From Roseobacter insulae (GTDB taxonomy: Bacteria > Pseudomonadota > Alphaproteobacteria > Rhodobacterales > Rhodobacteraceae), in the NCBI RefSeq assembly GCF_019375555.1, contig NZ_JAHXDN010000010.1, positions 1 to 64,000 on the forward strand: a stretch of DNA of 64,000 nt, in the 5' to 3' direction. Of this stretch, positions 1-64,000 are shown one piece after another. The first letter of the stretch is position 1. Each line of letters opens with the position of its first letter. The notes under the pieces are model-generated. The model saw nothing but the letters and a program-made list of their open reading frames with translations, was not told the DNA's origin and ran no database searches. The position numbers were made by a program, and so were the translations under genes.

Positions 1-50
1 AATCAGAGACTTAGAATGGCATCAAGCCTGCGGCGAATTGAGTTCAGACC

Positions 51-470
51 CTAGTCTGCCCGGGGGATCATCGTTGCGGTTGCAAGCAGCTCCTCCGCCG
101 TCAACGGTTTTCCAATAAATGTCTTTGGGTAGGGCATCTCTTCAAAGCCGGTTTGTAGTCTGCGTGTCAAACCGGCAGATACCATCACCGCGATGGTGCC
201 GGAGAACCGGACTTTCGTCGATGCGCTCATCGCCTCCAGGAGTTCCAAACCGTTCATTCGCGGCATGTGTACATCCAGCAGAATGACATCTGTGTTGCCA
301 GCCGTGTCGCTCTCCATATGATATAGTGCCGCTTCGGCATCCGGAAAGCATTGCAGCTCATCAGCCAATTGCAGCTTGTTCAAGAGGCGTTTGGACGCCA
401 TGCGGTCGATAAGATCGTCATCGACCAGCATGACCCGGCCCAGAGTTTTCATTGGAGGTTTCGTCAACAC
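51..470 (-). CDS. single-domain response regulator
   Basis: Receiver-only protein of 139 residues with no output domain. The acidic pair (VDDD) lies near residues 16-18, the phospho-acceptor Asp is in VILLDVHMPRMNG, and the conserved Lys is in IGKPLT, so phosphorylation should be intact. The frame opens with GTG at 470; an internal ATG at 452 (MKTLGRV) is an equally plausible start. It sits 38 bases downstream of a second receiver protein and the CHASE histidine kinase, all on the same strand, so it is probably the last gene of that signalling operon. Output would be through protein-protein contact or phosphate buffering, as in CheY/Rcp1-like proteins. The physiological target cannot be read from the sequence. 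Confidence 0.88.
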   Translation of the reverse strand: MLTKPPMKTLGRVMLVDDDLIDRMASKRLLNKLQLADELQCFPDAEAALYHMESDTAGNTDVILLDVHMPRMNGLELLEAMSASTKVRFSGTIAVMVSAGLTRRLQTGFEEMPYPKTFIGKPLTAEELLATATMIPRAD

Positions 471-508
471 CGATATCTCATTTCTTGCGCTTGGCCTGCG
501 GGATCAAA

Positions 509-946
509 TCATTGGGTTTGCTGGTCACATCGGCGCACCGGTTGTTCGCAGACGCCCCAGTAGTTGTGCAGGGTGTCGATGACCTTCGTCATTTCCGCTG
601 TCCCGGAGGGTTTGACCACGTATCCGCTTGCATAGCTGCCGTAGGCAAGTTCGATGTCCTTTGGATCACTGGACGTTGTCACAACGACAACTCTTGAACC
701 TGGGATGTCTTCACTCGCGCGCAATTCTTTCAGGAACTCATGACCGTTCATGCGCGGCATGTTGATGTCCAGCAGGATCACGTAGGGATCCAGGACCTGT
801 TTGTCTGCGCCCTGCGCATTCAGGATTTCCAAAGCTTCTACACCATCTTTTGCGCGAACCACGGTACTTTGGGTGCCCGCATTCCTCAGCGCGCGCTGAA
901 ACAGCAGAACGTCGACGTCGTTATCCTCTACCAAAAGAATATTCAT
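509..946 (-). CDS. Rcp1-like single-domain response regulator
   Basis: Stand-alone receiver of 145 residues beginning MNILLVEDNDVD. The start at 946 is chosen because a good GGAGAAG Shine-Dalgarno precedes it and because a longer reading would run far into the kinase gene. The phospho-acceptor Asp is in YVILLDINMPRMNG, the switch Thr in VVVTTSSDP, and Lys in VVKPSG. The sequence resembles the Rcp1 family that partners phytochrome-type and other HisKA kinases. It lies 10 bases downstream of the CHASE histidine kinase stop, so the two are translationally close and very likely a cognate pair. No DNA-binding domain is present. Confidence 0.9.
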   Translation of the reverse strand: MNILLVEDNDVDVLLFQRALRNAGTQSTVVRAKDGVEALEILNAQGADKQVLDPYVILLDINMPRMNGHEFLKELRASEDIPGSRVVVVTTSSDPKDIELAYGSYASGYVVKPSGTAEMTKVIDTLHNYWGVCEQPVRRCDQQTQ

Positions 947-956
947 CCGCTTCTCC

Positions 957-2735
957 TCATGCCGCGATTCCGGCTTCGATCGGACCCAGTGACGCTGCCT
1001 GCTTGGGCCATTGGAAATGAAACGTGGTGCCATTTCCGGGGGTCGACTCCAGCCTCACTTGACCGCCATTCACCTCGATTGCTTTTTTTACAATTGCCAG
1101 ACCAATTCCCGTGCTTTCCGGTGCATCACCCGTTCGAAGGGTCTGAAACATCTCGAAAATTCGCCTTTGAAACTTCGGGGCGATACCCGGACCGTTATCT
1201 TTCACTGAAAACTCCAACGAATTGGGCGTCTCGCGGCATGTTATCGCGATGCTCAACTGGTCGGGCGACCCGTGGTATTTCACAGAATTTCCCACCAGAT
1301 TTTCGATAACGCGGCGCAGACTGACAGGATCGGTGCAGATTTCATTTACCGGGCTTTCAAGCACGATCTGATGTGGCTTCAATTTGAAATCGGACGTCAG
1401 CGAAGCCACCAATTCACACAGGTGGAGGGGCCCGCAGTCTCCCGCTTGCACCCCAATTCTCGAGAACTCGATGATGCCTGTCGTAAGGTCATTCATGCGT
1501 TGGACACGGTCCAATATGAGATCGAGGCTCATTGAAATTTCGGGATTCGCGCCGGGTGAGGACAGGTAATCCTCCAGGTCTTCCTTGATCATCTCAGTCA
1601 GGCCACTGATGCCGCGGATTGGTGTCTTCAGATCATGGGAGGCCGCATAGGCGAATTGTTCCAGTTCCTCATTGGTCCGGACCAGCTTTTGTTTTTCTGT
1701 TCGCAATTCCTTCGTCACCTCGTCGGCATAGGCAACCGCTTTGCGGTTTGCCCTCACCATCAGGATCAGAAGCGACAGGATCAAAGCTTCGATGACAAGA
1801 CCTCCGACCAGGATCATCGTTGGCTGCGAGTAGGTATTGTCATTCCTGAAAGCGAGGTTGGACCGAATGTCGAGCGACCAGGTTCGCCCGTAGACATCGA
1901 GGTTCACGGTGTCGGTAAACATCGGCGCGGGATCGTGACGCTCCTCCACGGAAGAGTGTTCGTCGTAGATTTTCTGCCCTGAATCGGAAATGCTGATGCT
2001 CGTGTGACGCAAATCCTTTGCCAGCAGACCGCCCAGCAAATTGCGCATAACGAAAGGCGCATAAACCACACCTATGATCCGTTCGCGCCGTTCCGCGGCC
2101 CCGCCGGGCAAGTCGCCTCGGTAGAATGGCGCATAGAACAGGAACCCCGATGTTGCATTGGCATCCTGCACGAGCACGATGGGACCGCTGATGTGCGCAT
2201 CACCGGTGTCCCGGCTCGCCAGCGCCGCGCTTCGTCTGTTCAGTTCGTGCGCCACATCCAGCCCCACTGCCGCAGCGTTGATATCTTCCGGCTCGATAAA
2301 GGAAATCGGCATGTAGATATCCTGTTCGTGCGGGGGGAATATCTCGAAGCCGGGCCGTTCCGCGCGCCGCTGCTCAAGATAGGCGCCAAGCGTCTGATCG
2401 GAAAGAAAGTGAATAACGCCGATCCCATTGATTCCAGGGTATTTCTCGTCGATGCGCAAGTGGGTGGCGAAGACACGCCACTGATCCAGCGTCATGTTCC
2501 CTTCATGGGATTCCATCGCTGCAACACCGGCCTGCAACGCGTCCTCGTATTTCAGCATGCGATCCTGGATCAGACCCACGATGCGATCACGGGAGGCATT
2601 GAATCTCTGCTCGATCCGGCTTTCGGATTGATTTTTCGAGAATTGCCAGGCGCTGAATGTCAAAACCATGGACAGCATCACGATCATGATGTGCAGCATC
2701 GAAATCTTACCACTGGCAAAGGGCAGTTTTTTCAT
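957..2735 (-). CDS. CHASE-domain sensor histidine kinase
   Basis: Membrane sensor kinase of 592 residues. A TM segment at about 13-32 is followed by a periplasmic CHASE-type sensor domain (about 70-290), a second TM (about 307-327), a short coiled coil, then HisKA with the phospho-acceptor His at about 367 (ASHDLKTP). The HATPase_c domain shows the N box (NLVGNSVKYH near 480), G1 (DNGPGIAP near 513) and G2 (GIGLAIVKKA near 543). All catalytic boxes look intact. CHASE domains bind small ligands such as cytokinins in plants; the bacterial ligand here is unknown. Its gene leads an operon with two output-less receiver proteins downstream, implying a phosphorelay or a protein-protein output. Confidence 0.93.
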   Translation of the reverse strand: MKKLPFASGKISMLHIMIVMLSMVLTFSAWQFSKNQSESRIEQRFNASRDRIVGLIQDRMLKYEDALQAGVAAMESHEGNMTLDQWRVFATHLRIDEKYPGINGIGVIHFLSDQTLGAYLEQRRAERPGFEIFPPHEQDIYMPISFIEPEDINAAAVGLDVAHELNRRSAALASRDTGDAHISGPIVLVQDANATSGFLFYAPFYRGDLPGGAAERRERIIGVVYAPFVMRNLLGGLLAKDLRHTSISISDSGQKIYDEHSSVEERHDPAPMFTDTVNLDVYGRTWSLDIRSNLAFRNDNTYSQPTMILVGGLVIEALILSLLILMVRANRKAVAYADEVTKELRTEKQKLVRTNEELEQFAYAASHDLKTPIRGISGLTEMIKEDLEDYLSSPGANPEISMSLDLILDRVQRMNDLTTGIIEFSRIGVQAGDCGPLHLCELVASLTSDFKLKPHQIVLESPVNEICTDPVSLRRVIENLVGNSVKYHGSPDQLSIAITCRETPNSLEFSVKDNGPGIAPKFQRRIFEMFQTLRTGDAPESTGIGLAIVKKAIEVNGGQVRLESTPGNGTTFHFQWPKQAASLGPIEAGIAA

Positions 2736-3280
2736 CTTGGTTTCGCCTCGTTCTGCTCGTTACACAGGAATGAGGGAAAATTCATAATTTCAGATGAACG
2801 TCCGCACAAAAGATGCGTCTTGATCCTGCGTCAAGGGAACGGTCGAATTGTCACGAGACCACGCAGAAAACGACAGAGCGCCCGCCGACGGAATCCCGCA
2901 GCAGGGGATGAGACGCCTGTACTGTCTCTGAATTCATCACCTGACAGCGTGACGCAATTCGTCAGCGAAAGACATCGACAGGCAGGATGGTTCGGCGCAG
3001 ACCTGCGCTGTCCGCCAAGCCGCCACCTTCAATTGACTCTGCATATGTAACCTGTTTAATAGGTTACATATGCAGGTGCCGTGCATCTCCGTCCTGTTGT
3101 GAACCCGCACTTCCGCGCGCACGTCAGGCGTACGCAGGCCATGGCGGGAGACCCAGGTCGGCGGGCGATGGCAGATCGTCACGACTGCTGCACGCGCCCC
3201 TCAGCGCGTTTATGGCGATCCTCGTCAAGGACGCGCTTTCCCGTCTCAAGGCGCAAAAGTCAGGAGCATAAGAAGGAGAC
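2736..3280. other. 545 bp intergenic region without a convincing gene
   Basis: The region separates the minus-strand kinase operon from the plus-strand 80-residue gene, so it should carry both promoters. The reading frames here have Arg/Pro-rich, frame-shadow composition and no good ribosome binding site. Two features stand out: a 15 bp perfect inverted repeat at 3039-3075, listed separately, and a TTGATCCTGCGTCAA element at 2820-2834, about 85 bases upstream of the kinase start. The latter resembles an FNR/CRP-type box (TTGAT-N4-ATCAA), but its half-sites are one base too far apart, so I give it little weight. Confidence 0.6.
3039..3075. repeat. perfect 15 bp inverted repeat with 7 nt loop
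   Basis: The left arm CTGCATATGTAACCT (3039-3053) and right arm AGGTTACATATGCAG (3061-3075) are exact reverse complements around the loop GTTTAAT. No T-run follows on either strand, so a canonical rho-independent terminator is unlikely. An A+T-rich palindrome in a G+C-rich divergent promoter region fits an operator for a dimeric regulator, or a structured leader of the 80-residue gene that starts about 200 bases downstream. Which of these is true is not visible. Confidence 0.75.
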
Positions 3281-3523
3281 ATGGAACAGGTGATACAGGA
3301 CAAACGCGTATGCTTCGATTTCGAGGTCGATTTTTCGAACGGTGGCGGCCTTCAGGGCCAGGGCTTTCGTCTCGACATCGACGGGGATGACATCAGCGAT
3401 TCCGACCTGGCAGAATACATCGTGCAGGACATGCGACTGTTGATGGTGGGCGCGGTGCGCATCCTGAACAAATCGGTTATCCGCGAGCCACACAAACGCA
3501 GGGTGAAGCCGCCCGCAGTCTAA
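3281..3523 (+). CDS. conserved-looking small protein of unknown function
   Basis: An 80-residue acidic protein starting MEQVIQDKRVCFDF, preceded by a strong AGAAGGAG Shine-Dalgarno. There is no signal peptide and no membrane segment. The middle is rich in Asp/Gly (GFRLDIDGDDISDSD) and the C-terminus is basic (KRRVKPP). Composition, good codon use and the strong ribosome binding site argue that it is a real gene. I do not recognise a domain and propose no function. It stands alone: the kinase operon upstream is divergent, and about 330 bases without a gene follow before the convergent ArsR-type gene. Confidence 0.7.
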   Translation: MEQVIQDKRVCFDFEVDFSNGGGLQGQGFRLDIDGDDISDSDLAEYIVQDMRLLMVGAVRILNKSVIREPHKRRVKPPAV

Positions 3524-3857
3524 GCGATCAGACATGATATCTCCGCAAGAGCTGCTCGCCGTCTGTCGGTGCCGTCGTGCCTGCAGCGGCGCGCTGACCA
3601 CGGGGTTTACCTGCTGCGTTCGCCGCTGTTTTCGGGCGCTGCGGGTTTTGTGAATTGCCCTCTCGGCTGCGCGATCCGGCGGACGACCCTCGACGCCCGG
3701 ACATTGGTTCTGAACGGTAAATCGGAGCGTGGGGAAACCGGTCCGGGTAAATCTTCGTCGCTGCGCAAGTTCGGATGTGTCGATCCCGTGGGCGATCCGG
3801 GCTGCCCTTGGCTTTTTTGCGAGACGCAAGTCGTCCGGCCGTTGGAAAACCCGGGCA
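3524..3857. other. 334 bp between convergent genes, no gene seen
   Basis: Frames in this stretch are short or have shadow-like Arg/Pro-rich composition, and none has a ribosome binding site. It lies between the 3' ends of the 80-residue gene and the ArsR-type gene, so transcription termination from both sides is expected, but I see no clean hairpin plus T-run. The stretch could hold decayed coding sequence, yet no recognisable remnant is visible. Confidence 0.5.
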
Positions 3858-4547
3858 TCAGCCCGTGCCGGCAAGGATCTCCGACCGGAACTTCTGCTCA
3901 CCGGCGCGGGAAAATGTGACAACGCGACTGCCCTGCGTGCGTTTCGCCCAGCCCAGCTCTTCCATTCGGGACAGTATGGCGCGCCCGAGGCTGCCTGCCA
4001 AATGCGACCTGCGGGCGCTCCAGTCCAGACATTCTTTGCACAGCGGCGCTTTACCGGAGCGCAGCGCCGCCATGTCGACGCCGAAGCCCTGCATGAAAGC
4101 GCCGCCCTGCGCGGTCAGGTCAAGCGCGTCCCCGGAGACCTTCAGGAAGCCGCGTTCGAGAAAACTATCGAACATACGTGTCCCCATGTCCCCGGCAAGG
4201 TGATTGTAACACACCCGTGCCTTGCGCAAGGACGCCTCCTTGGGGCCGGTTCTTGTCCGCAGGTGGCCGCTTCGGGCGGCAAGGCCCATCAGACCCTCGA
4301 GAACCGAGGCCACATCGTCATTGGCCAATGAAAAATACTTGTGGCGCCCCTGCTTGAGAACCCGCAGCAGGCCACCCTCGTCCATCTTGCTCAAGTGCGA
4401 ACTGGCCGTCTGGCCGGTGATCCCGGCTTCGGTGGCCAGCTCTGTTGCGGTCAGCGCCTTGCCGGTCATCAGCGCCGTCAGCATGTTGGCGCGCGCGGGG
4501 TCTCCGATCAGGGCGGCGATGCGGGCGATATCCGGTCCTTCTTTCAT
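3858..4547 (-). CDS. ArsR-family winged-helix transcriptional regulator
   Basis: The protein is 229 residues from the ATG at 4547 (MKEGPDIARIAALIGDPARANML), the usual opening of ArsR-type winged helices. The HTH recognition region reads TELATEAGITGQTASSHLSKM (split here by eye, about residues 33-52), followed by the wing GRHKYFSL. ArsR proteins are usually about 100-120 residues; this one carries an extra C-terminal half of about 130 residues with Cys-containing elements (ARVCYNHLAGDMG and APLCKECLDWSARR), a layout seen in a larger subfamily. It is divergent from the NIPSNAP/ABM pair 71 bases away, which makes those genes its likely target. The inducer (metal, thiol stress or a small molecule) is not determinable. 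Confidence 0.85.
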   Translation of the reverse strand: MKEGPDIARIAALIGDPARANMLTALMTGKALTATELATEAGITGQTASSHLSKMDEGGLLRVLKQGRHKYFSLANDDVASVLEGLMGLAARSGHLRTRTGPKEASLRKARVCYNHLAGDMGTRMFDSFLERGFLKVSGDALDLTAQGGAFMQGFGVDMAALRSGKAPLCKECLDWSARRSHLAGSLGRAILSRMEELGWAKRTQGSRVVTFSRAGEQKFRSEILAGTG

Positions 4548-4618
4548 AGTTCGACCGTAACCGAAGCATTCGCGCAAGGCAATCGCCTATCGAGACCATG
4601 CAACACAAGGAGTTTACT

Positions 4619-4942
4619 ATGCTGACCTGCATTATCCGGTATCAGATCGATCCAACGAAAACGGCGCAGTTTCACCGCTACGCACAAAACTGGGGCGAGG
4701 CCATCCCACGGTGCGGGGCAGACCTGGTAGGCTATTTCGCACCTCATGAAGGATCCAGCACCCTTGCCTATGGCATTTACCACATTCCCAGCCTGGCCGC
4801 CTATGAAAGCTACCGCGAGAAACTGGCGACCGATCCGCTTGGCCGCGAGAATTATGCCTTTGCACAATCCGAAAAATTCCTGCTACGCGAAGACCGAACT
4901 TTTTTAAAACTGGCCTCTGCGCCACATGGGAGACCCGAATGA
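4619..4942 (+). CDS. NIPSNAP-family protein
   Basis: A 107-residue protein from the ATG at 4619 (MLTCIIRYQIDP), chosen because an AAGGAG Shine-Dalgarno lies just upstream. The dimeric alpha/beta-barrel NIPSNAP signature is visible: I-RY-I-P-K, RYAQNWGEAIPRCGADLVGYF, and YHIPSLAAYESYREKLATDP. Such proteins are small ferredoxin-fold enzymes or binding proteins without a settled reaction. It overlaps the following ABM-family gene by four bases (ATGA), so the two are translationally coupled. The divergent ArsR-type regulator probably controls the pair. Confidence 0.87.
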   Translation: MLTCIIRYQIDPTKTAQFHRYAQNWGEAIPRCGADLVGYFAPHEGSSTLAYGIYHIPSLAAYESYREKLATDPLGRENYAFAQSEKFLLREDRTFLKLASAPHGRPE

Positions 4943-5286
4943 TCGCCGTAATTTTCGAAGTTGAGCCAGCCGAAGGCCGCAAGGATGACTATCTGGACAT
5001 CGCGGCCAGAATGCGCCCCATGCTGGACGAGGTCGAGGGGTTCATTTCCGTCGAGCGGTTTCAAAGCCTGACCGATCCCGGAAAGATCCTGTCTCTGTCG
5101 TTTTTCGAAGATGAGGACGCCATTGAGAGATGGCGCAACCTGAGCGCCCATCGGGGCGCGCAACGAGAGGGGCGCGCGGGCGTGTTCTCGGGCTACAGAC
5201 TGCGCATTGCCAGCGTGATCCGGGACTACGGGATGTATGATCGCGCAGAAGCGCCAGACGACAGCAACGCGGCCCACGAGGCATAA
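4939..5286 (+). CDS. antibiotic biosynthesis monooxygenase (ABM) family protein
   Basis: A 115-residue single-domain protein with the ABM ferredoxin-like fold: MIAVIFEVEPAEGRKDDYLD, MRPMLDEVEGFISVERFQS and LSFFEDEDAIERWRN are typical. Members act as cofactor-free monooxygenases, haem-degrading enzymes or small stress proteins. The catalytic specificity cannot be read. Its start overlaps the NIPSNAP stop, so stoichiometric co-translation is likely. The C-terminal tail (RAEAPDDSNAAHEA) is polar and probably disordered. Confidence 0.86.
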   Translation: MIAVIFEVEPAEGRKDDYLDIAARMRPMLDEVEGFISVERFQSLTDPGKILSLSFFEDEDAIERWRNLSAHRGAQREGRAGVFSGYRLRIASVIRDYGMYDRAEAPDDSNAAHEA

Positions 5287-5423
5287 GCTGCGCGCAACCG
5301 GGCCCGGCGCGGTCATTCCAATCTGAACTAAATGCGACGCCTTTTTCAGGGCGAATGTATCAATGTATTTACCGGTTCTGTGACACGCAGGGGTTTCGTT
5401 AGTTGGTGTCCCCAGAGCTCTTT

Positions 5424-7469
5424 ATGTACCGCGTCCTAGAATGTCTTACTCAAGATCATAATTACTGGCTGGTCGCGACTGCCGCCCTGGTATGCGTTAT
5501 CGGCTCGTGCCTTTCGGTGCTGATGTCGCGTCGACTGGTCACCGCGACGGGCGCGCGAAAACAAGTGCAGCTGGTCCTGACCAGCCTGATCGCCGGGTCC
5601 ACCATCTGGTCAACCCACTTCATTGCAATGCTGGCCTATGAACCGGGGTTCGAGCACGGCTACGCCCCCCTGGTGACCGCTGCCTCGCTGGGGGTTGCCG
5701 TGCTCGGCCTCATCGTTGCAAACAGTATCCTTGCCTATACCTCGCGCTGGTATTTCGCGATGCTCAGCGGCTCCCTGTTCGGCGTCACCGTCTCCGCGAT
5801 GCATTACCTGGGCATGTCAGCCTACCTGCTGCCGGGTCACCTGGTCTGGAACACGGGCCCGGTAAGCGTATCGGTGCTTCTGGGGGCAGCGCTCGGCGCT
5901 TTTGCCTATCACCGCATTGCCTTTCCCGTGACGCGTTATTGCTGGATGGGCGGCGCGCTGCTGATGGTGCTTGCGATTTGCGCGATGCACTTTACCGGGA
6001 TGAGCGCGTTCACGATCGAATTCAGCCCGCTGGTCGATGTCCCGCCGCAGGTTCTCGCCGACAACACACTCAGCATTTTGGTCCTCGGGATTACCTTCGT
6101 GATCCTGCTGATCGGGTTTGCCTCCTTCAGCATCGAAACCGATCTCGAACACCAGGCACGCGATCAGCTGCATCGCGCAGCGCTTCAGGACCCGCTGACC
6201 GGGCTGCCCAACCGCATGCATCTCACCCAGAAAATGACCGAGCTGACGGCCAAGCTGGAACGGACGGAAACCGAGCGCGTCGCCGTTCTGACAATCGACC
6301 TGAACCTCTTCAAGGAGGTCAATGACCTTTACGGACATGCCACCGGTGATGCGGTGCTGAAAACCGTCGCAGCACGGCTGTCGGCTGATCTGGAACAGCA
6401 TGAGTTCATCGCGCGCGCGGGCGGTGACGAGTTTGTCGCACTGAAAAGCGGTTTCAGGCGGGTCGATCAGGTGATGGCCTTTGCGGAGCGTCTTCATGCG
6501 GTGGTGATTGAGCCGATCGTTGTTGGCGAGATTTCCACCACCGTCGGGGCGGCCATTGGCATTGCCACCAGCATTGACGACGGGCGCGACCTTCGCGAAT
6601 TGCTGCACAAATCGGACCTGGCCATGTACCGCGCGAAATCGGAACCGGAACGGCATGTTTGCCTGTTCAACGTCGAAATGGACCAGCAAAGCCGTGAAAA
6701 GCTCGTCCTGATCAACGATTTGCGTCAAGCCTGTGGAAACGGTGAGTTCGAGCTGGTCTACCAGATACAGAATGACCTGCAGACGCTGGACCCCGTTGGC
6801 TTCGAAGTGCTTTTGCGCTGGAACCATCCTACGCGCGGTCGGGTGTCACCCGGCGAGTTCATTCCCATCGCCGAGGAAACCGGCCTGATCCGGGAAATCG
6901 GTCTCTGGGTTCTGAGAACCGCCTGTTTCGAGGCCACGTCCTGGCCGGAACCCTTCAGCATTGCCGTTAATGTCGCACCGCAACAGCTGGTCCAGCCCTC
7001 CTTTCTGGAGCATGTCTCCGACATCCTGATGGAGACACGGCTGCCGCCGGAGCGCTTGGAACTGGAAGTGACCGAAGCCAGTATCATCGACGATCAGGCC
7101 CATACCCTGCGGGTCATGCACAAACTGAAGAAAATGGGCATTCGCATCGCAATGGACGATTTCGGAACGGGGTATTCCTCGCTGGCGACCCTGCAGACCT
7201 TCCCCTTCGACAAAATCAAGATCGACCGCAGCTTCGTGCAGGACGTGCACAAAGATCAACAGCGCGCGGCGATCGTCCGGTCAACGCTGCTGCTCGGCGC
7301 CGCCCTCAACATCCCTGTTCTGGCGGAGGGGGTCGAAATGGAAGACGAACTGACCTTCCTGCGCGCCGAGAACTGCAGCGCGGTTCAGGGGTTCTATTTT
7401 GGCAAACCGATGCGCCGCGACCAGCTTCACGAGGTCTTCGCGAAACCGGACCGCAAGACGGGAACGTGA
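5424..7469 (+). CDS. MHYT-GGDEF-EAL c-di-GMP signalling protein
   Basis: A membrane protein of 681 residues from the ATG at 5424; TTG/GTG codons at 5403/5406 with an AGGGG upstream are alternatives. The N-terminal MHYT sensor has about seven TM helices with the repeated motif (THFIAML, MHYLGMSAY, MHFTGMSAF), thought to bind a metal and sense O2, CO or NO. A GGDEF domain follows with intact RAGGDEF near residue 332, then an EAL domain with EVLLRW near 461 in place of EALLRW, DDFGTGYSSL, KIDRSF and AEGVE. EVL variants are commonly active, so both cyclase and phosphodiesterase activities are possible. The gene stands alone. Confidence 0.94.
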   Translation: MYRVLECLTQDHNYWLVATAALVCVIGSCLSVLMSRRLVTATGARKQVQLVLTSLIAGSTIWSTHFIAMLAYEPGFEHGYAPLVTAASLGVAVLGLIVANSILAYTSRWYFAMLSGSLFGVTVSAMHYLGMSAYLLPGHLVWNTGPVSVSVLLGAALGAFAYHRIAFPVTRYCWMGGALLMVLAICAMHFTGMSAFTIEFSPLVDVPPQVLADNTLSILVLGITFVILLIGFASFSIETDLEHQARDQLHRAALQDPLTGLPNRMHLTQKMTELTAKLERTETERVAVLTIDLNLFKEVNDLYGHATGDAVLKTVAARLSADLEQHEFIARAGGDEFVALKSGFRRVDQVMAFAERLHAVVIEPIVVGEISTTVGAAIGIATSIDDGRDLRELLHKSDLAMYRAKSEPERHVCLFNVEMDQQSREKLVLINDLRQACGNGEFELVYQIQNDLQTLDPVGFEVLLRWNHPTRGRVSPGEFIPIAEETGLIREIGLWVLRTACFEATSWPEPFSIAVNVAPQQLVQPSFLEHVSDILMETRLPPERLELEVTEASIIDDQAHTLRVMHKLKKMGIRIAMDDFGTGYSSLATLQTFPFDKIKIDRSFVQDVHKDQQRAAIVRSTLLLGAALNIPVLAEGVEMEDELTFLRAENCSAVQGFYFGKPMRRDQLHEVFAKPDRKTGT

Positions 7470-7504
7470 CGCCGGGCCCGGGGGCGGCGGCATCCCCTGC
7501 GCGA

Positions 7505-8905
7505 TCACCCGGCCAGGGAGGGCAGGAAGAGTACAATCCCGGGGTACGCCACCAGCAGCGCAATTGTAACCGCATCAGCCACAAAGAAAGGCATGACGCC
7601 TTTGAACACGTCCTGAACTGTCAGGTCATCCCGCACGCCCGCGACCACGAAGCAGTTCAGGCCGATGGGCGGTGTGATCAGGCAAAACTCGGCCATTTTC
7701 ACGACAAGAATGCCGAACCAGATTGCACACATCGGTCCAGACATCCCGAATGCGCTGTCCGCAGCGCTCACCAGTTCGCCACCGTTCAGGGCCATCACCG
7801 CCGGATAGACGACAGGCAGGGTAAGCAGCAGCATACCGATGGCATCCATGAACATGCCCAGCACCGCATAGGCCAGCAGGATGCAGACTAGGATCAGCAT
7901 TGGTGACATTTCCAGCGATGTGATCCAGTCGGCAAAGGCTTCGGGAAGCTCCGCGAACCCAAGAAAGCGCACGTATATCAGCACGCCCCAGATGATCGAG
8001 AAGATCATTACCGTCAGCTTGGCCGTGTCCAGCAGAGCGTCTTTCAACTGAGCCCAGCGCATGCCGCGGTAGAGCGCCATCAGGAAGATGATGAAAGCGC
8101 CGATGGCGCCACCTTCGGTTGGTGTCCCCCAGGCATCGCCAAACGGGTTGTAGACAAAAAAGATGATGATCACGACCACCGCCAGAATGGGCAGCGCGGG
8201 GGGTAGCGATTCAAAGCGTTCGCGCCAGGAAAATCCGCCGACGGGTGGCCCCACGCTTTTGAAGATCACGGCAATGCCGATGATCAAACCCGCATAGACA
8301 ACAGCGGAAAATGCGCCCGGGATAAATCCGGCAAGCAGGAGTTTGCCCACGTCCTGTTCCACGATGATCGCGTAGATCACCAGAATGGCCGAGGGCGGGA
8401 TCAGGGATGCGAGGGTTCCCCCGGCCGCCACGACGCCCGCCGCAAACTGTTTGTTGTACCCGATCTTGAGCATCTCGGGGATCGCGATACGGGCAAAGAC
8501 CGCCGCCGTCGCCACCGAGGCCCCGGACACGGCGGCGAACCCCGCGGTTGCAAAGACCGTGGAGACGGCCAACCCGCCGGGCACCCAGGCGATCCAGCGT
8601 TTGGCGGCAACGAACAAAGCCGTTGTGAGTTTTGCGTAATATGCAAGATACCCGATGAGGATAAACACCGGGATCAGGCTCAGCACCTGCGCCGATACCT
8701 TCGAATGCGGCGTCAGCCCGGCAATCTTGACGCTGATCTCGACCGCCTTCCAGAACCGTTCGGGGGCGTAGTCGAACCCGTTCCACCGTAACCACACGAG
8801 GCCGACGAAGCCTGCAAGGCCCGCTGCGAAAGCAACCCGCATGCCGAGCACAACAAAAACCAGCAGGCCGGCGCTGACCCACAATCCAATTTCAATGGGT
8901 TCCAT
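7505..8905 (-). CDS. dctM: TRAP transporter large permease DctM (system 1)
   Basis: A 466-residue polytopic inner-membrane protein from the ATG at 8905 (MEPIEIGLWVSAG); the longer open frame upstream lies inside the dctQ gene and is rejected. Typical DctM features are ISGASVATAAVFARIAIPEM, GGTLASLIPPSAILVIYAIIVEQ and the C-terminal LITPPIGLNCFVVAGV. It carries out sodium-coupled translocation of an organic acid delivered by the DctP receptor. Start and dctQ stop overlap as TAATG, and the operon order is dctP-dctQ-dctM. No catabolic gene lies in the operon, so the substrate is unassigned. Confidence 0.93.
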   Translation of the reverse strand: MEPIEIGLWVSAGLLVFVVLGMRVAFAAGLAGFVGLVWLRWNGFDYAPERFWKAVEISVKIAGLTPHSKVSAQVLSLIPVFILIGYLAYYAKLTTALFVAAKRWIAWVPGGLAVSTVFATAGFAAVSGASVATAAVFARIAIPEMLKIGYNKQFAAGVVAAGGTLASLIPPSAILVIYAIIVEQDVGKLLLAGFIPGAFSAVVYAGLIIGIAVIFKSVGPPVGGFSWRERFESLPPALPILAVVVIIIFFVYNPFGDAWGTPTEGGAIGAFIIFLMALYRGMRWAQLKDALLDTAKLTVMIFSIIWGVLIYVRFLGFAELPEAFADWITSLEMSPMLILVCILLAYAVLGMFMDAIGMLLLTLPVVYPAVMALNGGELVSAADSAFGMSGPMCAIWFGILVVKMAEFCLITPPIGLNCFVVAGVRDDLTVQDVFKGVMPFFVADAVTIALLVAYPGIVLFLPSLAG

Positions 8906-9534
8906 TAATCCGACCCTTCCAGCGCTTCGGCTTCCAGCCGCGCCTGTTCGGCGACGGATAGATTCAGCGGCACCGCAACAGGGCTTTCCAGCCCGAGGAT
9001 GAGCGCACGCCCATACCCCCAGGCCTGGAGGATAAGCCGCAGGCACAACACGCCGAAGGCAATGGGGACAACCAGTTTGGACGGCCAGATCGGCAGCCCG
9101 ATGTCGATGGAGCTGTCACGGCTGCACAACGGGCGCGCGCAATCGAAGGAGCGGTCGAAATGGTCCCAGGCACCCCATGTCAGGGCAACGATCAGCACCA
9201 GGATCAGCAACACCGAGATCAGTTCGAAGAACCACAGCACCCGCCCCTTCAGCGCGCTGACCAGCATATCCATCCGCACATGCGTCCCGTCCCGCTGAAC
9301 GAACGACACGCCCATGATCGCGATGATCGGCATGGCGGCCTCGATGTAATCGACATATCCGGCCAGCGGTGAGGCAAAGAATTTCCGGCCGGTCACGGAA
9401 TAGGCGGCCAGAAACATCAGGGAGAAAATGGCCAGCCCGCTGAGCAGCGCACAGAACCGTTCGATGGGTAACAACGCCCTGTCCAGCCGACTGAGCAGAC
9501 TGGAATCCTCTAGCACTGCAGCAGATCCTGCCAT
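8905..9534 (-). CDS. dctQ: TRAP transporter small permease DctQ (system 1)
   Basis: A 209-residue protein with four TM helices, N-terminal MAGSAAVLEDSSLL, and the DctQ-type stretch AMPIIAIMGVSFVQRDGTHVRMDML. An insertion with Cys residues (RSFDCARPLCSRDSSIDIGLPIW) lies in the periplasmic loop between the last helices, seen in some marine DctQ proteins. It forms the membrane complex with DctM; the stop of dctQ overlaps the dctM start. It is 66 bases downstream of dctP, with a hairpin in the gap. Confidence 0.9.
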   Translation of the reverse strand: MAGSAAVLEDSSLLSRLDRALLPIERFCALLSGLAIFSLMFLAAYSVTGRKFFASPLAGYVDYIEAAMPIIAIMGVSFVQRDGTHVRMDMLVSALKGRVLWFFELISVLLILVLIVALTWGAWDHFDRSFDCARPLCSRDSSIDIGLPIWPSKLVVPIAFGVLCLRLILQAWGYGRALILGLESPVAVPLNLSVAEQARLEAEALEGSD

Positions 9535-9566
9535 CGTCTTGCCCCCTCCCCATTTATTATTATGAA

Positions 9567-9594
9567 ACGGGCCGCGCCCTGCGGCACGGCCCGT
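9567..9594 (-). terminator. intercistronic hairpin between dctP and dctQ
   Basis: ACGGGCC (9567-9573) and GGCCCGT (9588-9594) form a 7 bp perfect stem with a 14 nt loop, 6 bases after the dctP stop in transcription direction. No T-run follows. Such stem-loops after binding-protein genes usually stabilise the upstream mRNA or attenuate readthrough, so that the receptor is made in excess over the permeases. That role is inferred. Confidence 0.55.
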
Positions 9595-9600
9595 CTGTTA

Positions 9601-10617
9601 TCAGCTGCCGCCCTTGGCTTCGGCGAGCGTTTTCATCACGAGGTCATAGAGCTCCTGACCCGGCAGCCCCTGGGATTCCATATCGGCAATCCAGGCATCG
9701 CGGATCGGGTCCGCCGCCTTGGCGCGGAATTCATCGATCACGGCAGGGGCGATCTCGACCTTCTGAACGCCCTTTTCTTCCAGAACGGCATCCCAGCGCT
9801 CCAGCAGTTCGCCGTAGTTTGCCAGGTAATGGTCCAGCGCCTCAGATACCGAACTGTCAAGCGCTTCCCGCTCGGCGTCGCTCAGGGCTTCATAGGCGTC
9901 GATGTTCACGACAACCGGGCAATTCACGGTGCCGGGGTTCAGGTTCGCCGTCCACCAATCGGCCTGATTGATCGTGCCGAAAGACAGGTGTGCGTGCTGC
10001 GCAAAAGCGACCGTGTCGACAACTCCACCTTCCATTGCCTGGTAGGCTTCGGTCGCTGTCACCGACGTGGGCACACCGCCAACCGCCTCGAACGCCTGAC
10101 CCAGGCCGCCTGTGGCACGCACGCGCATGCCGTCGAACTCGGCCAGTTCATCACGCGGCTCGCCGGTACCGACGAGGTTGTATTGCGGCATCGGCGAGGT
10201 CATCAGCAGCTTTGCGTTCCACTGCGCCATTTCTTCCGCAGCGGCCGGATGCGCATAGACCGCAGACGAGACCGCCACTTCCTGCTCGAGGTTCTCAACG
10301 CCCAGGAATGGCAGTTCCAGCACGGTGATCACGCGGTTCTTGTCCCGGTGGTAGCCCGCGCAGAACTGCGCCATCTCAAAGGCACCGATGGAAATGCCAT
10401 CAAGGTTCTCGCGGTTCTTCGACAGACCACCGTAGCTGATGTTCATGGTAAACTCGCCGTTGGTCTTCTCTGAAACGAGTTCAGCCAGTTTTTCCACGTG
10501 CTCGGTGAAGGCACGGCGCTTGCCCCAGACCGATACGTTCCACTCGGTGGCGGCGGCTTCGGAAACGAAAGCAAAGCTGATTGCGGCGACAGCGGCGCCG
10601 GAAAGGTATTTCTTCAT
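9601..10617 (-). CDS. dctP: TRAP transporter solute receptor DctP (system 1)
   Basis: A periplasmic binding protein of 338 residues. The signal peptide MKKYLSGAAVAAISFAFVSE is followed by cleavage near AAAT-EWN. The DctP hallmark FDGMRVRATGGLGQAFEAVG carries the conserved Arg that salt-bridges a substrate carboxylate. A GGGAGAAACC ribosome binding site precedes the ATG. It is the first gene of a dctPQM operon and is divergent from acs across 457 bases. The substrate is probably a carboxylate; nothing closer can be said. Confidence 0.93.
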   Translation of the reverse strand: MKKYLSGAAVAAISFAFVSEAAATEWNVSVWGKRRAFTEHVEKLAELVSEKTNGEFTMNISYGGLSKNRENLDGISIGAFEMAQFCAGYHRDKNRVITVLELPFLGVENLEQEVAVSSAVYAHPAAAEEMAQWNAKLLMTSPMPQYNLVGTGEPRDELAEFDGMRVRATGGLGQAFEAVGGVPTSVTATEAYQAMEGGVVDTVAFAQHAHLSFGTINQADWWTANLNPGTVNCPVVVNIDAYEALSDAEREALDSSVSEALDHYLANYGELLERWDAVLEEKGVQKVEIAPAVIDEFRAKAADPIRDAWIADMESQGLPGQELYDLVMKTLAEAKGGS

Positions 10618-11074
10618 GTGGTTTCTCCCTTTTTTACGCGCCTCAGGTAGGGCACGCTTGGCGCAAAGCTACCCAAGCAATGCCGAAGTGCCAAGCCCAG
10701 AAAGCGTGGGGTGAATTTCCGGTACCGGTTACGGACCGTGTGCCCTGCGCATCCGCAACCGGGCACCCCGGCCGCCAGAGCGCACGCAGGTCTTGCCGAT
10801 CAGGCCGCCGCAAGACGCCCTGCGAGGCATAACCGCACCGACGGTGAGGATCGCAGGGCGAAAAAGTCCGCTATTGCAGTATCACATGCATTGTCGACGA
10901 TCAGTTCGGGGCAATCGGAAAAGCACTGCGGGCAAGTGATAGATTTCGGTACGTTATTTCCTTCCATTCATTTCCCGCTATGATCCGCTTGGGAGGAGGA
11001 ACAGGCCACCCGTTGTCGCGACGACGGAGGGCCGGGTTCCCGGAATGCCAAGACCAAAAAAGGGAGGAACCTTC
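10618..11074. other. divergent dctP/acs promoter region, no gene seen
   Basis: This 457 bp gap must hold the promoters of dctP (minus) and acs (plus). No frame has convincing coding character. The notable element is a two-tier inverted repeat at 10816-10860, listed separately. A GGGAGG ribosome binding site for acs lies at its right end. I could not recognise a specific transcription-factor site. Confidence 0.6.
10816..10860. repeat. 10 bp perfect stem with nested hairpin upstream of acs
   Basis: CGCCCTGCGA (10816-10825) pairs exactly with TCGCAGGGCG (10851-10860). Inside it ACCG and CGGT (about 10832-10845) form a second short stem. It lies about 215 bases upstream of acs. It is followed by AAAAAG on the plus strand, not a T-run, so it is not a plus-strand terminator. 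It may be a leader structure of acs mRNA or part of a small RNA. Confidence 0.5.
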
Positions 11075-13039
11075 ATGTCCGACACGGCCCCATCCACCAA
11101 AACATACCCCCCCTCGCCCGAAATGGCCGCCAACGCCCATGTGGATGCCGCCGCGTATGAGGCGATGTACGAGGCGTCGATTGCCGATCCGGAAAGCTTC
11201 TGGCGCAAGGAAGCGGGGCGTATCGACTGGATGAAGCCCTTCACACAGGTCAAGGACATAAATTACGCGCTGGGACAGGTGTCGATCAACTGGTTTGCCG
11301 ATGGCACGCTGAACGTGTCTGAGAACTGCGTCGACCGCCATCTTGCAACCCGGGGCGATCAGACCGCGATCATCTGGGAACCTGACAGCCCCGACGAGGA
11401 CGCGCTGCATATCAGCTACAGTGACCTGCATGTCGCGGTCAGCAAGATGGCGAATGTGCTCAAGGATCTGGGCGTCGGAAAAGGAGACCGGGTCATCATC
11501 TACATGCCGATGATCCCCGAAGCTGCCTATGCGATGCTCGCCTGTACGCGCATCGGGGCGATCCATTCCATCGTGTTTGCAGGCTTTTCCCCCGATGCCC
11601 TCGCCGCGCGTGTGAACGGCTGTGACGCCAAACTGGTGATCACCGCAGATCAGGCCCCGCGCGGCGGCAAGGCCACCCCGCTGAAATCAAACGCGGACCA
11701 GGCCCTGCTGCATTGCTCGGACAAGGTGAAGTGCCTCGTGGTCAAGCGCACCGGCGGTCAGACCACATGGATCGAAGGGCGTGATTATGACTATAACGCG
11801 CTGGCGGCGGATGCCTCGGCTGACTGCCCGCCCGAGGAGATGAACGCCGAGGATCCGCTGTTCATCCTCTATACCTCCGGCTCGACCGGCCAGCCGAAGG
11901 GCGTGGTGCACACGACGGGTGGCTACATTGTCTACGCGGCGATGACGCATCAGATCACCTTTGATTACCATGACGGCGATATCTTCTGGTGCACGGCGGA
12001 CGTTGGCTGGGTCACCGGCCACAGCTACATCGTCTACGGGCCGCTCGCCAATGGCGCGACCACCCTGATGTTCGAAGGGGTGCCCACCTACCCCGATGCC
12101 AGCCGCTTCTGGCAGGTCTGCGAAAAGCATAAAGTGAACCAGTTCTACACCGCCCCCACGGCCATTCGCGCGCTCATGGGTCAGGGCAATGAATACGTCG
12201 AGACATGCGATCTCAGCGATCTGCGCATTCTCGGCACCGTGGGTGAGCCGATCAATCCCGAGGCGTGGAACTGGTACAACCAGGTGGTCGGCAAGGGCCG
12301 ATGCCCGATTGTTGACACCTGGTGGCAGACCGAAACCGGCGGCCATTTGATGACGCCCCTGCCCGGTGCGCACGCGATGAAACCCGGCTCAGCCATGAAG
12401 CCGTTCTTTGGGATCAGACCGGTGATTCTGGAACCGACAACCGGCGAGGTTGTCGAGGGCAATGATGTTGAGGGCGTGCTGTGCATTGCCGACAGCTGGC
12501 CGGGCCAGATGCGCACGGTATGGGGTGATCACGAACGGTTCGAGAAGACGTATTTCTCCGACTACAAGGGCTATTACTTCACCGGGGACGGCTGCAAACG
12601 GGACGCCGATGGCGATTACTGGATCACCGGCCGCGTCGATGACGTGATCAACGTTTCCGGGCACCGCATGGGCACCGCGGAGGTCGAAAGTGCCCTTGTC
12701 GCACACGCACGCGTCGCCGAGGCGGCCGTGGTGGGCTACCCGCATGATATCAAAGGCCAGGGCATCTATTGCTACGTTACCCTGATGAGCGGTGAAGAAC
12801 CTACTGAAGAGCTGCGCAAGGAACTGCGCAACTGGGTCCGGACAGAGATCGGACCGATTGCCAGCCCTGACCTCATCCAATGGGCCCCGGGCCTGCCGAA
12901 GACACGGTCCGGCAAGATCATGCGGCGCATCCTGCGCAAGATCGCCGAGGATGACTTCGGAGCACTGGGCGACACGTCAACGCTGGCCGATCCTTCTGTC
13001 GTGGAAGATCTGATCGAAAACCGCATGAACAAGGGGTGA
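11075..13039 (+). CDS. acsA: acetyl-CoA synthetase (AMP-forming)
   Basis: A 654-residue enzyme converting acetate, ATP and CoA to acetyl-CoA through acetyl-AMP. The ATG at 11075 ([19 protein letters not shown]) follows GGGAGG. Adenylation motifs are complete: the P-loop [19 protein letters not shown] near 266, the WWQTETGG acceptor motif, the hinge [16 protein letters not shown], and the acetylatable catalytic Lys in [10 protein letters not shown] near 613-615. The [14 protein letters not shown] stretch holds the Trp-rich acyl pocket typical of Acs rather than longer-chain ligases. It is monocistronic, followed by a strong hairpin, and probably controlled by carbon status and by Pat/CobB-type acetylation. 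Confidence 0.96.
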
Positions 13040-13056
13040 TTGGCGCGGCGATTTTG

Positions 13057-13090
13057 CGAAAGACCGGTGCCCTGCCGCACCGGTCGTTCG
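13057..13090 (+). terminator. terminator-like hairpin downstream of acs
   Basis: GACCGGTG (13062-13069) and CACCGGTC (13078-13085) pair perfectly, with outer CGAA/TTCG pairs extending the stem (13057-13060 with 13087-13090). It begins 18 bases after the acs stop. The T-run is absent, as is common in G+C-rich alphaproteobacteria. Confidence 0.6.
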
Positions 13091-13203
13091 CGTTCAAATG
13101 CCCGGAGCGCCGATAATCCATTTGCCCCGCAGGCGCCCTGATATAAGTAAAGGCGCAACAGGACGGGAACGCATCGTGACACTTTCTTTAGCGCAACAGT
13201 TTC

Positions 13204-13728
13204 GTGCGGTGGCCCGTGCCGTCTGACGCACATCAGTTTTCGCCATCTGCCGACACGTTGCAGGATCTCAGACGCGCGTTCGGGTGTTACGGGACCGGCG
13301 TCACGGTGATCACGACCAACACCCACCGCGGGCCTTTGGGGATTACCGCCAATTCGTTTTCGTCAGTCTCGCTGGAGCCGCCGCTTGTCCTGTGGTCTCC
13401 GGCCGTGGCCTCGCGCCGGCATGACGCCTTTACTCAAGCTGAAAGCTTTTGCGTGCATGTTCTGGGGGCGCATCAGCTTACCCTGGCCCGTCACTTTGCC
13501 ACCGAAGGCGAAGACTTCGACACCCTCAGCTGGGCGCCCGGCCCGCTGGGCGTTCCGCGGCTACACGGGTGCCTAGCCGAATTCCATTGCAGAACCCACG
13601 CGGTGCATCCAGCAGGCGATCATTCAGTGATCATCGGCGAAGTGCATCACGTGAGCCAAGTATCTGAAAGCACGCCCGGATTGCTATTTGAACGCGGTGT
13701 TTTCGGCACTTTCACGCCGCAGGGCTGA
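13204..13728 (+). CDS. flavin reductase family protein
   Basis: A 174-residue FMN-binding split-barrel protein. The family hallmarks are GTGVTVITT, GPLGITANSFSSVSLEPPLVLWSP and HVLGAHQ. Such enzymes reduce FMN with NAD(P)H and hand FMNH2 to a partner monooxygenase. No partner lies beside it here; the SsuD-like monooxygenase at 46639-47793 has its own close paralogue. The start is a GTG at 13204 without a strong ribosome binding site; GTG at 13216 is an alternative. It is convergent with tamB, 14 bases apart. Confidence 0.88.
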   Translation: MRWPVPSDAHQFSPSADTLQDLRRAFGCYGTGVTVITTNTHRGPLGITANSFSSVSLEPPLVLWSPAVASRRHDAFTQAESFCVHVLGAHQLTLARHFATEGEDFDTLSWAPGPLGVPRLHGCLAEFHCRTHAVHPAGDHSVIIGEVHHVSQVSESTPGLLFERGVFGTFTPQG

Positions 13729-13742
13729 CCGTTTCGATCTGC

Positions 13743-16700
13743 TCAATAGTCCCGTTCGAAAAACAGCCCGATGCCGGTGTTGCCGTCGTTCTCGAGCGTA
13801 CCGCGGGCGGTCAGGGACTCGCTGATATCGAGGTTGATTGACAGCTCGGTCTCCCCTCCGCCCGTCACCACGTCGGTGTAGATGTCATCGGTGATATACT
13901 TCCCGGCGCGCACCGCCGCTTCACCCTCGTCGGTGGTCGTCACATCGAAATCATCCAGCCTAAATCCGGTTCGCAGGTTGCCGATCAGGCCGGCACCGCT
14001 GCGCCCGGCAAGAACCGCCACCGCATTCGCCAGCTGGACCGCCTGAAACGCCGATATCTCGCTGAGACTGCGCCCAAAGAGCAATTGAGCAAGAACCTCA
14101 TCCTGCGGCCCTTCGGGTGTGGAGCGGAAGGTGACTTCTGGCCGATCGACAGGCCCTTCCAGCACGATGCTCGCCGTGCCGGTTTCCGTATCCGACGTGG
14201 TCACAAATCGAATATAGGGAACAAGGTCGCCCTGAAACTGAATGGACCCCTCGTCCAGATCGAACCGTTTGCCCAGAATATCAAGGCGACCACGCACCAG
14301 ATCGAACTGGCCAGCCGAGATGACACGCCCGGTGTTGCCGCTGATTTCAAGGGATCCGCCAAGTTCTGCATCGATACCGCGACCGCGCACGAAGATCCTC
14401 CGCGGCGCATTCACGACGATGCCGAGACCATAGACGCTGCCGGCACCACGCCCGGCAGTGGCTTCGGGCTGAGGTATCACGCCCGCCCGCGTGCGTGTCT
14501 GGGTCACCGCGACCGGAGACCCGATGTGCACGATGTCCGGGATCTCCCCGATACTGGTCAACCCTGAGGATGGTACCGAGATCAGGGTTTCGCCCACGTC
14601 GATGACCCCGTCGATCCGCGCGCCACCGGTCAATCCGCCCACCACGGCGATGTCGCCGTCAACAGTGGTCGAGAATATACGCGGGTCCGTCAGCACCACA
14701 CTGCGCAATCCGATGTTCAGATCGGCAACGAGGGTGGCAAGGTTGACGACGCCGCCCGCGACAACCTGCCCGCCACCCACGACATCGCCCGTCACATCGA
14801 GTTGCGCCCGCCCGTCCGCCAAGTTGACCCCGGTCACGATATTGTTCAGGGCGGCGCGCAGGTTGGGCGCGGTGAAACTGGCATCATTGGTGGTGATCCG
14901 CCCCGACACCGATTGCAGTGCAGCGGGGCCGTTCACGGCGAGGTCAAACTGTGCCTGCCCCTGCAGGCTGCGCGGCGCGAGAAAGGGTTCGGACAATCCC
15001 AGCGGCAGCGCCCCCACGACTGACAGATCAAGCACACCATCCTCGCGCACGAGGCCGGCGATTGTGGCCTCGGTCCCGCTTGGACCCTGGGCCATCGTGT
15101 CAATGTCCCAGTCGGGACCGCTCCGCCGCGCGGTGCCGTCTATCGCGAAAGGTCCGGAAATCCTGGGCACGAAGACGCTGATGTCGGGCAGGCTTGCCTC
15201 GAAATCGAGTGACGCGGCCGGTCCGGTGGCCAAACCTGCGACACTGACCACGGACCGGTAGGGTCCGTCCGCATCCACGTCGACACTGTATCCCTCCCCG
15301 GACTGCCAAAGCCTGCCGGATGCGTTCAGCGGCCCCTGAACCGATGGCGCAAGCGGCCGGATTTCCGGCACCGACAGGTCAAATGCAAGGTCTGCCTGGG
15401 GCCCGGTGGCGCGGCCTTGTACGGACAGGGTGCTGTCGTAAGGCGCGTTGGCCAGCAGATCGACCGTCCAGCCTGAAGCATCCTGGCTGGCCCGCGCATC
15501 CACGTTCACCGCACCTTCGTATTGTGGCAGCACCCGGGCAATATCGTTCAGTCGGGCGAGGATGTTCGCAGCACTGTTATTGCTGCGCAACTGCACGTCG
15601 CCCGTCAGGTTCAGGGCAGTGTTGGCGAGTTCCAGATCCTCGACAAATGTGCCCGTCACATCCCGTCGCGCTTGCAGGGTCAGAGCGGTCACGCCTTCCA
15701 ACACTGCGTCCGCCTGCGGCACGTCCACTTTCAGATCAGTTGTCGTGCCCTTGATGGTCACATCGAACATGCTGCTCAGCGGGGTAACCCGCCCCGCGAC
15801 ATCCAGCCTTGCAGCCCCTGCGAGGCGTCGGCCTGCCACACCGGAAAAGCGTCCGATTTCATCGGCTTGTACCGACAGATTAAGGTCGGTCGGAAACCCT
15901 CCCCCAAGCCCGTCAATGACCGCGTCACCGGCAAGCCGGTAGTCATCGCCAGCCAGTTCCAGCCCGGTGATTTCAATCGGTTCGTCCTCGACGTAGCGGA
16001 TATTGGCCGTGCCGCGCACCTCCTGACCAAGCGCGTCACCTGCATTTGCATCTGCCAGCGCCAGGCCTTGCGCGATAAAGCCCAGATCGCCCTCAAAGCT
16101 GCCCAGCCCACCGGGATCACCCCGCAACGCGCCATCAAGCACCAGTTTTGCACCGGCGAACCGCAGATCGTCGCGCTCCAGTCCGGCAATCGTGAAATCG
16201 CCCAGAAAGGCGTCGCCATCCGCCACGTCAAAGTCGACGCTCAGATCAACGGATTTTACGGAAGTGTTGACGTCCGGCCCTGGCAGTGACACCGCCTGCC
16301 CGTCCACGCCACCGATCCGGCCATCGACGTCAACGAAGGTGGGCCACAGATCACTGTTCAGCCGCACGGCCCCGGCAAGTTGCGCCGATTTGGCAATCAG
16401 TCGAAAGTCGCTGATATCGAGCGCGCCATCGGCAGAGCGCAGCACATCGACGTTCAGACCGATGTCGCTGCCGAAAAAGTCGCGCGATTGCGGCGCCACC
16501 AGCGGGGTGATGTCGCCCCCGAGCGCTGCCCGGATGCGGCGGTCCGGCGGCGCGCCCTCGGTCTCGCCCGGCAGTGCCGCGAGGGTGACCTGCCCGGCCA
16601 CACGCTCCTCGCCATCTGTCGCAAGCGTGATGTCTGCGGTAAAATCATCCAACAGGCCGGCGCCCGCCACCGTGAGGTCCATCGACGGCTGCCCGGGCAG

Positions 16701-17363
16701 CTTCATCATCCGGACCGCCAGCCCTTCGGGGGCCTCGTCCAGTTCCAGCTGGACGGTAATCTCCGAGGTGTCGCGGGCGAATCCGCCCTTGATCAGAAAC
16801 ATGCCCTCCGGTCCATCAAGACGCTCGGCGCTCAGATCGACCACGGCACCGGCGTCATCCAGCCGTGCCGCCGCCGTCACGCTCAGTTCGGCGGCCACGC
16901 CGATGATGGGCTCGCCCAGGGAGATGCGGGCGACCTCGAAAAGCGCGATGTCGATGGACACCGGCAGATCGGGCAAGGCAAACTCCGTTGCCTCCGCGGA
17001 CGGCAGCTCGGTCGTTTCCTCTGCGTCGGGCAGGCGCGGCAGATCAAGTGATGCAGCGCTCAGGCGATCGACCTCAAGGTTGCCGCGCAGCAGGGCAAGG
17101 CGGCTCCAGTTCAGCCTGACATCTTCCAGCGTCAGCCAGATGCCCTGATCATCCGCAATGGTCATCCGCTCGAAAGACGCCTCCGAACTCAGGGCACCGG
17201 CGAAACCAACGATATTGACCTCGCGCCCCGCGCCGGACAGAGCGTCCTCTATCGTGCGGGTCAGAAAGCCCCCGTCATCCTCGTCCTGCTGTTGCGCATC
17301 GACACCCCAGGGGATGACCAGCACGGCCAGAAGAAGCGGATAGATATACCAGCGGTTTTTCAT
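13743..17363 (-). CDS. tamB: translocation and assembly module protein TamB
   Basis: A 1206-residue periplasm-spanning protein anchored by an N-terminal hydrophobic segment (NRWYIYPLLLAVLVIPWG). Most of the length is the repetitive beta-rich AsmA/TamB-like groove, ending in the DUF490/TamB C-terminal domain (LDEGSIQFQGDLVPYIRF, RSTPEGPQDEVLAQLLFGRSL split by eye, FERDY terminus). The terminal aromatic residue fits docking on the TamA barrel. TamB helps outer-membrane protein insertion and bulk phospholipid transport to the outer membrane. Its start overlaps the tamA stop (TGATG), as usual for the pair. Confidence 0.93.
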   Translation of the reverse strand: MKNRWYIYPLLLAVLVIPWGVDAQQQDEDDGGFLTRTIEDALSGAGREVNIVGFAGALSSEASFERMTIADDQGIWLTLEDVRLNWSRLALLRGNLEVDRLSAASLDLPRLPDAEETTELPSAEATEFALPDLPVSIDIALFEVARISLGEPIIGVAAELSVTAAARLDDAGAVVDLSAERLDGPEGMFLIKGGFARDTSEITVQLELDEAPEGLAVRMMKLPGQPSMDLTVAGAGLLDDFTADITLATDGEERVAGQVTLAALPGETEGAPPDRRIRAALGGDITPLVAPQSRDFFGSDIGLNVDVLRSADGALDISDFRLIAKSAQLAGAVRLNSDLWPTFVDVDGRIGGVDGQAVSLPGPDVNTSVKSVDLSVDFDVADGDAFLGDFTIAGLERDDLRFAGAKLVLDGALRGDPGGLGSFEGDLGFIAQGLALADANAGDALGQEVRGTANIRYVEDEPIEITGLELAGDDYRLAGDAVIDGLGGGFPTDLNLSVQADEIGRFSGVAGRRLAGAARLDVAGRVTPLSSMFDVTIKGTTTDLKVDVPQADAVLEGVTALTLQARRDVTGTFVEDLELANTALNLTGDVQLRSNNSAANILARLNDIARVLPQYEGAVNVDARASQDASGWTVDLLANAPYDSTLSVQGRATGPQADLAFDLSVPEIRPLAPSVQGPLNASGRLWQSGEGYSVDVDADGPYRSVVSVAGLATGPAASLDFEASLPDISVFVPRISGPFAIDGTARRSGPDWDIDTMAQGPSGTEATIAGLVREDGVLDLSVVGALPLGLSEPFLAPRSLQGQAQFDLAVNGPAALQSVSGRITTNDASFTAPNLRAALNNIVTGVNLADGRAQLDVTGDVVGGGQVVAGGVVNLATLVADLNIGLRSVVLTDPRIFSTTVDGDIAVVGGLTGGARIDGVIDVGETLISVPSSGLTSIGEIPDIVHIGSPVAVTQTRTRAGVIPQPEATAGRGAGSVYGLGIVVNAPRRIFVRGRGIDAELGGSLEISGNTGRVISAGQFDLVRGRLDILGKRFDLDEGSIQFQGDLVPYIRFVTTSDTETGTASIVLEGPVDRPEVTFRSTPEGPQDEVLAQLLFGRSLSEISAFQAVQLANAVAVLAGRSGAGLIGNLRTGFRLDDFDVTTTDEGEAAVRAGKYITDDIYTDVVTGGGETELSINLDISESLTARGTLENDGNTGIGLFFERDY

Positions 17364-19174
17364 CAGAACGCCTGTCCAATCCCGATATAGACCTGAAACG
17401 AGGTGTTGTCGTCATCCCCGGAAGTCGGCACGCCCACGTCCAATCGGATAGGTCCGATCGGTGTGTCGTACCGCAGGCCAACACCTGCCCCGGTCTGCCA
17501 TTCACCGGAACCGTCGGGAAACACCTCCCGACCAATGTAGCCTGCATCGAAAAAGCCCACATAGCCAAGGTTTCCGGTGGTGCGCATGCGGATTTCCGCG
17601 GACAGCCCGATAAAGGACCGCCCTCCGACGATCTGACCACCGCCGAGATCGACACCCAGGGACTGATAGTCATGTCCCCGCACGGTGTCGCCGCCGCCGG
17701 AGTAAAAGAGAAAATCCGCCGGTGCGACCGAAAGCGCAGGCCCGATGAGGGACCCCAGCTGCCCCCGCAGGGCAATCGTGGTTGGGCGTTCCTGTCCGAA
17801 TGTCCTGTAGCCGCGCAGATCAACGGAGGTCAGAATACCGTTGTCGGCCCCGTCAATCGCGGCAAACGGCGTGACATCCGCCTTTGCGAAGTACCCCCGG
17901 CGCGCATCGAGCGTCTTGTCGCGATAGTCGAAGGTCGTGCCCAGCGGAAACATCAACAGCGCGTAATTGTTTTCGCCAAAGGCATCGCGCGTATTTGCGC
18001 GCCGTAGCGCAATACCCGCCCTGTATTGCCGGTTGTCCGATGCAATCCGTTCGATGCCGGTGCCAATGGTGGCCTGCCGAGAGAAGAAGTTCACCTCATC
18101 GAGCTGTTCAACCTCGCCCAGAACGTATAACTCCGTGTCCTCGTTGAAGGTCGCCGGGCGTTGGTAGCGCGCGCCAAGCAGGAAATCGGTGCCGCCCGTC
18201 TCGCCGCCGATGCCGTCGATCTCGGCCTCCAGGCGCAGTCTTTCCGCGCCGCCGAACAGATTGCGGTGTATCCAGAACGCGCTCACGGACAGGCCCTCGA
18301 TGGTGGAAATCTCGCCGCCGAACCCGAACCGCCGGGGCTTGTCTTCGACGACCCGCGCGGTAATGCCCAGAGCGTCACCTGGTCCCACCTCCTCTGCTTC
18401 GATCATTGCGACCGAGCTGAAGGTACCGGTCCGGCGCAGACGGGCCGCAGCATCTTCGAGTTCCTTTGGCGAATACACCGTCCCGGCTGGCAACCCGGCG
18501 ATCTCGACAATCCGTTCGGTGCGCACCGCCGTATTGCCGGTCACGTTCAGGTTGCCAAACCGCAGGCGGGGTCCGGGATCGAGACGCAAGCTGGCGTCGA
18601 TTGTCTTATCCGCATGTCGCGCGGTGACTTTCTGGCTTTCCAGTCGGGCCTTGGCGTGCCCTTCGTCCCGCCACGCACCCACTCCCGCCGCCACAACATC
18701 GCGCAGCACGCTCAGCCGCGCGGTTTCGCCCAGTCGGAAGCCTTCGGGCACTTTTGTTCCCGGCACGAGCGGCGCGATCTCGGCCTTGCCAAAACGAAAC
18801 TGCGACCCCGGCGCAATCCGGATACGGGCGCGCGACACGCTGCGCGGCGGCGCCACGGATTTGATCGAGGCCGCTTCCCGCCCGTCCAGCGAAATGCGGA
18901 TCACCGCACCGTAATAGCCGTAGTCATAAAGCACTGCGAGCAAGCGCTTGTAATCCGCCTGTGCCGTCGACACCAGTTCCTGCGGTGACACCTCGGTTTC
19001 GGATTGCGCTTGCTCAAACAGCAGCGAGCCGCCTTCGAGATCGCTGCGCAGGGCTTCATCCAGCCCGCCTTCGAGGGAGACCTCGATGGCTTTTGCAGGG
19101 AGAGCAAGGCAGAGGGCCAGAACCGTCGCAAGGATCCATCGATGGCGCATCGGTCCCATGCTTTTTACGATCAT
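17363..19174 (-). CDS. tamA: outer-membrane assembly factor TamA (BamA/Omp85 family)
   Basis: An Omp85 protein of about 603 residues. The signal peptide (RHRWILATVLALCLALPAKA) is followed by POTRA domains (RFGNLNVTGNTAVRTERI, YSPKELEDAAARLRRTGTF) and a 16-strand barrel (RRFGFGGEISTIEGLS, FYSGGGDTVRGHDYQSLG with the conserved loop-6 VRGH motif, and the QVYIGIGQAF C-terminus ending in Phe). The first residues are uncertain: I use the ATG at 19174 (MIVKSMGPMRHR), with ATGs at 19159 and 19150 also possible. It is translationally coupled to tamB. Confidence 0.92.
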   Translation of the reverse strand: MIVKSMGPMRHRWILATVLALCLALPAKAIEVSLEGGLDEALRSDLEGGSLLFEQAQSETEVSPQELVSTAQADYKRLLAVLYDYGYYGAVIRISLDGREAASIKSVAPPRSVSRARIRIAPGSQFRFGKAEIAPLVPGTKVPEGFRLGETARLSVLRDVVAAGVGAWRDEGHAKARLESQKVTARHADKTIDASLRLDPGPRLRFGNLNVTGNTAVRTERIVEIAGLPAGTVYSPKELEDAAARLRRTGTFSSVAMIEAEEVGPGDALGITARVVEDKPRRFGFGGEISTIEGLSVSAFWIHRNLFGGAERLRLEAEIDGIGGETGGTDFLLGARYQRPATFNEDTELYVLGEVEQLDEVNFFSRQATIGTGIERIASDNRQYRAGIALRRANTRDAFGENNYALLMFPLGTTFDYRDKTLDARRGYFAKADVTPFAAIDGADNGILTSVDLRGYRTFGQERPTTIALRGQLGSLIGPALSVAPADFLFYSGGGDTVRGHDYQSLGVDLGGGQIVGGRSFIGLSAEIRMRTTGNLGYVGFFDAGYIGREVFPDGSGEWQTGAGVGLRYDTPIGPIRLDVGVPTSGDDDNTSFQVYIGIGQAF

Positions 19175-19410
19175 TACCAACACCCCCCGTGCGACGATTT
19201 CCAAACCAGCACCTGCGGAATCGTGCAGCACTTCTGACTCGCCGTCTGCCTACTGTGTAACGGATTTCCACAATCGGCTGCAAACAGACAAACTAGTGCG
19301 AAAACAGAAAACACAACGGGCGCGCGGGAATATGCCTCTTAGCGGTCAAAGGCACCGGCGGATCCCTCGGATGCGGATAGATTGGGTCACCAGACGGGTC
19401 GCGACAAGGA

Positions 19411-22400
19411 TCAGATGACCGGCGCTGCCCCGACCACATCGATATCAGTATCGACGCCCAGTGTCGCCAACACGTTGCCGCCGTCGACATAGGCATAGAT
19501 GTCGAGACTGTTGCCCTGGCCGTCATCGACAGGCGTGTCCGAGACCTTCTGGAAGCTGCCGGGGCCATCAGTCACCAGCGTTAACTGGTCTCCCGCGTCG
19601 CCATAGATCACGGCGCTTTCGGGCAGTGCTTCGTCGAGCAGCGTTTCAAGAAGACTGTCGCCGGTTGTCGACAGATCGACGACATCGGACAGGCTCAGTT
19701 CCAATGTGTTGGCCTGCCCGTTTTGCATATCAAGGGCTTCAATGTCGCGGATATCCAGTGTTGGCAGCACGTCTTCGGTCAGATTTCCCGCAAGATCGAA
19801 TGCGAGGATGTCGCGTCCGGCACCGCCATCCACCACATCGGTGCCGCTATCGGGCGCCTCGGTGACGGCAATCACGTCATCGCCCGCACCAGCCAGCACG
19901 ATATCCGCGCCAGCGCCGCCGTTGATCGTGTCATCGCCCCCGAAACCGAAGATCACATCATTGCCGCCGCCACCATCGATCACGTCCGCCGCGTCGCTGC
20001 CGAACAGCAAATCCGCTTGCGCGAACCCTGTCAGCGTTTGCGCGCTCTCAGCCTTGCCAATCACATCACTGGTGAAAAGCTCGATTTCAGCCGTGCTTTC
20101 ATCGCCGTCCAGATCAAATCGTGCGGTCACACCGATCAGGTTGTCTTCGCCGAGCAGCATTTCGATGTTTTCGATACTGGCCAGCGGTAAGGCGTAATCG
20201 ATCCCATCGACAGACAATGCGCTGCTGGTCTCGTCCGCGATGATGCCTTTGTCCTCACCATCGGCATCAAGCGTAAGCTCCAGACTGATCAGGCGGGGGT
20301 CGAAGACAGGTGTCTGTGTCAGGGCTGCCGCAAGTTCAGCGGGAGACACAAGGAAGGTCGGGTCCGGGTCGAACTCTTCCAGCAGGGTCGGATCATACCC
20401 GGTGCCAAAACCAAAGGCCTGAATATCGACGGTGTAGCCGCCGCCGGGCGGGTTGTTCAACTCGGCCAGCGCGTCCCGCCAGCTGCCGTTCGAGGGCACC
20501 CCGTCGGTAATGAACAGCAGAAAGTTCGCCTCATTTTCAGGTTGGGAATTCAGGAAGCTGGCCGTTTCGGTGAACGCGAGATCCCACCTCGTAGCGCCGC
20601 CGCGATACGGCAGGGTCGAAATGGCGCCGGACAGGGTCGGATCCTGCAGATCATAGGGTCCGAATGTCGATACGCCGCCGGAATAGGTGATGATCTGGAC
20701 GTCCACATTTGTGGTCGATCCTTCAAACTGATCGGCCAGCAGACCGACAGCGTCATTCACGGCGTCGCGCATTTCGGCCCAGTCCGCCTGTCCAATGCTG
20801 CCCGAACTGTCCATGGCGATCACCAGGTTGACGGATTGCGCCGTGACTGACTCTGCATCAATGGAGAGCGCCCCTGCCGCTGTTTCCTCAGTGGCCACGG
20901 TCGTCAGCGCGATCGTCACGCCGCGCGCTCCGACGCTGCCGGTCGGGGCTTCAACGGCAGCCGTTGCGCGACCTGACGTGATGCCGCCTGCGCTGTCCTC
21001 AACGGTGTATTCAAAGCGATCAAGTCCGGCGAAACCTGCGTTGGGCGTGTAAACGAATGAACCGTCGCTGTTGATCGTAACCGTGCCGTTGTCCGGACCA
21101 TCTGAGCCAAGGGCAAACGTCAAGGGGGCCGTGCTGTCCGCATCCGCGGCGGTCAGCTGATCCGACAGCACGCCGTTCTGATCCACCTGGAAAACGCTGT
21201 TTGTCGCCACGACCGGCGCATCGTTTGTCCCGGTCAGCGTCACCTCAACGACCTGCGTGACCTCGGCGCCGAACTGGTCGCTTGCGGTGGCAGTAAGGGT
21301 CTCCGTGACGGTTTCGCCTTCCGCAATGCCATCCGCGATCGAATTGTCGAGCACGTAGCTCCACGCGCCTTCAGAGGTGATAACGAAGGTGCCGAAAACC
21401 GCGGCCGACACCCCCGACCAGGTGACTACCGCACCGTCGTCCGGGTCGGTTGCAGACAGTTGCCCGGCAGCATCCGCTTCTTCTTCGCCCTCGACCACGA
21501 CGCCCCGGTCCTGCCCGGATACCGTCGTGATGACGGGTGCATCATTTGTCCCGGTTACCGTGACGGTGACCGTGGCCTCGGCGGTTTCCCCCGACGGGTC
21601 CGAGACGCGGACGCTGAAACTGTCAGCGCCGGCATAGTTGAGGTTCGGCGTGTAGGCGTAGATGCCATTCTGCAAAAGCACGACTTCGCCGTTCGCGGGC
21701 ACCGCGCTGATCGCATAGCTGAGGTTGTCGCCGTCGATATCCGAAGCGGTGATCATGCCGGTCACGATATTGTCTTCGGTGACGCTGACGGCCCCGTCGC
21801 TGGCTGTCGGCGCATCATTCACCGGCAGAACCTGCACGATCACAATGCCCTCGATGCTGTCGCCGGCCGGATCGGTAACGACGAAGGTGAAACTGTCGGA
21901 TCCGTTGAAATTCGGTACCGGGACGTAATCGAACTGACCATCGGGCGCGACACTGACAACCCCGTTCGAAGGGCCGCTGTTCAGGGCATAGACCAGGTCG
22001 CCCGGCGCACCGGCGGCAACAGTGATTTCCCCCGCAATGGCGGTTTCCTCGCTCGCGTCTTCAAAACCTGTCACCACGATAACCGGCGGCGGTTCACTGT
22101 CATCGATGATCAGCCCTTCGTCAAAGCTGCCCGGATCATCGGCTGGCTCGTTTTCCACGTCGGGTGGCGCTTCGATACTCTCGGATTCGTCGATCTCGTC
22201 GACGTCCAGATCGGTGGGCGCATTCGTTCCGGGATCATTCCCCGCGCCCCGGTCGACCGGGTCCGACAGTGACACGAACGTATCCCCCGCATCCACCCGC
22301 GAGGTGGCAGCGCGGAATGCGGCAAAGGCCTCCGCGATGAGAGCGCTGTCTTCGGTTTCATCCTGAAGCGTGCGTTCAATCTCCCGGCTCTCGTTATTGG

Positions 22401-23223
22401 CGCCGGAGACCACCCATTTGGTGTTGATCTCGTCAATGAAGGCAATCAGGTTGCCCTCGTTATCGCGCAACTCCACCCGGCCCTGCCCGCCGTCGGGATC
22501 GGTTGTCAGCGTCACCTCGGTGGTATCGACGCCATTGACGGTGCCAACCTGTACAACAACGGTCGTGCCACGGATACCCATCGTCGATGAGGGCGTGTTC
22601 ACATCCATCCCGCCGGTTTTGGCGACCTGTCCCGCAATGAAGACAAAGGAACCCTGGATCAGACTGAAACTGCCGGAATTGTCGTCAGCAGCGGGGTCGA
22701 AAATCAACTCGTCAATCACCATGCGCGACGCGGATGCGAGGGTGAAAATGGTCCCGTCGACAAAAGTCACGGCGACGGAGGCGGCGTCTTCCGTCGCGAT
22801 CACGTCGTTTTGAAAAATCTTCATCCCGACTTGCAGGGTTTCCACCGTGCCATCGACCCGCTGTACGGTTGTTATCCCCTCAACCGTCTCGACCTGACCA
22901 ATCGGGCCCTGACCGATGCCGCCCCCGCCGACCTGGACGTATTGTCCCGGCGCCAGCGGTCCGGCCAGCAGGTCCACGACCGAGCCGCGCAACACGGCGC
23001 CGGCCGGATCAAACAGATCAGCCGGGTGCGGGTTTTCAAAGTATCCGGGCAGCCGGAAACTCGGCGCCCCGTCATTGTCGATGTAAAGATCGGAACCCAC
23101 GCGATTGAATGTGCCGGAGAACAGTAACGCGCTGTCAGGGACGACGACTGACCCGGACCCGTCGACACTGAGCGTTACGACTTCTCTGGGATCTTCATTC
23201 TGCGCCGAATATTGCCGAGACAC
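19411..23223 (-). CDS. large secreted FecR/VCBS/VWA/RTX protein (putative adhesin)
   Basis: A 1270-residue acidic protein with no Sec signal. Domains in order: N-terminal region, a FecR-like domain (about 135-260; GIRGTTVVVQVG at 216-227), an acidic linker (about 335-380), four or five VCBS/cadherin-like repeats separated by TGTNDAPV-type linkers (about 400-760), a VWA domain with an intact MIDAS (DSSGS at 805-809, Thr about 878, ITDG at 905-908), and RTX calcium-binding nonapeptides (GGGGNDVIFGFGGDDTI, about 1075-1135), then a non-cleaved C-terminal secretion region. RTX plus C-terminal signal fits export by the TolC/ABC/HlyD set at 25772-30673. The likely role is a surface or matrix adhesin; no toxin enzymatic domain is seen. 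Confidence 0.88.
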   Translation of the reverse strand: MSRQYSAQNEDPREVVTLSVDGSGSVVVPDSALLFSGTFNRVGSDLYIDNDGAPSFRLPGYFENPHPADLFDPAGAVLRGSVVDLLAGPLAPGQYVQVGGGGIGQGPIGQVETVEGITTVQRVDGTVETLQVGMKIFQNDVIATEDAASVAVTFVDGTIFTLASASRMVIDELIFDPAADDNSGSFSLIQGSFVFIAGQVAKTGGMDVNTPSSTMGIRGTTVVVQVGTVNGVDTTEVTLTTDPDGGQGRVELRDNEGNLIAFIDEINTKWVVSGANNESREIERTLQDETEDSALIAEAFAAFRAATSRVDAGDTFVSLSDPVDRGAGNDPGTNAPTDLDVDEIDESESIEAPPDVENEPADDPGSFDEGLIIDDSEPPPVIVVTGFEDASEETAIAGEITVAAGAPGDLVYALNSGPSNGVVSVAPDGQFDYVPVPNFNGSDSFTFVVTDPAGDSIEGIVIVQVLPVNDAPTASDGAVSVTEDNIVTGMITASDIDGDNLSYAISAVPANGEVVLLQNGIYAYTPNLNYAGADSFSVRVSDPSGETAEATVTVTVTGTNDAPVITTVSGQDRGVVVEGEEEADAAGQLSATDPDDGAVVTWSGVSAAVFGTFVITSEGAWSYVLDNSIADGIAEGETVTETLTATASDQFGAEVTQVVEVTLTGTNDAPVVATNSVFQVDQNGVLSDQLTAADADSTAPLTFALGSDGPDNGTVTINSDGSFVYTPNAGFAGLDRFEYTVEDSAGGITSGRATAAVEAPTGSVGARGVTIALTTVATEETAAGALSIDAESVTAQSVNLVIAMDSSGSIGQADWAEMRDAVNDAVGLLADQFEGSTTNVDVQIITYSGGVSTFGPYDLQDPTLSGAISTLPYRGGATRWDLAFTETASFLNSQPENEANFLLFITDGVPSNGSWRDALAELNNPPGGGYTVDIQAFGFGTGYDPTLLEEFDPDPTFLVSPAELAAALTQTPVFDPRLISLELTLDADGEDKGIIADETSSALSVDGIDYALPLASIENIEMLLGEDNLIGVTARFDLDGDESTAEIELFTSDVIGKAESAQTLTGFAQADLLFGSDAADVIDGGGGNDVIFGFGGDDTINGGAGADIVLAGAGDDVIAVTEAPDSGTDVVDGGAGRDILAFDLAGNLTEDVLPTLDIRDIEALDMQNGQANTLELSLSDVVDLSTTGDSLLETLLDEALPESAVIYGDAGDQLTLVTDGPGSFQKVSDTPVDDGQGNSLDIYAYVDGGNVLATLGVDTDIDVVGAAPVI

Positions 23224-23506
23224 GGAGGTATTCCTAAAAAACGATAACTTAACTGAAATTTAACCAATTTTTGAGTCTCCGTATGTGAACGATGACACAT
23301 TCTGCCGAAATGCGGCCGCGAAAATGACATATTCCCGCGCACGTTGAATTTTTTTCTTGATTGGCGACAGATCAGAAACAGTGGCTCAACCGCTGGCGAC
23401 TTGATCCAGGGTCCGATTCGGTCAGTATGGGTTCAACAACCGGAAATTTCGGTTGTCGCTGCGTATTTCCACGCAGGGTCATGCCAGCGATCAGGTGACA
23501 ACCGGA

Positions 23507-25771
23507 ATGAAGCAATGGTTTGCGAAGTGGATCGGATGGGTGCGGGTGCTCGCATTTTTCGGTCTGCTGTGCGGCATCCTTATTCGCGTCGGGGACCCGC
23601 AGCCGATCAAGACTTTACGCAACGCGTCCTTCGACTTCTACCATCAGTCCAAACCGCGCGAGTTCACGCGACTGCCCGTTGCCATTCTCGACGTGGATGA
23701 CAGCAGTATCGAAGAGATCGGCCAATGGCCGTGGCCGCGCAAACGGATGGCGGAACTGGTGGAGCGTGCGACGGCGCAGGGCGCTGTCGCCATTGGGTTC
23801 GATATTATCTTTTCAGAGCCGGACCGCCTGTCGCCGGGGCAAATCGCGCAGGACAATCCCGATATGCCCCCAAGTCTTGCGGCGCAGCTCGCCGCCCTGC
23901 CCGATAATGACACGCTGCTGGCAGAGGCCTTCGCCCGGTCACGGGTGATCGTTGGCCAGTCAAGCGTGCGCACCACCGCCGGCAACAGGGTCGAAAAGCG
24001 CGAGATGGCCAAGGCGGCACACGCGCTGATCGGACCCAGCCCGATGCCCTACCTGATGCACTTTCCCGATATTCTGCAGAACCTTCCCGAGCTGGAGGCC
24101 ACTGCCGCCGGGCGCGGTATGTTCAACGCGCGTCCGGATCCCGACGGCGTATACCGCCGTGTGCCCCTGGTGATGAGTGTTCAGGGTCAGATCAGGTTGG
24201 GTCTGACTCCGGAGCTTTTGCGCGTCGCAACGGGCGGTGAATCCTTTGCCGTGCGCACCAACGAGGCCGGGATCGAAGGCATCGTACTGGCCCGGCAGCT
24301 CATTCCCACCGCGCATGACGGCACCGTCTGGCCCTATCTGACCCCCTCGTTACGTGCCCGCTATGTCTCTGCCGCGGATCTGTTGAAAGACCGGGTGCCC
24401 GTCGGGCGGCTGGCCGGTCACCTGGTGCTTGTCGGGACCTCGGCCATTGGTCTGGAGGATTTTCGCGCCACACCCCTGGGGGTCGCCATGGCCGGCGTCG
24501 AAGTCCATGCGCAGGTTCTGGAAAACATTATGGCGAAAACACTTCTGGTGCGGCCCAACTACACCATCGCCATCGAATTGGTCACGACGTTTGTCTTGTG
24601 TGCTCTGGTGATCATCTTTGCGCCCAGCCTCTCCGCACGGGTGCTGATTTCATCCTCGCTAGTCCTTCTGGCAGGCTACGTCGGCGCATCTTACTACCTG
24701 TTTGTCGACAAGCGCGTCCTGCTGGACCCCTCATTTCCGATCGTCGCCACCACAACGGCTGTCATGCTGATCTCGACCGTGAACTACCTGCGCGAGGAAA
24801 GACAGCGCCGCGAGATCCGCAGCGCCTTCGGGCAGTATGTCTCGCCCGATCTGGTGGATCAGCTGAGCCGGAACCAGGGGAAGCTGACGCTGGGCGGCGA
24901 GTCGCGCGATCTTACGCTGCTCTTCAGTGACGTGCGCGGGTTCACCGCCATCGCCGAAGAGTTCCGGGATGATCCCGAGGCGCTGACGCTGCTGATGAAC
25001 CAGTTCCTCACCATCCTGTCGAACGCGATCATGCATCACAAGGGCACCATCGACAAGTTCATGGGTGATGCGGTCATGGCCTTCTGGAATGCCCCGCTGG
25101 ACAATGAGGACCATGCGCGCGCCGCCTGCCGCGCGGCCTTGCAGATGATCAGGGACGTGAAAGCCTTCAACGCGAAAAGACTGCGTGAAGCCGCGCGGCT
25201 GCGCAAAGCACGGCAGGGTCAAAAGAGAAAGGCCGGAATGCCGCGGGTCAAGACGCATCGGATCAACGTCGGCATCGGCATCAATACCGGCCAGTGCGTC
25301 GTCGGCAATATGGGCAGCGACACGCGGTTCGACTACACCGCCCTGGGCGACCCGGTGAATGTGGCGTCGCGGCTGGAAGGCCAGTCGCGGTACTACGGGG
25401 CCGCAATCATCCTGGGCCAGGCCACGGCCCGCGAGGTTGGCAGCGACTTCGCCGTCATGGAATTGGACCGGGTGCGTGTCGTGGGCAAGGAAGTGCCGGA
25501 AACCATATTCGCCCTGCTGGGGGACGAAACGCTTCGTCAGGATCCGGAGTTTCAGTCGCTGTGTGACACCAATACCGCGATGCTTGCAGCCTATCGAAGC
25601 CGGCAGTGGGACACGGCAGAGGCCCTGCTGAGCGAGGTCTCGCAGCACGTCACCGCGCTCAGGCTGGGGCTGAAGGACTATCTGGACATGTATCGCGGAC
25701 GGATCGCCGACCTGCGCGCCGCAGCGCCACCAGAGGATTGGGATGGCGTCTTCGCCTCGACCAAAAAGTAG
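23507..25771 (+). CDS. CHASE2-domain adenylate/guanylate cyclase
   Basis: A 754-residue membrane cyclase from the ATG at 23507 (MKQWFAKWIGWVRVL). TM1 is at about 10-27, an extracytoplasmic CHASE2 domain at about 35-340, three TM helices at about 352-425, then a class III cyclase domain (about 455-680). Metal-binding Asp475 (FSDVRG) and Asp521 (GDAVMAF), Lys517 (adenine recognition), Thr611 (DYTALGD), Asn618 and Arg622 are all present, favouring ATP over GTP. A basic Lys/Arg insert lies at about 557-583. It lies between, and is divergent from, the RTX protein and is tail-to-tail with hlyD: its TAG and the hlyD stop abut with no gap. CHASE2 and FecR-domain genes are often neighbours, which suggests a joint signalling role. 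Confidence 0.92.
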   Translation: MKQWFAKWIGWVRVLAFFGLLCGILIRVGDPQPIKTLRNASFDFYHQSKPREFTRLPVAILDVDDSSIEEIGQWPWPRKRMAELVERATAQGAVAIGFDIIFSEPDRLSPGQIAQDNPDMPPSLAAQLAALPDNDTLLAEAFARSRVIVGQSSVRTTAGNRVEKREMAKAAHALIGPSPMPYLMHFPDILQNLPELEATAAGRGMFNARPDPDGVYRRVPLVMSVQGQIRLGLTPELLRVATGGESFAVRTNEAGIEGIVLARQLIPTAHDGTVWPYLTPSLRARYVSAADLLKDRVPVGRLAGHLVLVGTSAIGLEDFRATPLGVAMAGVEVHAQVLENIMAKTLLVRPNYTIAIELVTTFVLCALVIIFAPSLSARVLISSSLVLLAGYVGASYYLFVDKRVLLDPSFPIVATTTAVMLISTVNYLREERQRREIRSAFGQYVSPDLVDQLSRNQGKLTLGGESRDLTLLFSDVRGFTAIAEEFRDDPEALTLLMNQFLTILSNAIMHHKGTIDKFMGDAVMAFWNAPLDNEDHARAACRAALQMIRDVKAFNAKRLREAARLRKARQGQKRKAGMPRVKTHRINVGIGINTGQCVVGNMGSDTRFDYTALGDPVNVASRLEGQSRYYGAAIILGQATAREVGSDFAVMELDRVRVVGKEVPETIFALLGDETLRQDPEFQSLCDTNTAMLAAYRSRQWDTAEALLSEVSQHVTALRLGLKDYLDMYRGRIADLRAAAPPEDWDGVFASTKK

Positions 25772-27094
25772 CTAACGTTCACGCAGAGCCTCTGCCCGGG
25801 CGCGCAGAATGGGTTTGGCAAGATAGGACAGAACTGTTTTCTCGCCGGTCTGAATATCCACCGACGCGATCATGCCAGCGGTAATGGGCAGCGGGTTTTC
25901 AGGCGTGCCGAGGTAGGACTTGTCCGTGCGTACGATGACGCGGAAGAACTCCGTGCCATCTTCCTTTGCAATCGTATCCGCGCCAATGCGCACGACCTCG
26001 CCCTTCAGATCGCCGTACACCAGGTAGTCATAGGCCGAAATCTTGACAGACGCCTGTTCACCGGTGCTGACGAAGGCAATGTCGCGCGGCCCGAGGTCCG
26101 CCTCGATCAACAGGCTGTCGTCTATGGGGACGATCTCGACCAGCGGTTCACCGGGTTGCACAACGGCCCCGAGCGTCGTGGTGTTCAGCCGGTTGATCGT
26201 TCCGCGCACCGGCGCGCGCAACTGTGCCCGCGTCACGCGATCATTGGCGCTGCGCAGCGTCTCCTGCACCACGGCAAGATCCAGCTGCAGCTTGGCCAGA
26301 CGCTGCCGCGCCGTCAGAACATAGGCAGAGCGCGCCGCGTCGATCTGGTTCTCTGCTTCCACGATCGCCGCCCGCAGCCGTGGCTCACTGGCCTTGCTCA
26401 CGGCGATATCCCCTGTCAGTTCCGCAAACCGCGACTGCAGGCGCAAAAGCTCGATCTGGGGCACCAGCCCCCGGTCGAACATGCCCTGGGTCAAGGCGAT
26501 TTCCTCTCGCAGCGGCGCGATGATGGCCTCTGTGCGGTCCCGCAGTGCTTTCACCTCGTCCAGTTCGCTGCGCCGTTGCAACAGTTGCGCCTCCAACACC
26601 TGAAGCTCGCGCTTCAGCTGATCGCGGCGGGACAGAAAGACTTCCTTCTCCGCGGCGACAGCCAAGGGCGCGCGCGCCTCAAGAAGCGCGGGATAGGCCA
26701 GATCGGCAGCAAAACGGGCCTCGGCCTCCAACCGCGTGGTCTCGGCCAGAATGGCCGCTTCGCGTTCCAGCAACTCGCCGCGTTCGGCATCAAACCGGGT
26801 ATCGTCGATCTGCATCAACACATCGCCCGGTTCCACGATGTCGCCTTCCCGAACGGCGAGGCTGCGCACGATCCCGCCCTCGAGGCTTTGAACGACCTGA
26901 ACCTGCTGCGAAGGGATTACGCGGCCCGATGCGCGGGCGGTCTCTTCAATTCTGTACGTTGCGGCCCAGATGCCGAACGCCGCAACCCCCAGCGCGATGA
27001 CCACCAGTAAGCGCCATGGCCCCCGGTCTCTTACCGCCGCGGATGCGCCGCCGATGTTGTTGGCAAATTCGTCTTCGATCCGGTTGCCGAACAT
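25772..27094 (-). CDS. type I secretion membrane fusion protein (HlyD family)
   Basis: A 440-residue periplasmic adaptor from the ATG at 27094 (MFGNRIEDEF). One N-terminal TM (LLVVIALGVAAFGIWAATY), a lipoyl-like half (RVIPSQQVQVVQSLEGGIVRSLAVREGD), a long coiled-coil hairpin (about 100-290) and the second lipoyl half plus beta barrel (RAPVRGTINRLNTTTLGAVVQPGEPLVEIVP) are visible. It bridges the ABC transporter to TolC. It is the last gene of the tolC-ABC-hlyD operon, 4 bases after the ABC stop. The expected cargo is the RTX protein at 19411-23223. Confidence 0.93.
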   Translation of the reverse strand: MFGNRIEDEFANNIGGASAAVRDRGPWRLLVVIALGVAAFGIWAATYRIEETARASGRVIPSQQVQVVQSLEGGIVRSLAVREGDIVEPGDVLMQIDDTRFDAERGELLEREAAILAETTRLEAEARFAADLAYPALLEARAPLAVAAEKEVFLSRRDQLKRELQVLEAQLLQRRSELDEVKALRDRTEAIIAPLREEIALTQGMFDRGLVPQIELLRLQSRFAELTGDIAVSKASEPRLRAAIVEAENQIDAARSAYVLTARQRLAKLQLDLAVVQETLRSANDRVTRAQLRAPVRGTINRLNTTTLGAVVQPGEPLVEIVPIDDSLLIEADLGPRDIAFVSTGEQASVKISAYDYLVYGDLKGEVVRIGADTIAKEDGTEFFRVIVRTDKSYLGTPENPLPITAGMIASVDIQTGEKTVLSYLAKPILRARAEALRER

Positions 27095-27098
27095 CCTT

Positions 27099-29303
27099 TT
27101 ACCCTTTCGCGCGCGCAGCACCCATGGCGCGCAGTTTCGTCAGAACATCTTCGCGCGGACCGTCAAGCACCACGCGCCCCTGATCCATGACAATCAGGCG
27201 CTGCGCCATGGCGGCAAGCGACTGGCGATGCGTGCAGATCATCAACCCCGTGCCGCTTTGATTCAGCTCCTGCAACCGGCTGGTGATCTGCGCCTGCATG
27301 CGCTGGTCCATGGCATTTGTCGGCTCATCCAGAAACAGCATCCTTGGCTGCCGCAACAGCAATCGCGCCAGGGCCACGCCCTGACGCTGCCCCCCGGAGA
27401 GATGTTTGCCCTGCTCGCCAATGAACATGTCGAGCCCTTCCTGCGCCTCGGCCAGAAAGTCGTCCATCGCCGCGAAGTACAGCGCGCGGGCAATCTCCGC
27501 GTCGCTGGCGGTCTGGTTGCCGATCACGAGGTTTTCGCGCAGGGTCCCGGTAAACAGCTCCGGCGTCTGCGGCAGGTAGCCGATGCCCCGGCGCAATTCA
27601 GCCGGGTCATATTGTGCCTGCGCAATCCCATCGATCAGGACGGTGCCGCTGTCGGGGTGCAGCAACCCTGCCAGCAGTTTACCGGTTGTCGTCTTGCCGG
27701 ATCCGACACGCCCCAGAAAGGCGACACATTCGCCGGCACCCACCGCAAAGCTCAGCCCGTCCAGCGCCGGTTGCTGGCTGTCGGGAAAGCGCAGGGACAC
27801 GGCATCAACCAGAATGGCGCCTTGGGTGATATGGGCGTCGCTTTTGAGCGAGGGCGCATGATCCACCGGCAAAGCCATGAACCGGTTGAGGGCCGCTAAT
27901 GATTTCAGCGCGTAATGCGCCCGGAAAATCGTCTGGGCGATAGTGCCCAGCGGGGCAAGGACACGACCGGCCAGTATGTTGGCGGCAATCAGGCCACCAA
28001 TGGTGATCGCCCCTTCCGCCACCAGAAACACGCCCCAGACGATGATCAGAACGGAGACTGCCTGCTGAACCAGCATCGTGCCGTTGGCAGCCACGTTGGA
28101 CCAGAACTTGGTGCGTCCGTTGATCTGCGACGACGCCGCAACGGCATTTTCCCACTCCCGCTGCATGGCCGGCTCCGCATTCAGGCTCTTGATCGTTTCG
28201 ACCCCCGACAGCGCCTCGATCAGCACCACGTGCCGTTTGGTCGCCATCTGTTGCGCGCGCGTCGCACTGCGGCTGATCGGTAGCTGAGCAAAAATGGCAA
28301 TCAACAGCACTACCGGCACCGCGCCGAGTGGCACAAGGGCAATCGGCCCGACGATGAAAAACAATGCGCCCACAAAGATACCGATGAACAAGACATCGAT
28401 GACGGCGACGAAGGATGCGGAGGCAAAGAATTCCCGCACAACCTCGAAATCCCGGATCGTGCTGGCGATCCCCGCTGCCCCGCCCGGACGGTGCAACAAC
28501 CGTGCATTCATCGCCTGCCGGAACAGCGACGCGGCCACCTTGACGTCAACCCGTCTGCCAATGTTTTCCAGAACGTTGGCGCGGATCGTGCGCAGTACCA
28601 GGTCCAGCAACAGCGCGATACCGACCCCGATTGCAAGCGTCCACAGGGTCACATAAGCAAGGTTGGGAATGACCTTGTCGTAGACGTTCATCACGAAAAG
28701 CGGCAAGGCCAGAGACATCAGGTTCAGCAAGAGAGCGGCGACCAGAATCTGCGCCCAGTTGCCCCAGTTGGCGCGCACCGGGGTCCAGAACCAATGCCCT
28801 TTGTGTTCCTGATGCGCGATGACATCCGGTGACAGCATTGTCTGCGTGCCGTCCTCGGCAGGTGTGACCAGCATCAGCTCCGGGCCGATTTCGCGCCGCA
28901 ACTGTCGCAGCGGCACTTCCTTCGTCAACTCAGCCCGCGCGGGATCAAGCGTCTGAACCGATTTCCCGCGCTTGCCGAACCCGGTGATGACAAGCGGACC
29001 ACCCGAGGGGCGAAAGGCGATGAACGGCAGGGCAATTGCGTCTATCGCGTCAGGATCGCGCAGCACCAGCCGTGACTTCAGGCCAATCGTGGCAAGCGCC
29101 CGCGACAGATCCTGCGGATCGGAAAAACGGGCATCCTGCGGCAGTCGTGCGTTGATCGCGGCTGCGGAGAACGGTCTTGCGAAATGCGCCGCCAGCCATT
29201 TGATCAGCGCCAGTCGCGGGTCGTCCGCGTCGCGGCCCGCTGTCGACGCCGTTGCCTGCCCCATCGACACTGCCGCAGCGGCCGTGCCGTCATGAACGCT
29301 CAT
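27099..29303 (-). CDS. type I secretion ABC transporter with C39-like domain
   Basis: A 734-residue ATPase/permease. The N-terminal about 150 residues form a C39-like domain (DPRLALIKWLAAHFARPFS, LRQLRREIGPELMLVTP) in which no catalytic Cys is evident, so it should bind rather than cleave the substrate, as in HlyB/LapB-type exporters. Six TM helices follow, then the nucleotide-binding domain: Walker A GRVGSGKTTTG near 531, signature LSGGQRQGVALAR near 630 and Walker B MLFLDEPTNAMD. It overlaps the tolC stop by four bases (ATGA). The lack of a protease domain fits export of a non-processed C-terminal-signal RTX protein. Confidence 0.94.
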   Translation of the reverse strand: MSVHDGTAAAAVSMGQATASTAGRDADDPRLALIKWLAAHFARPFSAAAINARLPQDARFSDPQDLSRALATIGLKSRLVLRDPDAIDAIALPFIAFRPSGGPLVITGFGKRGKSVQTLDPARAELTKEVPLRQLRREIGPELMLVTPAEDGTQTMLSPDVIAHQEHKGHWFWTPVRANWGNWAQILVAALLLNLMSLALPLFVMNVYDKVIPNLAYVTLWTLAIGVGIALLLDLVLRTIRANVLENIGRRVDVKVAASLFRQAMNARLLHRPGGAAGIASTIRDFEVVREFFASASFVAVIDVLFIGIFVGALFFIVGPIALVPLGAVPVVLLIAIFAQLPISRSATRAQQMATKRHVVLIEALSGVETIKSLNAEPAMQREWENAVAASSQINGRTKFWSNVAANGTMLVQQAVSVLIIVWGVFLVAEGAITIGGLIAANILAGRVLAPLGTIAQTIFRAHYALKSLAALNRFMALPVDHAPSLKSDAHITQGAILVDAVSLRFPDSQQPALDGLSFAVGAGECVAFLGRVGSGKTTTGKLLAGLLHPDSGTVLIDGIAQAQYDPAELRRGIGYLPQTPELFTGTLRENLVIGNQTASDAEIARALYFAAMDDFLAEAQEGLDMFIGEQGKHLSGGQRQGVALARLLLRQPRMLFLDEPTNAMDQRMQAQITSRLQELNQSGTGLMICTHRQSLAAMAQRLIVMDQGRVVLDGPREDVLTKLRAMGAARAKG

Positions 29304-30673
29304 TTCAGTGGCTCGATGTTCACGTTGAAAATGGCCGTCGGGTTCTCCTTGACCCGCGCCTGGAACTGCGGTTGCAGCGCGAGGTCACTTTTCGCCAGTC
29401 CGAAATGCGCCGCGAGCAGGCTTTGTGCGGCCAGGGCACGGTAGGTGCTGAACGCAAGGCCCGCCTGAGCGCCCACGGCCTCGAATTCGACGTTGAAACG
29501 CGCGCGCTCCACTTCCAGCAAATCCAGCAATGTGCGCTTGGCGGCTTCGAATTCGTCGCCGTAGACCTCGACAATCAATCGGTTGATACGCAGCTGATCG
29601 TTCAACTGGGCGGCACGTTCGGCGTTGGTGCGGTAGGAATTCCACGTGCGGGAGGCCAGCTCCTGCACGTTGCGCACAGCCACCGCCTGCTGCGCCATGG
29701 CGCGGCTGTTCTGTTCGGCCAGCGCGCGGCGCTCGGCCTGTCGGCCGCCCTGATACAAGGTCCACCGCAGCCCGACCCCGATGGTTTCATCCGACCGCGT
29801 GCCCGAGACCCCATTGCGATTGATGTCCCGCACGACGCCGGCGTTCAAAGTCAGCCGAGGATACCTGGTGGACAGTGCGACCTCGGACTGGAACCGCGTC
29901 TGATCAATCTGTGTCCGGGCAAACTGAACCCGGTAGCTGTTGGTCACCGCATTTTGCGTCAGGCTGCTCAACGATTGTGGCGGCGGTGCCAGCGGAATGC
30001 TCATGCCACCGGACGGTGCCCGCCCGATCACGCGGGCATAGCGCGCATTGGCGTCGCGCAATGCGCGTTCAACCTCCAACTGGGCCAGCCGCGCCGACCG
30101 AATGCGGTCGTCAATGGTCAGCTCATCGCTGTAGGGCAGCCGCCCGCCCTGCACCAGGTCCCGCACGCGCCGACCGATTTCAACGTGCTTTGCCACGTTG
30201 CGCCGCGCGACTGTCATTAGCGTGCGATGCCGGTAGACGTCGATATATGCCTCTGTCGCATTCAGGGCCATGGTTTCGGAGGCGTCGAGCAGGCGGAAAA
30301 TGCTGCCATCGACACGCGCCGCATTGGCGTAGACGAGGTTGGACCGCCGGAATCCGTCAAACAGAACCACCTCCGCACGCAATCCCAGTTGATTGCGCGG
30401 CTTGGTGCTGTCGTTGTCCTCCACCGACAGCGAATTTGGATCATCCACCCTTTGCCACCCGGTTTCGCCCGAAAGGATCAACTGCGGCTCGTACTCCCCT
30501 CTGAGCTGGAGAAGCTCGAAGGCGGAGGCGCGCATCTCTGCCTGCGACGCCTTGATGGCCGGGTTCGTGGTGACTGCAAAGCGCACGGCCTCGGGCAGGC
30601 TCTCCGCGGAAGCGCTGCAGGCGACAATTACCGGGATCACTTTCGCGCAAAGCAGTTTAAGCAATAGTTTCAA
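29300..30673 (-). CDS. TolC-family outer membrane protein of type I secretion
   Basis: A 457-residue trimeric outer-membrane channel. The signal peptide MKLLLKLLCAKVIPVIVACSASA precedes the duplicated TolC repeats (LPEAVRFAVTTNPAIKASQAEMRA; ATEAYIDVYR; LSSLTQNAVTNSYRVQFARTQ; RTLLDLLEVERARFN). It is first in the operon tolC-ABC-hlyD and overlaps the ABC start by four bases. Having the channel gene co-transcribed with the exporter suggests a dedicated rather than a shared TolC. Confidence 0.92.
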   Translation of the reverse strand: MKLLLKLLCAKVIPVIVACSASAESLPEAVRFAVTTNPAIKASQAEMRASAFELLQLRGEYEPQLILSGETGWQRVDDPNSLSVEDNDSTKPRNQLGLRAEVVLFDGFRRSNLVYANAARVDGSIFRLLDASETMALNATEAYIDVYRHRTLMTVARRNVAKHVEIGRRVRDLVQGGRLPYSDELTIDDRIRSARLAQLEVERALRDANARYARVIGRAPSGGMSIPLAPPPQSLSSLTQNAVTNSYRVQFARTQIDQTRFQSEVALSTRYPRLTLNAGVVRDINRNGVSGTRSDETIGVGLRWTLYQGGRQAERRALAEQNSRAMAQQAVAVRNVQELASRTWNSYRTNAERAAQLNDQLRINRLIVEVYGDEFEAAKRTLLDLLEVERARFNVEFEAVGAQAGLAFSTYRALAAQSLLAAHFGLAKSDLALQPQFQARVKENPTAIFNVNIEPLK

Positions 30674-30866
30674 GCTTTTCCCCCGCAGTCTTCAGTCAAA
30701 AATCATAAATTCAATGACCTTACGTTAACCAACTTTAATCAAAAATCCAATTGGCAAGATATTTAGCGAGGTGGGGGCTGTGCGCTCTGTCCTGCACGCC
30801 GGGCAGATGGCCCTGCTCATCCGATGAGCGCTCACAGGCACCCTGACTAGGCAGGCACGGCCCGGG

Positions 30867-31304
30867 TCAACCGGTCTGGGTGGCCATCAGCCAAAGCCAG
30901 ATCATTCCGACGTAGGTCAATTGATGCAACGCCTGATCGACCCCTGATGCCCGCCAGTAGGCCGCATCCGCAGGGGTCAGTTGCTGGTCGGCAGTGTGCC
31001 GCCCCTTCCACCAGTCGATGTGGAAATGAACCGCCCATTCCAACAGAACCACGGGCAGGATGAACCCGATCGGTGTGCCCAGCAGCAAAAACGCAATCAG
31101 TGACCCGAGCGCATGAACCCCGGCGTGTAAAAACCGCCCGAGATGCAAATACTGATCTCGGCCATCCAGCATGATCTTTGTCTGCAGAAAATAGTCTGCC
31201 AGCATGTGTTTAATTTGAAAAAGACACAGCAGGATCAAAAGTGTGCTGTAACTCGCAACCAAAACCTTATCCTTTCCCCCCAAACGCGCATAGATTAATG
31301 CCAC
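30867..31304 (-). CDS. DUF3307 membrane protein
   Basis: A 145-residue integral membrane protein with about four TM helices and conserved polar motifs inside the membrane: KHMLADYFLQT, HAGVHALGS, HFHIDWWKGR and ALHQLTYVGMI. The repeated His/Asp residues are the DUF3307 signature and resemble an intramembrane metal site. No reaction is known to me. It is flanked by a 193-base gap toward the tolC promoter and a 113-base gap toward aglK, so it is probably transcribed alone. Confidence 0.82.
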   Translation of the reverse strand: MALIYARLGGKDKVLVASYSTLLILLCLFQIKHMLADYFLQTKIMLDGRDQYLHLGRFLHAGVHALGSLIAFLLLGTPIGFILPVVLLEWAVHFHIDWWKGRHTADQQLTPADAAYWRASGVDQALHQLTYVGMIWLWLMATQTG

Positions 31305-31417
31305 AAAGGTGGATCTGTAAATCCAGCTTTCGGCCGAAAATGAACCGAAAGCACACCAATAACCCCAGACCCCGGGTCAGAAAGGACCCAATATGGCTAA
31401 CTGACCATACTACGAAG

Positions 31418-32521
31418 TCATCCGTCGCGGTACAACAGCGAGTGGCCGTTGGCGAAAAGATGCACTTTGGACGGATCTGCCGTCATCCTGAGTTCTTTAC
31501 CACGGACACCGGTGTGAATACCGGGGAGTTTTGCGATAATTGCCGCACTTTCAGAATTCGACTGCGCAAAATATAGCTGTGTGACTTCGCCAAGCGCCTC
31601 TGTAATTTCCACCGTCCCGGCAAAAGCATAGTTTTCCGTTTCGGCAGTCACCATGTCTTCGGGGCGGATCCCGACGTTGACTTTCTGTCCCCTGTCGCTG
31701 TCGCGCGTCGGGATGTTGGCAACGATGGTCCCGGAGCCGCTGTCGGTTCTGACTTTCGTCGTCTGGCCCGTCTCGACAATTTCCCCCGCCAGCAGGTTCA
31801 TCGCCGGAGAGCCGATGAATTGGGCCACGAATTCGTTCTCGGGTCGCTCGTAGAGCTCCAGAGGGGTGCCGACCTGCGCAATGCCCTTGTTTGCCAGAAC
31901 CACGATCCGGCTGGCCAGGGTCATCGCTTCGACCTGGTCATGGGTTACGTAGATCATCGTCGAATTCGGCATGCTTTCTTTGAGCTGCGCAATTTCGATT
32001 CGCGTGGCAACGCGCAACGACGCATCGAGGTTTGAAAGGGGCTCATCGAAGAGGTACACCTTGGGGTCACGCACGATCGACCGGCCAATCGCCACCCGCT
32101 GACGCTGGCCGCCCGACAGGGCTTTGGGCAGCCGGTCGAGGTATTCATCCAGTTGCAGAACCTTGGCCGCACGGCTGACGGCCTCATCAATCTCGGACGC
32201 CGATTTCTTTGCCAGCTTGAGCGCAAAGGCCATGTTGTCGCGCACGGTCATATGCGGATAAAGCGCGTAGGACTGAAACACCATCGCGATGCCCCGCTGC
32301 GCGGGAGGCACGTCATTCATCCGTTGCCCATCGATCAGCAGTTCGCCACCGGTGATCTTTTCGAGCCCTGCAATCATGCGCAACAGGGTCGATTTGCCAC
32401 AGCCGGAGGGGCCGACAAATACAATCAGTTCTCCGGTCTCGATGTCGAGATTGATGTCTTTGAGCACCTCGACGCTGCCACCATAGGATTTTCCCACATC
32501 GGTCAGATTCAGATTGGCCAT
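31418..32521 (-). CDS. aglK: alpha-glucoside ABC transporter ATP-binding protein AglK
   Basis: A 367-residue MalK/UgpC-type ATPase: Walker A GPSGCGKSTLLRMIAG, Q-loop VFQSYALYPHMTV, signature ALSGGQRQRVAIGRSIVRDP, Walker B VYLFDEPLSNLDA, H-loop YVTHDQVEAMTLA, then the C-terminal OB-fold regulatory domain (NVGIRPEDMV). It energises the AglFG permease for uptake of alpha-glucosides such as trehalose, sucrose or maltose. It is the last gene of an aglEFGAK operon whose gene order matches that described for Sinorhizobium meliloti. Confidence 0.93.
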   Translation of the reverse strand: MANLNLTDVGKSYGGSVEVLKDINLDIETGELIVFVGPSGCGKSTLLRMIAGLEKITGGELLIDGQRMNDVPPAQRGIAMVFQSYALYPHMTVRDNMAFALKLAKKSASEIDEAVSRAAKVLQLDEYLDRLPKALSGGQRQRVAIGRSIVRDPKVYLFDEPLSNLDASLRVATRIEIAQLKESMPNSTMIYVTHDQVEAMTLASRIVVLANKGIAQVGTPLELYERPENEFVAQFIGSPAMNLLAGEIVETGQTTKVRTDSGSGTIVANIPTRDSDRGQKVNVGIRPEDMVTAETENYAFAGTVEITEALGEVTQLYFAQSNSESAAIIAKLPGIHTGVRGKELRMTADPSKVHLFANGHSLLYRDG

Positions 32522-32546
32522 TTCAGTGTCCCTCCCAAGACGCGGG

Positions 32547-34208
32547 TTATTCTTGTTTCAAAGCAAGGCAGGCCTGCCACGGCCCGAGATGTAGTTTGTA
32601 GTCCGGCGATGGCGTGGCGCCGCCCAGTTCATGCCCGATGGTGACCCAATCGCCCGCGGGCATGCCGTGCAGCGAGGGTGTATCGGACAGGTTGAATGCG
32701 CAGAACAGCGTTTGCCCCTGATATTCACGTGTGAATTCCAGCACGTCGCCATGCGCAAAAACACCACCGTGGTCGCCCTTGACCAAGGCGGGGTATTCTT
32801 TCCGAAAGGCGATGGCCCGCCGGTAGTGATGCAGGATGGCGCTGGGTTCCTCTTCCTGCGCCTTGACGGAGCGGTTGAGATGATCATGGCTGACCGGCAA
32901 CCACGGAAATCCGTCAGAGAAACCGCCGTTCTGGTTGGAAGGTTCCCATACCATGGGGGTCCGGCAACCGTCGCGCCCCTTGAACTCCGGCCAGAAGGCA
33001 ATGCCGTAAGGGTCCTGCAGATCTTCAAAGGCCACATCGGCTTCGGGCAGGCCCAGTTCCTCGCCCTGATACATGCAGACCGAACCGCGCAGACACATGA
33101 TCATCGTCGCAAACAGGCGCTGTGCCTGAGGGGTCAGATCCCACCGGGATGCGTGGCGTTGCACGTCGTGGTTGGAGAAGGCCCAGCACGGCCAGCCATC
33201 CTTGGCCACCCGGTCCAGTTCTTCGAAAACCTGCGCGACGCGCGTCGCATCAAGCTTGGTCTTGGCGAGGAACTCAAAGGCGTAGCACATATGCACCATC
33301 TCTGGCCCGCTGGTGTACTGGCCCAGCAGTTCCAGACCGCGCTGCGCGTCCCCCACCTCGCCCACGCAGGAGGATGCCGGATACTCGTCCAGAAGCGCGC
33401 GAAAGCGTTTCAGAAACCCGATGTTTTCCGGCTGGTTCTTGGAATAGAGGTGTTCCTGATGGTTATACGGGTTCACCGACGGCGCGATGTTGGCGTTGCG
33501 CCGTTCCGGCGGCAGGGCGGGATTGTCGCGAAGCTCCTTGTCGGCGTAGTAGAAATTGATGGTGTCCAGCCGGAACCCGTCAACCCCCCGGTCCAGCCAG
33601 AAGCGGGTGGTGGCGAGAATCGCATCCTGCACGTCGTCGTTATGGAAATTCAGGTCGGGCTGCTCGACAAGGAAGTTGTGCAGATAGTATTGTTCACGGC
33701 CTGCGTCCCATTGCCAGGCCGGCCCGCCGAAGATCGACAGCCAGTTGTTGGGCGGCGTGCCATCGGGTTTCGGATCCGACCAAACATACCAGTCTGATTT
33801 CGGGTTGGTGCGTCCGCTCTTGCTTTCCTGAAACCACGGGTGCTGGTCGGATGTATGGCTCAACACCAGGTCGATCATCACCTTCAGCCCGTGCTGATGC
33901 GCGGCTTCCACCACCACATCGAAATCCGCCAGGGTGCCGAACATCGGGTCGACGTCGCAATAGTCACTGACGTCATAGCCGAAATCCTTCATCGGCGAGG
34001 TGAAGAAGGGCGAGATCCAGATCGCATCCACGCCCAGCGACGCAATATAGCCCATGCGCTGTGAAATACCGATCAGGTCACCGATCCCGTCCCCGTTGCT
34101 GTCCTGGAAGCTGCGCGGATAAATCTGGTAGATCACCGCGCCGCGCCACCAGTCCTTATCCGTGGTGTCATAGGGTTTGTGCATGTCGATAGCGTCCATT
34201 TTTGTCAT
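32547..34208 (-). CDS. aglA: alpha-glucosidase AglA (GH13)
   Basis: A 553-residue cytoplasmic GH13 enzyme that hydrolyses imported alpha-glucosides. The conserved regions are intact: DLVLSHTSDQHPWF, the nucleophile region DGFRLDTINFYY near 212, the acid/base region SCVGEVGDAQRG near 284 and AFSNHDVQRHASRW near 345. The opening WWRGAVIYQIYPRSFQDSNGDG is that of the oligo-1,6-glucosidase/alpha-glucosidase subfamily. No signal peptide is present, so it acts after uptake. It lies between the permease gene aglG and aglK with short spacers. Confidence 0.94.
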   Translation of the reverse strand: MTKMDAIDMHKPYDTTDKDWWRGAVIYQIYPRSFQDSNGDGIGDLIGISQRMGYIASLGVDAIWISPFFTSPMKDFGYDVSDYCDVDPMFGTLADFDVVVEAAHQHGLKVMIDLVLSHTSDQHPWFQESKSGRTNPKSDWYVWSDPKPDGTPPNNWLSIFGGPAWQWDAGREQYYLHNFLVEQPDLNFHNDDVQDAILATTRFWLDRGVDGFRLDTINFYYADKELRDNPALPPERRNANIAPSVNPYNHQEHLYSKNQPENIGFLKRFRALLDEYPASSCVGEVGDAQRGLELLGQYTSGPEMVHMCYAFEFLAKTKLDATRVAQVFEELDRVAKDGWPCWAFSNHDVQRHASRWDLTPQAQRLFATMIMCLRGSVCMYQGEELGLPEADVAFEDLQDPYGIAFWPEFKGRDGCRTPMVWEPSNQNGGFSDGFPWLPVSHDHLNRSVKAQEEEPSAILHHYRRAIAFRKEYPALVKGDHGGVFAHGDVLEFTREYQGQTLFCAFNLSDTPSLHGMPAGDWVTIGHELGGATPSPDYKLHLGPWQACLALKQE

Positions 34209-34223
34209 GGAACGAGGCTTTCT

Positions 34224-35348
34224 CTATTTAACGGACCCGGCCAGCAGACCGCGCACGAGATAACGTTGCATTGTGAAGAAAACGATCAGTGGCACCGCGA
34301 TGGAGATAAAGGCGGCGGCCGCCAGAATACCCCAGTCCCCGCCGCGCGAACCCAGCAGGTCGTCGGCGATCTTGACGGTCATCACCCAGCTTTCGGAATT
34401 CGACGGCAGGAAGACCTTGGCCACCAGCAGATCGTTCCACGTCCAGAGGAACTGGAAGATCGCAAAGGAGGCCAGCGCCGGGAAGCTCAACGGCAGCACG
34501 ATCTTTGTGAAAACCTGAAAATCCGTGGCCCCGTCGACCTTGGCGCTCTCGATGATGTCGCGCGGCAGGCCCACCATGTAGTTGCGCAACAGGTATATCG
34601 CGAGCGGTAAACCAAACCCGGTATGCGCCATCCAGATGCCGAGGAAACTCTGCCCGATCCCGATCTTGTTGTGGAACTGCAAGAGCGGCACCAGCGCCAA
34701 TTGCAAGGGGACCACCAGCAATCCAACCACCATGGCGATGAGCAGCCCGCGTCCGGCGAAATCCATCCACGCGAGGGCGTAGGCAGCAAAGGCCGCAATC
34801 AGGATCGGGATGATCGTCGCCGGGATCGTCACCGTCAGCGTGTTGATGAAGGCGATGTCCATGTTGTTGGAAAACATGATGGTTTCATAGTTGTCCATCG
34901 AGAATTCAGGCGGCGTTGCCGTCGAATAATAGACACTCGGGTCTCGCTTGATTTCCCTGGGCGAGCGGTACACGAAATCGCCGTTTGCCTGAAGGGTCAG
35001 GCTGCGGTCGCGGGTCAGCTCCGCCGTTTCTCCCGCAGCATTTGCCGTGGGGTTGGACCGCGCGCCGCCGAAGCGGATGACTTCGCCCTCACCGCCCGAG
35101 AAGATATTGCCCTCGATGACAAAGAAATCGCCATCCTGCCGCACATCCGCCGCCGGGATCTTTGCCTGGAAGTTCTGCTCCACCGCGAAGGGAGACAGCC
35201 ACCACCCGGACGCCGAGATCTGGTCCCGGTCCCGGAACGACGACACCAAAAGCCCGACCGTGGGGATCAGCCAGATCACCACCAGCAGAATGACCGAGAT
35301 GTTCACGACCCAGCTCAGAGAAGATTTTGTACCTGCGATATTTTCCAT
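34224..35348 (-). CDS. aglG: alpha-glucoside ABC transporter permease AglG
   Basis: A 374-residue MalG-type permease with the EAA loop in DIIESAKVDGATDFQVFTKIVLP. After TM1 there is a large extracytoplasmic insertion of about 100 residues (about 45-150; beta-rich, GGEGEVIRFGGARSNP), which is characteristic of AglG-type proteins compared with MalG. It pairs with AglF to form the pore. The aglF stop is 14 bases upstream. Confidence 0.92.
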   Translation of the reverse strand: MENIAGTKSSLSWVVNISVILLVVIWLIPTVGLLVSSFRDRDQISASGWWLSPFAVEQNFQAKIPAADVRQDGDFFVIEGNIFSGGEGEVIRFGGARSNPTANAAGETAELTRDRSLTLQANGDFVYRSPREIKRDPSVYYSTATPPEFSMDNYETIMFSNNMDIAFINTLTVTIPATIIPILIAAFAAYALAWMDFAGRGLLIAMVVGLLVVPLQLALVPLLQFHNKIGIGQSFLGIWMAHTGFGLPLAIYLLRNYMVGLPRDIIESAKVDGATDFQVFTKIVLPLSFPALASFAIFQFLWTWNDLLVAKVFLPSNSESWVMTVKIADDLLGSRGGDWGILAAAAFISIAVPLIVFFTMQRYLVRGLLAGSVK

Positions 35349-35361
35349 GATCTCTCTCCTC

Positions 35362-36342
35362 TCAGCGCATTTCAGCGCGGGCTTGGCGGATGTTCCAGAC
35401 CATCACCGGCAAGACGATGATCATGATCACGAAGGCCACCGCGGTGGCGCGCCCGTCGTCGCGGAACATGTAGGACATCATGTAACTGGGCAGGATTTCA
35501 GTACCGAAATTGCCCCCGGTCATCGTGTAGACGATGTCGAAAACCTTGAGCACGAGAATGGTGATCGTCGTCCAGACCACCACGATGGTACCCATGATCT
35601 GCGGCACCTTGATCTTGAAAAAGACCTGGAAAGGGTTCGCGCCGTCGATGATCGCGGCTTCGATGGTCTCTTCCGGAATGCCGCGCAGCGCCGCCGAGAG
35701 GATCACCATGGCAAAGCCGGTCTGGATCCAGACCAGGATGAACATCAGGAAGAAATTGTTCCAGAACCGCAGCTGGAGCACGTCGAGCGGCTCCGATGCG
35801 CCAAAGAAGTCGCGAATGGCGTTGATCAGCCCGATATCCGCGTTGTTGGCGTAGACGAATTTCCAGATCAGCGAGGCCCCGACGAAGGAAATCGCCATCG
35901 GCATGAAAATGAGCGACTTGGCGATATTGCCCCATTTGAGCCGGTCGGTCAGCTGCGCCACCAGCAGGCCAAAGAAGGTGGCCGAAGCGGGCACCACCAG
36001 CACCCAAAGGAAGTTGTTGAACAGCGCGGTCTGGAACCCGTCATCCGAGAACATCGTGGTGTAATTGCCAAAGCCGATGAACTCATCGCCGGACCGGTTG
36101 TACAGCGACCGCCAGAACGAGCCGACAACCGGGTAGACCAGATAAAGCCCCAAGGCGGCCATCGCCGGGAACAGGAACAACCATGGGCGCACCAGATTGG
36201 CGCGGTTGATGTTGATCCCCGGATTGTCGCCGCGCGCCGGAAAAATGACCTTGTCGAGGATCAGGTTGGACAGGAAAAAATACCCAACGCAGCCACCAAC
36301 GCCAATAATGACCGTTATGATGCCCTGAACCAGTGGTGACAT
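35362..36342 (-). CDS. aglF: alpha-glucoside ABC transporter permease AglF
   Basis: A 326-residue MalF-type permease with about seven or eight TM helices, starting MSPLVQGIITVIIGVGGCVGYF. The EAA motif that contacts AglK is EETIEAAIIDGANPFQVFFKIKVP. It is the second gene of the agl operon, 75 bases after aglE with a strong hairpin in that gap, and works with AglG. Confidence 0.93.
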   Translation of the reverse strand: MSPLVQGIITVIIGVGGCVGYFFLSNLILDKVIFPARGDNPGININRANLVRPWLFLFPAMAALGLYLVYPVVGSFWRSLYNRSGDEFIGFGNYTTMFSDDGFQTALFNNFLWVLVVPASATFFGLLVAQLTDRLKWGNIAKSLIFMPMAISFVGASLIWKFVYANNADIGLINAIRDFFGASEPLDVLQLRFWNNFFLMFILVWIQTGFAMVILSAALRGIPEETIEAAIIDGANPFQVFFKIKVPQIMGTIVVVWTTITILVLKVFDIVYTMTGGNFGTEILPSYMMSYMFRDDGRATAVAFVIMIIVLPVMVWNIRQARAEMR

Positions 36343-36378
36343 GGCAAATTCCTCCCCCGAAACGCGATGATTGTGTCA

Positions 36379-36407
36379 GGCAGACCGGAGCATTTGCCCG
36401 GTCTGCC
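36379..36407 (-). terminator. intercistronic stem-loop between aglE and aglF
   Basis: GGCAGACCGG (36379-36388) and CCGGTCTGCC (36398-36407) form a 10 bp perfect stem with a 9 nt loop, 10 bases after the aglE stop. It lacks a T-run. Such structures after a binding-protein gene usually protect its mRNA from 3' decay and limit readthrough, giving receptor excess over permease. Confidence 0.7.
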
Positions 36408-36417
36408 GGATGTCAGA

Positions 36418-37773
36418 CTATTGGATCGCGTCCCAGCGGTCCTGAATGCCCTTGGCCACGTCCGCAGCATCGGCACCGGTGGTGTAATCGACCATACCTG
36501 TCCAGAACGCCCCGGCCCCGATCTCTCCCGGCATCAGGTCTGATGCGTCGAACCGGAAGGTGGTGGCGTTCAGCAGAATGTCGCCCTGCGCGCGCAGGCT
36601 ATCCTCGATATAGGTCGCGGTATTGACACCCGCATGCGGCGTCAGGAAGCCACCCTGCGCCATCCACAGCTCATGCGAAATCGGCGCCTTCAGGAACTCG
36701 ATGAACGCATTTGTCGCTTCCGACGGGTTGGTGATGGCAAAAAGCGTGCCCGCCCCCAGCACCGGTTTCCCGAGATCTTTTTCCGCATAGGCCGGGAAGT
36801 AGAAGAAATCTACATCCTCACCCACGGTCGTGCCTTCGGGGAAGAAGGCCGGGATGAAGGACGCCTGACGGTGCATGTAGCATTTCGGCGGAATGGAAAA
36901 CAGGCCCGCCGGACTGTCGCGGAAGTCGGTGTTCGCCACGGCTGACGCACCACCGTCGACATAATCGTCATTACGCGCAAAGTAGCCGAACTCTTCCATC
37001 GCGGCGATCACTTTGGGATCATTGAACTTCATCTCATTGGCGACCCATGCGTCATAGTCGGCGGGCGGCTGCGTGCGCAGCATCATCTCCTCGACCCAGT
37101 CCGTTGCGGGCCAGCCGGTTGCCGCACCGGAACCCAGACCGATGCACCACGGGGTGCCGCCCTCCTCCACGATGATATCTGTCAGTTCCTTGAGCTCTTC
37201 CATGGTTTCGGGGATGTCATAGCCCGCTTCGTCAAAGGCTTCGGGCGAATACCAGACCAGCGATTTCACGTCGACACGGTAGAACAGGCCGTAGGTGTCT
37301 TCCTGACCCTCGGCATTCGCGTAGGTGCCCAGATCGACCCAGGATTGGCCGGCAGCATAATTGTCCCTGATCCAGTCGGCGGAGCCATCGGGCAGCGGTG
37401 TCAGCAACCCCTGGCTTGCCAGATCGGCCGCGAGCCCGGGCTGCGGGAAAACGGCAAGGTTGGGTGCGGAGCCTGAACGGGCGGAGATCACGATGTCCTG
37501 CTCAAAGCTATCGGAGCCTGAATAATTCACCGTGGCGCCGGTAGCGGAGGTAAAATAGGAAAAGACCTTGTCGACCTTCTCTTTTTCATTGCCGGTCCAG
37601 GGGCCGGTGATCTCGACGGTCTGACCGGTCAGGTCATAGGCATCGGCGATAGCCTGATAGCTGTCCCAGTTGAAATCGCCCTCTCCCACGGCAAATGGCT
37701 GGTGCCCATCCGCGTGTGCAGTCCCTGCGAAAAGAGCCAGTGCCGCAGCACCAGCATAAAATCTTGCGTTCAT
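36418..37773 (-). CDS. aglE: alpha-glucoside substrate-binding protein AglE
   Basis: A periplasmic solute-binding protein of 451 residues. The ATG at 37773 (MNARFYAGAAALALFAGTAHA) is chosen because GGGAGGAA lies immediately upstream and a clean signal peptide follows; the longer frame has no ribosome binding site. The body is a cluster-B type extracellular binding protein (VFPQPGLAADLASQGLLTPL, GTPWCIGLGSGAATGWPATDW). It is the first gene of the aglEFGAK operon and is divergent from aglR, with a LacI-type operator 68 bases upstream of its start. Confidence 0.94.
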   Translation of the reverse strand: MNARFYAGAAALALFAGTAHADGHQPFAVGEGDFNWDSYQAIADAYDLTGQTVEITGPWTGNEKEKVDKVFSYFTSATGATVNYSGSDSFEQDIVISARSGSAPNLAVFPQPGLAADLASQGLLTPLPDGSADWIRDNYAAGQSWVDLGTYANAEGQEDTYGLFYRVDVKSLVWYSPEAFDEAGYDIPETMEELKELTDIIVEEGGTPWCIGLGSGAATGWPATDWVEEMMLRTQPPADYDAWVANEMKFNDPKVIAAMEEFGYFARNDDYVDGGASAVANTDFRDSPAGLFSIPPKCYMHRQASFIPAFFPEGTTVGEDVDFFYFPAYAEKDLGKPVLGAGTLFAITNPSEATNAFIEFLKAPISHELWMAQGGFLTPHAGVNTATYIEDSLRAQGDILLNATTFRFDASDLMPGEIGAGAFWTGMVDYTTGADAADVAKGIQDRWDAIQ

Positions 37774-37840
37774 CATTTCCTCCCGATGTGGCGTTTTACG
37801 CACCACTAGCTTGCCCAATTTAGAGCGCAAAGAATCACTT

Positions 37841-37852
37841 CAAAGCGCTTTG
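37841..37852. promoter_or_regulatory. predicted AglR (LacI-family) operator
   Basis: CAAAGCGCTTTG is a perfect 12 bp palindrome with the central CG typical of LacI/PurR-family operators. It sits in the 254-base gap between divergent aglE and aglR, closer to aglE, where a bound repressor would block the aglE promoter. Assignment to AglR rests on position and symmetry. Confidence 0.72.
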
Positions 37853-38027
37853 GATAGCAGAAAAGTGACCTAAGGCTGCGAAACTGTCAACTTATGGTTA
37901 GGTTTCACGAAATGAATCAACACGCTACGCGGGTTACCAGATGCGCGGGGTGTTTCCGCTTTGACCTGAGGCCAATCGCTGCCTAGGCTGCTCCGGCAAA
38001 AGGTGCGAACAGAGACAATCGACATTC

Positions 38028-39059
38028 ATGAATTTACGCGAACTATCCGAACGACTGAACCTGTCTCAAACGACCGTGAGCCGCGCCTTGAACGGGTATC
38101 CGGAAGTCAACGAGGCAACCCGCAAGCGGGTGGCGGATGCTGCCCGCCTCTATAACTACCGGCCGAACATCCGTGCACGGACGCTGGCGACCGGGCGTGC
38201 AATGTCCATCGGACACATCATTCCGTTTTCGAAACAAAGCGAGATGGTCAACATCGTCTTTGCGGATTTCATCGCCGGCGCGGGCGAGGTCTATTCCACC
38301 CATGGCTATAACATGTCCTTGTCTGTGGTGCGTGATGAAGACGAGCTGAGCGCCTATCGCGGCGTTGCGGAAAAGGGGGCCGTGGATGGTATCATCGTGC
38401 ATTCACCTGCGCGCAATGACCCGCGGATCGCCTTTTTGGCCGATCTCGATATCCCTTTTCTCGTACACGGGCGCGCATCCGAAGTGACGACGCCCTATTC
38501 CTGGCTGGATGTGAACAATACCCGCGCAATCGAGACCGGCACCCAATATCTGCTGGACCTCGGCCATCACCGCATCGGTCTGATCAATGGGCAGGAGCGG
38601 ATGGATTTCGCGCAGCGTCGCCGCGACGGGTATCTCTCCGCCCTCAGATCGGCGGGTATCGCGGCGGACGAAACGATCATGCGCTCGGGCGAGATGAACG
38701 AGCCCTACGGATATACCTCAACGCTTGACCTGCTGGAAAATGACAGCCCCCCGACCGCGCTTGTCACATCGTCGATTGTGCCGGCCCTGGGCATTCGGCG
38801 CGCGCTGGAAGAACGCGGGCTCAAGATGGGGCGCGATATCTCTGTCTTGTGTTACGATGACGAGATCTCCTACCTGCCCAACGGCTGTGACGCGCCGATA
38901 TTCACCGCGATGCGCTCCTCGGTGCGCAACGCCGGGCGGCGCTGTGCGGAGATGTTGATCGAGCAGATCAATTCAGCCACGCCCGAGTTGAGAACCGAAC
39001 TGTGGGATGCGGAACTGGTCATCGGCACGTCCACCGGCCCCCTTTTGTCGTCTGTGTGA
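38028..39059 (+). CDS. aglR: LacI-family transcriptional regulator AglR
   Basis: A 343-residue LacI-type repressor. The N-terminal HTH reads MNLRELSERLNLSQTTVSRALNG, with the hinge helix in RARTLATGRAMSIG, followed by a periplasmic-binding-protein-like effector domain (DGIIVHSPARNDPRI, DVNNTRAIETGTQYLLDLGHHRIGL split by eye). Divergent placement from aglEFGAK and the operator in the gap make it the repressor of alpha-glucoside uptake. A GH1 glucosidase gene follows 8 bases after its stop, so regulator and glucosidase are co-transcribed. Confidence 0.92.
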   Translation: MNLRELSERLNLSQTTVSRALNGYPEVNEATRKRVADAARLYNYRPNIRARTLATGRAMSIGHIIPFSKQSEMVNIVFADFIAGAGEVYSTHGYNMSLSVVRDEDELSAYRGVAEKGAVDGIIVHSPARNDPRIAFLADLDIPFLVHGRASEVTTPYSWLDVNNTRAIETGTQYLLDLGHHRIGLINGQERMDFAQRRRDGYLSALRSAGIAADETIMRSGEMNEPYGYTSTLDLLENDSPPTALVTSSIVPALGIRRALEERGLKMGRDISVLCYDDEISYLPNGCDAPIFTAMRSSVRNAGRRCAEMLIEQINSATPELRTELWDAELVIGTSTGPLLSSV

Positions 39060-39067
39060 GGAACACC

Positions 39068-40381
39068 ATGAATTTCAGCAGATCGGATTTTCCGCAAGGG
39101 TTCCAGTTCGCCGCAGCGACGTCCAGCTACCAGATCGAAGGCCACAGCTACGGCGGCGCGGGCAAAACCCATTGGGATACTTTCGCCGCCACGCCGGGCA
39201 ATGTCGTGCGGGCGGAAAACGGGGATATCGCCTGTGATCACTACCACCGGATGGAAGAAGACCTCGACCTGATGCAGGCGATGGGCCTCGACGCCTACCG
39301 GTTTTCCACCAGCTGGGCGCGGGTGCTGCCCGAGGGTCGCGGCACGCCCAATGCGGACGGGTTGGATTTCTACGACCGGCTGGTCGACGGGTTGCTGGCC
39401 CGGGGGCTGAACCCGATGGTCACGCTTTATCACTGGGAATTGCCGGTGCCCCTCGCCGACCTCGGGGGCTGGCGCAATCCCGACATTGCCTATTGGTTTG
39501 CCGATTTCACCACGGTGATCATGGAACGGATCGGCGACCGGGTGTTCAGCGCGGCCCCGATCAACGAGCCGTGGTGCGTGGGATGGCTGTCGCATTTCAT
39601 GGGGCACCACGCGCCCGGCTTGCGTGACATCCGCGCTACCGCCCACGCGATGCATCACGTGCTGACCGGGCACGGACGCGCCATTCAGGCGATGCGCGCG
39701 CTTGGAGTGAAAAACCTCGGCGCGGTCTGTAATTTCGAATACGCGCACCCTGCGGATGCCAGCCCCGAGGCGGCTCAGGCCGCGCAGCTTTATGACGGCT
39801 ATTACAACCGGTTCTTCCTTGGCGGACTGTTCAAAGGCGCTTACCCGGAGGATGTGATGCAGGGTCTCGCGCCCCATATGCCCAAAGGTTGGGAGGATGA
39901 TTTCGACCTGATCGGAGAGCCTCTCGACTGGTGCGGCCTGAACTACTACACCTGCAAGCGGATCGCGCCCAATGACGGCCCCTGGCCGTCACACGAAGAG
40001 GTCCCCGGCCCCTTGCCCAAAACCCAGATGGGCTGGGAAATTTACCCCGACGGGCTGCATTACTTCCTGACGTGGGTGCATGAGACTTACACCAGCGGTC
40101 TGCCGCTTTACATTACCGAAAACGGCATGGCGAACCCGGATGAGGTGGGCGTTCCCGATCAGGCGCGCATCGATTATCTGAATGCGCATATCAGTGCGGC
40201 CCGGCGGGCGATGGCCGATGGTGTGCCGCTGGCGGGCTACACCTTCTGGTCGCTCATGGACAATTACGAATGGGCCTTGGGCTACGAGAAGCGGTTTGGT
40301 CTGATCCATGTGGATTTCGACACGCTGACCCGCACCCCAAAAGCCTCTTACCACGCCCTCGCTCAGGCGCTTGCACGGTAA
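39068..40381 (+). CDS. beta-glucosidase (GH1)
   Basis: A 437-residue GH1 retaining glycosidase from the ATG at 39068 (MNFSRSDFPQGFQFAAATSSYQ), the usual GH1 opening; the longer frame overlaps aglR and is rejected. The acid/base is in APINEPW near 164 and the nucleophile in LYITENGMANPDE near 351; the ring motif WSLMDNYEWALGYEKRFGL is intact. It cleaves terminal beta-linked glucose, probably intracellularly since there is no signal peptide. Co-transcription with aglR places a beta-glucosidase under the alpha-glucoside regulator. It ends 3 bases before the convergent cytochrome gene. Confidence 0.93.
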   Translation: MNFSRSDFPQGFQFAAATSSYQIEGHSYGGAGKTHWDTFAATPGNVVRAENGDIACDHYHRMEEDLDLMQAMGLDAYRFSTSWARVLPEGRGTPNADGLDFYDRLVDGLLARGLNPMVTLYHWELPVPLADLGGWRNPDIAYWFADFTTVIMERIGDRVFSAAPINEPWCVGWLSHFMGHHAPGLRDIRATAHAMHHVLTGHGRAIQAMRALGVKNLGAVCNFEYAHPADASPEAAQAAQLYDGYYNRFFLGGLFKGAYPEDVMQGLAPHMPKGWEDDFDLIGEPLDWCGLNYYTCKRIAPNDGPWPSHEEVPGPLPKTQMGWEIYPDGLHYFLTWVHETYTSGLPLYITENGMANPDEVGVPDQARIDYLNAHISAARRAMADGVPLAGYTFWSLMDNYEWALGYEKRFGLIHVDFDTLTRTPKASYHALAQALAR

Positions 40382-40384
40382 GCT

Positions 40385-41668
40385 TCAGGGGGTGAACCAC
40401 AGCGGCACCCCGAAGGGCGTAGTGTTGACCGTCGTCCCTGTCAGGCTTTCCAGAAAGGCAATAATCCGGGCAATTTCCACCTCGTCGAGTGACACCCGTT
40501 GCCTTGGCGTCGCCCGTGCCTGGCGCGCCATCTCGCGCGCGTCCGACCGGATCACGAAATCGGTTGCGGCCAACCAGGGGACCGGTGGCAAATGGGCATC
40601 CTGCGGCTGCCAGCGTTGCCGTGCCGCCTGCGGGTCCAAATGGTGCCGGACCATCGCCTCCAAAGTCGGATAAGCGCCGTTGTGCCCATAGGGTGCCGTC
40701 AGCGCCACGTTGCGCAGCATTGGGGTGCGAAAAGCGTAGGCGTCCTCAAGCCGGTTGCTTTCCCCCATCCGCCCGACGTCCCGCGCGTAAGGGTCAAACA
40801 TGCGTGTGCGTCCCGGGCCGAAGGCCGGTAGCCCAAGGGCATGGAACTTCTGATCCGACAAAAGCGATCCCGCATGGCAGTTGTCACAGCCCGCCTTGCC
40901 GTAAAACAGCCTCATGCCTTCTGCCTGCTCTGCCGTCAGCGCCGACCGGTCACCCGCCAGATAGCGGTCGAACGGGCTGTCAATGCTCGTCCATTCAATG
41001 GCCATGAAGGCGGCAAGGGCATTGGCGATCTCGACAATCGTGACCTGCTCCGCCGTTTCGATATGGTCAAAGGCCGCGACAAACCGGACCCCGTAGTCGC
41101 GATGGGTGCGCACGCGTTTTGCTAAGATCGGCCATGCCGCATCGATCCGGTCATGGACGGCGCCGATGATTTCGTTCTCGCCCGGATTGCCGGCCATTTC
41201 AAACTGGGCGACCAGCGGGAACAGCGCCTGCGCGGCAAGCAGTGAGTTCAGGCCGCCGGGCAACCACTCCTCGGCGGGCGAATTGAACCCGTTGCCGAAA
41301 ATCTCAGACCGGCTGAGCCGCCCGTCATGAAACATCACCTGCAGATCACGCGCGCCGAGGTTCCACAATCCCGGCGCGTTGCGCGGAATGCGTTTGGCAA
41401 TCCGGGACGCCCCCTGCCCCGGCGTCCGCTCCGGGCCGAGCCCGCTGCCACCCTCGCCGATGCCCAGCGACAGCCCGTCGCCGGTGCCGAAATCGGGGTG
41501 GTGACAATGCGCGCAGGCAATATTGCGGTTGCCCGACAGGATGGTATCGTAGAACAGGGCATGACCCAACGCGGCCTGATCCTGATCGAATTGCAAGAAG
41601 TCCGACGGGGTCAAGGCAGGCGGCAGATCCCCCGCCCCGACCGCCGTGGCAAAACAGGAGAAGACAAC
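40385..41668 (-). CDS. di-haem cytochrome c peroxidase / MauG-like protein, start unresolved
   Basis: The body is clearly a bacterial di-haem peroxidase: first haem motif CAHCHHP, second CDNCHAG, and the stretches LFYDTILSGNRNIACAHC, NAPGLWNLGARDLQVMFHDG and TPMLRNVALTAPYGHNGAYPT. It should be periplasmic. The sequence directly before DLPPALTP (VVFSCFATAVGAG) looks like the end of a signal peptide, but no ATG, GTG or TTG is in frame at the right place. The frame stays open far upstream only as antisense of the Sel1 gene. An ATG at 41673 lies one base out of frame in a GGGG run; one extra G would join it. The only nearby in-frame start is TTG at 41614, which would lose the signal. Confidence 0.82.
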   Translation of the reverse strand, partial: VVFSCFATAVGAGDLPPALTPSDFLQFDQDQAALGHALFYDTILSGNRNIACAHCHHPDFGTGDGLSLGIGEGGSGLGPERTPGQGASRIAKRIPRNAPGLWNLGARDLQVMFHDGRLSRSEIFGNGFNSPAEEWLPGGLNSLLAAQALFPLVAQFEMAGNPGENEIIGAVHDRIDAAWPILAKRVRTHRDYGVRFVAAFDHIETAEQVTIVEIANALAAFMAIEWTSIDSPFDRYLAGDRSALTAEQAEGMRLFYGKAGCDNCHAGSLLSDQKFHALGLPAFGPGRTRMFDPYARDVGRMGESNRLEDAYAFRTPMLRNVALTAPYGHNGAYPTLEAMVRHHLDPQAARQRWQPQDAHLPPVPWLAATDFVIRSDAREMARQARATPRQRVSLDEVEIARIIAFLESLTGTTVNTTPFGVPLWFTP

Positions 41669-41671
41669 CCC

Positions 41672-42142
41672 ATGCGCGCGATACTTTTTGCCTGCGCCAT
41701 GCTTGCGACCCCGGCCCTTGCGGAGATCGAAGCGGCGCGCGACATGATGGAAGAGGGTCGTTTCGAAGAGGCTTACGACGCGCTGTGGCCAGCGGCCCGG
41801 TCCGGCAACGCCGACGCGGAGGAACTGATCGGTGTGATGTACGCGATGGGCCTCGGGGTGCCGCGCGACGACCAGCGGGCGTTCGAATGGTACCTGCGGT
41901 CGGCGATGAAGGGGCACCCGGGCGCGCAATCCGGTGTCGGCTGGTACTACGAGGTCGGGCGCGGGCTGCCCAGCCCTGATCTGGTGCGCGCCTACATGTG
42001 GTACACGCTCTCGGCCATCGGCGGTGACCCCGACGCGGCGATCAGTCTTGAAGAGGTTGTCAAGAAAATGACGGCTGAGGAAATCGGGAAAGCGCATGTC
42101 CTGGTGGCCGACTACAAGGTCTGGATGTATCCGTTTCGGTAA
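41672..42142 (+). CDS. secreted Sel1-repeat protein
   Basis: A 156-residue protein from the ATG at 41672 with AGGAG upstream. The signal peptide MRAILFACAMLATPALA is followed by about three Sel1-like repeats: AARSGNADAEELIGVMYAMG, DDQRAFEWYLRSAMKGHPGA and LVRAYMWYTLSAIGGDPDA. Sel1 repeats are TPR-like scaffolds for protein contact. It is divergent from the peroxidase gene: the two 5' ends touch or overlap, so their expression is probably linked. A hairpin follows its stop. Confidence 0.85.
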   Translation: MRAILFACAMLATPALAEIEAARDMMEEGRFEEAYDALWPAARSGNADAEELIGVMYAMGLGVPRDDQRAFEWYLRSAMKGHPGAQSGVGWYYEVGRGLPSPDLVRAYMWYTLSAIGGDPDAAISLEEVVKKMTAEEIGKAHVLVADYKVWMYPFR

Positions 42143-42145
42143 AGG

Positions 42146-42172
42146 CGGGGCGACAGAACACATGCCGCCCCG
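42146..42172. terminator. bidirectional terminator-like hairpin
   Basis: CGGGGCG (42146-42152) and CGCCCCG (42166-42172) form a perfect 7 bp stem in the 37-base gap between the convergent Sel1 and dctP2 genes. There is no T-run on either side, but position and G+C content fit a shared terminator. Confidence 0.6.
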
Positions 42173-42179
42173 ACCCTGA

Positions 42180-43238
42180 TCAGTTGAGGTCTGCGGCCCG
42201 GGCGGCATTGACCTCTGCTTCGGCCTCGGCCACGGCGGTGGTCAGCGCGTCGAACACTTCCTCGCCCCGCCCGACATTGCCTTTGAACCAGTCATAAACC
42301 GGTGCCGCGGAGTCCTTGAAAGCGGCTTTCTGTTCGGGTGTCGGCACGTAAAGATCGCCACCTTCCGCCACGAACTGCTCGTAAGCGGCAATGGATTTAC
42401 GCTTGGGCGAGGCAAAGGTCGCCTGCTGCAACGCGCTGAAACCATCGACGATCACCCGGCGCAGATCTTCCGGCATCTCCTTGAACTTGGCGTTGTTCAT
42501 CCACCATAGCGCGCCCATGTAGGCATGCCCGTCCAGGGTGACGTACTTCAGGCCCGCGTCGGGGAATTTCATCCCCATGATGTCGGTGATGCCGTTCTTG
42601 GACCCTTCGACCACGCCGGTCTGGAACGAGGTGAAGAGCTCCGGCCACGGGATCGGTGTCGGCGCGGCCCCAAGGGCCTTCACAAGCTCTTGCGGCAGGT
42701 CGGCAACCACGGTGCGGATTTTCAGGCCCGCCATATCCGCAGGCTCGGCCACGCGGCGCTTGGTATTGGCAAAGTTGCGCCATCCGCCGGTGTTGCCGAT
42801 CGTCATCAGGCGGATCGTGTCGCCGGAGTCCTCCAGCGCCATGGCGCGCAGCTTGCGGGTGAAATCCCCGGTCAGGACAGCTTCTGCAATGCGGTCGTCG
42901 GCCATCAGATAGGGCAGATCAAGCACCTGCACGTAAGGGAAGATGCCGGACGCCCCGCCGGACGTGGAAATATAAACATCCACGGTGCCGTCAGCCACAC
43001 CCTGAAGGCATTCCGCGCCGTTACCGCAAAGCTGCGTGCCAATAAAGAGCTCCACTTCGATTGCGCCGTTAGAGGCTGCTTCGACGTAGTTCTTGAAAAC
43101 GATGAGGCCGTCGTAGTCTTCATCGTTTTCGTTGGAATTGGCAGTGGCGCGGATCGTGTAATCTGCCGCGGCCGCCGCCATCGCCGATCCGGCCAGCATG
43201 GCCGCAACGGTCAGTGTTTTCAGCGTTTTTTTCAGCAT
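42180..43238 (-). CDS. dctP: TRAP transporter solute receptor DctP (system 2)
   Basis: A 352-residue periplasmic receptor. The signal peptide MLKKTLKTLTVAAMLAGSAM ends near AAAA-ADY. DctP features are MAGLKIRTVVADLPQELVKALGA (with the conserved Arg) and PWPELFTSFQTGVVEGSKNGI. It is the last gene of a six-gene operon headed by an SsuD-like monooxygenase, an aldo-keto reductase and a flavin reductase, so its ligand is probably the substrate of that pathway. TRAP receptors for sulfonates are known (TauKLM), which would fit an organosulfonate. Confidence 0.93.
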   Translation of the reverse strand: MLKKTLKTLTVAAMLAGSAMAAAAADYTIRATANSNENDEDYDGLIVFKNYVEAASNGAIEVELFIGTQLCGNGAECLQGVADGTVDVYISTSGGASGIFPYVQVLDLPYLMADDRIAEAVLTGDFTRKLRAMALEDSGDTIRLMTIGNTGGWRNFANTKRRVAEPADMAGLKIRTVVADLPQELVKALGAAPTPIPWPELFTSFQTGVVEGSKNGITDIMGMKFPDAGLKYVTLDGHAYMGALWWMNNAKFKEMPEDLRRVIVDGFSALQQATFASPKRKSIAAYEQFVAEGGDLYVPTPEQKAAFKDSAAPVYDWFKGNVGRGEEVFDALTTAVAEAEAEVNAARAADLN

Positions 43239-43263
43239 TAAGCTTTCTCCCTTTGGATTTCAG

Positions 43264-44553
43264 TTAATTTGCAAAGCCCGTCAGTCGCGGGATTGTCATG
43301 GATATTGCCGGGACATAGGTAATGAGGAAAATCACCACCACCTCGACCGCGAGAAACGGCAGGATCGCCTTGGAGATCGTCTCCACCCGCTCACCCGAGA
43401 CCGACGAGGCGACAAAGAGCACCAGGCCCATGGGCGGTGTCGCCAACCCCACGGTGAGGTTCACGCTCATGATGATCGCGAAATGGATCGGGTCAACGCC
43501 GAGGCTGACGAAGATCGGGCCAAGGATGGGACCGAGAATGATGATCGCCGGGCCGGCATCAAGAAACATACCGACCACGAAGAGCAACAGGTTGATGAGG
43601 AACAGCAGAATGAGCGGGTTGCTCGTCAGGCTCAGCACAAACTCTGCCATCGCCTCTGGCGCGTGGCTCAGGCTGACAACGGTCTTGAAGGCCATGGCGG
43701 CGCCCACCAGCAGCAGCACGACCGCCGAGGTGATGCCCGCGCGGTTCAGCACATCCGGCAGGTCGCCGAGCTTGAGCGTGCGCATGACGAAGATGCCGAT
43801 GAAAAGCGCGTAAGCGACAGCGACGGCCGCGGCTTCGGTCGGGGTGAAGACACCGGCGAGAATACCGCCCAGAATGATCACCGGCGTCATCAGCGGAAAG
43901 AACGCTTTGAGACTGGCCTGCCCGCGTTCCCCCCACGAGTGCTTCTTGGTAGCGACCGGAAAATCGTATTTATCCGCCTGGAACTTGACCATCAGCATCA
44001 GGCCAAGACCCACGAGCACACCCGGCACGATCCCCGCAAGGAACAGGGCCGCCACGCTTTCTCCCATGACATAGGCGTAGATGATCATGATGCCGGAGGG
44101 CGGAATGATCGGACCGATCACCGAGCTGGCCGCCGTGATGGCCGCCGCGAACCGCCGGGTGTAGCCCTGCTTCTCCATCGCGGGGATCAGCATGGACCCC
44201 AGGGCGGAGGTATCCGCAACAGCCGATCCCGACAGCCCTGCAAAGAGCATCGAGGACAGGATGTTTACATGCGCCAGACCCCCGCGGAAGTGGCCCATCA
44301 TCGCCTGGGAAAACTCCACAAGGCGCATCGTGATGCCGCCCCGGTTCATCAGCTCGCCCGCGAGCATGAAGAACGGGATCGCCATCAGCGGAAAGCTGTC
44401 CATCCCATTGTAAAGGTTGCGATACAGCAGGGTGATGTCATTTTCCTGACCATTGAGCCACAGCAGGATGCCGGGCGCGGCCAGAAGGCCGAAAAACACC
44501 GGCAGGCCGATCATCAGGAACACAAGGAAAAGCGGCAGGAACCAGACCAGCAT
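43264..44553 (-). CDS. dctM: TRAP transporter large permease DctM (system 2)
   Basis: A 429-residue polytopic permease starting MLVWFLPLFLVFLMIGLPVFF. DctM signatures are FAGLSGSAVADTSALGSMLIPAM, SSVIGPIIPPSGIMIIYAYVMGES and TVGLATPPMGLVLFVASSV. Its start overlaps the dctQ2 stop (TAATG), and dctP2 follows 25 bases downstream. The order dctQ-dctM-dctP differs from system 1. Confidence 0.93.
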   Translation of the reverse strand: MLVWFLPLFLVFLMIGLPVFFGLLAAPGILLWLNGQENDITLLYRNLYNGMDSFPLMAIPFFMLAGELMNRGGITMRLVEFSQAMMGHFRGGLAHVNILSSMLFAGLSGSAVADTSALGSMLIPAMEKQGYTRRFAAAITAASSVIGPIIPPSGIMIIYAYVMGESVAALFLAGIVPGVLVGLGLMLMVKFQADKYDFPVATKKHSWGERGQASLKAFFPLMTPVIILGGILAGVFTPTEAAAVAVAYALFIGIFVMRTLKLGDLPDVLNRAGITSAVVLLLVGAAMAFKTVVSLSHAPEAMAEFVLSLTSNPLILLFLINLLLFVVGMFLDAGPAIIILGPILGPIFVSLGVDPIHFAIIMSVNLTVGLATPPMGLVLFVASSVSGERVETISKAILPFLAVEVVVIFLITYVPAISMTIPRLTGFAN

Positions 44554-45143
44554 TATTCAGCTCCCACCTGTTCTTCGAGGGAGATGGCGGGCAGATGATC
44601 CCCGCCCCCCATCATTCTCACCAACGCCCGCAGGATCAGCTCGATATTCACCGAGATCAGCAACACGATGCCCACCAGCAGGGACGCCATCATCCAGCTG
44701 CGCGGGACCCGCAACCAGCTCTCGAAGGCGAAATCGGTTGGCACATAGAGCGAGGCGGTCGCGAATTTCCCTGCAAAGCCAGTGACCTCCGACCATCCGA
44801 TCTCCACCGCGACCACCAGAACGCCAAGGCTGACGAACAGCAACAACAAGCTGATCAGGGCACCAACGCGCGTCGGCAGCAACCGGATCAGCGTATCAAT
44901 GGCCACGAAACCGCCGCGCCGGAAGGCCGTGGGGGCCATCAGCCCGGTCATCCACAACATGCAGAACCGCGCAGCTTCGTCCGGCCACGGAAGCGCGTTG
45001 TTCAGAACGTACCTGTAGAAAACCTGAATGAGGATCGCGACGACCATCGCGGCCACCGCAAACACACCAATAGCCCGGCCCAGCGTCAGCAGGGCCTCAT
45101 TGACCAGCCGGAGCGGTGTCATCACCGCCAGCAATGCTCCCAT
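44553..45143 (-). CDS. dctQ: TRAP transporter small permease DctQ (system 2)
   Basis: A 196-residue protein with four TM helices. The ATG at 45143 (MGALLAVMTPLRLVNEALL) is preferred because a GGGAGGAGG ribosome binding site lies upstream; the longer frame has none. DctQ features are RYVLNNALPWPDEAARFCMLWMTG and RRGGFVAIDTLI. It lies 81 bases after the flavin reductase stop in the same operon, linking transport to the monooxygenase. Confidence 0.91.
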   Translation of the reverse strand: MGALLAVMTPLRLVNEALLTLGRAIGVFAVAAMVVAILIQVFYRYVLNNALPWPDEAARFCMLWMTGLMAPTAFRRGGFVAIDTLIRLLPTRVGALISLLLLFVSLGVLVVAVEIGWSEVTGFAGKFATASLYVPTDFAFESWLRVPRSWMMASLLVGIVLLISVNIELILRALVRMMGGGDHLPAISLEEQVGAE

Positions 45144-45224
45144 TGTCGGAGCCTCCTCCCTTACGCCCGGGTATTCCGGATCGCACCGCGCAGGTTTTCC
45201 CTGCACGTTTCATTCGTTGGCCTT

Positions 45225-45752
45225 TCAGGCCTTTTTGTCAAACGCTCTGAAACGCCCCTGGCAAAAAATCAACGCCTCCCCCTCCCGGGAAGCGGCTGAC
45301 AGGACGCGGCCCAGGACAATCGCGTGATCGCCTGCGTCGTGAATTTGATATGTGCTGCATTCGAACCGGGCCAGACAGTCGCCCAGCAACGGCACACCCT
45401 GCGCGTTCAGTTGTACGTCCAGCCCGTCGAAGGCCTGCGCGGAGCGGGCAAAACCCATCGCGATTTCCTCGTGCTCCGAGGCCATCACGTGAATCGCAAA
45501 ATGCTTGGCGGCCGCGAAATGCGCGTATCTGCTGGAGGATTTTGCCGGGCTCCACATGACCAGCGGCGGATCCATTGAAATGCTGGAGAATGAATTCGCG
45601 GTCATCCCGATAGGCCCCTGCGCGGTTTGCGCCGTCACCACCGTCACACCAGTGGTGAACTGGCCAAGGGCGTCGCGAAACTGGCGCTGGGTTTCGGCGC
45701 CAGGCATGAACTGGCGCATCTGAGTCAATTGTCGTGATCCATCGGCCATCAT
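45225..45752 (-). CDS. flavin reductase, partner of the SsuD-like monooxygenase
   Basis: A 175-residue FMN-binding split-barrel protein with FTTGVTVVTAQTAQGPIGMTANSFSS (split: GVTVVTAQT and IGMTANSFSSIS) and PPLVMWSPAKSS. It should supply FMNH2 to the LLM monooxygenase two genes upstream. It overlaps the aldo-keto reductase stop by four bases and starts with two adjacent ATGs (45752, 45749). In the sulfo-SMO pathway of Agrobacterium, SmoA has this role and size. It is similar to the orphan flavin reductase at 13204-13728. Confidence 0.88.
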   Translation of the reverse strand: MMADGSRQLTQMRQFMPGAETQRQFRDALGQFTTGVTVVTAQTAQGPIGMTANSFSSISMDPPLVMWSPAKSSSRYAHFAAAKHFAIHVMASEHEEIAMGFARSAQAFDGLDVQLNAQGVPLLGDCLARFECSTYQIHDAGDHAIVLGRVLSAASREGEALIFCQGRFRAFDKKA

Positions 45753-46639
45753 GGCACCTCCTGGCCGTTAGCGGCCTCATAGAGTTCGAACCAGGTTTCG
45801 CGGTCCATCTCGACTGTCAGCGCGTCGCTGAAGGTTGCGATCCGCGACAGGGTGTTGGTGCCCATCACTGGCAGGATGGTCGCCGGATGCGCCAGCAACC
45901 ACGCCACGGCCACCGCCGCCCGATCGACCCCCTGCATGGCCGCAACAGCATCCATTTTCGCCGCCACCGGGCTGTTTCCCGTCATCAGGCTGCCGCCGCC
46001 CAAAGGCGACCACGCCATCGGGCTGATCTTGTGCTGCTGCAAATGCGCCAGATCACCGTTCGTAAAGCTGTCGCGCGCCGCCAGCGATAGCTCTATCTGA
46101 TTGGTCACGAGGCGGTTCTGCATGGTGGATTGCAGCAAATCCCAGTCCCACGGGCGGAAGTTGGACACACCGGCGGCGCGGATCTTGCCGCTCCCGATCA
46201 GGTCATCCAGCGCGCCACCGGTTTCGGCGGCATCCATCATCGGGTCAGGACGGTGAATGAGCAAAAGGTCGATCTGCTCGATCCCCATGTGGGTCAGAGA
46301 AGCCTCGACCGATGCGCGAACATGTGCGGCAGAGGTGTCATAATACTTTACCCTCCTGTCCGAATATTTGCCGATGGGCGCAACGATGTCGCACTTTGTC
46401 ACGATCTCCAGCTGGTCACGCAAATCGGGGCTTTGCCTGAGGCAGGCCCCCAGCACCTCTTCGGCCGCGTAACCGCCGTAGATGTCGGCCTGATCCATGG
46501 TCGTGATGCCCTGCGCAAGACAGGCGTCAATCTTGGCGCGGACATGGGCGGGCGAGGTGTCAGGATCATCCGCCAGACGCCACATGCCGTAAACGATGCG
46601 GCTGAAGTCGATGGTTTCGGAAAGGGCGACACGATCCAT
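45749..46639 (-). CDS. aldo-keto reductase (YdhF/SmoB-like)
   Basis: A 296-residue NAD(P)H-dependent aldehyde reductase with the AKR tetrad: Asp and Tyr in MDQADIYGGYAAEE, Lys in EIVTKCDI, His in LLLIHRPDP, and the barrel signature IRAAGVSNFRPWDWDLL. SsuD-type desulfonation releases an aldehyde and sulfite, so an AKR coupled one base from the monooxygenase (TGATG) would reduce that aldehyde. In the sulfo-SMO route SmoB reduces 6-oxo-glucose to glucose. That match is inferred from gene set and family; other sulfonates are possible. Confidence 0.9.
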   Translation of the reverse strand: MDRVALSETIDFSRIVYGMWRLADDPDTSPAHVRAKIDACLAQGITTMDQADIYGGYAAEEVLGACLRQSPDLRDQLEIVTKCDIVAPIGKYSDRRVKYYDTSAAHVRASVEASLTHMGIEQIDLLLIHRPDPMMDAAETGGALDDLIGSGKIRAAGVSNFRPWDWDLLQSTMQNRLVTNQIELSLAARDSFTNGDLAHLQQHKISPMAWSPLGGGSLMTGNSPVAAKMDAVAAMQGVDRAAVAVAWLLAHPATILPVMGTNTLSRIATFSDALTVEMDRETWFELYEAANGQEVP

Positions 46640-47793
46640 CAGCGGCGTTCTCCTGCGGCCAGAGGTGTGTTTGGCGCCGATGCGGGGACGCGTCCGTAAG
46701 CTTCCGGCAGAGAGCAGGTCTTAAGGTGCGGCATGACCAGACGGCCGAAATGCTCTGCTTCGTCGATATGCGGGTAACCAGAGAAGATGAAGGCCCGGAT
46801 GCCCATTTTCCGGTAGGCTTCGATTTCCGACAGCACCTGGTCGGCAGAGCCGACAAGCGCCGCGCCGCACCCGGAGCGCGCCCGGCCAACCCCCGTCCAC
46901 AGATGTGGCTCGACGTATCCGAACTCATCCGCGATATCGCGGTTCTTGGACTGATGCGACACACCAAGCGAGGTGGAATCCAACGCCCGCTCGCGGATCT
47001 TGCGGCCATAGTCGTCATCCAGCTTGGAGACGATGTAATCGGCGTATTCCTTCGCCTCGGCCTCGGTGTCTCGCACGATCATATGCACCCGCAACCCGTA
47101 ATCCAGCGTCCGGCCCTTTTCGGCGGCCCGCGCGTGGACCGCTTGCATGCGGCCCGCGATTGCGTCTTTGGGTTCGGGCCACATCAGGTAAACGTCACAA
47201 TGTTCGGCGCACAGATCCAGCGCGGCGGGCGAATACCCCCCGAAATAGAGCAACGGCCCCCCTGTCTGATACGGCCGCGCCGGGTCAGAGGTCACTTTTT
47301 CCAGCTGGTAGACCTCGCCCTGATGATCAATCTCATCCCGGGTCCACGCCTGCTTGAGAATCTCCACCACCTCGCGCGAGCGTTGATAGCGATAGGTGCT
47401 GTCGGCCTTCTCGCCGGGAAAGTCCGAACTGATGATATTCACCGTCAACCGGCCTTCGAGCATATGGTCGAGGGTGGCAATGGTGCGGGCCAGCATGATC
47501 GGCTGCATTTCACCGCAGCGCACCGCGGCCAGCAGGTTGATCTTGGACGTGATGGGCGCACAACCTGCCACGAAGCTCAGCGTGTCCTGCCCGACCTGGT
47601 AGGATGACGGGCACAGGATATTGCGAAATCCCTGTGCTTCGGCTGTTTTGACAATGTCCGAGCAGTGCTTCCAAGATGAGCGCAGATCGCCATCCGGCAC
47701 GCCAAGAAACTGGTAGTCATCCGAGCAAAGCGCCGAAAACCAAGAGACTTCTGCCGCGTCCAGATCGCCTGAGGTTACCGGCACGATCGTCAT
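46639..47793 (-). CDS. SsuD-like FMNH2-dependent (alkane)sulfonate monooxygenase
   Basis: A 384-residue LLM-class TIM-barrel monooxygenase. Similarity to alkanesulfonate monooxygenases is visible in INLLAAVRCGEMQPIMLARTIATLD (split: LAAVRCGEMQP, ARTIATLDHMLEGR), PLLYFGGYSPAALDLCAEHCDVYLMW, LRVHMIVRDTEAEA, LWTGVGRARSGCGAALVG and FIFSGYPHIDEAEHFG. Such enzymes use FMNH2 and O2 to cleave the C-S bond, releasing sulfite and an aldehyde. It heads the operon monooxygenase-AKR-flavin reductase-dctQMP. By gene set the closest described system is SmoC (sulfoquinovose monooxygenase), but substrate assignment needs a phylogeny. Confidence 0.88.
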   Translation of the reverse strand: MTIVPVTSGDLDAAEVSWFSALCSDDYQFLGVPDGDLRSSWKHCSDIVKTAEAQGFRNILCPSSYQVGQDTLSFVAGCAPITSKINLLAAVRCGEMQPIMLARTIATLDHMLEGRLTVNIISSDFPGEKADSTYRYQRSREVVEILKQAWTRDEIDHQGEVYQLEKVTSDPARPYQTGGPLLYFGGYSPAALDLCAEHCDVYLMWPEPKDAIAGRMQAVHARAAEKGRTLDYGLRVHMIVRDTEAEAKEYADYIVSKLDDDYGRKIRERALDSTSLGVSHQSKNRDIADEFGYVEPHLWTGVGRARSGCGAALVGSADQVLSEIEAYRKMGIRAFIFSGYPHIDEAEHFGRLVMPHLKTCSLPEAYGRVPASAPNTPLAAGERR

Positions 47794-47847
47794 GTATTTC
47801 CCTTTGTACGAACGGTGTTGATTTCCTCTTGAATAGCATTCGCAACA

Positions 47848-47869
47848 TGGTAGATCAATGGTGTATCAA
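47848..47869. promoter_or_regulatory. tandem 11 bp direct repeat in divergent promoter
   Basis: TGGTAGATCAA (47848-47858) is followed directly by TGGTGTATCAA (47859-47869): nine of eleven positions match and the period is one helical turn. It sits in the 100-base gap between the monooxygenase operon and the gntR gene. It is a candidate regulator binding site, possibly for the adjacent GntR protein, although GntR sites are more often palindromic. Confidence 0.5.
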
Positions 47870-47893
47870 TTTTAATTCACGGCCTTCCGGATC

Positions 47894-48601
47894 ATGGCTC
47901 CCCCACAGCAGAACGCCAACGCCCTGCCGAAGTACATCCAGCTGAGCGAACTGCTCATCCGGGACATAGATGCGGGCCGCCTGCTGGATGGCGAGCGCCT
48001 GCCGCCGGAGCGTGAAATGGCGGTATCGTTGAACACCTCCATCGGCACCCTGCGCAAAGCGCTGGCAGATCTGGAAAGCAAAGGCCTGCTGCGCCGCGTA
48101 CAGGGGTCGGGCAACTATATTCAGAAGTCGGCGAAGGCGGCGGGCGTCTACGCGATGTTCCGGCTGGAGCTTATGTCCGGCGGCGGCCTGCCCACCGCGC
48201 GGATCCTGTCGGCCCGCTGCCAGGAAAAGTCGGCCGACCTGCCGCAATTCGGTGCCAGCCCGCGTGCGACACGCATCCGTCGGCAGCGCTACCTGAATGA
48301 TGTAGCAATCGCGGTGGAGGAGATCTGGCTGGATGCCAGTGTCGGCGAACTGAGCAGCGAAATGCTGTCTGATTCCCTTTACCAGACCTACCTCAAACGG
48401 CTGAACTTCTGGATCACACGCGCCGAAGACCGGGTCAGCATCGGCAAACTGCCCGACTGGACTCCGCCCGGTTTCGGGAGCCCGGGCACCACGAGCGGCT
48501 ACATCGAGCGGTTCAGCTGGTCAGACCAGCCCCACCCCATTGAATTCTCACGCACGTGGTTCGATACGACCAAAGCCGTCTACGTGCAGCGGCTGAAGTA
48601 A
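47894..48601 (+). CDS. GntR-family (HutC/UTRA) transcriptional regulator
   Basis: A 235-residue regulator. The winged helix is at about 10-75 (PKYIQLSELLIRDIDAG, LPPEREMAVSLNTSIGTLRKALADLE split by eye, GLLRRVQGSGNYI) and a C-terminal UTRA effector domain follows (ARILSARCQEKSADL, RIRRQRYLNDVAIAVEEIWLD, IEFSRTWFDT). It is divergent from the monooxygenase/TRAP operon and upstream of the Gfo/Idh gene, so it very likely controls both. UTRA domains bind sugars, amino acids or phosphonate-like ligands, fitting a substrate-induced repressor. Confidence 0.9.
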   Translation: MAPPQQNANALPKYIQLSELLIRDIDAGRLLDGERLPPEREMAVSLNTSIGTLRKALADLESKGLLRRVQGSGNYIQKSAKAAGVYAMFRLELMSGGGLPTARILSARCQEKSADLPQFGASPRATRIRRQRYLNDVAIAVEEIWLDASVGELSSEMLSDSLYQTYLKRLNFWITRAEDRVSIGKLPDWTPPGFGSPGTTSGYIERFSWSDQPHPIEFSRTWFDTTKAVYVQRLK

Positions 48602-48611
48602 GGACATCCAA

Positions 48612-49706
48612 ATGACCAAGACAACGCGATACGGCCTGATCGGCTGCGGCATGATGGGGCAAGAGCATCTCAAGAATATCGCCCTTCTGCCCGACACCGC
48701 CGTGACAGGTATCTACGAGCCGGATGCGGGCATGCGCGAGATCGCGGCCCCTCTCGCACCGCAGGCGCGCTTCGCGATATCGCTGGAGGCACTGCTCGCG
48801 GATGACACGCTGGATTGCCTGGTGATCACCAGCCCAAATCATTGCCATGCCGACCAGATGGCACAGATCGCCGCCACGCGGCCCCTGCCGCTTCTGGTGG
48901 AAAAACCACTGCTGACGCAGCCCGAGGACATTCCCCGCCTGACGGAAATTGCCGCCAGCTACCCGGCCCCGATCTGGGTGGCGATGGAGTACCGATACAT
49001 GCCGCCCATCGCCGCCATGCTGCGCGACACAGAAAATGCCACGGGCGGCACGAAAATGCTGACGATCCGGGAACACCGGTTTCCCTTTCTGAACAAGGTC
49101 GGCAACTGGAACAGGTTCAACCGGCAGACCGGCGGAACGCTGGTGGAGAAATGCTGCCATTTCTTCGACCTGATGCGCCTGATCATCGGCACCAATCCTG
49201 TCCGCGTGATGGCCAGCGCGGGGCAGGACGTGAACCACCTCGACGAAAGCTACGACGATGGCGCACCTGACATTCTCGACAATGGCTACGTCATCGTGGA
49301 CTTCGAAGGTGGCGCGCGGGCGATGCTCGAATTATGCATGTTTGCCGAGGGCGCGCGCTACCAGGAAGTGATTTCCGCTGTCGGCCCCGCGGGTAAGATC
49401 GAGGCCTTTGTCCCCGGCCCCACCCGGTTCTGGCCCGCTGATCTTGGGCCGGCCCCGACACCTGTGCTGGAAATCAGCCCACGCACCCCGAAACGCCCCA
49501 CAACGCAGGAGGTCCCCGTCGACCCTGCCCTGCTGGCGGCCGGGGATCACAACGGCTCAACCTTCTACCAGCACCAGCGGTTTCTGGAGGTCATGCGGGG
49601 CGAGAGACCGGTGCCGGACGTGTCTTTTGATGACGGGCTTTGGGCGGTTCGCATGGGTATGGCGGCGCAACGGTCCGCCGAAACAGGCCAGGCCGTCGCC
49701 CTGTGA
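48612..49706 (+). CDS. Gfo/Idh/MocA-family oxidoreductase
   Basis: A 364-residue protein with an N-terminal Rossmann fold (RYGLIGCGMMGQEHLKNIA) and the family catalytic region LLVEKPLLTQPEDIPRL (Lys in EKP). The C-terminal part has NRQTGGTLVEKCCHFFDLMR, with the His-containing motif of this family. Members oxidise or reduce sugars and inositols with NAD(P). The recently described NAD-dependent sulfoquinovosidases (SqgA, family GH188) have this fold, so with a sulfo-SMO-like operon next door it is a candidate sugar-releasing enzyme. That is a hypothesis. It starts 10 bases after gntR. Confidence 0.87.
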   Translation: MTKTTRYGLIGCGMMGQEHLKNIALLPDTAVTGIYEPDAGMREIAAPLAPQARFAISLEALLADDTLDCLVITSPNHCHADQMAQIAATRPLPLLVEKPLLTQPEDIPRLTEIAASYPAPIWVAMEYRYMPPIAAMLRDTENATGGTKMLTIREHRFPFLNKVGNWNRFNRQTGGTLVEKCCHFFDLMRLIIGTNPVRVMASAGQDVNHLDESYDDGAPDILDNGYVIVDFEGGARAMLELCMFAEGARYQEVISAVGPAGKIEAFVPGPTRFWPADLGPAPTPVLEISPRTPKRPTTQEVPVDPALLAAGDHNGSTFYQHQRFLEVMRGERPVPDVSFDDGLWAVRMGMAAQRSAETGQAVAL

Positions 49707-49799
49707 CACGCGGCTCGCCGATAAATGCCGACGCGGAAAGCTTATTGACGCGGCGCCGGGCATGGCGTTCCCTTTTTGCCAGACAGAAAGGACCACCGC

Positions 49800-50588
49800 A
49801 TGTTCCCGGCCATCGATCTTGAAAGATATCCGCTGCACCGGCCCGACAGCCCAGCCTGCACGGCCCTCGTGGCCCGCTGCAAGGCGGATCTGGCGCAGGA
49901 CGGGATGTTCAACCTTGAAGGCTTCATGTTGCCCGATGCGATTGCCGAAACGGTGGCCTTCGCGGCGCCCAGGTTGAATGCAGAGCACGCCTTTACGCAT
50001 GCCAGACGCCACAATATCTATTTCAGGCCGGTGCCGGAGCTGCCCGCCGGTCACCCTGCCCTTGCCGAGGTCGAGACACGAAATTTCACCCTGTGTGCCG
50101 ACCAATGCGCCGGCACGCCGGTGGACGCGATATATTCCTGGCGACCGCTGGCGGATTTCCTCGCGCGCACGATGGATCATCAGGCGCTCTATCCGATGCC
50201 CGATCCCCTCGCCCGGTTCAATGTGATGGGATACCCCGACGGCTGGGGGCTGAACTGGCACTTTGATCGCTCACAGTTCACCACCACCTTGCTGTTGCAG
50301 GCCCCCCTGGCCGGCGGTGATTTCGTTTATCGCTCGGATTTGCGGACCCAAGACGACCCAAATTACGACGGGGTTGCCGCCCTGCTGCGGGGAAAGGATG
50401 AAAAAGTCAGATCCTTCAAGGCTGAAGCCGGCACTCTTAATGTCTTCAAGGGCAGGAACACGGCACATCGCGTGACGCCGGTGGAGGGGGAGGTTCCCCG
50501 CATCATCGCGGTTTTCACCTACTACGACCGTCCGGGCGTGACCTTCACGCGGGAAGAGCGGATCGGGTTTTACGGCAGGGCTGAATAG
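49800..50588 (+). CDS. non-haem Fe(II)/2-oxoglutarate-dependent oxygenase
   Basis: A 262-residue protein from the ATG at 49800 (MFPAIDLERYPLH), preceded by AAAGGA. The facial triad is His154-x-Asp156 (NWHFDRSQ) and His223 (NTAHRV), with a 2-oxoglutarate-binding Arg candidate shortly after (VPRIIAVFTYYDRPG). The fold resembles the small oxygenases that include the amino-acid halogenase BesD, but the second ligand is Asp rather than Gly, so hydroxylation or oxidative cleavage is expected, not halogenation. It follows the Gfo/Idh gene by 93 bases and probably belongs to the GntR regulon. The substrate is unknown. Confidence 0.8.
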   Translation: MFPAIDLERYPLHRPDSPACTALVARCKADLAQDGMFNLEGFMLPDAIAETVAFAAPRLNAEHAFTHARRHNIYFRPVPELPAGHPALAEVETRNFTLCADQCAGTPVDAIYSWRPLADFLARTMDHQALYPMPDPLARFNVMGYPDGWGLNWHFDRSQFTTTLLLQAPLAGGDFVYRSDLRTQDDPNYDGVAALLRGKDEKVRSFKAEAGTLNVFKGRNTAHRVTPVEGEVPRIIAVFTYYDRPGVTFTREERIGFYGRAE

Positions 50589-50589
50589 C

Positions 50590-51465
50590 TCAGGGCGACA
50601 ACAGCTGCACGCCTGGAATACGCGCAATGTCGAACACATCCTCGTCGTAGGTCTGGGTCATCTCGGCGACCAGTTCATCGGTCCAGCCGGGCATGTCCAA
50701 CTCCTCCTCGATGGCTTCAACCATGGCGAATTTGTCAAGGAACGCGACCATCACCCGGCGTTTCTGAATTTCCGTCATGTTGGGATGAGATTTCATATAC
50801 TCGCGGAACCGGGTCATTCCTTCGGGCAACATGATTTCATGCAGCAGGTCGAATCCTCCGATGATCTCTTCGCCATGGTCGAACCCGGCCATTTCCCGGA
50901 TGATCTGCGACCAGATCAGCGGCGCGTCTTCATTGCACCAGACGGTTATCGCGATCTCCGGCGCTGCTTCGCGAATGCGCAGCAAGGTATCGGACCAGCG
51001 CACCGCGCGCGGATCAACCCCGCCCATGAAACTTGCCAGATCGTCTTGCGGCGAGGTTTCATACGCGGCCGGCAAGAACGTCGCCGGATTGCGCAACGCC
51101 ATGAAGAGCTCGATCTGGTCGTCCCGGAAGATGTTCGCCATATACACCAGTCGCTCCGGCGCGCTGGGATAGAGCAGCCCCTTGCGCACCGCCGTTTTCG
51201 GCACACCGAAGAAATGCGCATTGGACAACAGGACCCGGTCCGCCGTTTCATCATCGAGAATGGCATCCAGCAGGATTTCCCGTGCGTTTTCAGCAGCATC
51301 TGATTCGGCCAGAGCGCTCATGGTCTGCCGCAGCAGCCTGCGGTACTTGCCCGGCCCCGGCACCGACACCCCTCGCGCACTGAGTTCTTCCTTGTTACGT
51401 AACAGGCACTTCAACAATCGCTCTTCTTCTGTGAAATGGGCTCCTGTGTGGAAAACCAGTTGCAT
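50590..51465 (-). CDS. hypothetical protein, possible sulfotransferase-like fold
   Basis: A 291-residue protein starting MQLVFHTGAHFTEEERLLKC. The opening resembles the N-terminal strand and phosphate-binding loop of Rhodobacteraceae sulfotransferase-like proteins (H-x-G-x-H-x-T), but the usual Lys/Thr of the PAPS loop is not evident, so activity is doubtful. Helical segments follow with FMALRNPATFLPAAYET, like the second PAPS-contact region (R-P). It is convergent with the 2OG oxygenase, one base between stops, and is the last chromosomal gene before tRNA-Thr. I claim no function. Confidence 0.65.
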   Translation of the reverse strand: MQLVFHTGAHFTEEERLLKCLLRNKEELSARGVSVPGPGKYRRLLRQTMSALAESDAAENAREILLDAILDDETADRVLLSNAHFFGVPKTAVRKGLLYPSAPERLVYMANIFRDDQIELFMALRNPATFLPAAYETSPQDDLASFMGGVDPRAVRWSDTLLRIREAAPEIAITVWCNEDAPLIWSQIIREMAGFDHGEEIIGGFDLLHEIMLPEGMTRFREYMKSHPNMTEIQKRRVMVAFLDKFAMVEAIEEELDMPGWTDELVAEMTQTYDEDVFDIARIPGVQLLSP

Positions 51466-51592
51466 AATGCTCCAAGCGTCGGAAGTTGTGTGGGGGCAAA
51501 CTAGCTTGGGATGACGTCGTGTTCAAACCCAAACACAAAGATCAATTCCCCTCTTGCACGGCGCGCGCAAACTGACTAAACGACCGCCCAGA

Positions 51593-51668
51593 GCCCCTAT
51601 AGCTCAGCTGGTAGAGCAACTGATTTGTAATCAGTAGGTCCGCGGTTCGAGTCCGTGTGGGGGCACCA
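51593..51668 (+). tRNA. tRNA-Thr (anticodon TGT)
   Basis: The 76 nt cloverleaf is readable directly: acceptor GCCCCTA pairs with TGGGGGC (one T-G wobble), D-arm AGCTCAGCTGGTAGAGC, anticodon stem ACTGA-TTTGTAA-TCAGT with anticodon TGT, T-arm CGCGG-TTCGAGT-CCGTG with one imperfect pair, and an encoded CCA end. Its 3' end is the attachment point of the prophage-like island that begins directly downstream. Confidence 0.96.
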
Positions 51669-51681
51669 TAATTCCCTGATT

Positions 51682-52110
51682 TTAAACGTTTTTCTTTTCC
51701 TCCTTTCTCCGTCCGTCCGGGCGTCCGGGTGCGTCCGGCCCGGACGCTGTTGGACCGGGGCTAACATGCACCGCTTCGAGTTCTCCGACAACAATGAAAG
51801 TTTCGCCCGGAAATCTGCGCGCCAGTATGTCCGCGCGATCGGTGGCGTCTTTCAGGTTCCGATACTCGAAAGGCCACTTGCTGGGGCGGATCCTTCCCGT
51901 GCGACCGCCGCGGCGAAAAATGAAAAAGCCGCCGCCAATCTTTTCCCGTTCACGCTCCTTTCGCGGATCGTTGAGCCATCCGCTTTTTGGTTTACGCGTA
52001 GCAAGGGCGGCCTTGTTCGGCTGCGCCTTTGGTTGAAACTGCTCAAAGCTGCGGTCAGCTTTTGCAGATCCCATCTTGCCGGCTACAGACTGTAATTGCT
52101 TCTTTGTCAT
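51682..52110 (-). CDS. island hypothetical protein, basic
   Basis: A 142-residue basic protein from the ATG at 52110 (MTKKQLQSVAGKMGSAKADRS), preceded by GGGGAAG. The central GWLNDPRKEREREKIGGGFFIF and RPSKWPFEYRNLKDATDRAD suggest a small alpha/beta protein; the C-terminus is disordered and Lys-rich. No recognised domain. It is the last gene of the leftward operon and lies 14 bases from the tRNA end, so it is the gene closest to the attachment site. A longer frame to 52203 lacks a ribosome binding site. Confidence 0.6.
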   Translation of the reverse strand: MTKKQLQSVAGKMGSAKADRSFEQFQPKAQPNKAALATRKPKSGWLNDPRKEREREKIGGGFFIFRRGGRTGRIRPSKWPFEYRNLKDATDRADILARRFPGETFIVVGELEAVHVSPGPTASGPDAPGRPDGRRKEEKKNV

Positions 52111-52117
52111 GGCTGTT

Positions 52118-52372
52118 TCACTTCCCCTGATTTCCAGTCTGCCCGGTTGCAAAGGCGGCTTCATAGCCATCCTTATGACCGGCCTGGTACGGCGTCTGGT
52201 CACGATAGAGTTGCAGCATGGCGTCCTGCTCTTTCAGCTTTCTGATCGCTTCATCTATGATGGGCGCATGTGTGCCCAAAAGCTGCAGGCCGGTGCGCAC
52301 CATGGCCAGCTTTTGGACAAGCATATCTGTAGCGCTGTCTTCGGAATACTTGATTGTGACAGGTTCCATCAT
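52118..52372 (-). CDS. island hypothetical protein, helical
   Basis: An 84-residue protein with two adjacent start codons (52372 and 52369), MMEPVTIKYSEDSATDML. It is mostly helical (VQKLAMVRTGLQLLGTHAPI, DEAIRKLKEQDAMLQL). No domain recognised. It is 7 bases upstream of the next leftward gene and is probably co-transcribed with the integrase. Confidence 0.6.
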   Translation of the reverse strand: MMEPVTIKYSEDSATDMLVQKLAMVRTGLQLLGTHAPIIDEAIRKLKEQDAMLQLYRDQTPYQAGHKDGYEAAFATGQTGNQGK

Positions 52373-52384
52373 GGTGCGATCCTT

Positions 52385-52507
52385 CTATCTTGGTTTCCAT
52401 TTTCGCCGTTCACCCCAATGCTGATGCCACTCGGTGACTGGCACCTGGCAAAACGGACACCAATAGGGGCGCGGTAGTGCCTTCCATCTGGCGAACAGAT
52501 CAATCAT
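52385..52507 (-). CDS. 40-residue zinc-finger-like microprotein
   Basis: A short frame starting at the ATG at 52507 that overlaps the integrase stop by 8 bases in another frame. It encodes MIDLFARWKALPRPYWCPFC and continues QVPVTEWHQHWGERRKWKPR. The C-x2-C-x7-H-x-H spacing could bind one zinc, and the basic C-terminus could contact nucleic acid. The overlap with the integrase and the absence of stop codons support a real, translationally coupled gene, but its small size leaves doubt. Confidence 0.5.
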   Translation of the reverse strand: MIDLFARWKALPRPYWCPFCQVPVTEWHQHWGERRKWKPR

Positions 52508-53645
52508 CCACCGGCCGCTTGATCGCGTCGATCGCGCGCAGGGCGCTGTCGAATTGCGGCGGCATGTAGGTTTCACCCAGGATGGGATCAACCGCGGCCG
52601 AGTTGCCCAGAACGTCGCCGATGTCCTCGCGCATCGCGCCGCCGGCGCGGGCCCAGACGCCGAACGTGCGGCGCAGATCCCTGAATTGAAGCGTGGCCAC
52701 CGTTGGCACCGCCTTCGCGGCGTGGGCGCGGATCTCGCGCCAGCGGGCGTTGAACAGGCGCACATTGTAGGGACGCTTGCTGATGTGATCGACCAGCAGG
52801 GTGACCTGGCCGCTGGTGGCGGCATCGAGCAGCTGCTGCACGCGACCGGCCGCCAGCTGGTGCACCGCTGCGATCCCGTGGTTGCCCCGCTTGGAGCGCA
52901 CGAATTCCCAGATCAGGCGGCCGTTAGTGCCGGGCACCTGAACCCATTTGAAAGCGTCAAGCCGCGCTTCGCGAATGTCTGTCTGGCGGGCACCGTTCAG
53001 GGCGGACAGGGCAATAGCGCAGGCCATCGCCGGCATGCCGAGTTTATCGGCCGATTTCAGCAGCTGGTCATATTCAGGCCAGGTTGCAAACCGCGTTCCG
53101 GGGGCGGCGGATTTCAGGCCCAGCCGGGCGCAGGGGTTGCTTTGCTCCGGACGCCAGCCCTTGGTTTCGGCGAAGGACATCAGCCGCGACATCATCAGCA
53201 TGATGGATTTGGAATAGCTGTCCCCGTGTTTCCCGCGCAGCGTGTCATACCAGGCGTCCATGACCGGCTTGGTGAATTCAATCACCAGCGCATCCGCCCA
53301 TTTGGCTTCGATCACGTTCAGGTTCGTGTTGTAGCTTTTCCGCGTGGCGGGTTTGCGATCCTTGAAGTGCCGTGAGCCGCGATAGATGTGGATCAGGGCG
53401 CTGATGGTGCGCTGGCCTGCCCCTCTGGCCGCGCCTGTCCCGTTTAGGGCGCGCTGCAGCTGCAGGTTCAGGCGTTCGGCTTCGCGTTTGGACCAGGTGG
53501 GGCGGTTGGCGTCCAGATCGACGGTTTCAAAGCCCAGCCGCTGCGCATCGGCGGTGGCTTCCCACCAGACGCGCACCGAGCCATCGGCGCGCCGGCGCTG
53601 GCGCAGGTTGGTGACTTTTTCGGTGATGGGTTTCCAGCTGCTCAT
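52500..53645 (-). CDS. int: tyrosine recombinase (phage integrase)
   Basis: A 381-residue integrase from the ATG at 53645 (MSSWKPITEKVTNLRQRR), chosen for the GAGGGAGG upstream. The catalytic set is visible: Arg about 219 (NGARQTDIREARL), Arg about 325 (RDLRRTFG, with Arg in place of the first His of the HxxR box), and nucleophile Tyr about 360 (ILGETYMPP). An N-terminal arm-binding and core-binding domain precede it. It excises and integrates the island at the adjacent tRNA-Thr. Its start overlaps the AlpA-like gene stop by four bases. Confidence 0.93.
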   Translation of the reverse strand: MSSWKPITEKVTNLRQRRRADGSVRVWWEATADAQRLGFETVDLDANRPTWSKREAERLNLQLQRALNGTGAARGAGQRTISALIHIYRGSRHFKDRKPATRKSYNTNLNVIEAKWADALVIEFTKPVMDAWYDTLRGKHGDSYSKSIMLMMSRLMSFAETKGWRPEQSNPCARLGLKSAAPGTRFATWPEYDQLLKSADKLGMPAMACAIALSALNGARQTDIREARLDAFKWVQVPGTNGRLIWEFVRSKRGNHGIAAVHQLAAGRVQQLLDAATSGQVTLLVDHISKRPYNVRLFNARWREIRAHAAKAVPTVATLQFRDLRRTFGVWARAGGAMREDIGDVLGNSAAVDPILGETYMPPQFDSALRAIDAIKRPVDD

Positions 53646-53899
53646 GCGGTCATGGCCTCCCTCAAGAGTACGATGTGGGTTCTGGGTGCTTTCTGGTCTG
53701 GCTGGTCGCTGGCTGTGCGGCCCTGCAACGTCACCCATGCCGCCACTTCCTCCCGACGCCAGCGCAGCGGGCGCTGGCAGGTGGGCAACGGCAGGGGGAA
53801 ATCATGCTCCTGTTCCAGCCTTGCGCGGATCCGCAGGAAGGCCGTGCCGCTGTTCAGGCCGATGATCTGCGCAACGTCTTCCTTGTCTACAAAGGCCAT
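53642..53899 (-). CDS. AlpA-like excisionase / DNA-binding protein
   Basis: An 85-residue protein from the ATG at 53899 (MAFVDKEDVAQIIGLNSGTA). A winged-helix AlpA/MerR-like pattern is visible: VDKEDVAQIIGL, FLRIRARLEQEHDFPLPLP, and RPLRWRREEVAAWV, the last being the usual motif of such excisionase-like proteins. Position directly upstream of and overlapping the integrase (ATGA) supports a role as recombination directionality factor or integrase activator. Confidence 0.75.
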   Translation of the reverse strand: MAFVDKEDVAQIIGLNSGTAFLRIRARLEQEHDFPLPLPTCQRPLRWRREEVAAWVTLQGRTASDQPDQKAPRTHIVLLREAMTA

Positions 53900-54159
53900 A
53901 AGCCGTCCCCCAACGGATTGGCCGCGAAGGCAAACCGGGGTTCGCCTTCTGCCGTGGGGCGGGTTTCCCACGCCTCAATCAGAAGGCCGCGCGGTTTGCT
54001 GCCGCGCACCGTCATGCGGTGCCAGCCCACCCGCTCCAGATCGATTTCCGCCAGCTGCGCCTGGAACCACAGGTGCGGGGCTTTCAGGTGCTCCGGCTCG
54101 AACGTCTGGGCGACATAGAACGGTTCGGCGCAGGGTGCGGTGACGGGCGAGACGTTCAT
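53887..54159 (-). CDS. island hypothetical protein
   Basis: A 90-residue protein (MNVSPVTAPCAEPFYVAQTF) with a Trp-rich centre (APHLWFQAQLAEIDLERVGW) and no recognised domain. It overlaps its neighbours on both sides (4 bases upstream, 13 downstream), so it belongs to the integrase operon. Confidence 0.65.
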   Translation of the reverse strand: MNVSPVTAPCAEPFYVAQTFEPEHLKAPHLWFQAQLAEIDLERVGWHRMTVRGSKPRGLLIEAWETRPTAEGEPRFAFAANPLGDGLWPL

Positions 54160-54341
54160 AGATCGGCCTCATCCTGCATGCGGGTCCAATTGCGCATTGC
54201 GGTTTCGAAGTCACTGTGCGTTTCCGCCGGCGTGTCCTGGTCGCGGCCGCGCTGGCGCAGTTCACGGCTGAGGGTCCATCCAGCAGCCAGCGCAATGAGC
54301 GCACCTACGAGCCAGGCAATGATGATGGGCGTGGTGGTCAT
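54156..54341 (-). CDS. small single-span membrane protein
   Basis: A 61-residue protein: one TM helix (IIIAWLVGALIALAAGWTL) and then a charged cytoplasmic tail (SRELRQRGRDQDTPAETHSD). Overlaps with both neighbours (ATGA-type) show tight co-translation. It could be a spanin- or superinfection-type membrane peptide; nothing proves either. Confidence 0.65.
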   Translation of the reverse strand: MTTTPIIIAWLVGALIALAAGWTLSRELRQRGRDQDTPAETHSDFETAMRNWTRMQDEADL

Positions 54342-54667
54342 GTCTCTGCCCTTTCCAACAGCTCTTGCTGGGTTTCAAGGCGGCCCAGCAGTGCCGCAGT
54401 CAAATCCCTGGTGGACGCGCGGTTGGCCAGGTGCAGGGCGGCACGCTGGCCTGCTGTCAAGGCGGCTTCGACCGTCTGCGTTGGGGCCTCTCCTTCACCG
54501 GCATCAAGGATCCCGATCGCGGTCAGCCGCTCGATCACCGGCGTTAGCATCTGGCGAAACTCTGCCGTGCTTGTGCGGTTCGATGCTGCGGATTTCTCCA
54601 TCAGCTGCAGCGCTTCCAGGATGCGATCAACGCGGGCTATGTTCGAACTGTTTTGAAATCCGCTCAT
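54338..54667 (-). CDS. island hypothetical protein, coiled coil
   Basis: A 109-residue, mostly helical protein from the ATG at 54667 (MSGFQNSSNIARVDRILEAL). Heptad-like patterns cover much of its length (QLMEKSAASN, EFRQMLTPVIERLTAIG, ALLGRLETQQELLERAET). No recognised family. Part of the leftward operon, overlapping the small membrane protein gene by four bases. Confidence 0.65.
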   Translation of the reverse strand: MSGFQNSSNIARVDRILEALQLMEKSAASNRTSTAEFRQMLTPVIERLTAIGILDAGEGEAPTQTVEAALTAGQRAALHLANRASTRDLTAALLGRLETQQELLERAET

Positions 54668-54678
54668 TGTTTTGCCTC

Positions 54679-54945
54679 TCAATTCGATTTCATTAATTCA
54701 ACGGGCATGATGCTCATCGACAGGCTTCCATCGGGCGCCTGGACGAGCTGAATGACGTGTGGCGATCTAAGCATTGCCTTGACCGCCTTTCGTGGTGGAA
54801 CCCATGCGGTGAGTGAGCTTTCGTTCGGCAGGTCGATCACTGGCAGCGGCTTGTTGCCGCCGTGCCCGTTTTCGACGGTTCGAGTTGTGTAAAAACTGTC
54901 GACTGGTTCGACGCGAAAGCCACCCAGATCCTTGATCGTCTTCAT
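54679..54945 (-). CDS. island hypothetical protein
   Basis: An 88-residue protein starting MKTIKDLGGFRVEPVDSFYT, with a small beta-rich pattern (PHVIQLVQAPDGSLSMSIMP). No domain recognised. It is 9 bases downstream of the previous leftward gene and 11 bases before the next one. Confidence 0.6.
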   Translation of the reverse strand: MKTIKDLGGFRVEPVDSFYTTRTVENGHGGNKPLPVIDLPNESSLTAWVPPRKAVKAMLRSPHVIQLVQAPDGSLSMSIMPVELMKSN

Positions 54946-54954
54946 GGCCCGCCC

Positions 54955-55221
54955 CTACGCCTTGCCGCGCTCGTGCGCCGGCGCTGGCTGAACATCGACA
55001 CGCTCAACAGTTGCGCCAGTCATTTGCAGAACAGCTGTTTGAAACGCCGCATTCATCAGCGCCATGAACGCCTCTTTAATCTCCGGGTTTGAGCGCACCA
55101 CTCCCATCCCGATTGAGCCGATCAGAAAAGCGCCTTTCATCGTGTCGGGTTGCGCACAATAGGCGTTCCACATCGTGCCCTCTTCGCGGAATGCAATGCG
55201 CAGTTTCATTTTCTGGTTCAT
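54955..55221 (-). CDS. island hypothetical protein
   Basis: An 88-residue protein (MNQKMKLRIAFREEGTMWNA) with a hydrophobic central stretch (GAFLIGSIGMGVV) and helix-rich second half (EIKEAFMALMNAAFQTAVLQ). No domain recognised. It lies in the leftward operon; a 96-base gap without a gene separates it from the next upstream gene. Confidence 0.6.
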   Translation of the reverse strand: MNQKMKLRIAFREEGTMWNAYCAQPDTMKGAFLIGSIGMGVVRSNPEIKEAFMALMNAAFQTAVLQMTGATVERVDVQPAPAHERGKA

Positions 55222-55317
55222 ATGCTCGGATCCTCTTGCCGGCGCGCTGCCCTGCGCCGGTGGGGTTAGGTTCGGGGGTGGTGAGTGTGTCGGCCGGCAG
55301 CCCCCCGGTTGATCGTG

Positions 55318-55575
55318 TCAGCGCCCCAGCGTGCGCTCCATCGCGGTGGCGCAGCCCTGCAGCATGCGCGCACTTGATTTCATCTGCTGATCGAGTGAGA
55401 CCCGTTCATCCAGACCGGCCAGCCCCGCGGCGTTGCGTTCGATCTGGGCGCCCCAAAGTTCCATGGTCTGGCAGGCAAAACGGAAGCCGCGTTTTTCGTC
55501 GTCGGTCATTGTCCGGATGCGCAGATCATCCTGCGCCGGCGCATCGACAAGCGGAAAGCCGAAATGGTCAGCCAT
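55318..55575 (-). CDS. island hypothetical protein
   Basis: An 85-residue protein starting MADHFGFPLVDAPAQDDLRI, helical in its second half (FACQTMELWGAQIERNAAGL). No domain recognised. It overlaps the upstream gene's stop by 8 bases, so it is co-translated. Confidence 0.6.
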   Translation of the reverse strand: MADHFGFPLVDAPAQDDLRIRTMTDDEKRGFRFACQTMELWGAQIERNAAGLAGLDERVSLDQQMKSSARMLQGCATAMERTLGR

Positions 55576-55828
55576 TGGCCGGGCCCTGGACCAGAATTCG
55601 CAGGTGGTCGTTGGGGCCGGTCAGCCCCATGCGTGCCATGGCGGCGCGGCGCTGCTGCAGTTCGCGGCAGACCTGCGCGTAGGTCAGCACCATCAGGCAA
55701 CCGCCCGCGGTGTCCATCTGGTCGTGGATCTGCGCATCGAGGCCGACCTGCACCATATGCGCCAGGGCGGCATCGGAAATCTGGCCCGCCGTCGAATTCG
55801 GTAATGTCAGGGGGTTATTCGCAAGCAT
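55568..55828 (-). CDS. first gene of the leftward phage operon, unknown
   Basis: An 86-residue protein from the ATG at 55828 (MLANNPLTLPNSTAGQISDA) with GGAG at proper spacing; a TTG at 55840 is the only longer start. Mostly helical (LAHMVQVGLDAQIHDQM, YAQVCRELQQRRAAMARMG). It lies about 30 bases downstream of a TTGACA promoter, which makes it the leading gene of the leftward transcript. Confidence 0.62.
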   Translation of the reverse strand: MLANNPLTLPNSTAGQISDAALAHMVQVGLDAQIHDQMDTAGGCLMVLTYAQVCRELQQRRAAMARMGLTGPNDHLRILVQGPANG

Positions 55829-55856
55829 TGCGTACTCCAAAGCTGTTCTCGCCTCA

Positions 55857-55886
55857 GAGTTAGTAGTGGCTACCCTACACTGTCAA
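55857..55886 (-). promoter_or_regulatory. predicted leftward phage promoter (PL-like)
   Basis: On the minus strand TTGACA (55886-55881) is followed after 18 bases by TAACTC (55862-55857). The -35 is consensus and the -10 weak. The 12-mer AATTATTAGCTT at 55891-55902, just upstream, recurs in the repressor/cro gap and is a candidate operator. Confidence 0.55.
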
Positions 55887-55900
55887 CTAAAATTATTAGC

Positions 55901-56173
55901 TTAAGTATCTTTTTTACTTTGGATTGATCGCAGTTTCCTAATTTTTCGATCAGCAATTCGATCCGAAACAGGATCAGGAACCAAAACACAAAGGGCCAGC
56001 TGTACGCCAACTGCCAGAAGTGCAGCGCCTTCTGGGCCAGAAACGTCTACAAGCCATGACCATATTGGATAAAAGGGGATGATCGGCCCAAGGATACAGC
56101 CGGCCAGCAGTCTCTGATACCACATCTTTGCAATGGAATCGTGGATTTTGCGTTCGCTTGGAGAGAGGTTCAC
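55901..56173 (-). CDS. small two-span membrane protein
   Basis: A 90-residue protein (MNLSPSERKIHDSIAKMWYQ) with two hydrophobic helices (LLAGCILGPIIPFYPIWSWL and GAALLAVGVQLALCVLV) and a basic C-terminus (DRIADRKIRKLRSIQSKK). It is 2 bases downstream of the repressor gene and so is expressed in the lysogen, which suggests a superinfection-exclusion or lysogenic-conversion role. That role is inferred from position. Confidence 0.7.
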   Translation of the reverse strand: MNLSPSERKIHDSIAKMWYQRLLAGCILGPIIPFYPIWSWLVDVSGPEGAALLAVGVQLALCVLVPDPVSDRIADRKIRKLRSIQSKKDT

Positions 56174-56175
56174 AA

Positions 56176-56793
56176 CTAACCGCCGCGCCAGCTGGCGATC
56201 ACTTTACCCTTTATTACAACGTTTTGGCCGTCGACTACCGTCACTCGCTGCTCCCGTACAGATGCACTTGCAGAAACCAAAACTGGCGGCTCATATCGCC
56301 TAAGCAGTGTCGTTGCACTACCAGTCTGCCAGTCATATTTCTGCGCAATCACTATGTCGCCTGCCCTGCATCGCTCACTTTGATGGGTATCGACTAGAAT
56401 ATAATCCCCGGAAAGATACCCCCCCAAGGACATGACTTCAGTACTCACTGTCCAGACATCTATTCCTGCCTTGCCACCACCGAAAGCTCGCGCTTTTTGA
56501 TCTACATCCTCGCGGGCGCCAGGCTTACCTGTCCACGGCCGGGCGTCTCCGTCGGAAAACCCACGAACCGGGGGCCTTTCGGCCTCCGCCCCTAAAACAC
56601 CGGCCTTTTTGAGCACTTCGTCCAATGGGACCTGCAAAACCTTAGCAAAGGCTTTGGCCCACTCGAGGCTCATTTTCTGCTGACCAGTATAAATGTGAGA
56701 AACGACAGAACGGGTCCGGCCCATTTCGTTAGCAATATCTTCGGCGGTAACGCCGACCTTTTTTTGCTGCTGTTTAAACCACTTATCGTCCAT
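56176..56793 (-). CDS. CI-like phage repressor with S24-like domain
   Basis: A 205-residue repressor from the ATG at 56793 (MDDKWFKQQQKKVGVTAEDI); a GTG at 56811 is also possible. The N-terminal XRE helix-turn-helix reads AEDIANEMGRTRSVVSHIYTG. The C-terminal domain aligns with S24/LexA-like folds (GYLSGDYILVD, RAGDIVIAQ, VVIKGKVIASWR), but the catalytic Ser-Met step and the general-base Lys are not visible (VMSLGGYLSGD; TLLRRYE). It may therefore not self-cleave after RecA activation. It is divergent from the Cro-like gene, with the lysogeny switch in the gap. Confidence 0.85.
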   Translation of the reverse strand: MDDKWFKQQQKKVGVTAEDIANEMGRTRSVVSHIYTGQQKMSLEWAKAFAKVLQVPLDEVLKKAGVLGAEAERPPVRGFSDGDARPWTGKPGAREDVDQKARAFGGGKAGIDVWTVSTEVMSLGGYLSGDYILVDTHQSERCRAGDIVIAQKYDWQTGSATTLLRRYEPPVLVSASASVREQRVTVVDGQNVVIKGKVIASWRGG

Positions 56794-56889
56794 TCTTCCG
56801 TAGGTAGGCACCGCAGACTAACATTGCACGTTAGTTTTTTCGAAAAAAGTAGTTGCCAATTATTAGCTTTGGCATCTACATCTTGCGTC
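56794..56889. promoter_or_regulatory. lysogeny switch region with PR-like promoter and operators
   Basis: Rightward promoter: TTGCCA at 56853-56858, an 18-base spacer, TACATC at 56877-56882. Transcription would start almost exactly at the Cro-like ATG (56890), which has no Shine-Dalgarno, so that mRNA would be leaderless. Candidate operators: AATTATTAGCTT at 56858-56869 (a second copy lies at 55891-55902) and the interrupted palindrome CTAAC-N7-GTTAG at 56818-56834, close to the repressor start. Confidence 0.6.
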
Positions 56890-57204
56890 ATGAGTAGCCA
56901 CCTTACACCACTGGAAGTATGCGAACGCCTTGTTGCGCCGCTGAAAGAGCTGGGCAAAATCGCCGGCCAGAACGAAAAGGCCGCCTATGCCTGGCGAAAC
57001 GGTTCGCAGTGGCGCGATCCAGGCGATCTGCCGCCACGCGCAAACCGCAAAATGCTGAAATTCTGCCGCCGGCATGACATCCCGCTGACTGCCGAACACC
57101 TGATCTGGGGTGCCTCGATCGAGGAAGTGCATGCCCTGCTGGATCAGATGCGCGCGCAGGGTCTGGCCAAGCTGCCCGGCCTGAACAAACTGGCGGCGGA
57201 GTGA
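56890..57204 (+). CDS. Cro-like regulator
   Basis: A 104-residue protein (MSSHLTPLEVCERLVAPLKE). The N-terminal part looks like a short helix-turn-helix of the Cro/YdaS type (ELGKIAGQNEKAAYAWRNGS; PPRANRKMLKFCRRHDI), followed by a helical tail. Position, divergent from the CI-like repressor and first in the rightward early operon, supports the call more than sequence does. No ribosome binding site precedes the ATG; see the leaderless promoter. Confidence 0.7.
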   Translation: MSSHLTPLEVCERLVAPLKELGKIAGQNEKAAYAWRNGSQWRDPGDLPPRANRKMLKFCRRHDIPLTAEHLIWGASIEEVHALLDQMRAQGLAKLPGLNKLAAE

Positions 57205-57287
57205 TCTGCCATGGCCCCGTCATACTCCCAGCCCGCAGACTTCCCGGAAGTGACCAGCCTCGGACCCACTGACCGCGCGGGCCACCT

Positions 57288-57317
57288 GGCTGCAGGATCT
57301 GTCCCGATCCTGCGGCC
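57288..57317 (+). terminator. strong hairpin between cro-like gene and early operon
   Basis: GGCTGCAGGATC (57288-57299) pairs with GATCCTGCGGCC (57306-57317) over 12 positions with one T-G pair and a 6 nt loop; TCCTTTATTCCC follows. This is the best intrinsic-terminator-like structure in the island, placed where a phage would use antitermination or attenuation to gate early genes. Confidence 0.65.
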
Positions 57318-57340
57318 TCCTTTATTCCCGGAGCCCTGCC

Positions 57341-57643
57341 ATGCCCTATGATCCCAAACTGGCCGTGCGCTTTGCCGCCTTCGGGGTATCCGGGCAGGCC
57401 ATCGCCAACACCCTGACCCAGGCCGATGTAGACGATCTGCTGGGCCGCACCGAAGAGGCGCTGAACAGCGATGATCCGCTGTTTCGCGCGATCACCCGCT
57501 TTGCCACGCAATACCCGCTGGTCCGCCAGGACCCCGAGCAGCTGGCCGACCTGGGCACGCTGCTGCGCTTCGGCGTGGACGAGGCCAACAACGCCGGCAT
57601 CCCCGAAGACGACTGGGCCCGGAGGAAAGACATCAATGGCTGA
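57341..57643 (+). CDS. early-operon hypothetical protein
   Basis: A 100-residue acidic protein (MPYDPKLAVRFAAFGVSGQA) with helical character (LTQADVDDLLGRTEEALNSD). No recognised domain. It overlaps the next gene by 8 bases and opens the rightward early operon downstream of the hairpin at 57288-57317. Confidence 0.65.
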   Translation: MPYDPKLAVRFAAFGVSGQAIANTLTQADVDDLLGRTEEALNSDDPLFRAITRFATQYPLVRQDPEQLADLGTLLRFGVDEANNAGIPEDDWARRKDING

Positions 57644-57989
57644 GAAATGGGATCCTGTCACCGCAGCCGATCAGACGCTGATTTTCACGCTCCAGATCTT
57701 CGTGTTCGAGATCCACAAGCGGCCGGAAGACATGAAGATGCACGCCGCCATCCTGCGCGACGTGTTGCCGCATGTAACCCAAGATCATCCGATCATTGAA
57801 CCGATGATCGCGCCGGCGCGGATGTACGTCGAAAACATCGAGGCCGACTGCTGGAGCGGCGGGGAATACTACGACGCTAAGCGCGCGCTGACGGATTTCG
57901 CCCGGTGGCGCGCGGCGCGGTCCTGGGAGGTGTTCCAGGCGCAGCAACCCCAACCTGCAGAGAAGGAAGTTCAAAGTGCCTCAACTTAA
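57636..57989 (+). CDS. early-operon hypothetical protein
   Basis: A 117-residue protein from the ATG at 57636 (MAEKWDPVTAADQTLIFTLQ), with GGAGG upstream inside the preceding gene. It is helical with several aromatic residues (RARMYVENIEADCW-like region near the middle; TDFARWRAARSWEVFQA). No recognised domain. It overlaps both neighbours (8 and 14 bases). Confidence 0.65.
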   Translation: MAEKWDPVTAADQTLIFTLQIFVFEIHKRPEDMKMHAAILRDVLPHVTQDHPIIEPMIAPARMYVENIEADCWSGGEYYDAKRALTDFARWRAARSWEVFQAQQPQPAEKEVQSAST

Positions 57990-58422
57990 AATCCTGCCGT
58001 TCGACGGCTCAAAGCCCGCCGGATCCGGCATCTCGATTTCCCAAGGCGAAGTGACCGCCGGACAATTCGTGAAGATCAGCATTGTTGCCGACGCACAGCT
58101 GGAGCGTTTTGGCCGCACTCTTGATCCGGACAAAGACACGTTTGTGCTGACCCTTTGCGACGACAAAGGCAAGAGCCACCTGCTGGGCATCAAACTGGGC
58201 ACAGTGGATGATGCCGATGGGCTGCCTATCAAGATCCACGCACGCGGGAGCGCTGTTACCCAAATGGCCCCTTGGTGCCACCTGGCGCCTGGCAAGCGTC
58301 CGGCCAAGCAAATGCCGTTGGCTCACGCGCCCCGCATTGGTGAGGTTGTTCTCAAACTGCCCGAGTGGGCGCGGCCGCCTATCGCCAAAATCGGCTCGGG
58401 CAAATCCATCATGGACATGTAA
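57976..58422 (+). CDS. early-operon hypothetical protein, beta-rich
   Basis: A 148-residue protein starting at a GTG (57976) with a good GAAGGAAG ribosome binding site (MPQLKILPFDGSKPAGSGIS). The predicted content is beta-rich (GQFVKISIVADAQLERFG, KDTFVLTLCDDKGKSHLLGI, LPIKIHARGSAVTQMAPWC). It could be a single-stranded-DNA or nucleotide-binding protein by position, but no motif proves it. Confidence 0.62.
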   Translation: MPQLKILPFDGSKPAGSGISISQGEVTAGQFVKISIVADAQLERFGRTLDPDKDTFVLTLCDDKGKSHLLGIKLGTVDDADGLPIKIHARGSAVTQMAPWCHLAPGKRPAKQMPLAHAPRIGEVVLKLPEWARPPIAKIGSGKSIMDM

Positions 58423-58442
58423 TCCAAAAAGGAAGTTTCCTA

Positions 58443-58766
58443 ATGGCCAAATTCCGCAAAAAGCCCGTGGTGATCGACGCCGCCTATTACGATGGCAATC
58501 TGGTCGGCGATGTGATCGCCAACGGCAAGGTGATCAAGGGCAGTTGCCCCGGCTGGTTCCCCGGCCTCGTTCGCGAAGTAAGTGCCGAGCCTGCCAGCGG
58601 CGAGCTGCGCGAAAACGAGGTGTGTCGCTGTGGATCGTTTCTTTACATCGGCACGCTGGAAGGCATCCATTGCGCCAACCCCGGCGACTGGATCATCCGC
58701 GGCGTTGCGGGTGAGATCTACCCCTGCAAGCCCGAGATCTTCGCGGCAACCTACGACGCCGCGTGA
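58443..58766 (+). CDS. phage protein with PGDW-type domain
   Basis: A 107-residue protein from the ATG at 58443 (MAKFRKKPVVIDAAYYDGNL) with AAGGAAG upstream. The pattern KFRKKPVVIDA at the start and GIHCANPGDWIIRGVAGEIYPCKPEIFAATY at the end (split: ANPGDWIIRGVAGEIYPCKP; EIFAATYDA) is a common small phage domain of unknown function. It precedes the primase-like gene by 3 bases. Confidence 0.75.
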   Translation: MAKFRKKPVVIDAAYYDGNLVGDVIANGKVIKGSCPGWFPGLVREVSAEPASGELRENEVCRCGSFLYIGTLEGIHCANPGDWIIRGVAGEIYPCKPEIFAATYDAA

Positions 58767-58769
58767 GCC

Positions 58770-59939
58770 ATGACCGACCGGGACACATACAGCCTTGAAC
58801 AGATCAAGGATATGCTGCTGGCGCGGATCGATCAGGTGGTTGATCGTTACGCGCCGGCTGCACCCGGTTCGCACACCACCTTTGGCAAATATTACACGTT
58901 GAACCCCGGCCGGCCGGACAGGTCGGTGGGTTCGTTCTGCGTCACCATGAGCGGATCCGGTGCGGGTCGCTGGGCCGATTTTGCCATGTCGCCGCTTCCA
59001 GGTTCCAGATCCAGCGCGGATTTTGCCACTGGCGACATTCTGGACCTGATCGCGTTGAGCTGCGGGTGCGACATGCGCGGGGCTTTGACCGAGGCGCGCG
59101 CCTTTCTGGGGTTGCGCACGCTCAGCCCAGAGGAACGCCGGCGCCAGGAGCAGCGCGCGGCCGAATTGAAGCGCCAGCGCCAGGACGCGGACCAGGCGGA
59201 TCGCGAAAAGCGTTCCAAACGCGAAAAACAAGGTTTGGCAATTTATCTGTCCGGGCAACAGCAGCTGCGCGACACCCCTGTGCATCACTATTTGCGCGAC
59301 ACGCGCGGCATCAATCTTGCCGATCTGCCACGCCAGCCGGGTGTCATCCGCTACGTGCCGGAGTGCTATTACCAACACACAGACGACAAGACGGGCGAGT
59401 ATGAGGATGGCAAATATGCCGCCATGGTCGCCCTGTTTACCGACAAGGCAGGCAAGCCCGCCGGGATCCACCGGACCTATCTGCAGCGCAATTCAGATGG
59501 ATCGTGGGACAAGGCGCCGATCATGCAGCCGAAAAAGGTGCTGGGCTGGCGGCCGGGCAGCTGGATCCAGATATGGAAGGGCCTGGGGCCGCGCGGCGGC
59601 AAGCCGTGTAGCCTGAAAGACGCAGCACCCGGCCAGCACGTCCTGATCACCGAGGGCATCGAGGACGCGCTCAGTGCGGCCTTCCTGAAACCGGATGCGC
59701 GTGTATTGGCAGCCTATTCGCTGAGCAATCTTGGATCGATTGACCTGCCCGCCTGCGTCACGGCCGTGACGATCGTGGCAGATCTGGACGACAACGACAC
59801 CGCCCGCGACGCGCTGAGGCGCGCCGTTAAGAAACACCAGGACGCCGGCCGCGCCGTGCGTCTTTTCCAAAACCAATGGGGCGGCAAGGATCTGAACGAT
59901 GCCCTGCGCGCCGCGCAAACTGACAAGGGGGCAGCGTGA
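58770..59939 (+). CDS. Toprim-domain primase-like replication protein
   Basis: A 389-residue protein. The N-terminal half contains a zinc-less primase-type region (GSHTTFGKYYTLNPGRPD, GAGRWADFAM, GDILDLIALSCGCDMRGAL), then a basic coiled coil (about 112-150), and a Toprim domain with the catalytic Glu in ITEGIEDALSAAF near 295 and the acidic DxD in VADLDDND near 337. It resembles the DUF7146/Toprim proteins of alphaproteobacterial phages that prime replication. It is followed by the P-loop replication protein three genes on, so these form the replication module. Confidence 0.87.
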   Translation: MTDRDTYSLEQIKDMLLARIDQVVDRYAPAAPGSHTTFGKYYTLNPGRPDRSVGSFCVTMSGSGAGRWADFAMSPLPGSRSSADFATGDILDLIALSCGCDMRGALTEARAFLGLRTLSPEERRRQEQRAAELKRQRQDADQADREKRSKREKQGLAIYLSGQQQLRDTPVHHYLRDTRGINLADLPRQPGVIRYVPECYYQHTDDKTGEYEDGKYAAMVALFTDKAGKPAGIHRTYLQRNSDGSWDKAPIMQPKKVLGWRPGSWIQIWKGLGPRGGKPCSLKDAAPGQHVLITEGIEDALSAAFLKPDARVLAAYSLSNLGSIDLPACVTAVTIVADLDDNDTARDALRRAVKKHQDAGRAVRLFQNQWGGKDLNDALRAAQTDKGAA

Positions 59940-60220
59940 GCAGCTGGGGACCATGGATTGAACATGACGGGCAAGGATGCCCGCTAAAAAGCCTTGAGTG
60001 GTGTGAAACAGAACACGCCGACGGTGGCGTCGATGCTGGACAAGCATGTGGACACGACAATTCCGGTTGGCACTGGTATTTTTGCTGTTCCTTGGGTCGG
60101 CCTGGTGATCGAGTGCTGCGCTACCGGGTTCGTCGTCCCCGTGGGATGGCAATCCTAAAGCAGGCTTTGCAAATTAATGTCAGGCTTCCTGCAGACCGTG
60201 AGAAGGCTGCGGTGCAATGA
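59936..60220 (+). CDS. small phage protein, tandem paralogue A
   Basis: A 94-residue protein beginning with GTG at 59936 that overlaps the primase stop by four bases. Its opening (SSWGPWIEHDGQGCPLK) matches that of the next gene (TKWGPLIDHTGGDCPLE), and both contain a GW-W segment and an R/Q-Y-R/Q-L/V-R strand (VLRYRVRRPRG). It is the small beta-rich W-GP-I-H-G-CP domain seen in many Rhodobacteraceae phages, function unknown. The C-terminal part (MAILKQALQINVRLPADR) is unique to this copy. Confidence 0.72.
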   Translation: MSSWGPWIEHDGQGCPLKSLEWCETEHADGGVDAGQACGHDNSGWHWYFCCSLGRPGDRVLRYRVRRPRGMAILKQALQINVRLPADREKAAVQ

Positions 60221-60471
60221 CCAAATGGGGCCCGCTGATCGATCACACGGGCGGCGATTGTCCGCTGGAGCCTGGCACGTACCTGCGCGTCTATTCTGAC
60301 GTGGGGGACATCAGTGAGGGTGTGCTGCAGGAGCGGTATGCACAGGGTTGGAACTGGTCCCTGCCCCCGGATCCGGACTTTGGGCATGTGTTGTGCTACC
60401 AGCTGCGATCGGAAAACCACCTGAACGATGTGGTGGCGATGATCCGCGACGTTGAGCCGGTGGCAATATGA
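60217..60471 (+). CDS. small phage protein, tandem paralogue B
   Basis: An 84-residue protein, paralogue of the preceding gene: WGPLIDHTGGDCPLEPGTYL, GWNWSLPPD and CYQLRSENH align with it. It overlaps the genes on both sides by four bases. The pair is probably a recent tandem duplication that has diverged. Confidence 0.72.
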   Translation: MTKWGPLIDHTGGDCPLEPGTYLRVYSDVGDISEGVLQERYAQGWNWSLPPDPDFGHVLCYQLRSENHLNDVVAMIRDVEPVAI

Positions 60472-60929
60472 GTGCGCTTGTCCGTCGAAAGCAACTGATC
60501 AACCACGATCCTGAAAATGGCAAATTTGGGGACTGCTACCGCACCTGCGTCGCCATGGTGATGGGATTGGATCCCGCAGAAGTGCCGCACTTCTGTGACG
60601 GCAACCCCGACGATGTAAGCGGAACGACTGGCCTGAGAAATTGGCTGGCACCGCAAGGATTGGGCGTTTTTCAGGTGATCTATGGTGCCGACACGCCCTT
60701 TCGCGACGTCATGTTTTCGCTGTGCCATCTTTCTCCCGAAATCCCAACAATCATCACGGGGATGGGGACGCGCGGCGTTAATCATTGCGTCGTTGCGATC
60801 GGCGGCGAAGTATTCTGCGACCCCTGCAATGGCAAACCTGTCAAAAAGCCATTCACCGGGCCGGCAGAACAAAATGACGAGGCGTGGTGGTGGATCGAAG
60901 TGATCGCCAAGGTGCCAACGCATGGATAA
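60468..60929 (+). CDS. papain-fold (C39/transglutaminase-like) phage protein
   Basis: A 153-residue protein (MSALVRRKQLINHDPENGKF). A Cys-His-Asp arrangement typical of papain-like folds is visible: Cys in GDCYRTCVAMVMG near 22, His in GVNHCVVAIGG near 105, Asp in VFCDPCNG about ten residues later. It could be a peptidase, amidase or an inactive binding domain. It lies between replication genes rather than lysis genes and overlaps both neighbours, which suggests an intracellular target such as a host protein. Confidence 0.65.
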   Translation: MSALVRRKQLINHDPENGKFGDCYRTCVAMVMGLDPAEVPHFCDGNPDDVSGTTGLRNWLAPQGLGVFQVIYGADTPFRDVMFSLCHLSPEIPTIITGMGTRGVNHCVVAIGGEVFCDPCNGKPVKKPFTGPAEQNDEAWWWIEVIAKVPTHG

Positions 60930-62847
60930 CGGCTACGGATCCGCCCCCACCACCGAAGAGATCCGGGATGCGCTGGACAATGCACCGGAAATGCCCCCGG
61001 CTGACGGTGGGTCCAAACCCCCGGTCCAGCCGCCAAAACCGACAGGCGGCGGCCGCGGCGGCGCGCCAGGGCGCAAGAAGGGCGAGATCTTTGACGACTG
61101 CCCGGTGACGCCGTTGGGGATCAACGGCGATTATCACTATTTCCTCGACGCCAGCGGGCAGATGCGCAAGGCCAAAAAGCTGGACGGTCATGTGGCGATG
61201 TCCCTCTTCGGGCACGCCATTGGGCAGCTTTGCTACAATTTTGCCGAGTGGAAGAAGGAAGACAGCGGCGAGTTCGTGCGCAAGCCCGGCCGCTTCGACG
61301 CCTACAAGGCCGGGATGGCCATGTATACCGCGGTGGGGGAGCTTGGCCCGTTCAATCCGGACAATTCCGTGCGCGACGTGGGCGCCTGGACGGATGACGA
61401 TGGCAACCTGATCTATCACACCGGCGATGTGATCTACTACAAGGGCGAAAAGCACAAACCCGGCCGCCTGGCGGGCAAGATATACCCCGCAAGGCCGCCG
61501 ATCCCGCACCCTGGTGAAAGCGACACGCCCACCGATCCGGTGCCCGAGATCATGCGCACGCTGGAAACCTGGAACTGGACGGTGCCGGATGTGCACCCCT
61601 TTGTCGCCCTGGGCATGATCTGCGTGCAGATGTTGTGCGGGGCGCTGGACTGGCGGCCGGTGTTCTGGCTGCTGGCGCCAGCCGGCGCCGGCAAGTCCGA
61701 GCTGCAAAAGCTGATCAAGCTGCTGCATGGCGATGACGGGCTGATCCAGACCACGGACGCCACCAAATCCGGCATCACATCCAAAATCGGACAATCCAGC
61801 CTGCCGGTCGCGGTGGACGAGCTGGAGCCCGGTGACGAGCGATCCACAAAGGAGAAAGACATCATTGCCCTGGCGCGCGTGGCCGCGTCCGGCGGCGAAT
61901 GGTTCCGGGGATCCGCGGATCAGTCTGGCGTTGGCGGCAAGGTCTATTCCGCCTTCCTGTTTTCCTCGATCCTGATCCCGGGCGTGATGAAGACACAGGA
62001 TGTGCAACGCCTGATCCGCCTGGAACTGAAACCACTCGACGAGGGTATTGCCAAGCTGAACCTGCAGCCGCGCACCTGGCGCAGCCGCGGCGAGAAGCTC
62101 AAGCAGCTGCTGATGCAGCGCTGGGAGACCTGGCCCGAACGCCTGTCCATCTGGCGGCATGAACTGGAGGTCAACGGCGTCATGGGCCGCGATGCTGACA
62201 ACTGGTCAACCGTGCTGGCAATGGCGGACATGGCGATGCAGGAGGCCATGCCAGACGAGGGCACCACCTCCAGCTGGGCCAAGAAGATCGCCTTTGTCGC
62301 CAGCGCCGGGCGCGAAGACACCATGAACGACGCCGATGCGATGGTTTTGCATTTGATGGGGCAACCGCTGGAGCCCTGGAGCCGTGGCGATCACTACACG
62401 GTAGCGCAGTGGATCCTTGCGGCGGCGAACCTGCCAGGTGCGCCCAAAAGTCTTGTCGCGCAGCTGAGCGGTGACAGCAGCTATGACGATGTGGACGCGA
62501 GGGAGCGTCAGAAACGGGCCAACGAGAAGCTGGCACGCTTTGGACTGCGGGTTGCCGGCACCAAGGCCGATCCGCTGCTATTCATCGCCAATAAAAAGAT
62601 CCAAGGCCTGCTGGATCTGTTCAAGGGCACGGAATTTGCCGGTGGCGCGTGGTCGCAATCGGCCAGCCGGATCCCTGGGGCGAAGCCTGCCCCCAACCCC
62701 TTGACGCTTGCCGGTATTCCATCCCGCGGCCAATTGGTGCCCCTGTCATCAATTCCCGGTCTAAGCAGCCTGCCAATGGACGCAGCCACCGTTGCGGACG
62801 CTCCAGCGGGCCGCAAACCTACCTCAGACGTAGACGATTTCGGGTAA
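60922..62847 (+). CDS. phage P-loop replication protein (helicase/primase-helicase-like)
   Basis: A 641-residue protein. After a disordered Pro/Gly-rich N-terminus (about 1-55) there is an alpha/beta region (about 60-220) and a P-loop ATPase core: Walker A APAGAGKSELQKLI near 254, Walker B LPVAVDELEPGDE near 296, and a sensor-like SILIPG. The C-terminus (REDTMNDADAMVLHLMG; SYDDVDARERQKRANEKLAR) resembles DNA-binding tails of DUF927/YfjI-type phage replication proteins. It is the last gene before the repeat-rich non-coding segment and is the likely origin-unwinding protein. Confidence 0.85.
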   Translation: MDNGYGSAPTTEEIRDALDNAPEMPPADGGSKPPVQPPKPTGGGRGGAPGRKKGEIFDDCPVTPLGINGDYHYFLDASGQMRKAKKLDGHVAMSLFGHAIGQLCYNFAEWKKEDSGEFVRKPGRFDAYKAGMAMYTAVGELGPFNPDNSVRDVGAWTDDDGNLIYHTGDVIYYKGEKHKPGRLAGKIYPARPPIPHPGESDTPTDPVPEIMRTLETWNWTVPDVHPFVALGMICVQMLCGALDWRPVFWLLAPAGAGKSELQKLIKLLHGDDGLIQTTDATKSGITSKIGQSSLPVAVDELEPGDERSTKEKDIIALARVAASGGEWFRGSADQSGVGGKVYSAFLFSSILIPGVMKTQDVQRLIRLELKPLDEGIAKLNLQPRTWRSRGEKLKQLLMQRWETWPERLSIWRHELEVNGVMGRDADNWSTVLAMADMAMQEAMPDEGTTSSWAKKIAFVASAGREDTMNDADAMVLHLMGQPLEPWSRGDHYTVAQWILAAANLPGAPKSLVAQLSGDSSYDDVDARERQKRANEKLARFGLRVAGTKADPLLFIANKKIQGLLDLFKGTEFAGGAWSQSASRIPGAKPAPNPLTLAGIPSRGQLVPLSSIPGLSSLPMDAATVADAPAGRKPTSDVDDFG

Positions 62848-62961
62848 TCTCATCATGGACCAACGCAACCCATTGAAATCGCGCCACTCTTTCCGCTTCC
62901 CCCTGACCCGCTTGGATGCCATTATTTACGCGCGACGTGGGCCATTCCACATGGGTCAGGG

Positions 62962-63245
62962 CCACAACGCCACAACGGTCAGAATATCCACCGTTGTGCC
63001 CCCCGTTGTGGGCTTTTCCGCTGTAATATCAAGCGGTTGCAGTCCACCCACAACGCCACAACGCCAAAACCGGGTTTCCTCACGTATGTGCATGCGCGCA
63101 TGCGCGCGCACGTGTAAACATACGTTTTACCGTTGTGGCGTTGTGCCTTACCTCTATCCCCTTGAAAGATATAAAGAAAAGACCACAACACAGCCCACAA
63201 CGCTTGGCTTTTTTGCCGTTGTGGGCGTTGTGGGCACCGTTGTGG
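62962..63245. repeat. iteron array CCACAACG / CGTTGTGG, 13 copies
   Basis: CCACAACG at 62962, 62970, 63048, 63056 and 63195, with CCACAACA at 63183. CGTTGTGG at 63004, 63131, 63217, 63226 and 63238, with CGTTGTGC at 62992 and 63139. Ten copies are exact and three differ at the last base. Several occur as head-to-tail pairs at 8- or 9-base period, and the two orientations alternate in blocks, giving potential large hairpins. This density far exceeds chance in 284 bases. Confidence 0.92.
63081..63116. other. 36 nt perfect alternating pyrimidine-purine tract (Z-DNA-prone)
   Basis: Every base from 63081 to 63116 alternates pyrimidine-purine, rich in CG and CA/TG steps, including the 14 bp palindrome GCATGCGCGCATGC at 63090-63103. 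It lies in the middle of the iteron array. Such tracts readily adopt Z-DNA or cruciform under negative supercoiling. Confidence 0.85.
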
Positions 63246-63290
63246 TCATGCCTAACCACCTGAAAACACTTAAAAAAGGGGGTTTTTAGC

Positions 63291-63962
63291 GTGGCGAAGC
63301 CCAAAAACTCGTTCGAGGATCTGGCACGGGATGCTGCGAAGCGGATCGAGGACGCACGCGACCTGAATGATCAGCTGACGTTCCTGCCGGACGTGAGCGA
63401 GGCCGCCGAGCCGGGCGAAGGCAAGGCAGTGGGCCGTCCGAAGGGCGCACAGAACAAGGGCAGCAGCCAGATGCGCGAGTGGCTGGCGGCCAATGGGCAC
63501 CAGATGCCCGAGGACATGCTGGCGCAGATGGCCGGGCTGAACAGCCGCGATCCGGCGATCGTGCAGGCGATGAACCAGACTGAGCAGGTGCTGGCCTGGG
63601 CGTTCCAGAACGCGAAGTGGCAAGGCGGCAAGAAGGACGGCCAGCGCATGCTGCCCACGCCCACGCAGAAGGTCGAGCTGTTCAAATCGCTCTACACGAT
63701 CCTGCTGCGCGCGTCTGAGGCGCTGCTGCCCTACGGCACGCCGAAGGCCAGCCCCGATGTCCAGGTGAACCAGCAGACCACGGTGATCATGCCCGCGATG
63801 CCCAGCCAGCCAGGCGCCGATGCGCGCGTGGTAGAGGGCAAAGTGGCGCATCGGATGGTGCCTGCGGACGTGGCCGATGAAATGCAGCAAAAACAAGGGG
63901 TTACAAGATCGGATGCCGACAATCCGGAAAGTGAAATCCGGACGGATGAGGTAAAGCCATGA
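63291..63962 (+). CDS. putative terminase small subunit
   Basis: A 223-residue protein beginning with GTG at 63291 (MAKPKNSFEDLARDAAKRIE), preceded by AAAGGGGG. The GRPKGAQNKGSSQMREWLAA stretch and the helical middle (PTPTQKVELFKSLYTILLRA) resemble small packaging or DNA-binding proteins placed just before the large terminase. The acidic C-terminus is disordered. It overlaps the next gene by four bases. The call rests mainly on position and composition. Confidence 0.55.
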   Translation: MAKPKNSFEDLARDAAKRIEDARDLNDQLTFLPDVSEAAEPGEGKAVGRPKGAQNKGSSQMREWLAANGHQMPEDMLAQMAGLNSRDPAIVQAMNQTEQVLAWAFQNAKWQGGKKDGQRMLPTPTQKVELFKSLYTILLRASEALLPYGTPKASPDVQVNQQTTVIMPAMPSQPGADARVVEGKVAHRMVPADVADEMQQKQGVTRSDADNPESEIRTDEVKP

Positions 63963-64000
63963 AAACGCAGGGAAAATCGCTTACGCGCCTACTGATCGAA
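63959..64000 (+). CDS. start of next phage gene, cut by the window end
   Basis: An ATG at 63959 overlaps the preceding stop (ATGA) and opens a frame MKTQGKSLTRLLIE that runs off the window. By phage gene order the large terminase or a portal gene is expected here, but 14 residues do not show which. Confidence 0.55.
   Translation, partial: MKTQGKSLTRLLIE

Follow-up and report, generated by a model that had tools for sequence, protein, structure and literature searches.

What function is served by a dense series of short repeats lying directly behind a helicase gene, and which protein reads them, is the question raised by a prophage of Roseobacter insulae contained in the window, the whole 64,000-nucleotide stretch of DNA analysed here. 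Positions 62962-63245 hold thirteen copies of one 8-mer, ten of them exact (CCACAACG) and three with a single terminal change (two GCACAACG and one CCACAACA), a count that an earlier note on this DNA had made and that recounting and shuffles confirm. The commonest 8-mer of the surrounding segment 62848-63290 (443 bp) occurs ten times, against a maximum of three for any 8-mer in 2000 dinucleotide shuffles. Two further exact copies lie in the window outside the array, and the genome as a whole holds 220 (96 + 124) in 4.88 Mb, ten of them within the array's 284 bp; equal frequency elsewhere, which the earlier note had named as grounds for refutation, was not met. The pattern of two exact words separated by 0 to 10 bases occurs four times in the whole genome, each time inside the array.

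The word orientations run ++--++--++---, with spacings of 8, 22, 12, 44, 8, 75, 8, 44, 12, 22, 9, and 12 bp, and this series makes the array nearly mirror-symmetric about a centre near 63098 (Table 1). Facing blocks of opposite orientation had been recognised before, the symmetry of the plan had not. The array starts 115 bp past the end of the helicase gene and sits between it and the TerS-like gene, with an alternating, G+C-rich core at its centre; comparable cores are visible in the array centres listed for relatives. Opposite-orientation copies are mutually complementary and could pair, as an RNA structure would require, and facing blocks are often unequal in tandem spacing (8 versus 12), which makes them unsuited to one continuous RNA helix. 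Chance, simple repeats, or RNA structure can hardly be credited as the explanation, with the shuffles never exceeding three copies and spacing conserved across relatives while words change.

Three further properties of the region were considered. An open reading frame of 144 codons (62855-63289) runs through the entire array, with a similar frame in a related genome (G137, 56% identity) and a partial one in another (G389); it is probably incidental. The region is likely non-coding, as previously stated, and this is not proven, since that frame stays open across the array. A conserved left stem-loop was dropped as a candidate feature, since the window phage and part of its relatives have it but in many others it is weak or absent. 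The GC-skew inflection that had been suggested as a check on an origin is absent at the array, with the right side exceeding the left in 29 of 61 loci (p 0.49).

Table 1. Coordinates of the array blocks and neighbouring features in the window.
Feature	Coordinates	Strand	Description or basis
Toprim primase	58770..59939	+	Pfam DUF7146 E 7e-21, Toprim_3 E 7e-15; PHROG DNA primase E 1e-31
Helicase (SF3/D5-type AAA+ fold), proposed initiator and array reader	60922..62847	+	PHROG_35358 DNA primase E 1e-30; structure model; Foldseek
Helicase C-terminal domain (about residues 482-621), proposed DNA-reading head	62365..62784	+	own model, pLDDT 86
Codon of helicase residue T595, co-varying with word base 7	62704..62706	+	co-variation analyses
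Outer left block	62962..62977	+	two words, 8 bp apart
Middle left block	62992..63011	-	two words, 12 bp apart, orientation opposite
Inner left block	63048..63063	+	two words, 8 bp apart, directed at centre
Centre	63064..63130	.	G+C-rich core, alternating purine-pyrimidine; from sequence
Inner right block	63131..63146	-	two words, 8 bp apart, directed at centre
A+T-rich right spacer, likely opening element	63147..63180	.	spacer A+T composition
Middle right block	63182..63202	+	two words, 12 bp apart; first copy with one terminal change
Outer right block	63217..63245	-	three words, spacings 9 and 12 bp
TerS-like gene	63291..63962	+	name inferred from position ahead of TerL; Pfam and NCBIfam gave no match

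The array region is part of a prophage adjoining tRNA-Thr (51593-51668). The final 40 bases of this tRNA (46 by eye) recur about 42.3 kb further along the contig (G000:C2:93974-94013), and the tRNA and its distant 3'-end copy are likely attL and attR. Gene order runs from an integrase (52500-53738) through an S24-type repressor, small early genes, the Toprim primase, and the helicase to the array, followed by the TerS-like gene, the terminase large subunit (TerL), a head-to-tail connector (PF12236, E 4e-82), and tail genes, with TerL assigned through similarity to annotated TerL and the tail genes inferred from order. The whole looks like a podovirus-like temperate phage. Primase and helicase are encoded by two separate genes, and a scan of nine prophage proteins for a RepA-type initiator beside the repeats returned no Rep family.

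Comparison with relatives places similar arrays behind related helicases. A helicase match was obtained in 10 of the 394 family genomes searched, its own genome counted. The six best carry an array immediately 3' of the helicase, with a plan of the same kind and four words in all: three genomes share CACAACG (the window's own, G137, and G389), and GGGGTACACAC, CTACGAC, and TGAAACC occur in one genome each. Four distant family genomes gave no array at first; re-reading showed GTTACG-type repeats in G218 and TGTCCC-type repeats in G070, with G098 and G028 unresolved. Helicase relatives in viral contigs amount to 67 loci, 64 of which have a two-orientation array within 3 kb behind the helicase, outscoring all 67 shuffled controls. 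Below threshold were L059 (simple-repeat word, filtered out), L071 (contig ending at the helicase), and L078, and the passing loci include L082, whose array is doubtful. No array was found at the helicase of L078 or at that of L264. Conservation of the repeats in related prophages, the second condition set by the earlier note, had an unexpected outcome: it holds for the array plan, kept with the helicase, and fails for the word itself, which has changed.

For word alignment, 103 unique arrays were reduced to 93 by removing ten loci by hand (L078, L082, L087, L205, L210, L212, L213, L214, L217, and L220), mostly spurious or unresolved, with L087 nevertheless showing an array. Aligned words share G-T at positions 3-4 in 92 of 93 cases, and 32 six-base cores were listed, a few of which may be register artefacts, corresponding to about 30 different words. 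Same-orientation spacings across arrays (n=565) include 8 (242), 12 (134), 11 (92), and 9 bp (43). The inner plan could be parsed in 83 of the 93 arrays, with A+T of 0.68 in the right spacer, 0.54 in the left spacer, and 0.42 in the centre, the right exceeding the left in 76 of 83.

At least ten CACAACG arrays were recovered by DNA pattern among 80 loci examined, eight with a window-type helicase in the locus. In the other two, L306 and L321, the array has another layout and neighbours an unrelated Prim-Pol/AAA gene, so the word alone is no marker of the window-type helicase. In these two loci (L306 1950-2057, L321 2388-2494), eight CACAACG words form a tighter two-orientation array directly 3' of a Prim-Pol/AAA_25 gene, which has no detectable relation to the window helicase and represents another primase-helicase type with a downstream array. 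A separate repeat region, at L036 2117-2574 (G341:C161), consists of about 12 copies of words like CGGATGGA and CTCCATCC in about 460 bp, arranged in tandem and unrelated to the window array.

Placed between two genes, the array could instead be a cos or pac site at which packaging starts, recognised by the TerS-like product of the downstream gene. Across 62 loci of the podovirus clade, the median gap is 55.5 bp from the end of the array to the TerS match and 146.5 bp from the helicase match to the start of the array, and in seven of them it lies more than 300 bp from the helicase and is still near TerS, as a packaging site would be. Outside this clade, the array accompanies the helicase rather than the terminase. 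The Phaeobacter phage-plasmid pP11_f (L221, NZ_CP010594) differs in the type of its portal, ClpP-type protease, and capsid genes; the 331-bp gap behind its helicase (25% identical) holds eight GTTAC/GTAAC words (shuffles: mean 0.7, maximum 5), 1.3 kb ahead of a TerS-TerL pair. This array is less regular and escaped automatic detection set at six copies. In the Arsenophonus plasmid paPv15 (7.9 kb, seven annotated genes, topology listed as linear), whose helicase is likewise distant, an array of 13 copies sharing the inner plan of the window array follows the helicase at 52 bp, with TerS 3.4 kb off. In Synechococcus phage MinM1, 12 copies are arrayed where its distant helicase gene ends. Five TerL relatives lacking a helicase match have no array of this sort in the 9-23 kb scanned around TerL. 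These controls (BcepC6B, Hodr, Ss1, Pmp11, and Rollin, with scanned stretches of 22.7, 13.4, 9.2, 17.4, and 15.3 kb respectively, not whole genomes) are five fetched of 15 records listed, and none belongs to the 23 phage records in which a helicase was matched at E ≤ 0.01. In Rollin, TATGCA occurs six times, two tandem pairs included, at about 6.4 kb from TerL, an occurrence attributed to chance. With these arrays found away from TerS and absent from such surroundings of TerL, a packaging site is improbable.

Two side observations concern individual elements. pP11_f encodes, by annotation, an acyl-homoserine-lactone synthase and a LuxR-type regulator (L221 2452-3725). Acinetobacter phage Acjo_20 (L227 3076-3385) has an 11-copy GTTACA array upstream, not downstream, of its helicase gene.

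Co-variation between proteins and words bears on which protein reads the array. The scan covered the helicase, TerS, TerL, and primase of 34 non-redundant phages having all four, comparing 1448 variable columns with each word position. By mutual information, base 7 is matched best by the helicase column of window residue T595 (Z 8.4, next 4.3), and no helicase column at the other word bases is comparable. High values also arise for TerL columns, at the nearly invariant base 4 (Z 11.1, due to one deviating sequence) and at base 2 (Z 6.6). On a 48-phage tree built leaving out the helicase C-terminus, each of the ten inferred base-7 changes shares its branch with a change of residue 595 (18 in all), with an excess of 8.1 against 4.4 for the next best of 1354 columns and a hypergeometric chance of 5e-9, uncorrected for columns and positions. 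On the four-protein tree of the 34 phages, residue 595 changes at 7 of 9 base-7 changes (excess 5.5), barely ahead of a TerL column (5.1). The best TerS column at base 7 in these same phages reaches only Z 3.3 and excess 4.0 against the values of residue 595, a further point against packaging by the TerS-like protein.

The correspondence itself was read from nested sets: 87 of the 93 arrays have a helicase of at least 450 aa, 72 of these are non-redundant at 90%, and 55 have at least 33% identity to the window helicase, a cut set only after distant clades were seen to break the code. Among the 55, threonine at 595 goes with T at base 7 in 29/29, arginine, lysine, or histidine with C in 18/18, and tyrosine with G in 3/3, so that all 50 non-serine cases fit; serine is mixed (three T, one C, one A). 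Across all 72, R/K/H go with C in 24/24, threonine with T in 29 and A in 5 of 34, and tyrosine with G in three and T in two of five, the five threonine exceptions all coming from the TGTCTAA clade. The residue-base code is firm for one base only, mainly in one clade, and weaker outside the main clade.

Other positions give less. A post hoc rule for base 8 combines residue 595 with residues 597-598: T595 plus Ala-Gly is accompanied by G in 23/23, T595 plus Ala-Arg or Asn-Arg by A in 5/5, and S595 plus Ala-Gly by A in 2/4. Residue 600 pairs with base 5 as R-T (16/18), S-C (7/9), and Q-A (6/8), which is only suggestive of a determinant. After tree correction, bases 2, 5, 6, and 8 have no clear outlier determinant column. 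In the sister helicases L100, L054, and L140, which share 79-85% identity across residues 60-560, GTTGTG is combined with T-AG, GTTGCG with K-AG, and GTTGCA with K-SC at residues 595 and 597-598.

A later test took 17 helicases of other families, plasmids, and phages; of the 12 with R or K, 10 have C at base 7. Agreement came from L251, L254, L255, L256, L258, L267, L268, L221, L231, and L225, the last with its array 2.4 kb away, and disagreement from L224 and L228, both R/K with another base. Set aside were L252 (isoleucine, a new residue), L257 (serine, with a non-adjacent array), L253 and L264 (neither with an array found), and L263, the same genome locus as L209 and a duplicate of the first set. 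The test is weak: it involves one residue class only, distant words often have C at base 7, part of the words was assigned by eye, and several loci were already known when their residue was read.

The helicase model (mean pLDDT 90) matches SF3/D5-type helicases in Foldseek, including SaPI5 Rep (7ola), NrS-1, pox D5/E5, and ASFV primase-helicases, with the top 50 at E 1e-8 to 3e-6 and TM 0.26-0.52 by either length, and SaPI5 Rep itself at E 5.5e-8 and TM 0.26-0.45. By sequence, no match to PDB chains falls below E 0.07; DUF927 is matched weakly in 23 of 62 helicase relatives and not in the window protein. Residue 595 is located in a C-terminal beta-hairpin (594-607) of the models, and the C-terminal domain modelled alone has no PDB fold match at E ≤ 0.001.

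The same type of C-terminal domain also ends AntA (E 6e-24) and Bro-N (E 2e-22 and 7e-10) antirepressor-like proteins, at L253 6574-7563 (G724:C105) and at L260 14-781 and 9980-10948. In L253, the antirepressor-borne domain lies about 0.8 kb behind the helicase, and the hairpins are nearly identical, with VNRRINGRATRQVAIPARQ in both. Further proteins ending in this domain occur at L261 2442-3419, L262 2624-3601, and L218 1180-2055, two with DUF4389 and one without a Pfam match.

Such proteins, together with the location of the array at the border of early and late genes, would be expected if it were an operator array for late transcription, bound by a regulator (e.g. AntA/Bro-N) with the same reading domain. 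No AntA/Bro-N gene with the helicase-type domain was found in the window's genome, where the helicase match is single, and plasmids retain helicase and array without the same late genes; very little weight is left to this explanation.

The array is most probably the replication origin of the prophage, read by its own self-loading SF3/D5-type initiator helicase and working like SaPI rep/ori, an interpretation drawn from comparison alone. The earlier note had likewise proposed an initiator-binding origin with this P-loop protein as candidate initiator, which gains comparative support in that the plan follows the helicase and residue and base co-vary, without replication having been shown. In support of a helicase-read origin, the array is far beyond chance and keeps its plan while the word changes, it follows the helicase across packaging modules, residue 595 co-varies with base 7, and the helicase fold resembles SaPI5 Rep. 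Against this explanation count the unchanged GC skew and the helicase loci L078 and L264 without arrays. Also counting against it are the adjacency of podovirus-clade arrays to the TerS-like gene, the TerL columns with high Z at bases 4 and 2, the narrow lead in the 34-phage tree, the weaker code outside the main clade, and the two CACAACG arrays with an unrelated gene.

In the proposed mechanism, the helicase would act as initiator, its C-terminal beta-hairpin reading the 8-bp word. Helicase molecules on the centre-pointing inner pairs and on the outer pairs would form two opposed rings, which could open the A+T-rich right stretch, after which the Toprim primase would prime synthesis. Joint change of word and hairpin would leave every lineage with an origin of its own, and such change is plausibly driven by exclusion between co-resident elements or by escape from mimics like the ICP1 nuclease Odn. 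The array, the conserved plan, the helicase linkage, and the residue-base co-variation can be read from the sequences compared, with DNA binding, ring assembly, opening, and replication at the array all inferred.

A wider interpretation is held tentatively, with doubt slightly outweighing belief: that the helicases form a large family of phage initiators whose reading head, matching no solved fold, uses a near residue-per-base code (residue 595 for base 7 and, as a suggestion only, residues 597-598 for base 8 and residue 600 for base 5), has been repeatedly re-coded so that each lineage has its own word in a fixed plan, and has been lent to AntA/Bro-N antirepressors. If true, AntA/Bro-N proteins with the reading head could tie induction to origin use or disturb the origins of rivals. 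The relatives would provide dozens of natural matched initiator-origin pairs in which the DNA word is altered and the geometry unchanged, making the co-change of the initiator with all repeat copies, the specificity residues, and the placement of two rings directly testable. The helicase gene could serve as a guide to origins of uncultured phages, and the system is a likely basis for exclusion among co-resident prophages, phage-plasmids, and satellites.

Among known systems, P4 has an origin with iterons and a second site, crr. P4 alpha, a fused primase and helicase acting at the element's own origin (PMC7145576), resembles the system proposed here in that the element's own primase and helicase activities serve its origin, and is unlike it in fusing what are separate genes in the window prophage. 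For PLE RepA/ori and the ICP1 nuclease Odn in Vibrio, an initiator DNA-binding domain co-varies with origin repeats as swappable modules (PMC8263062); the proposed initiator of the window system likewise co-varies with its word, whereas PLE has a RepA_N initiator (no helicase), few alleles, and semi-palindromic iterons of about 30 bp. In Gram-negative PICIs, the origin lies downstream of the primase gene (PMC10111431). SCCmec Cch2 binds iterons of a putative origin downstream of its gene through a C-terminal domain (PMC7581432), a likeness to the proposed reading here, and differs in having three reported iterons and a different helicase branch.

SaPI rep/ori is the comparison on which the proposed function is modelled. 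Its iteron origin lies directly downstream of the initiator helicase gene and is recognised by the Rep C-terminal domain (PMC7581432), and the view that an origin of this form was undescribed is only partly right, such origins directly 3' of an initiator helicase being known. The likeness extends from a proposed initiator helicase with a short-repeat array directly downstream to the fold match with SaPI5 Rep 7ola, and in having many short repeats just behind the helicase gene the window system satisfies that SaPI-type criterion. SaPI origins have a central A+T-rich stretch, whereas the window array has a G+C-rich alternating centre and its A+T-rich stretch on one side. The window system also differs in belonging to phages of Gram-negative hosts, in its many words within one fixed two-orientation multi-block plan, and in a C-terminal domain without a PDB fold match. 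Membership of the SaPI family is not claimed, given the weak sequence relation and the lack of binding or replication data; the natural plasmids with helicase and array are suggestive of helicase-driven autonomous replication, with no experiment. No description of the array or of the residue-base code was found in the open-licence literature, most subscription papers being outside its scope. Within that literature, what appears new relative to known systems is a reading domain without a solved relative, the residue-base code, the number of words, and the fixed multi-block plan that they share.
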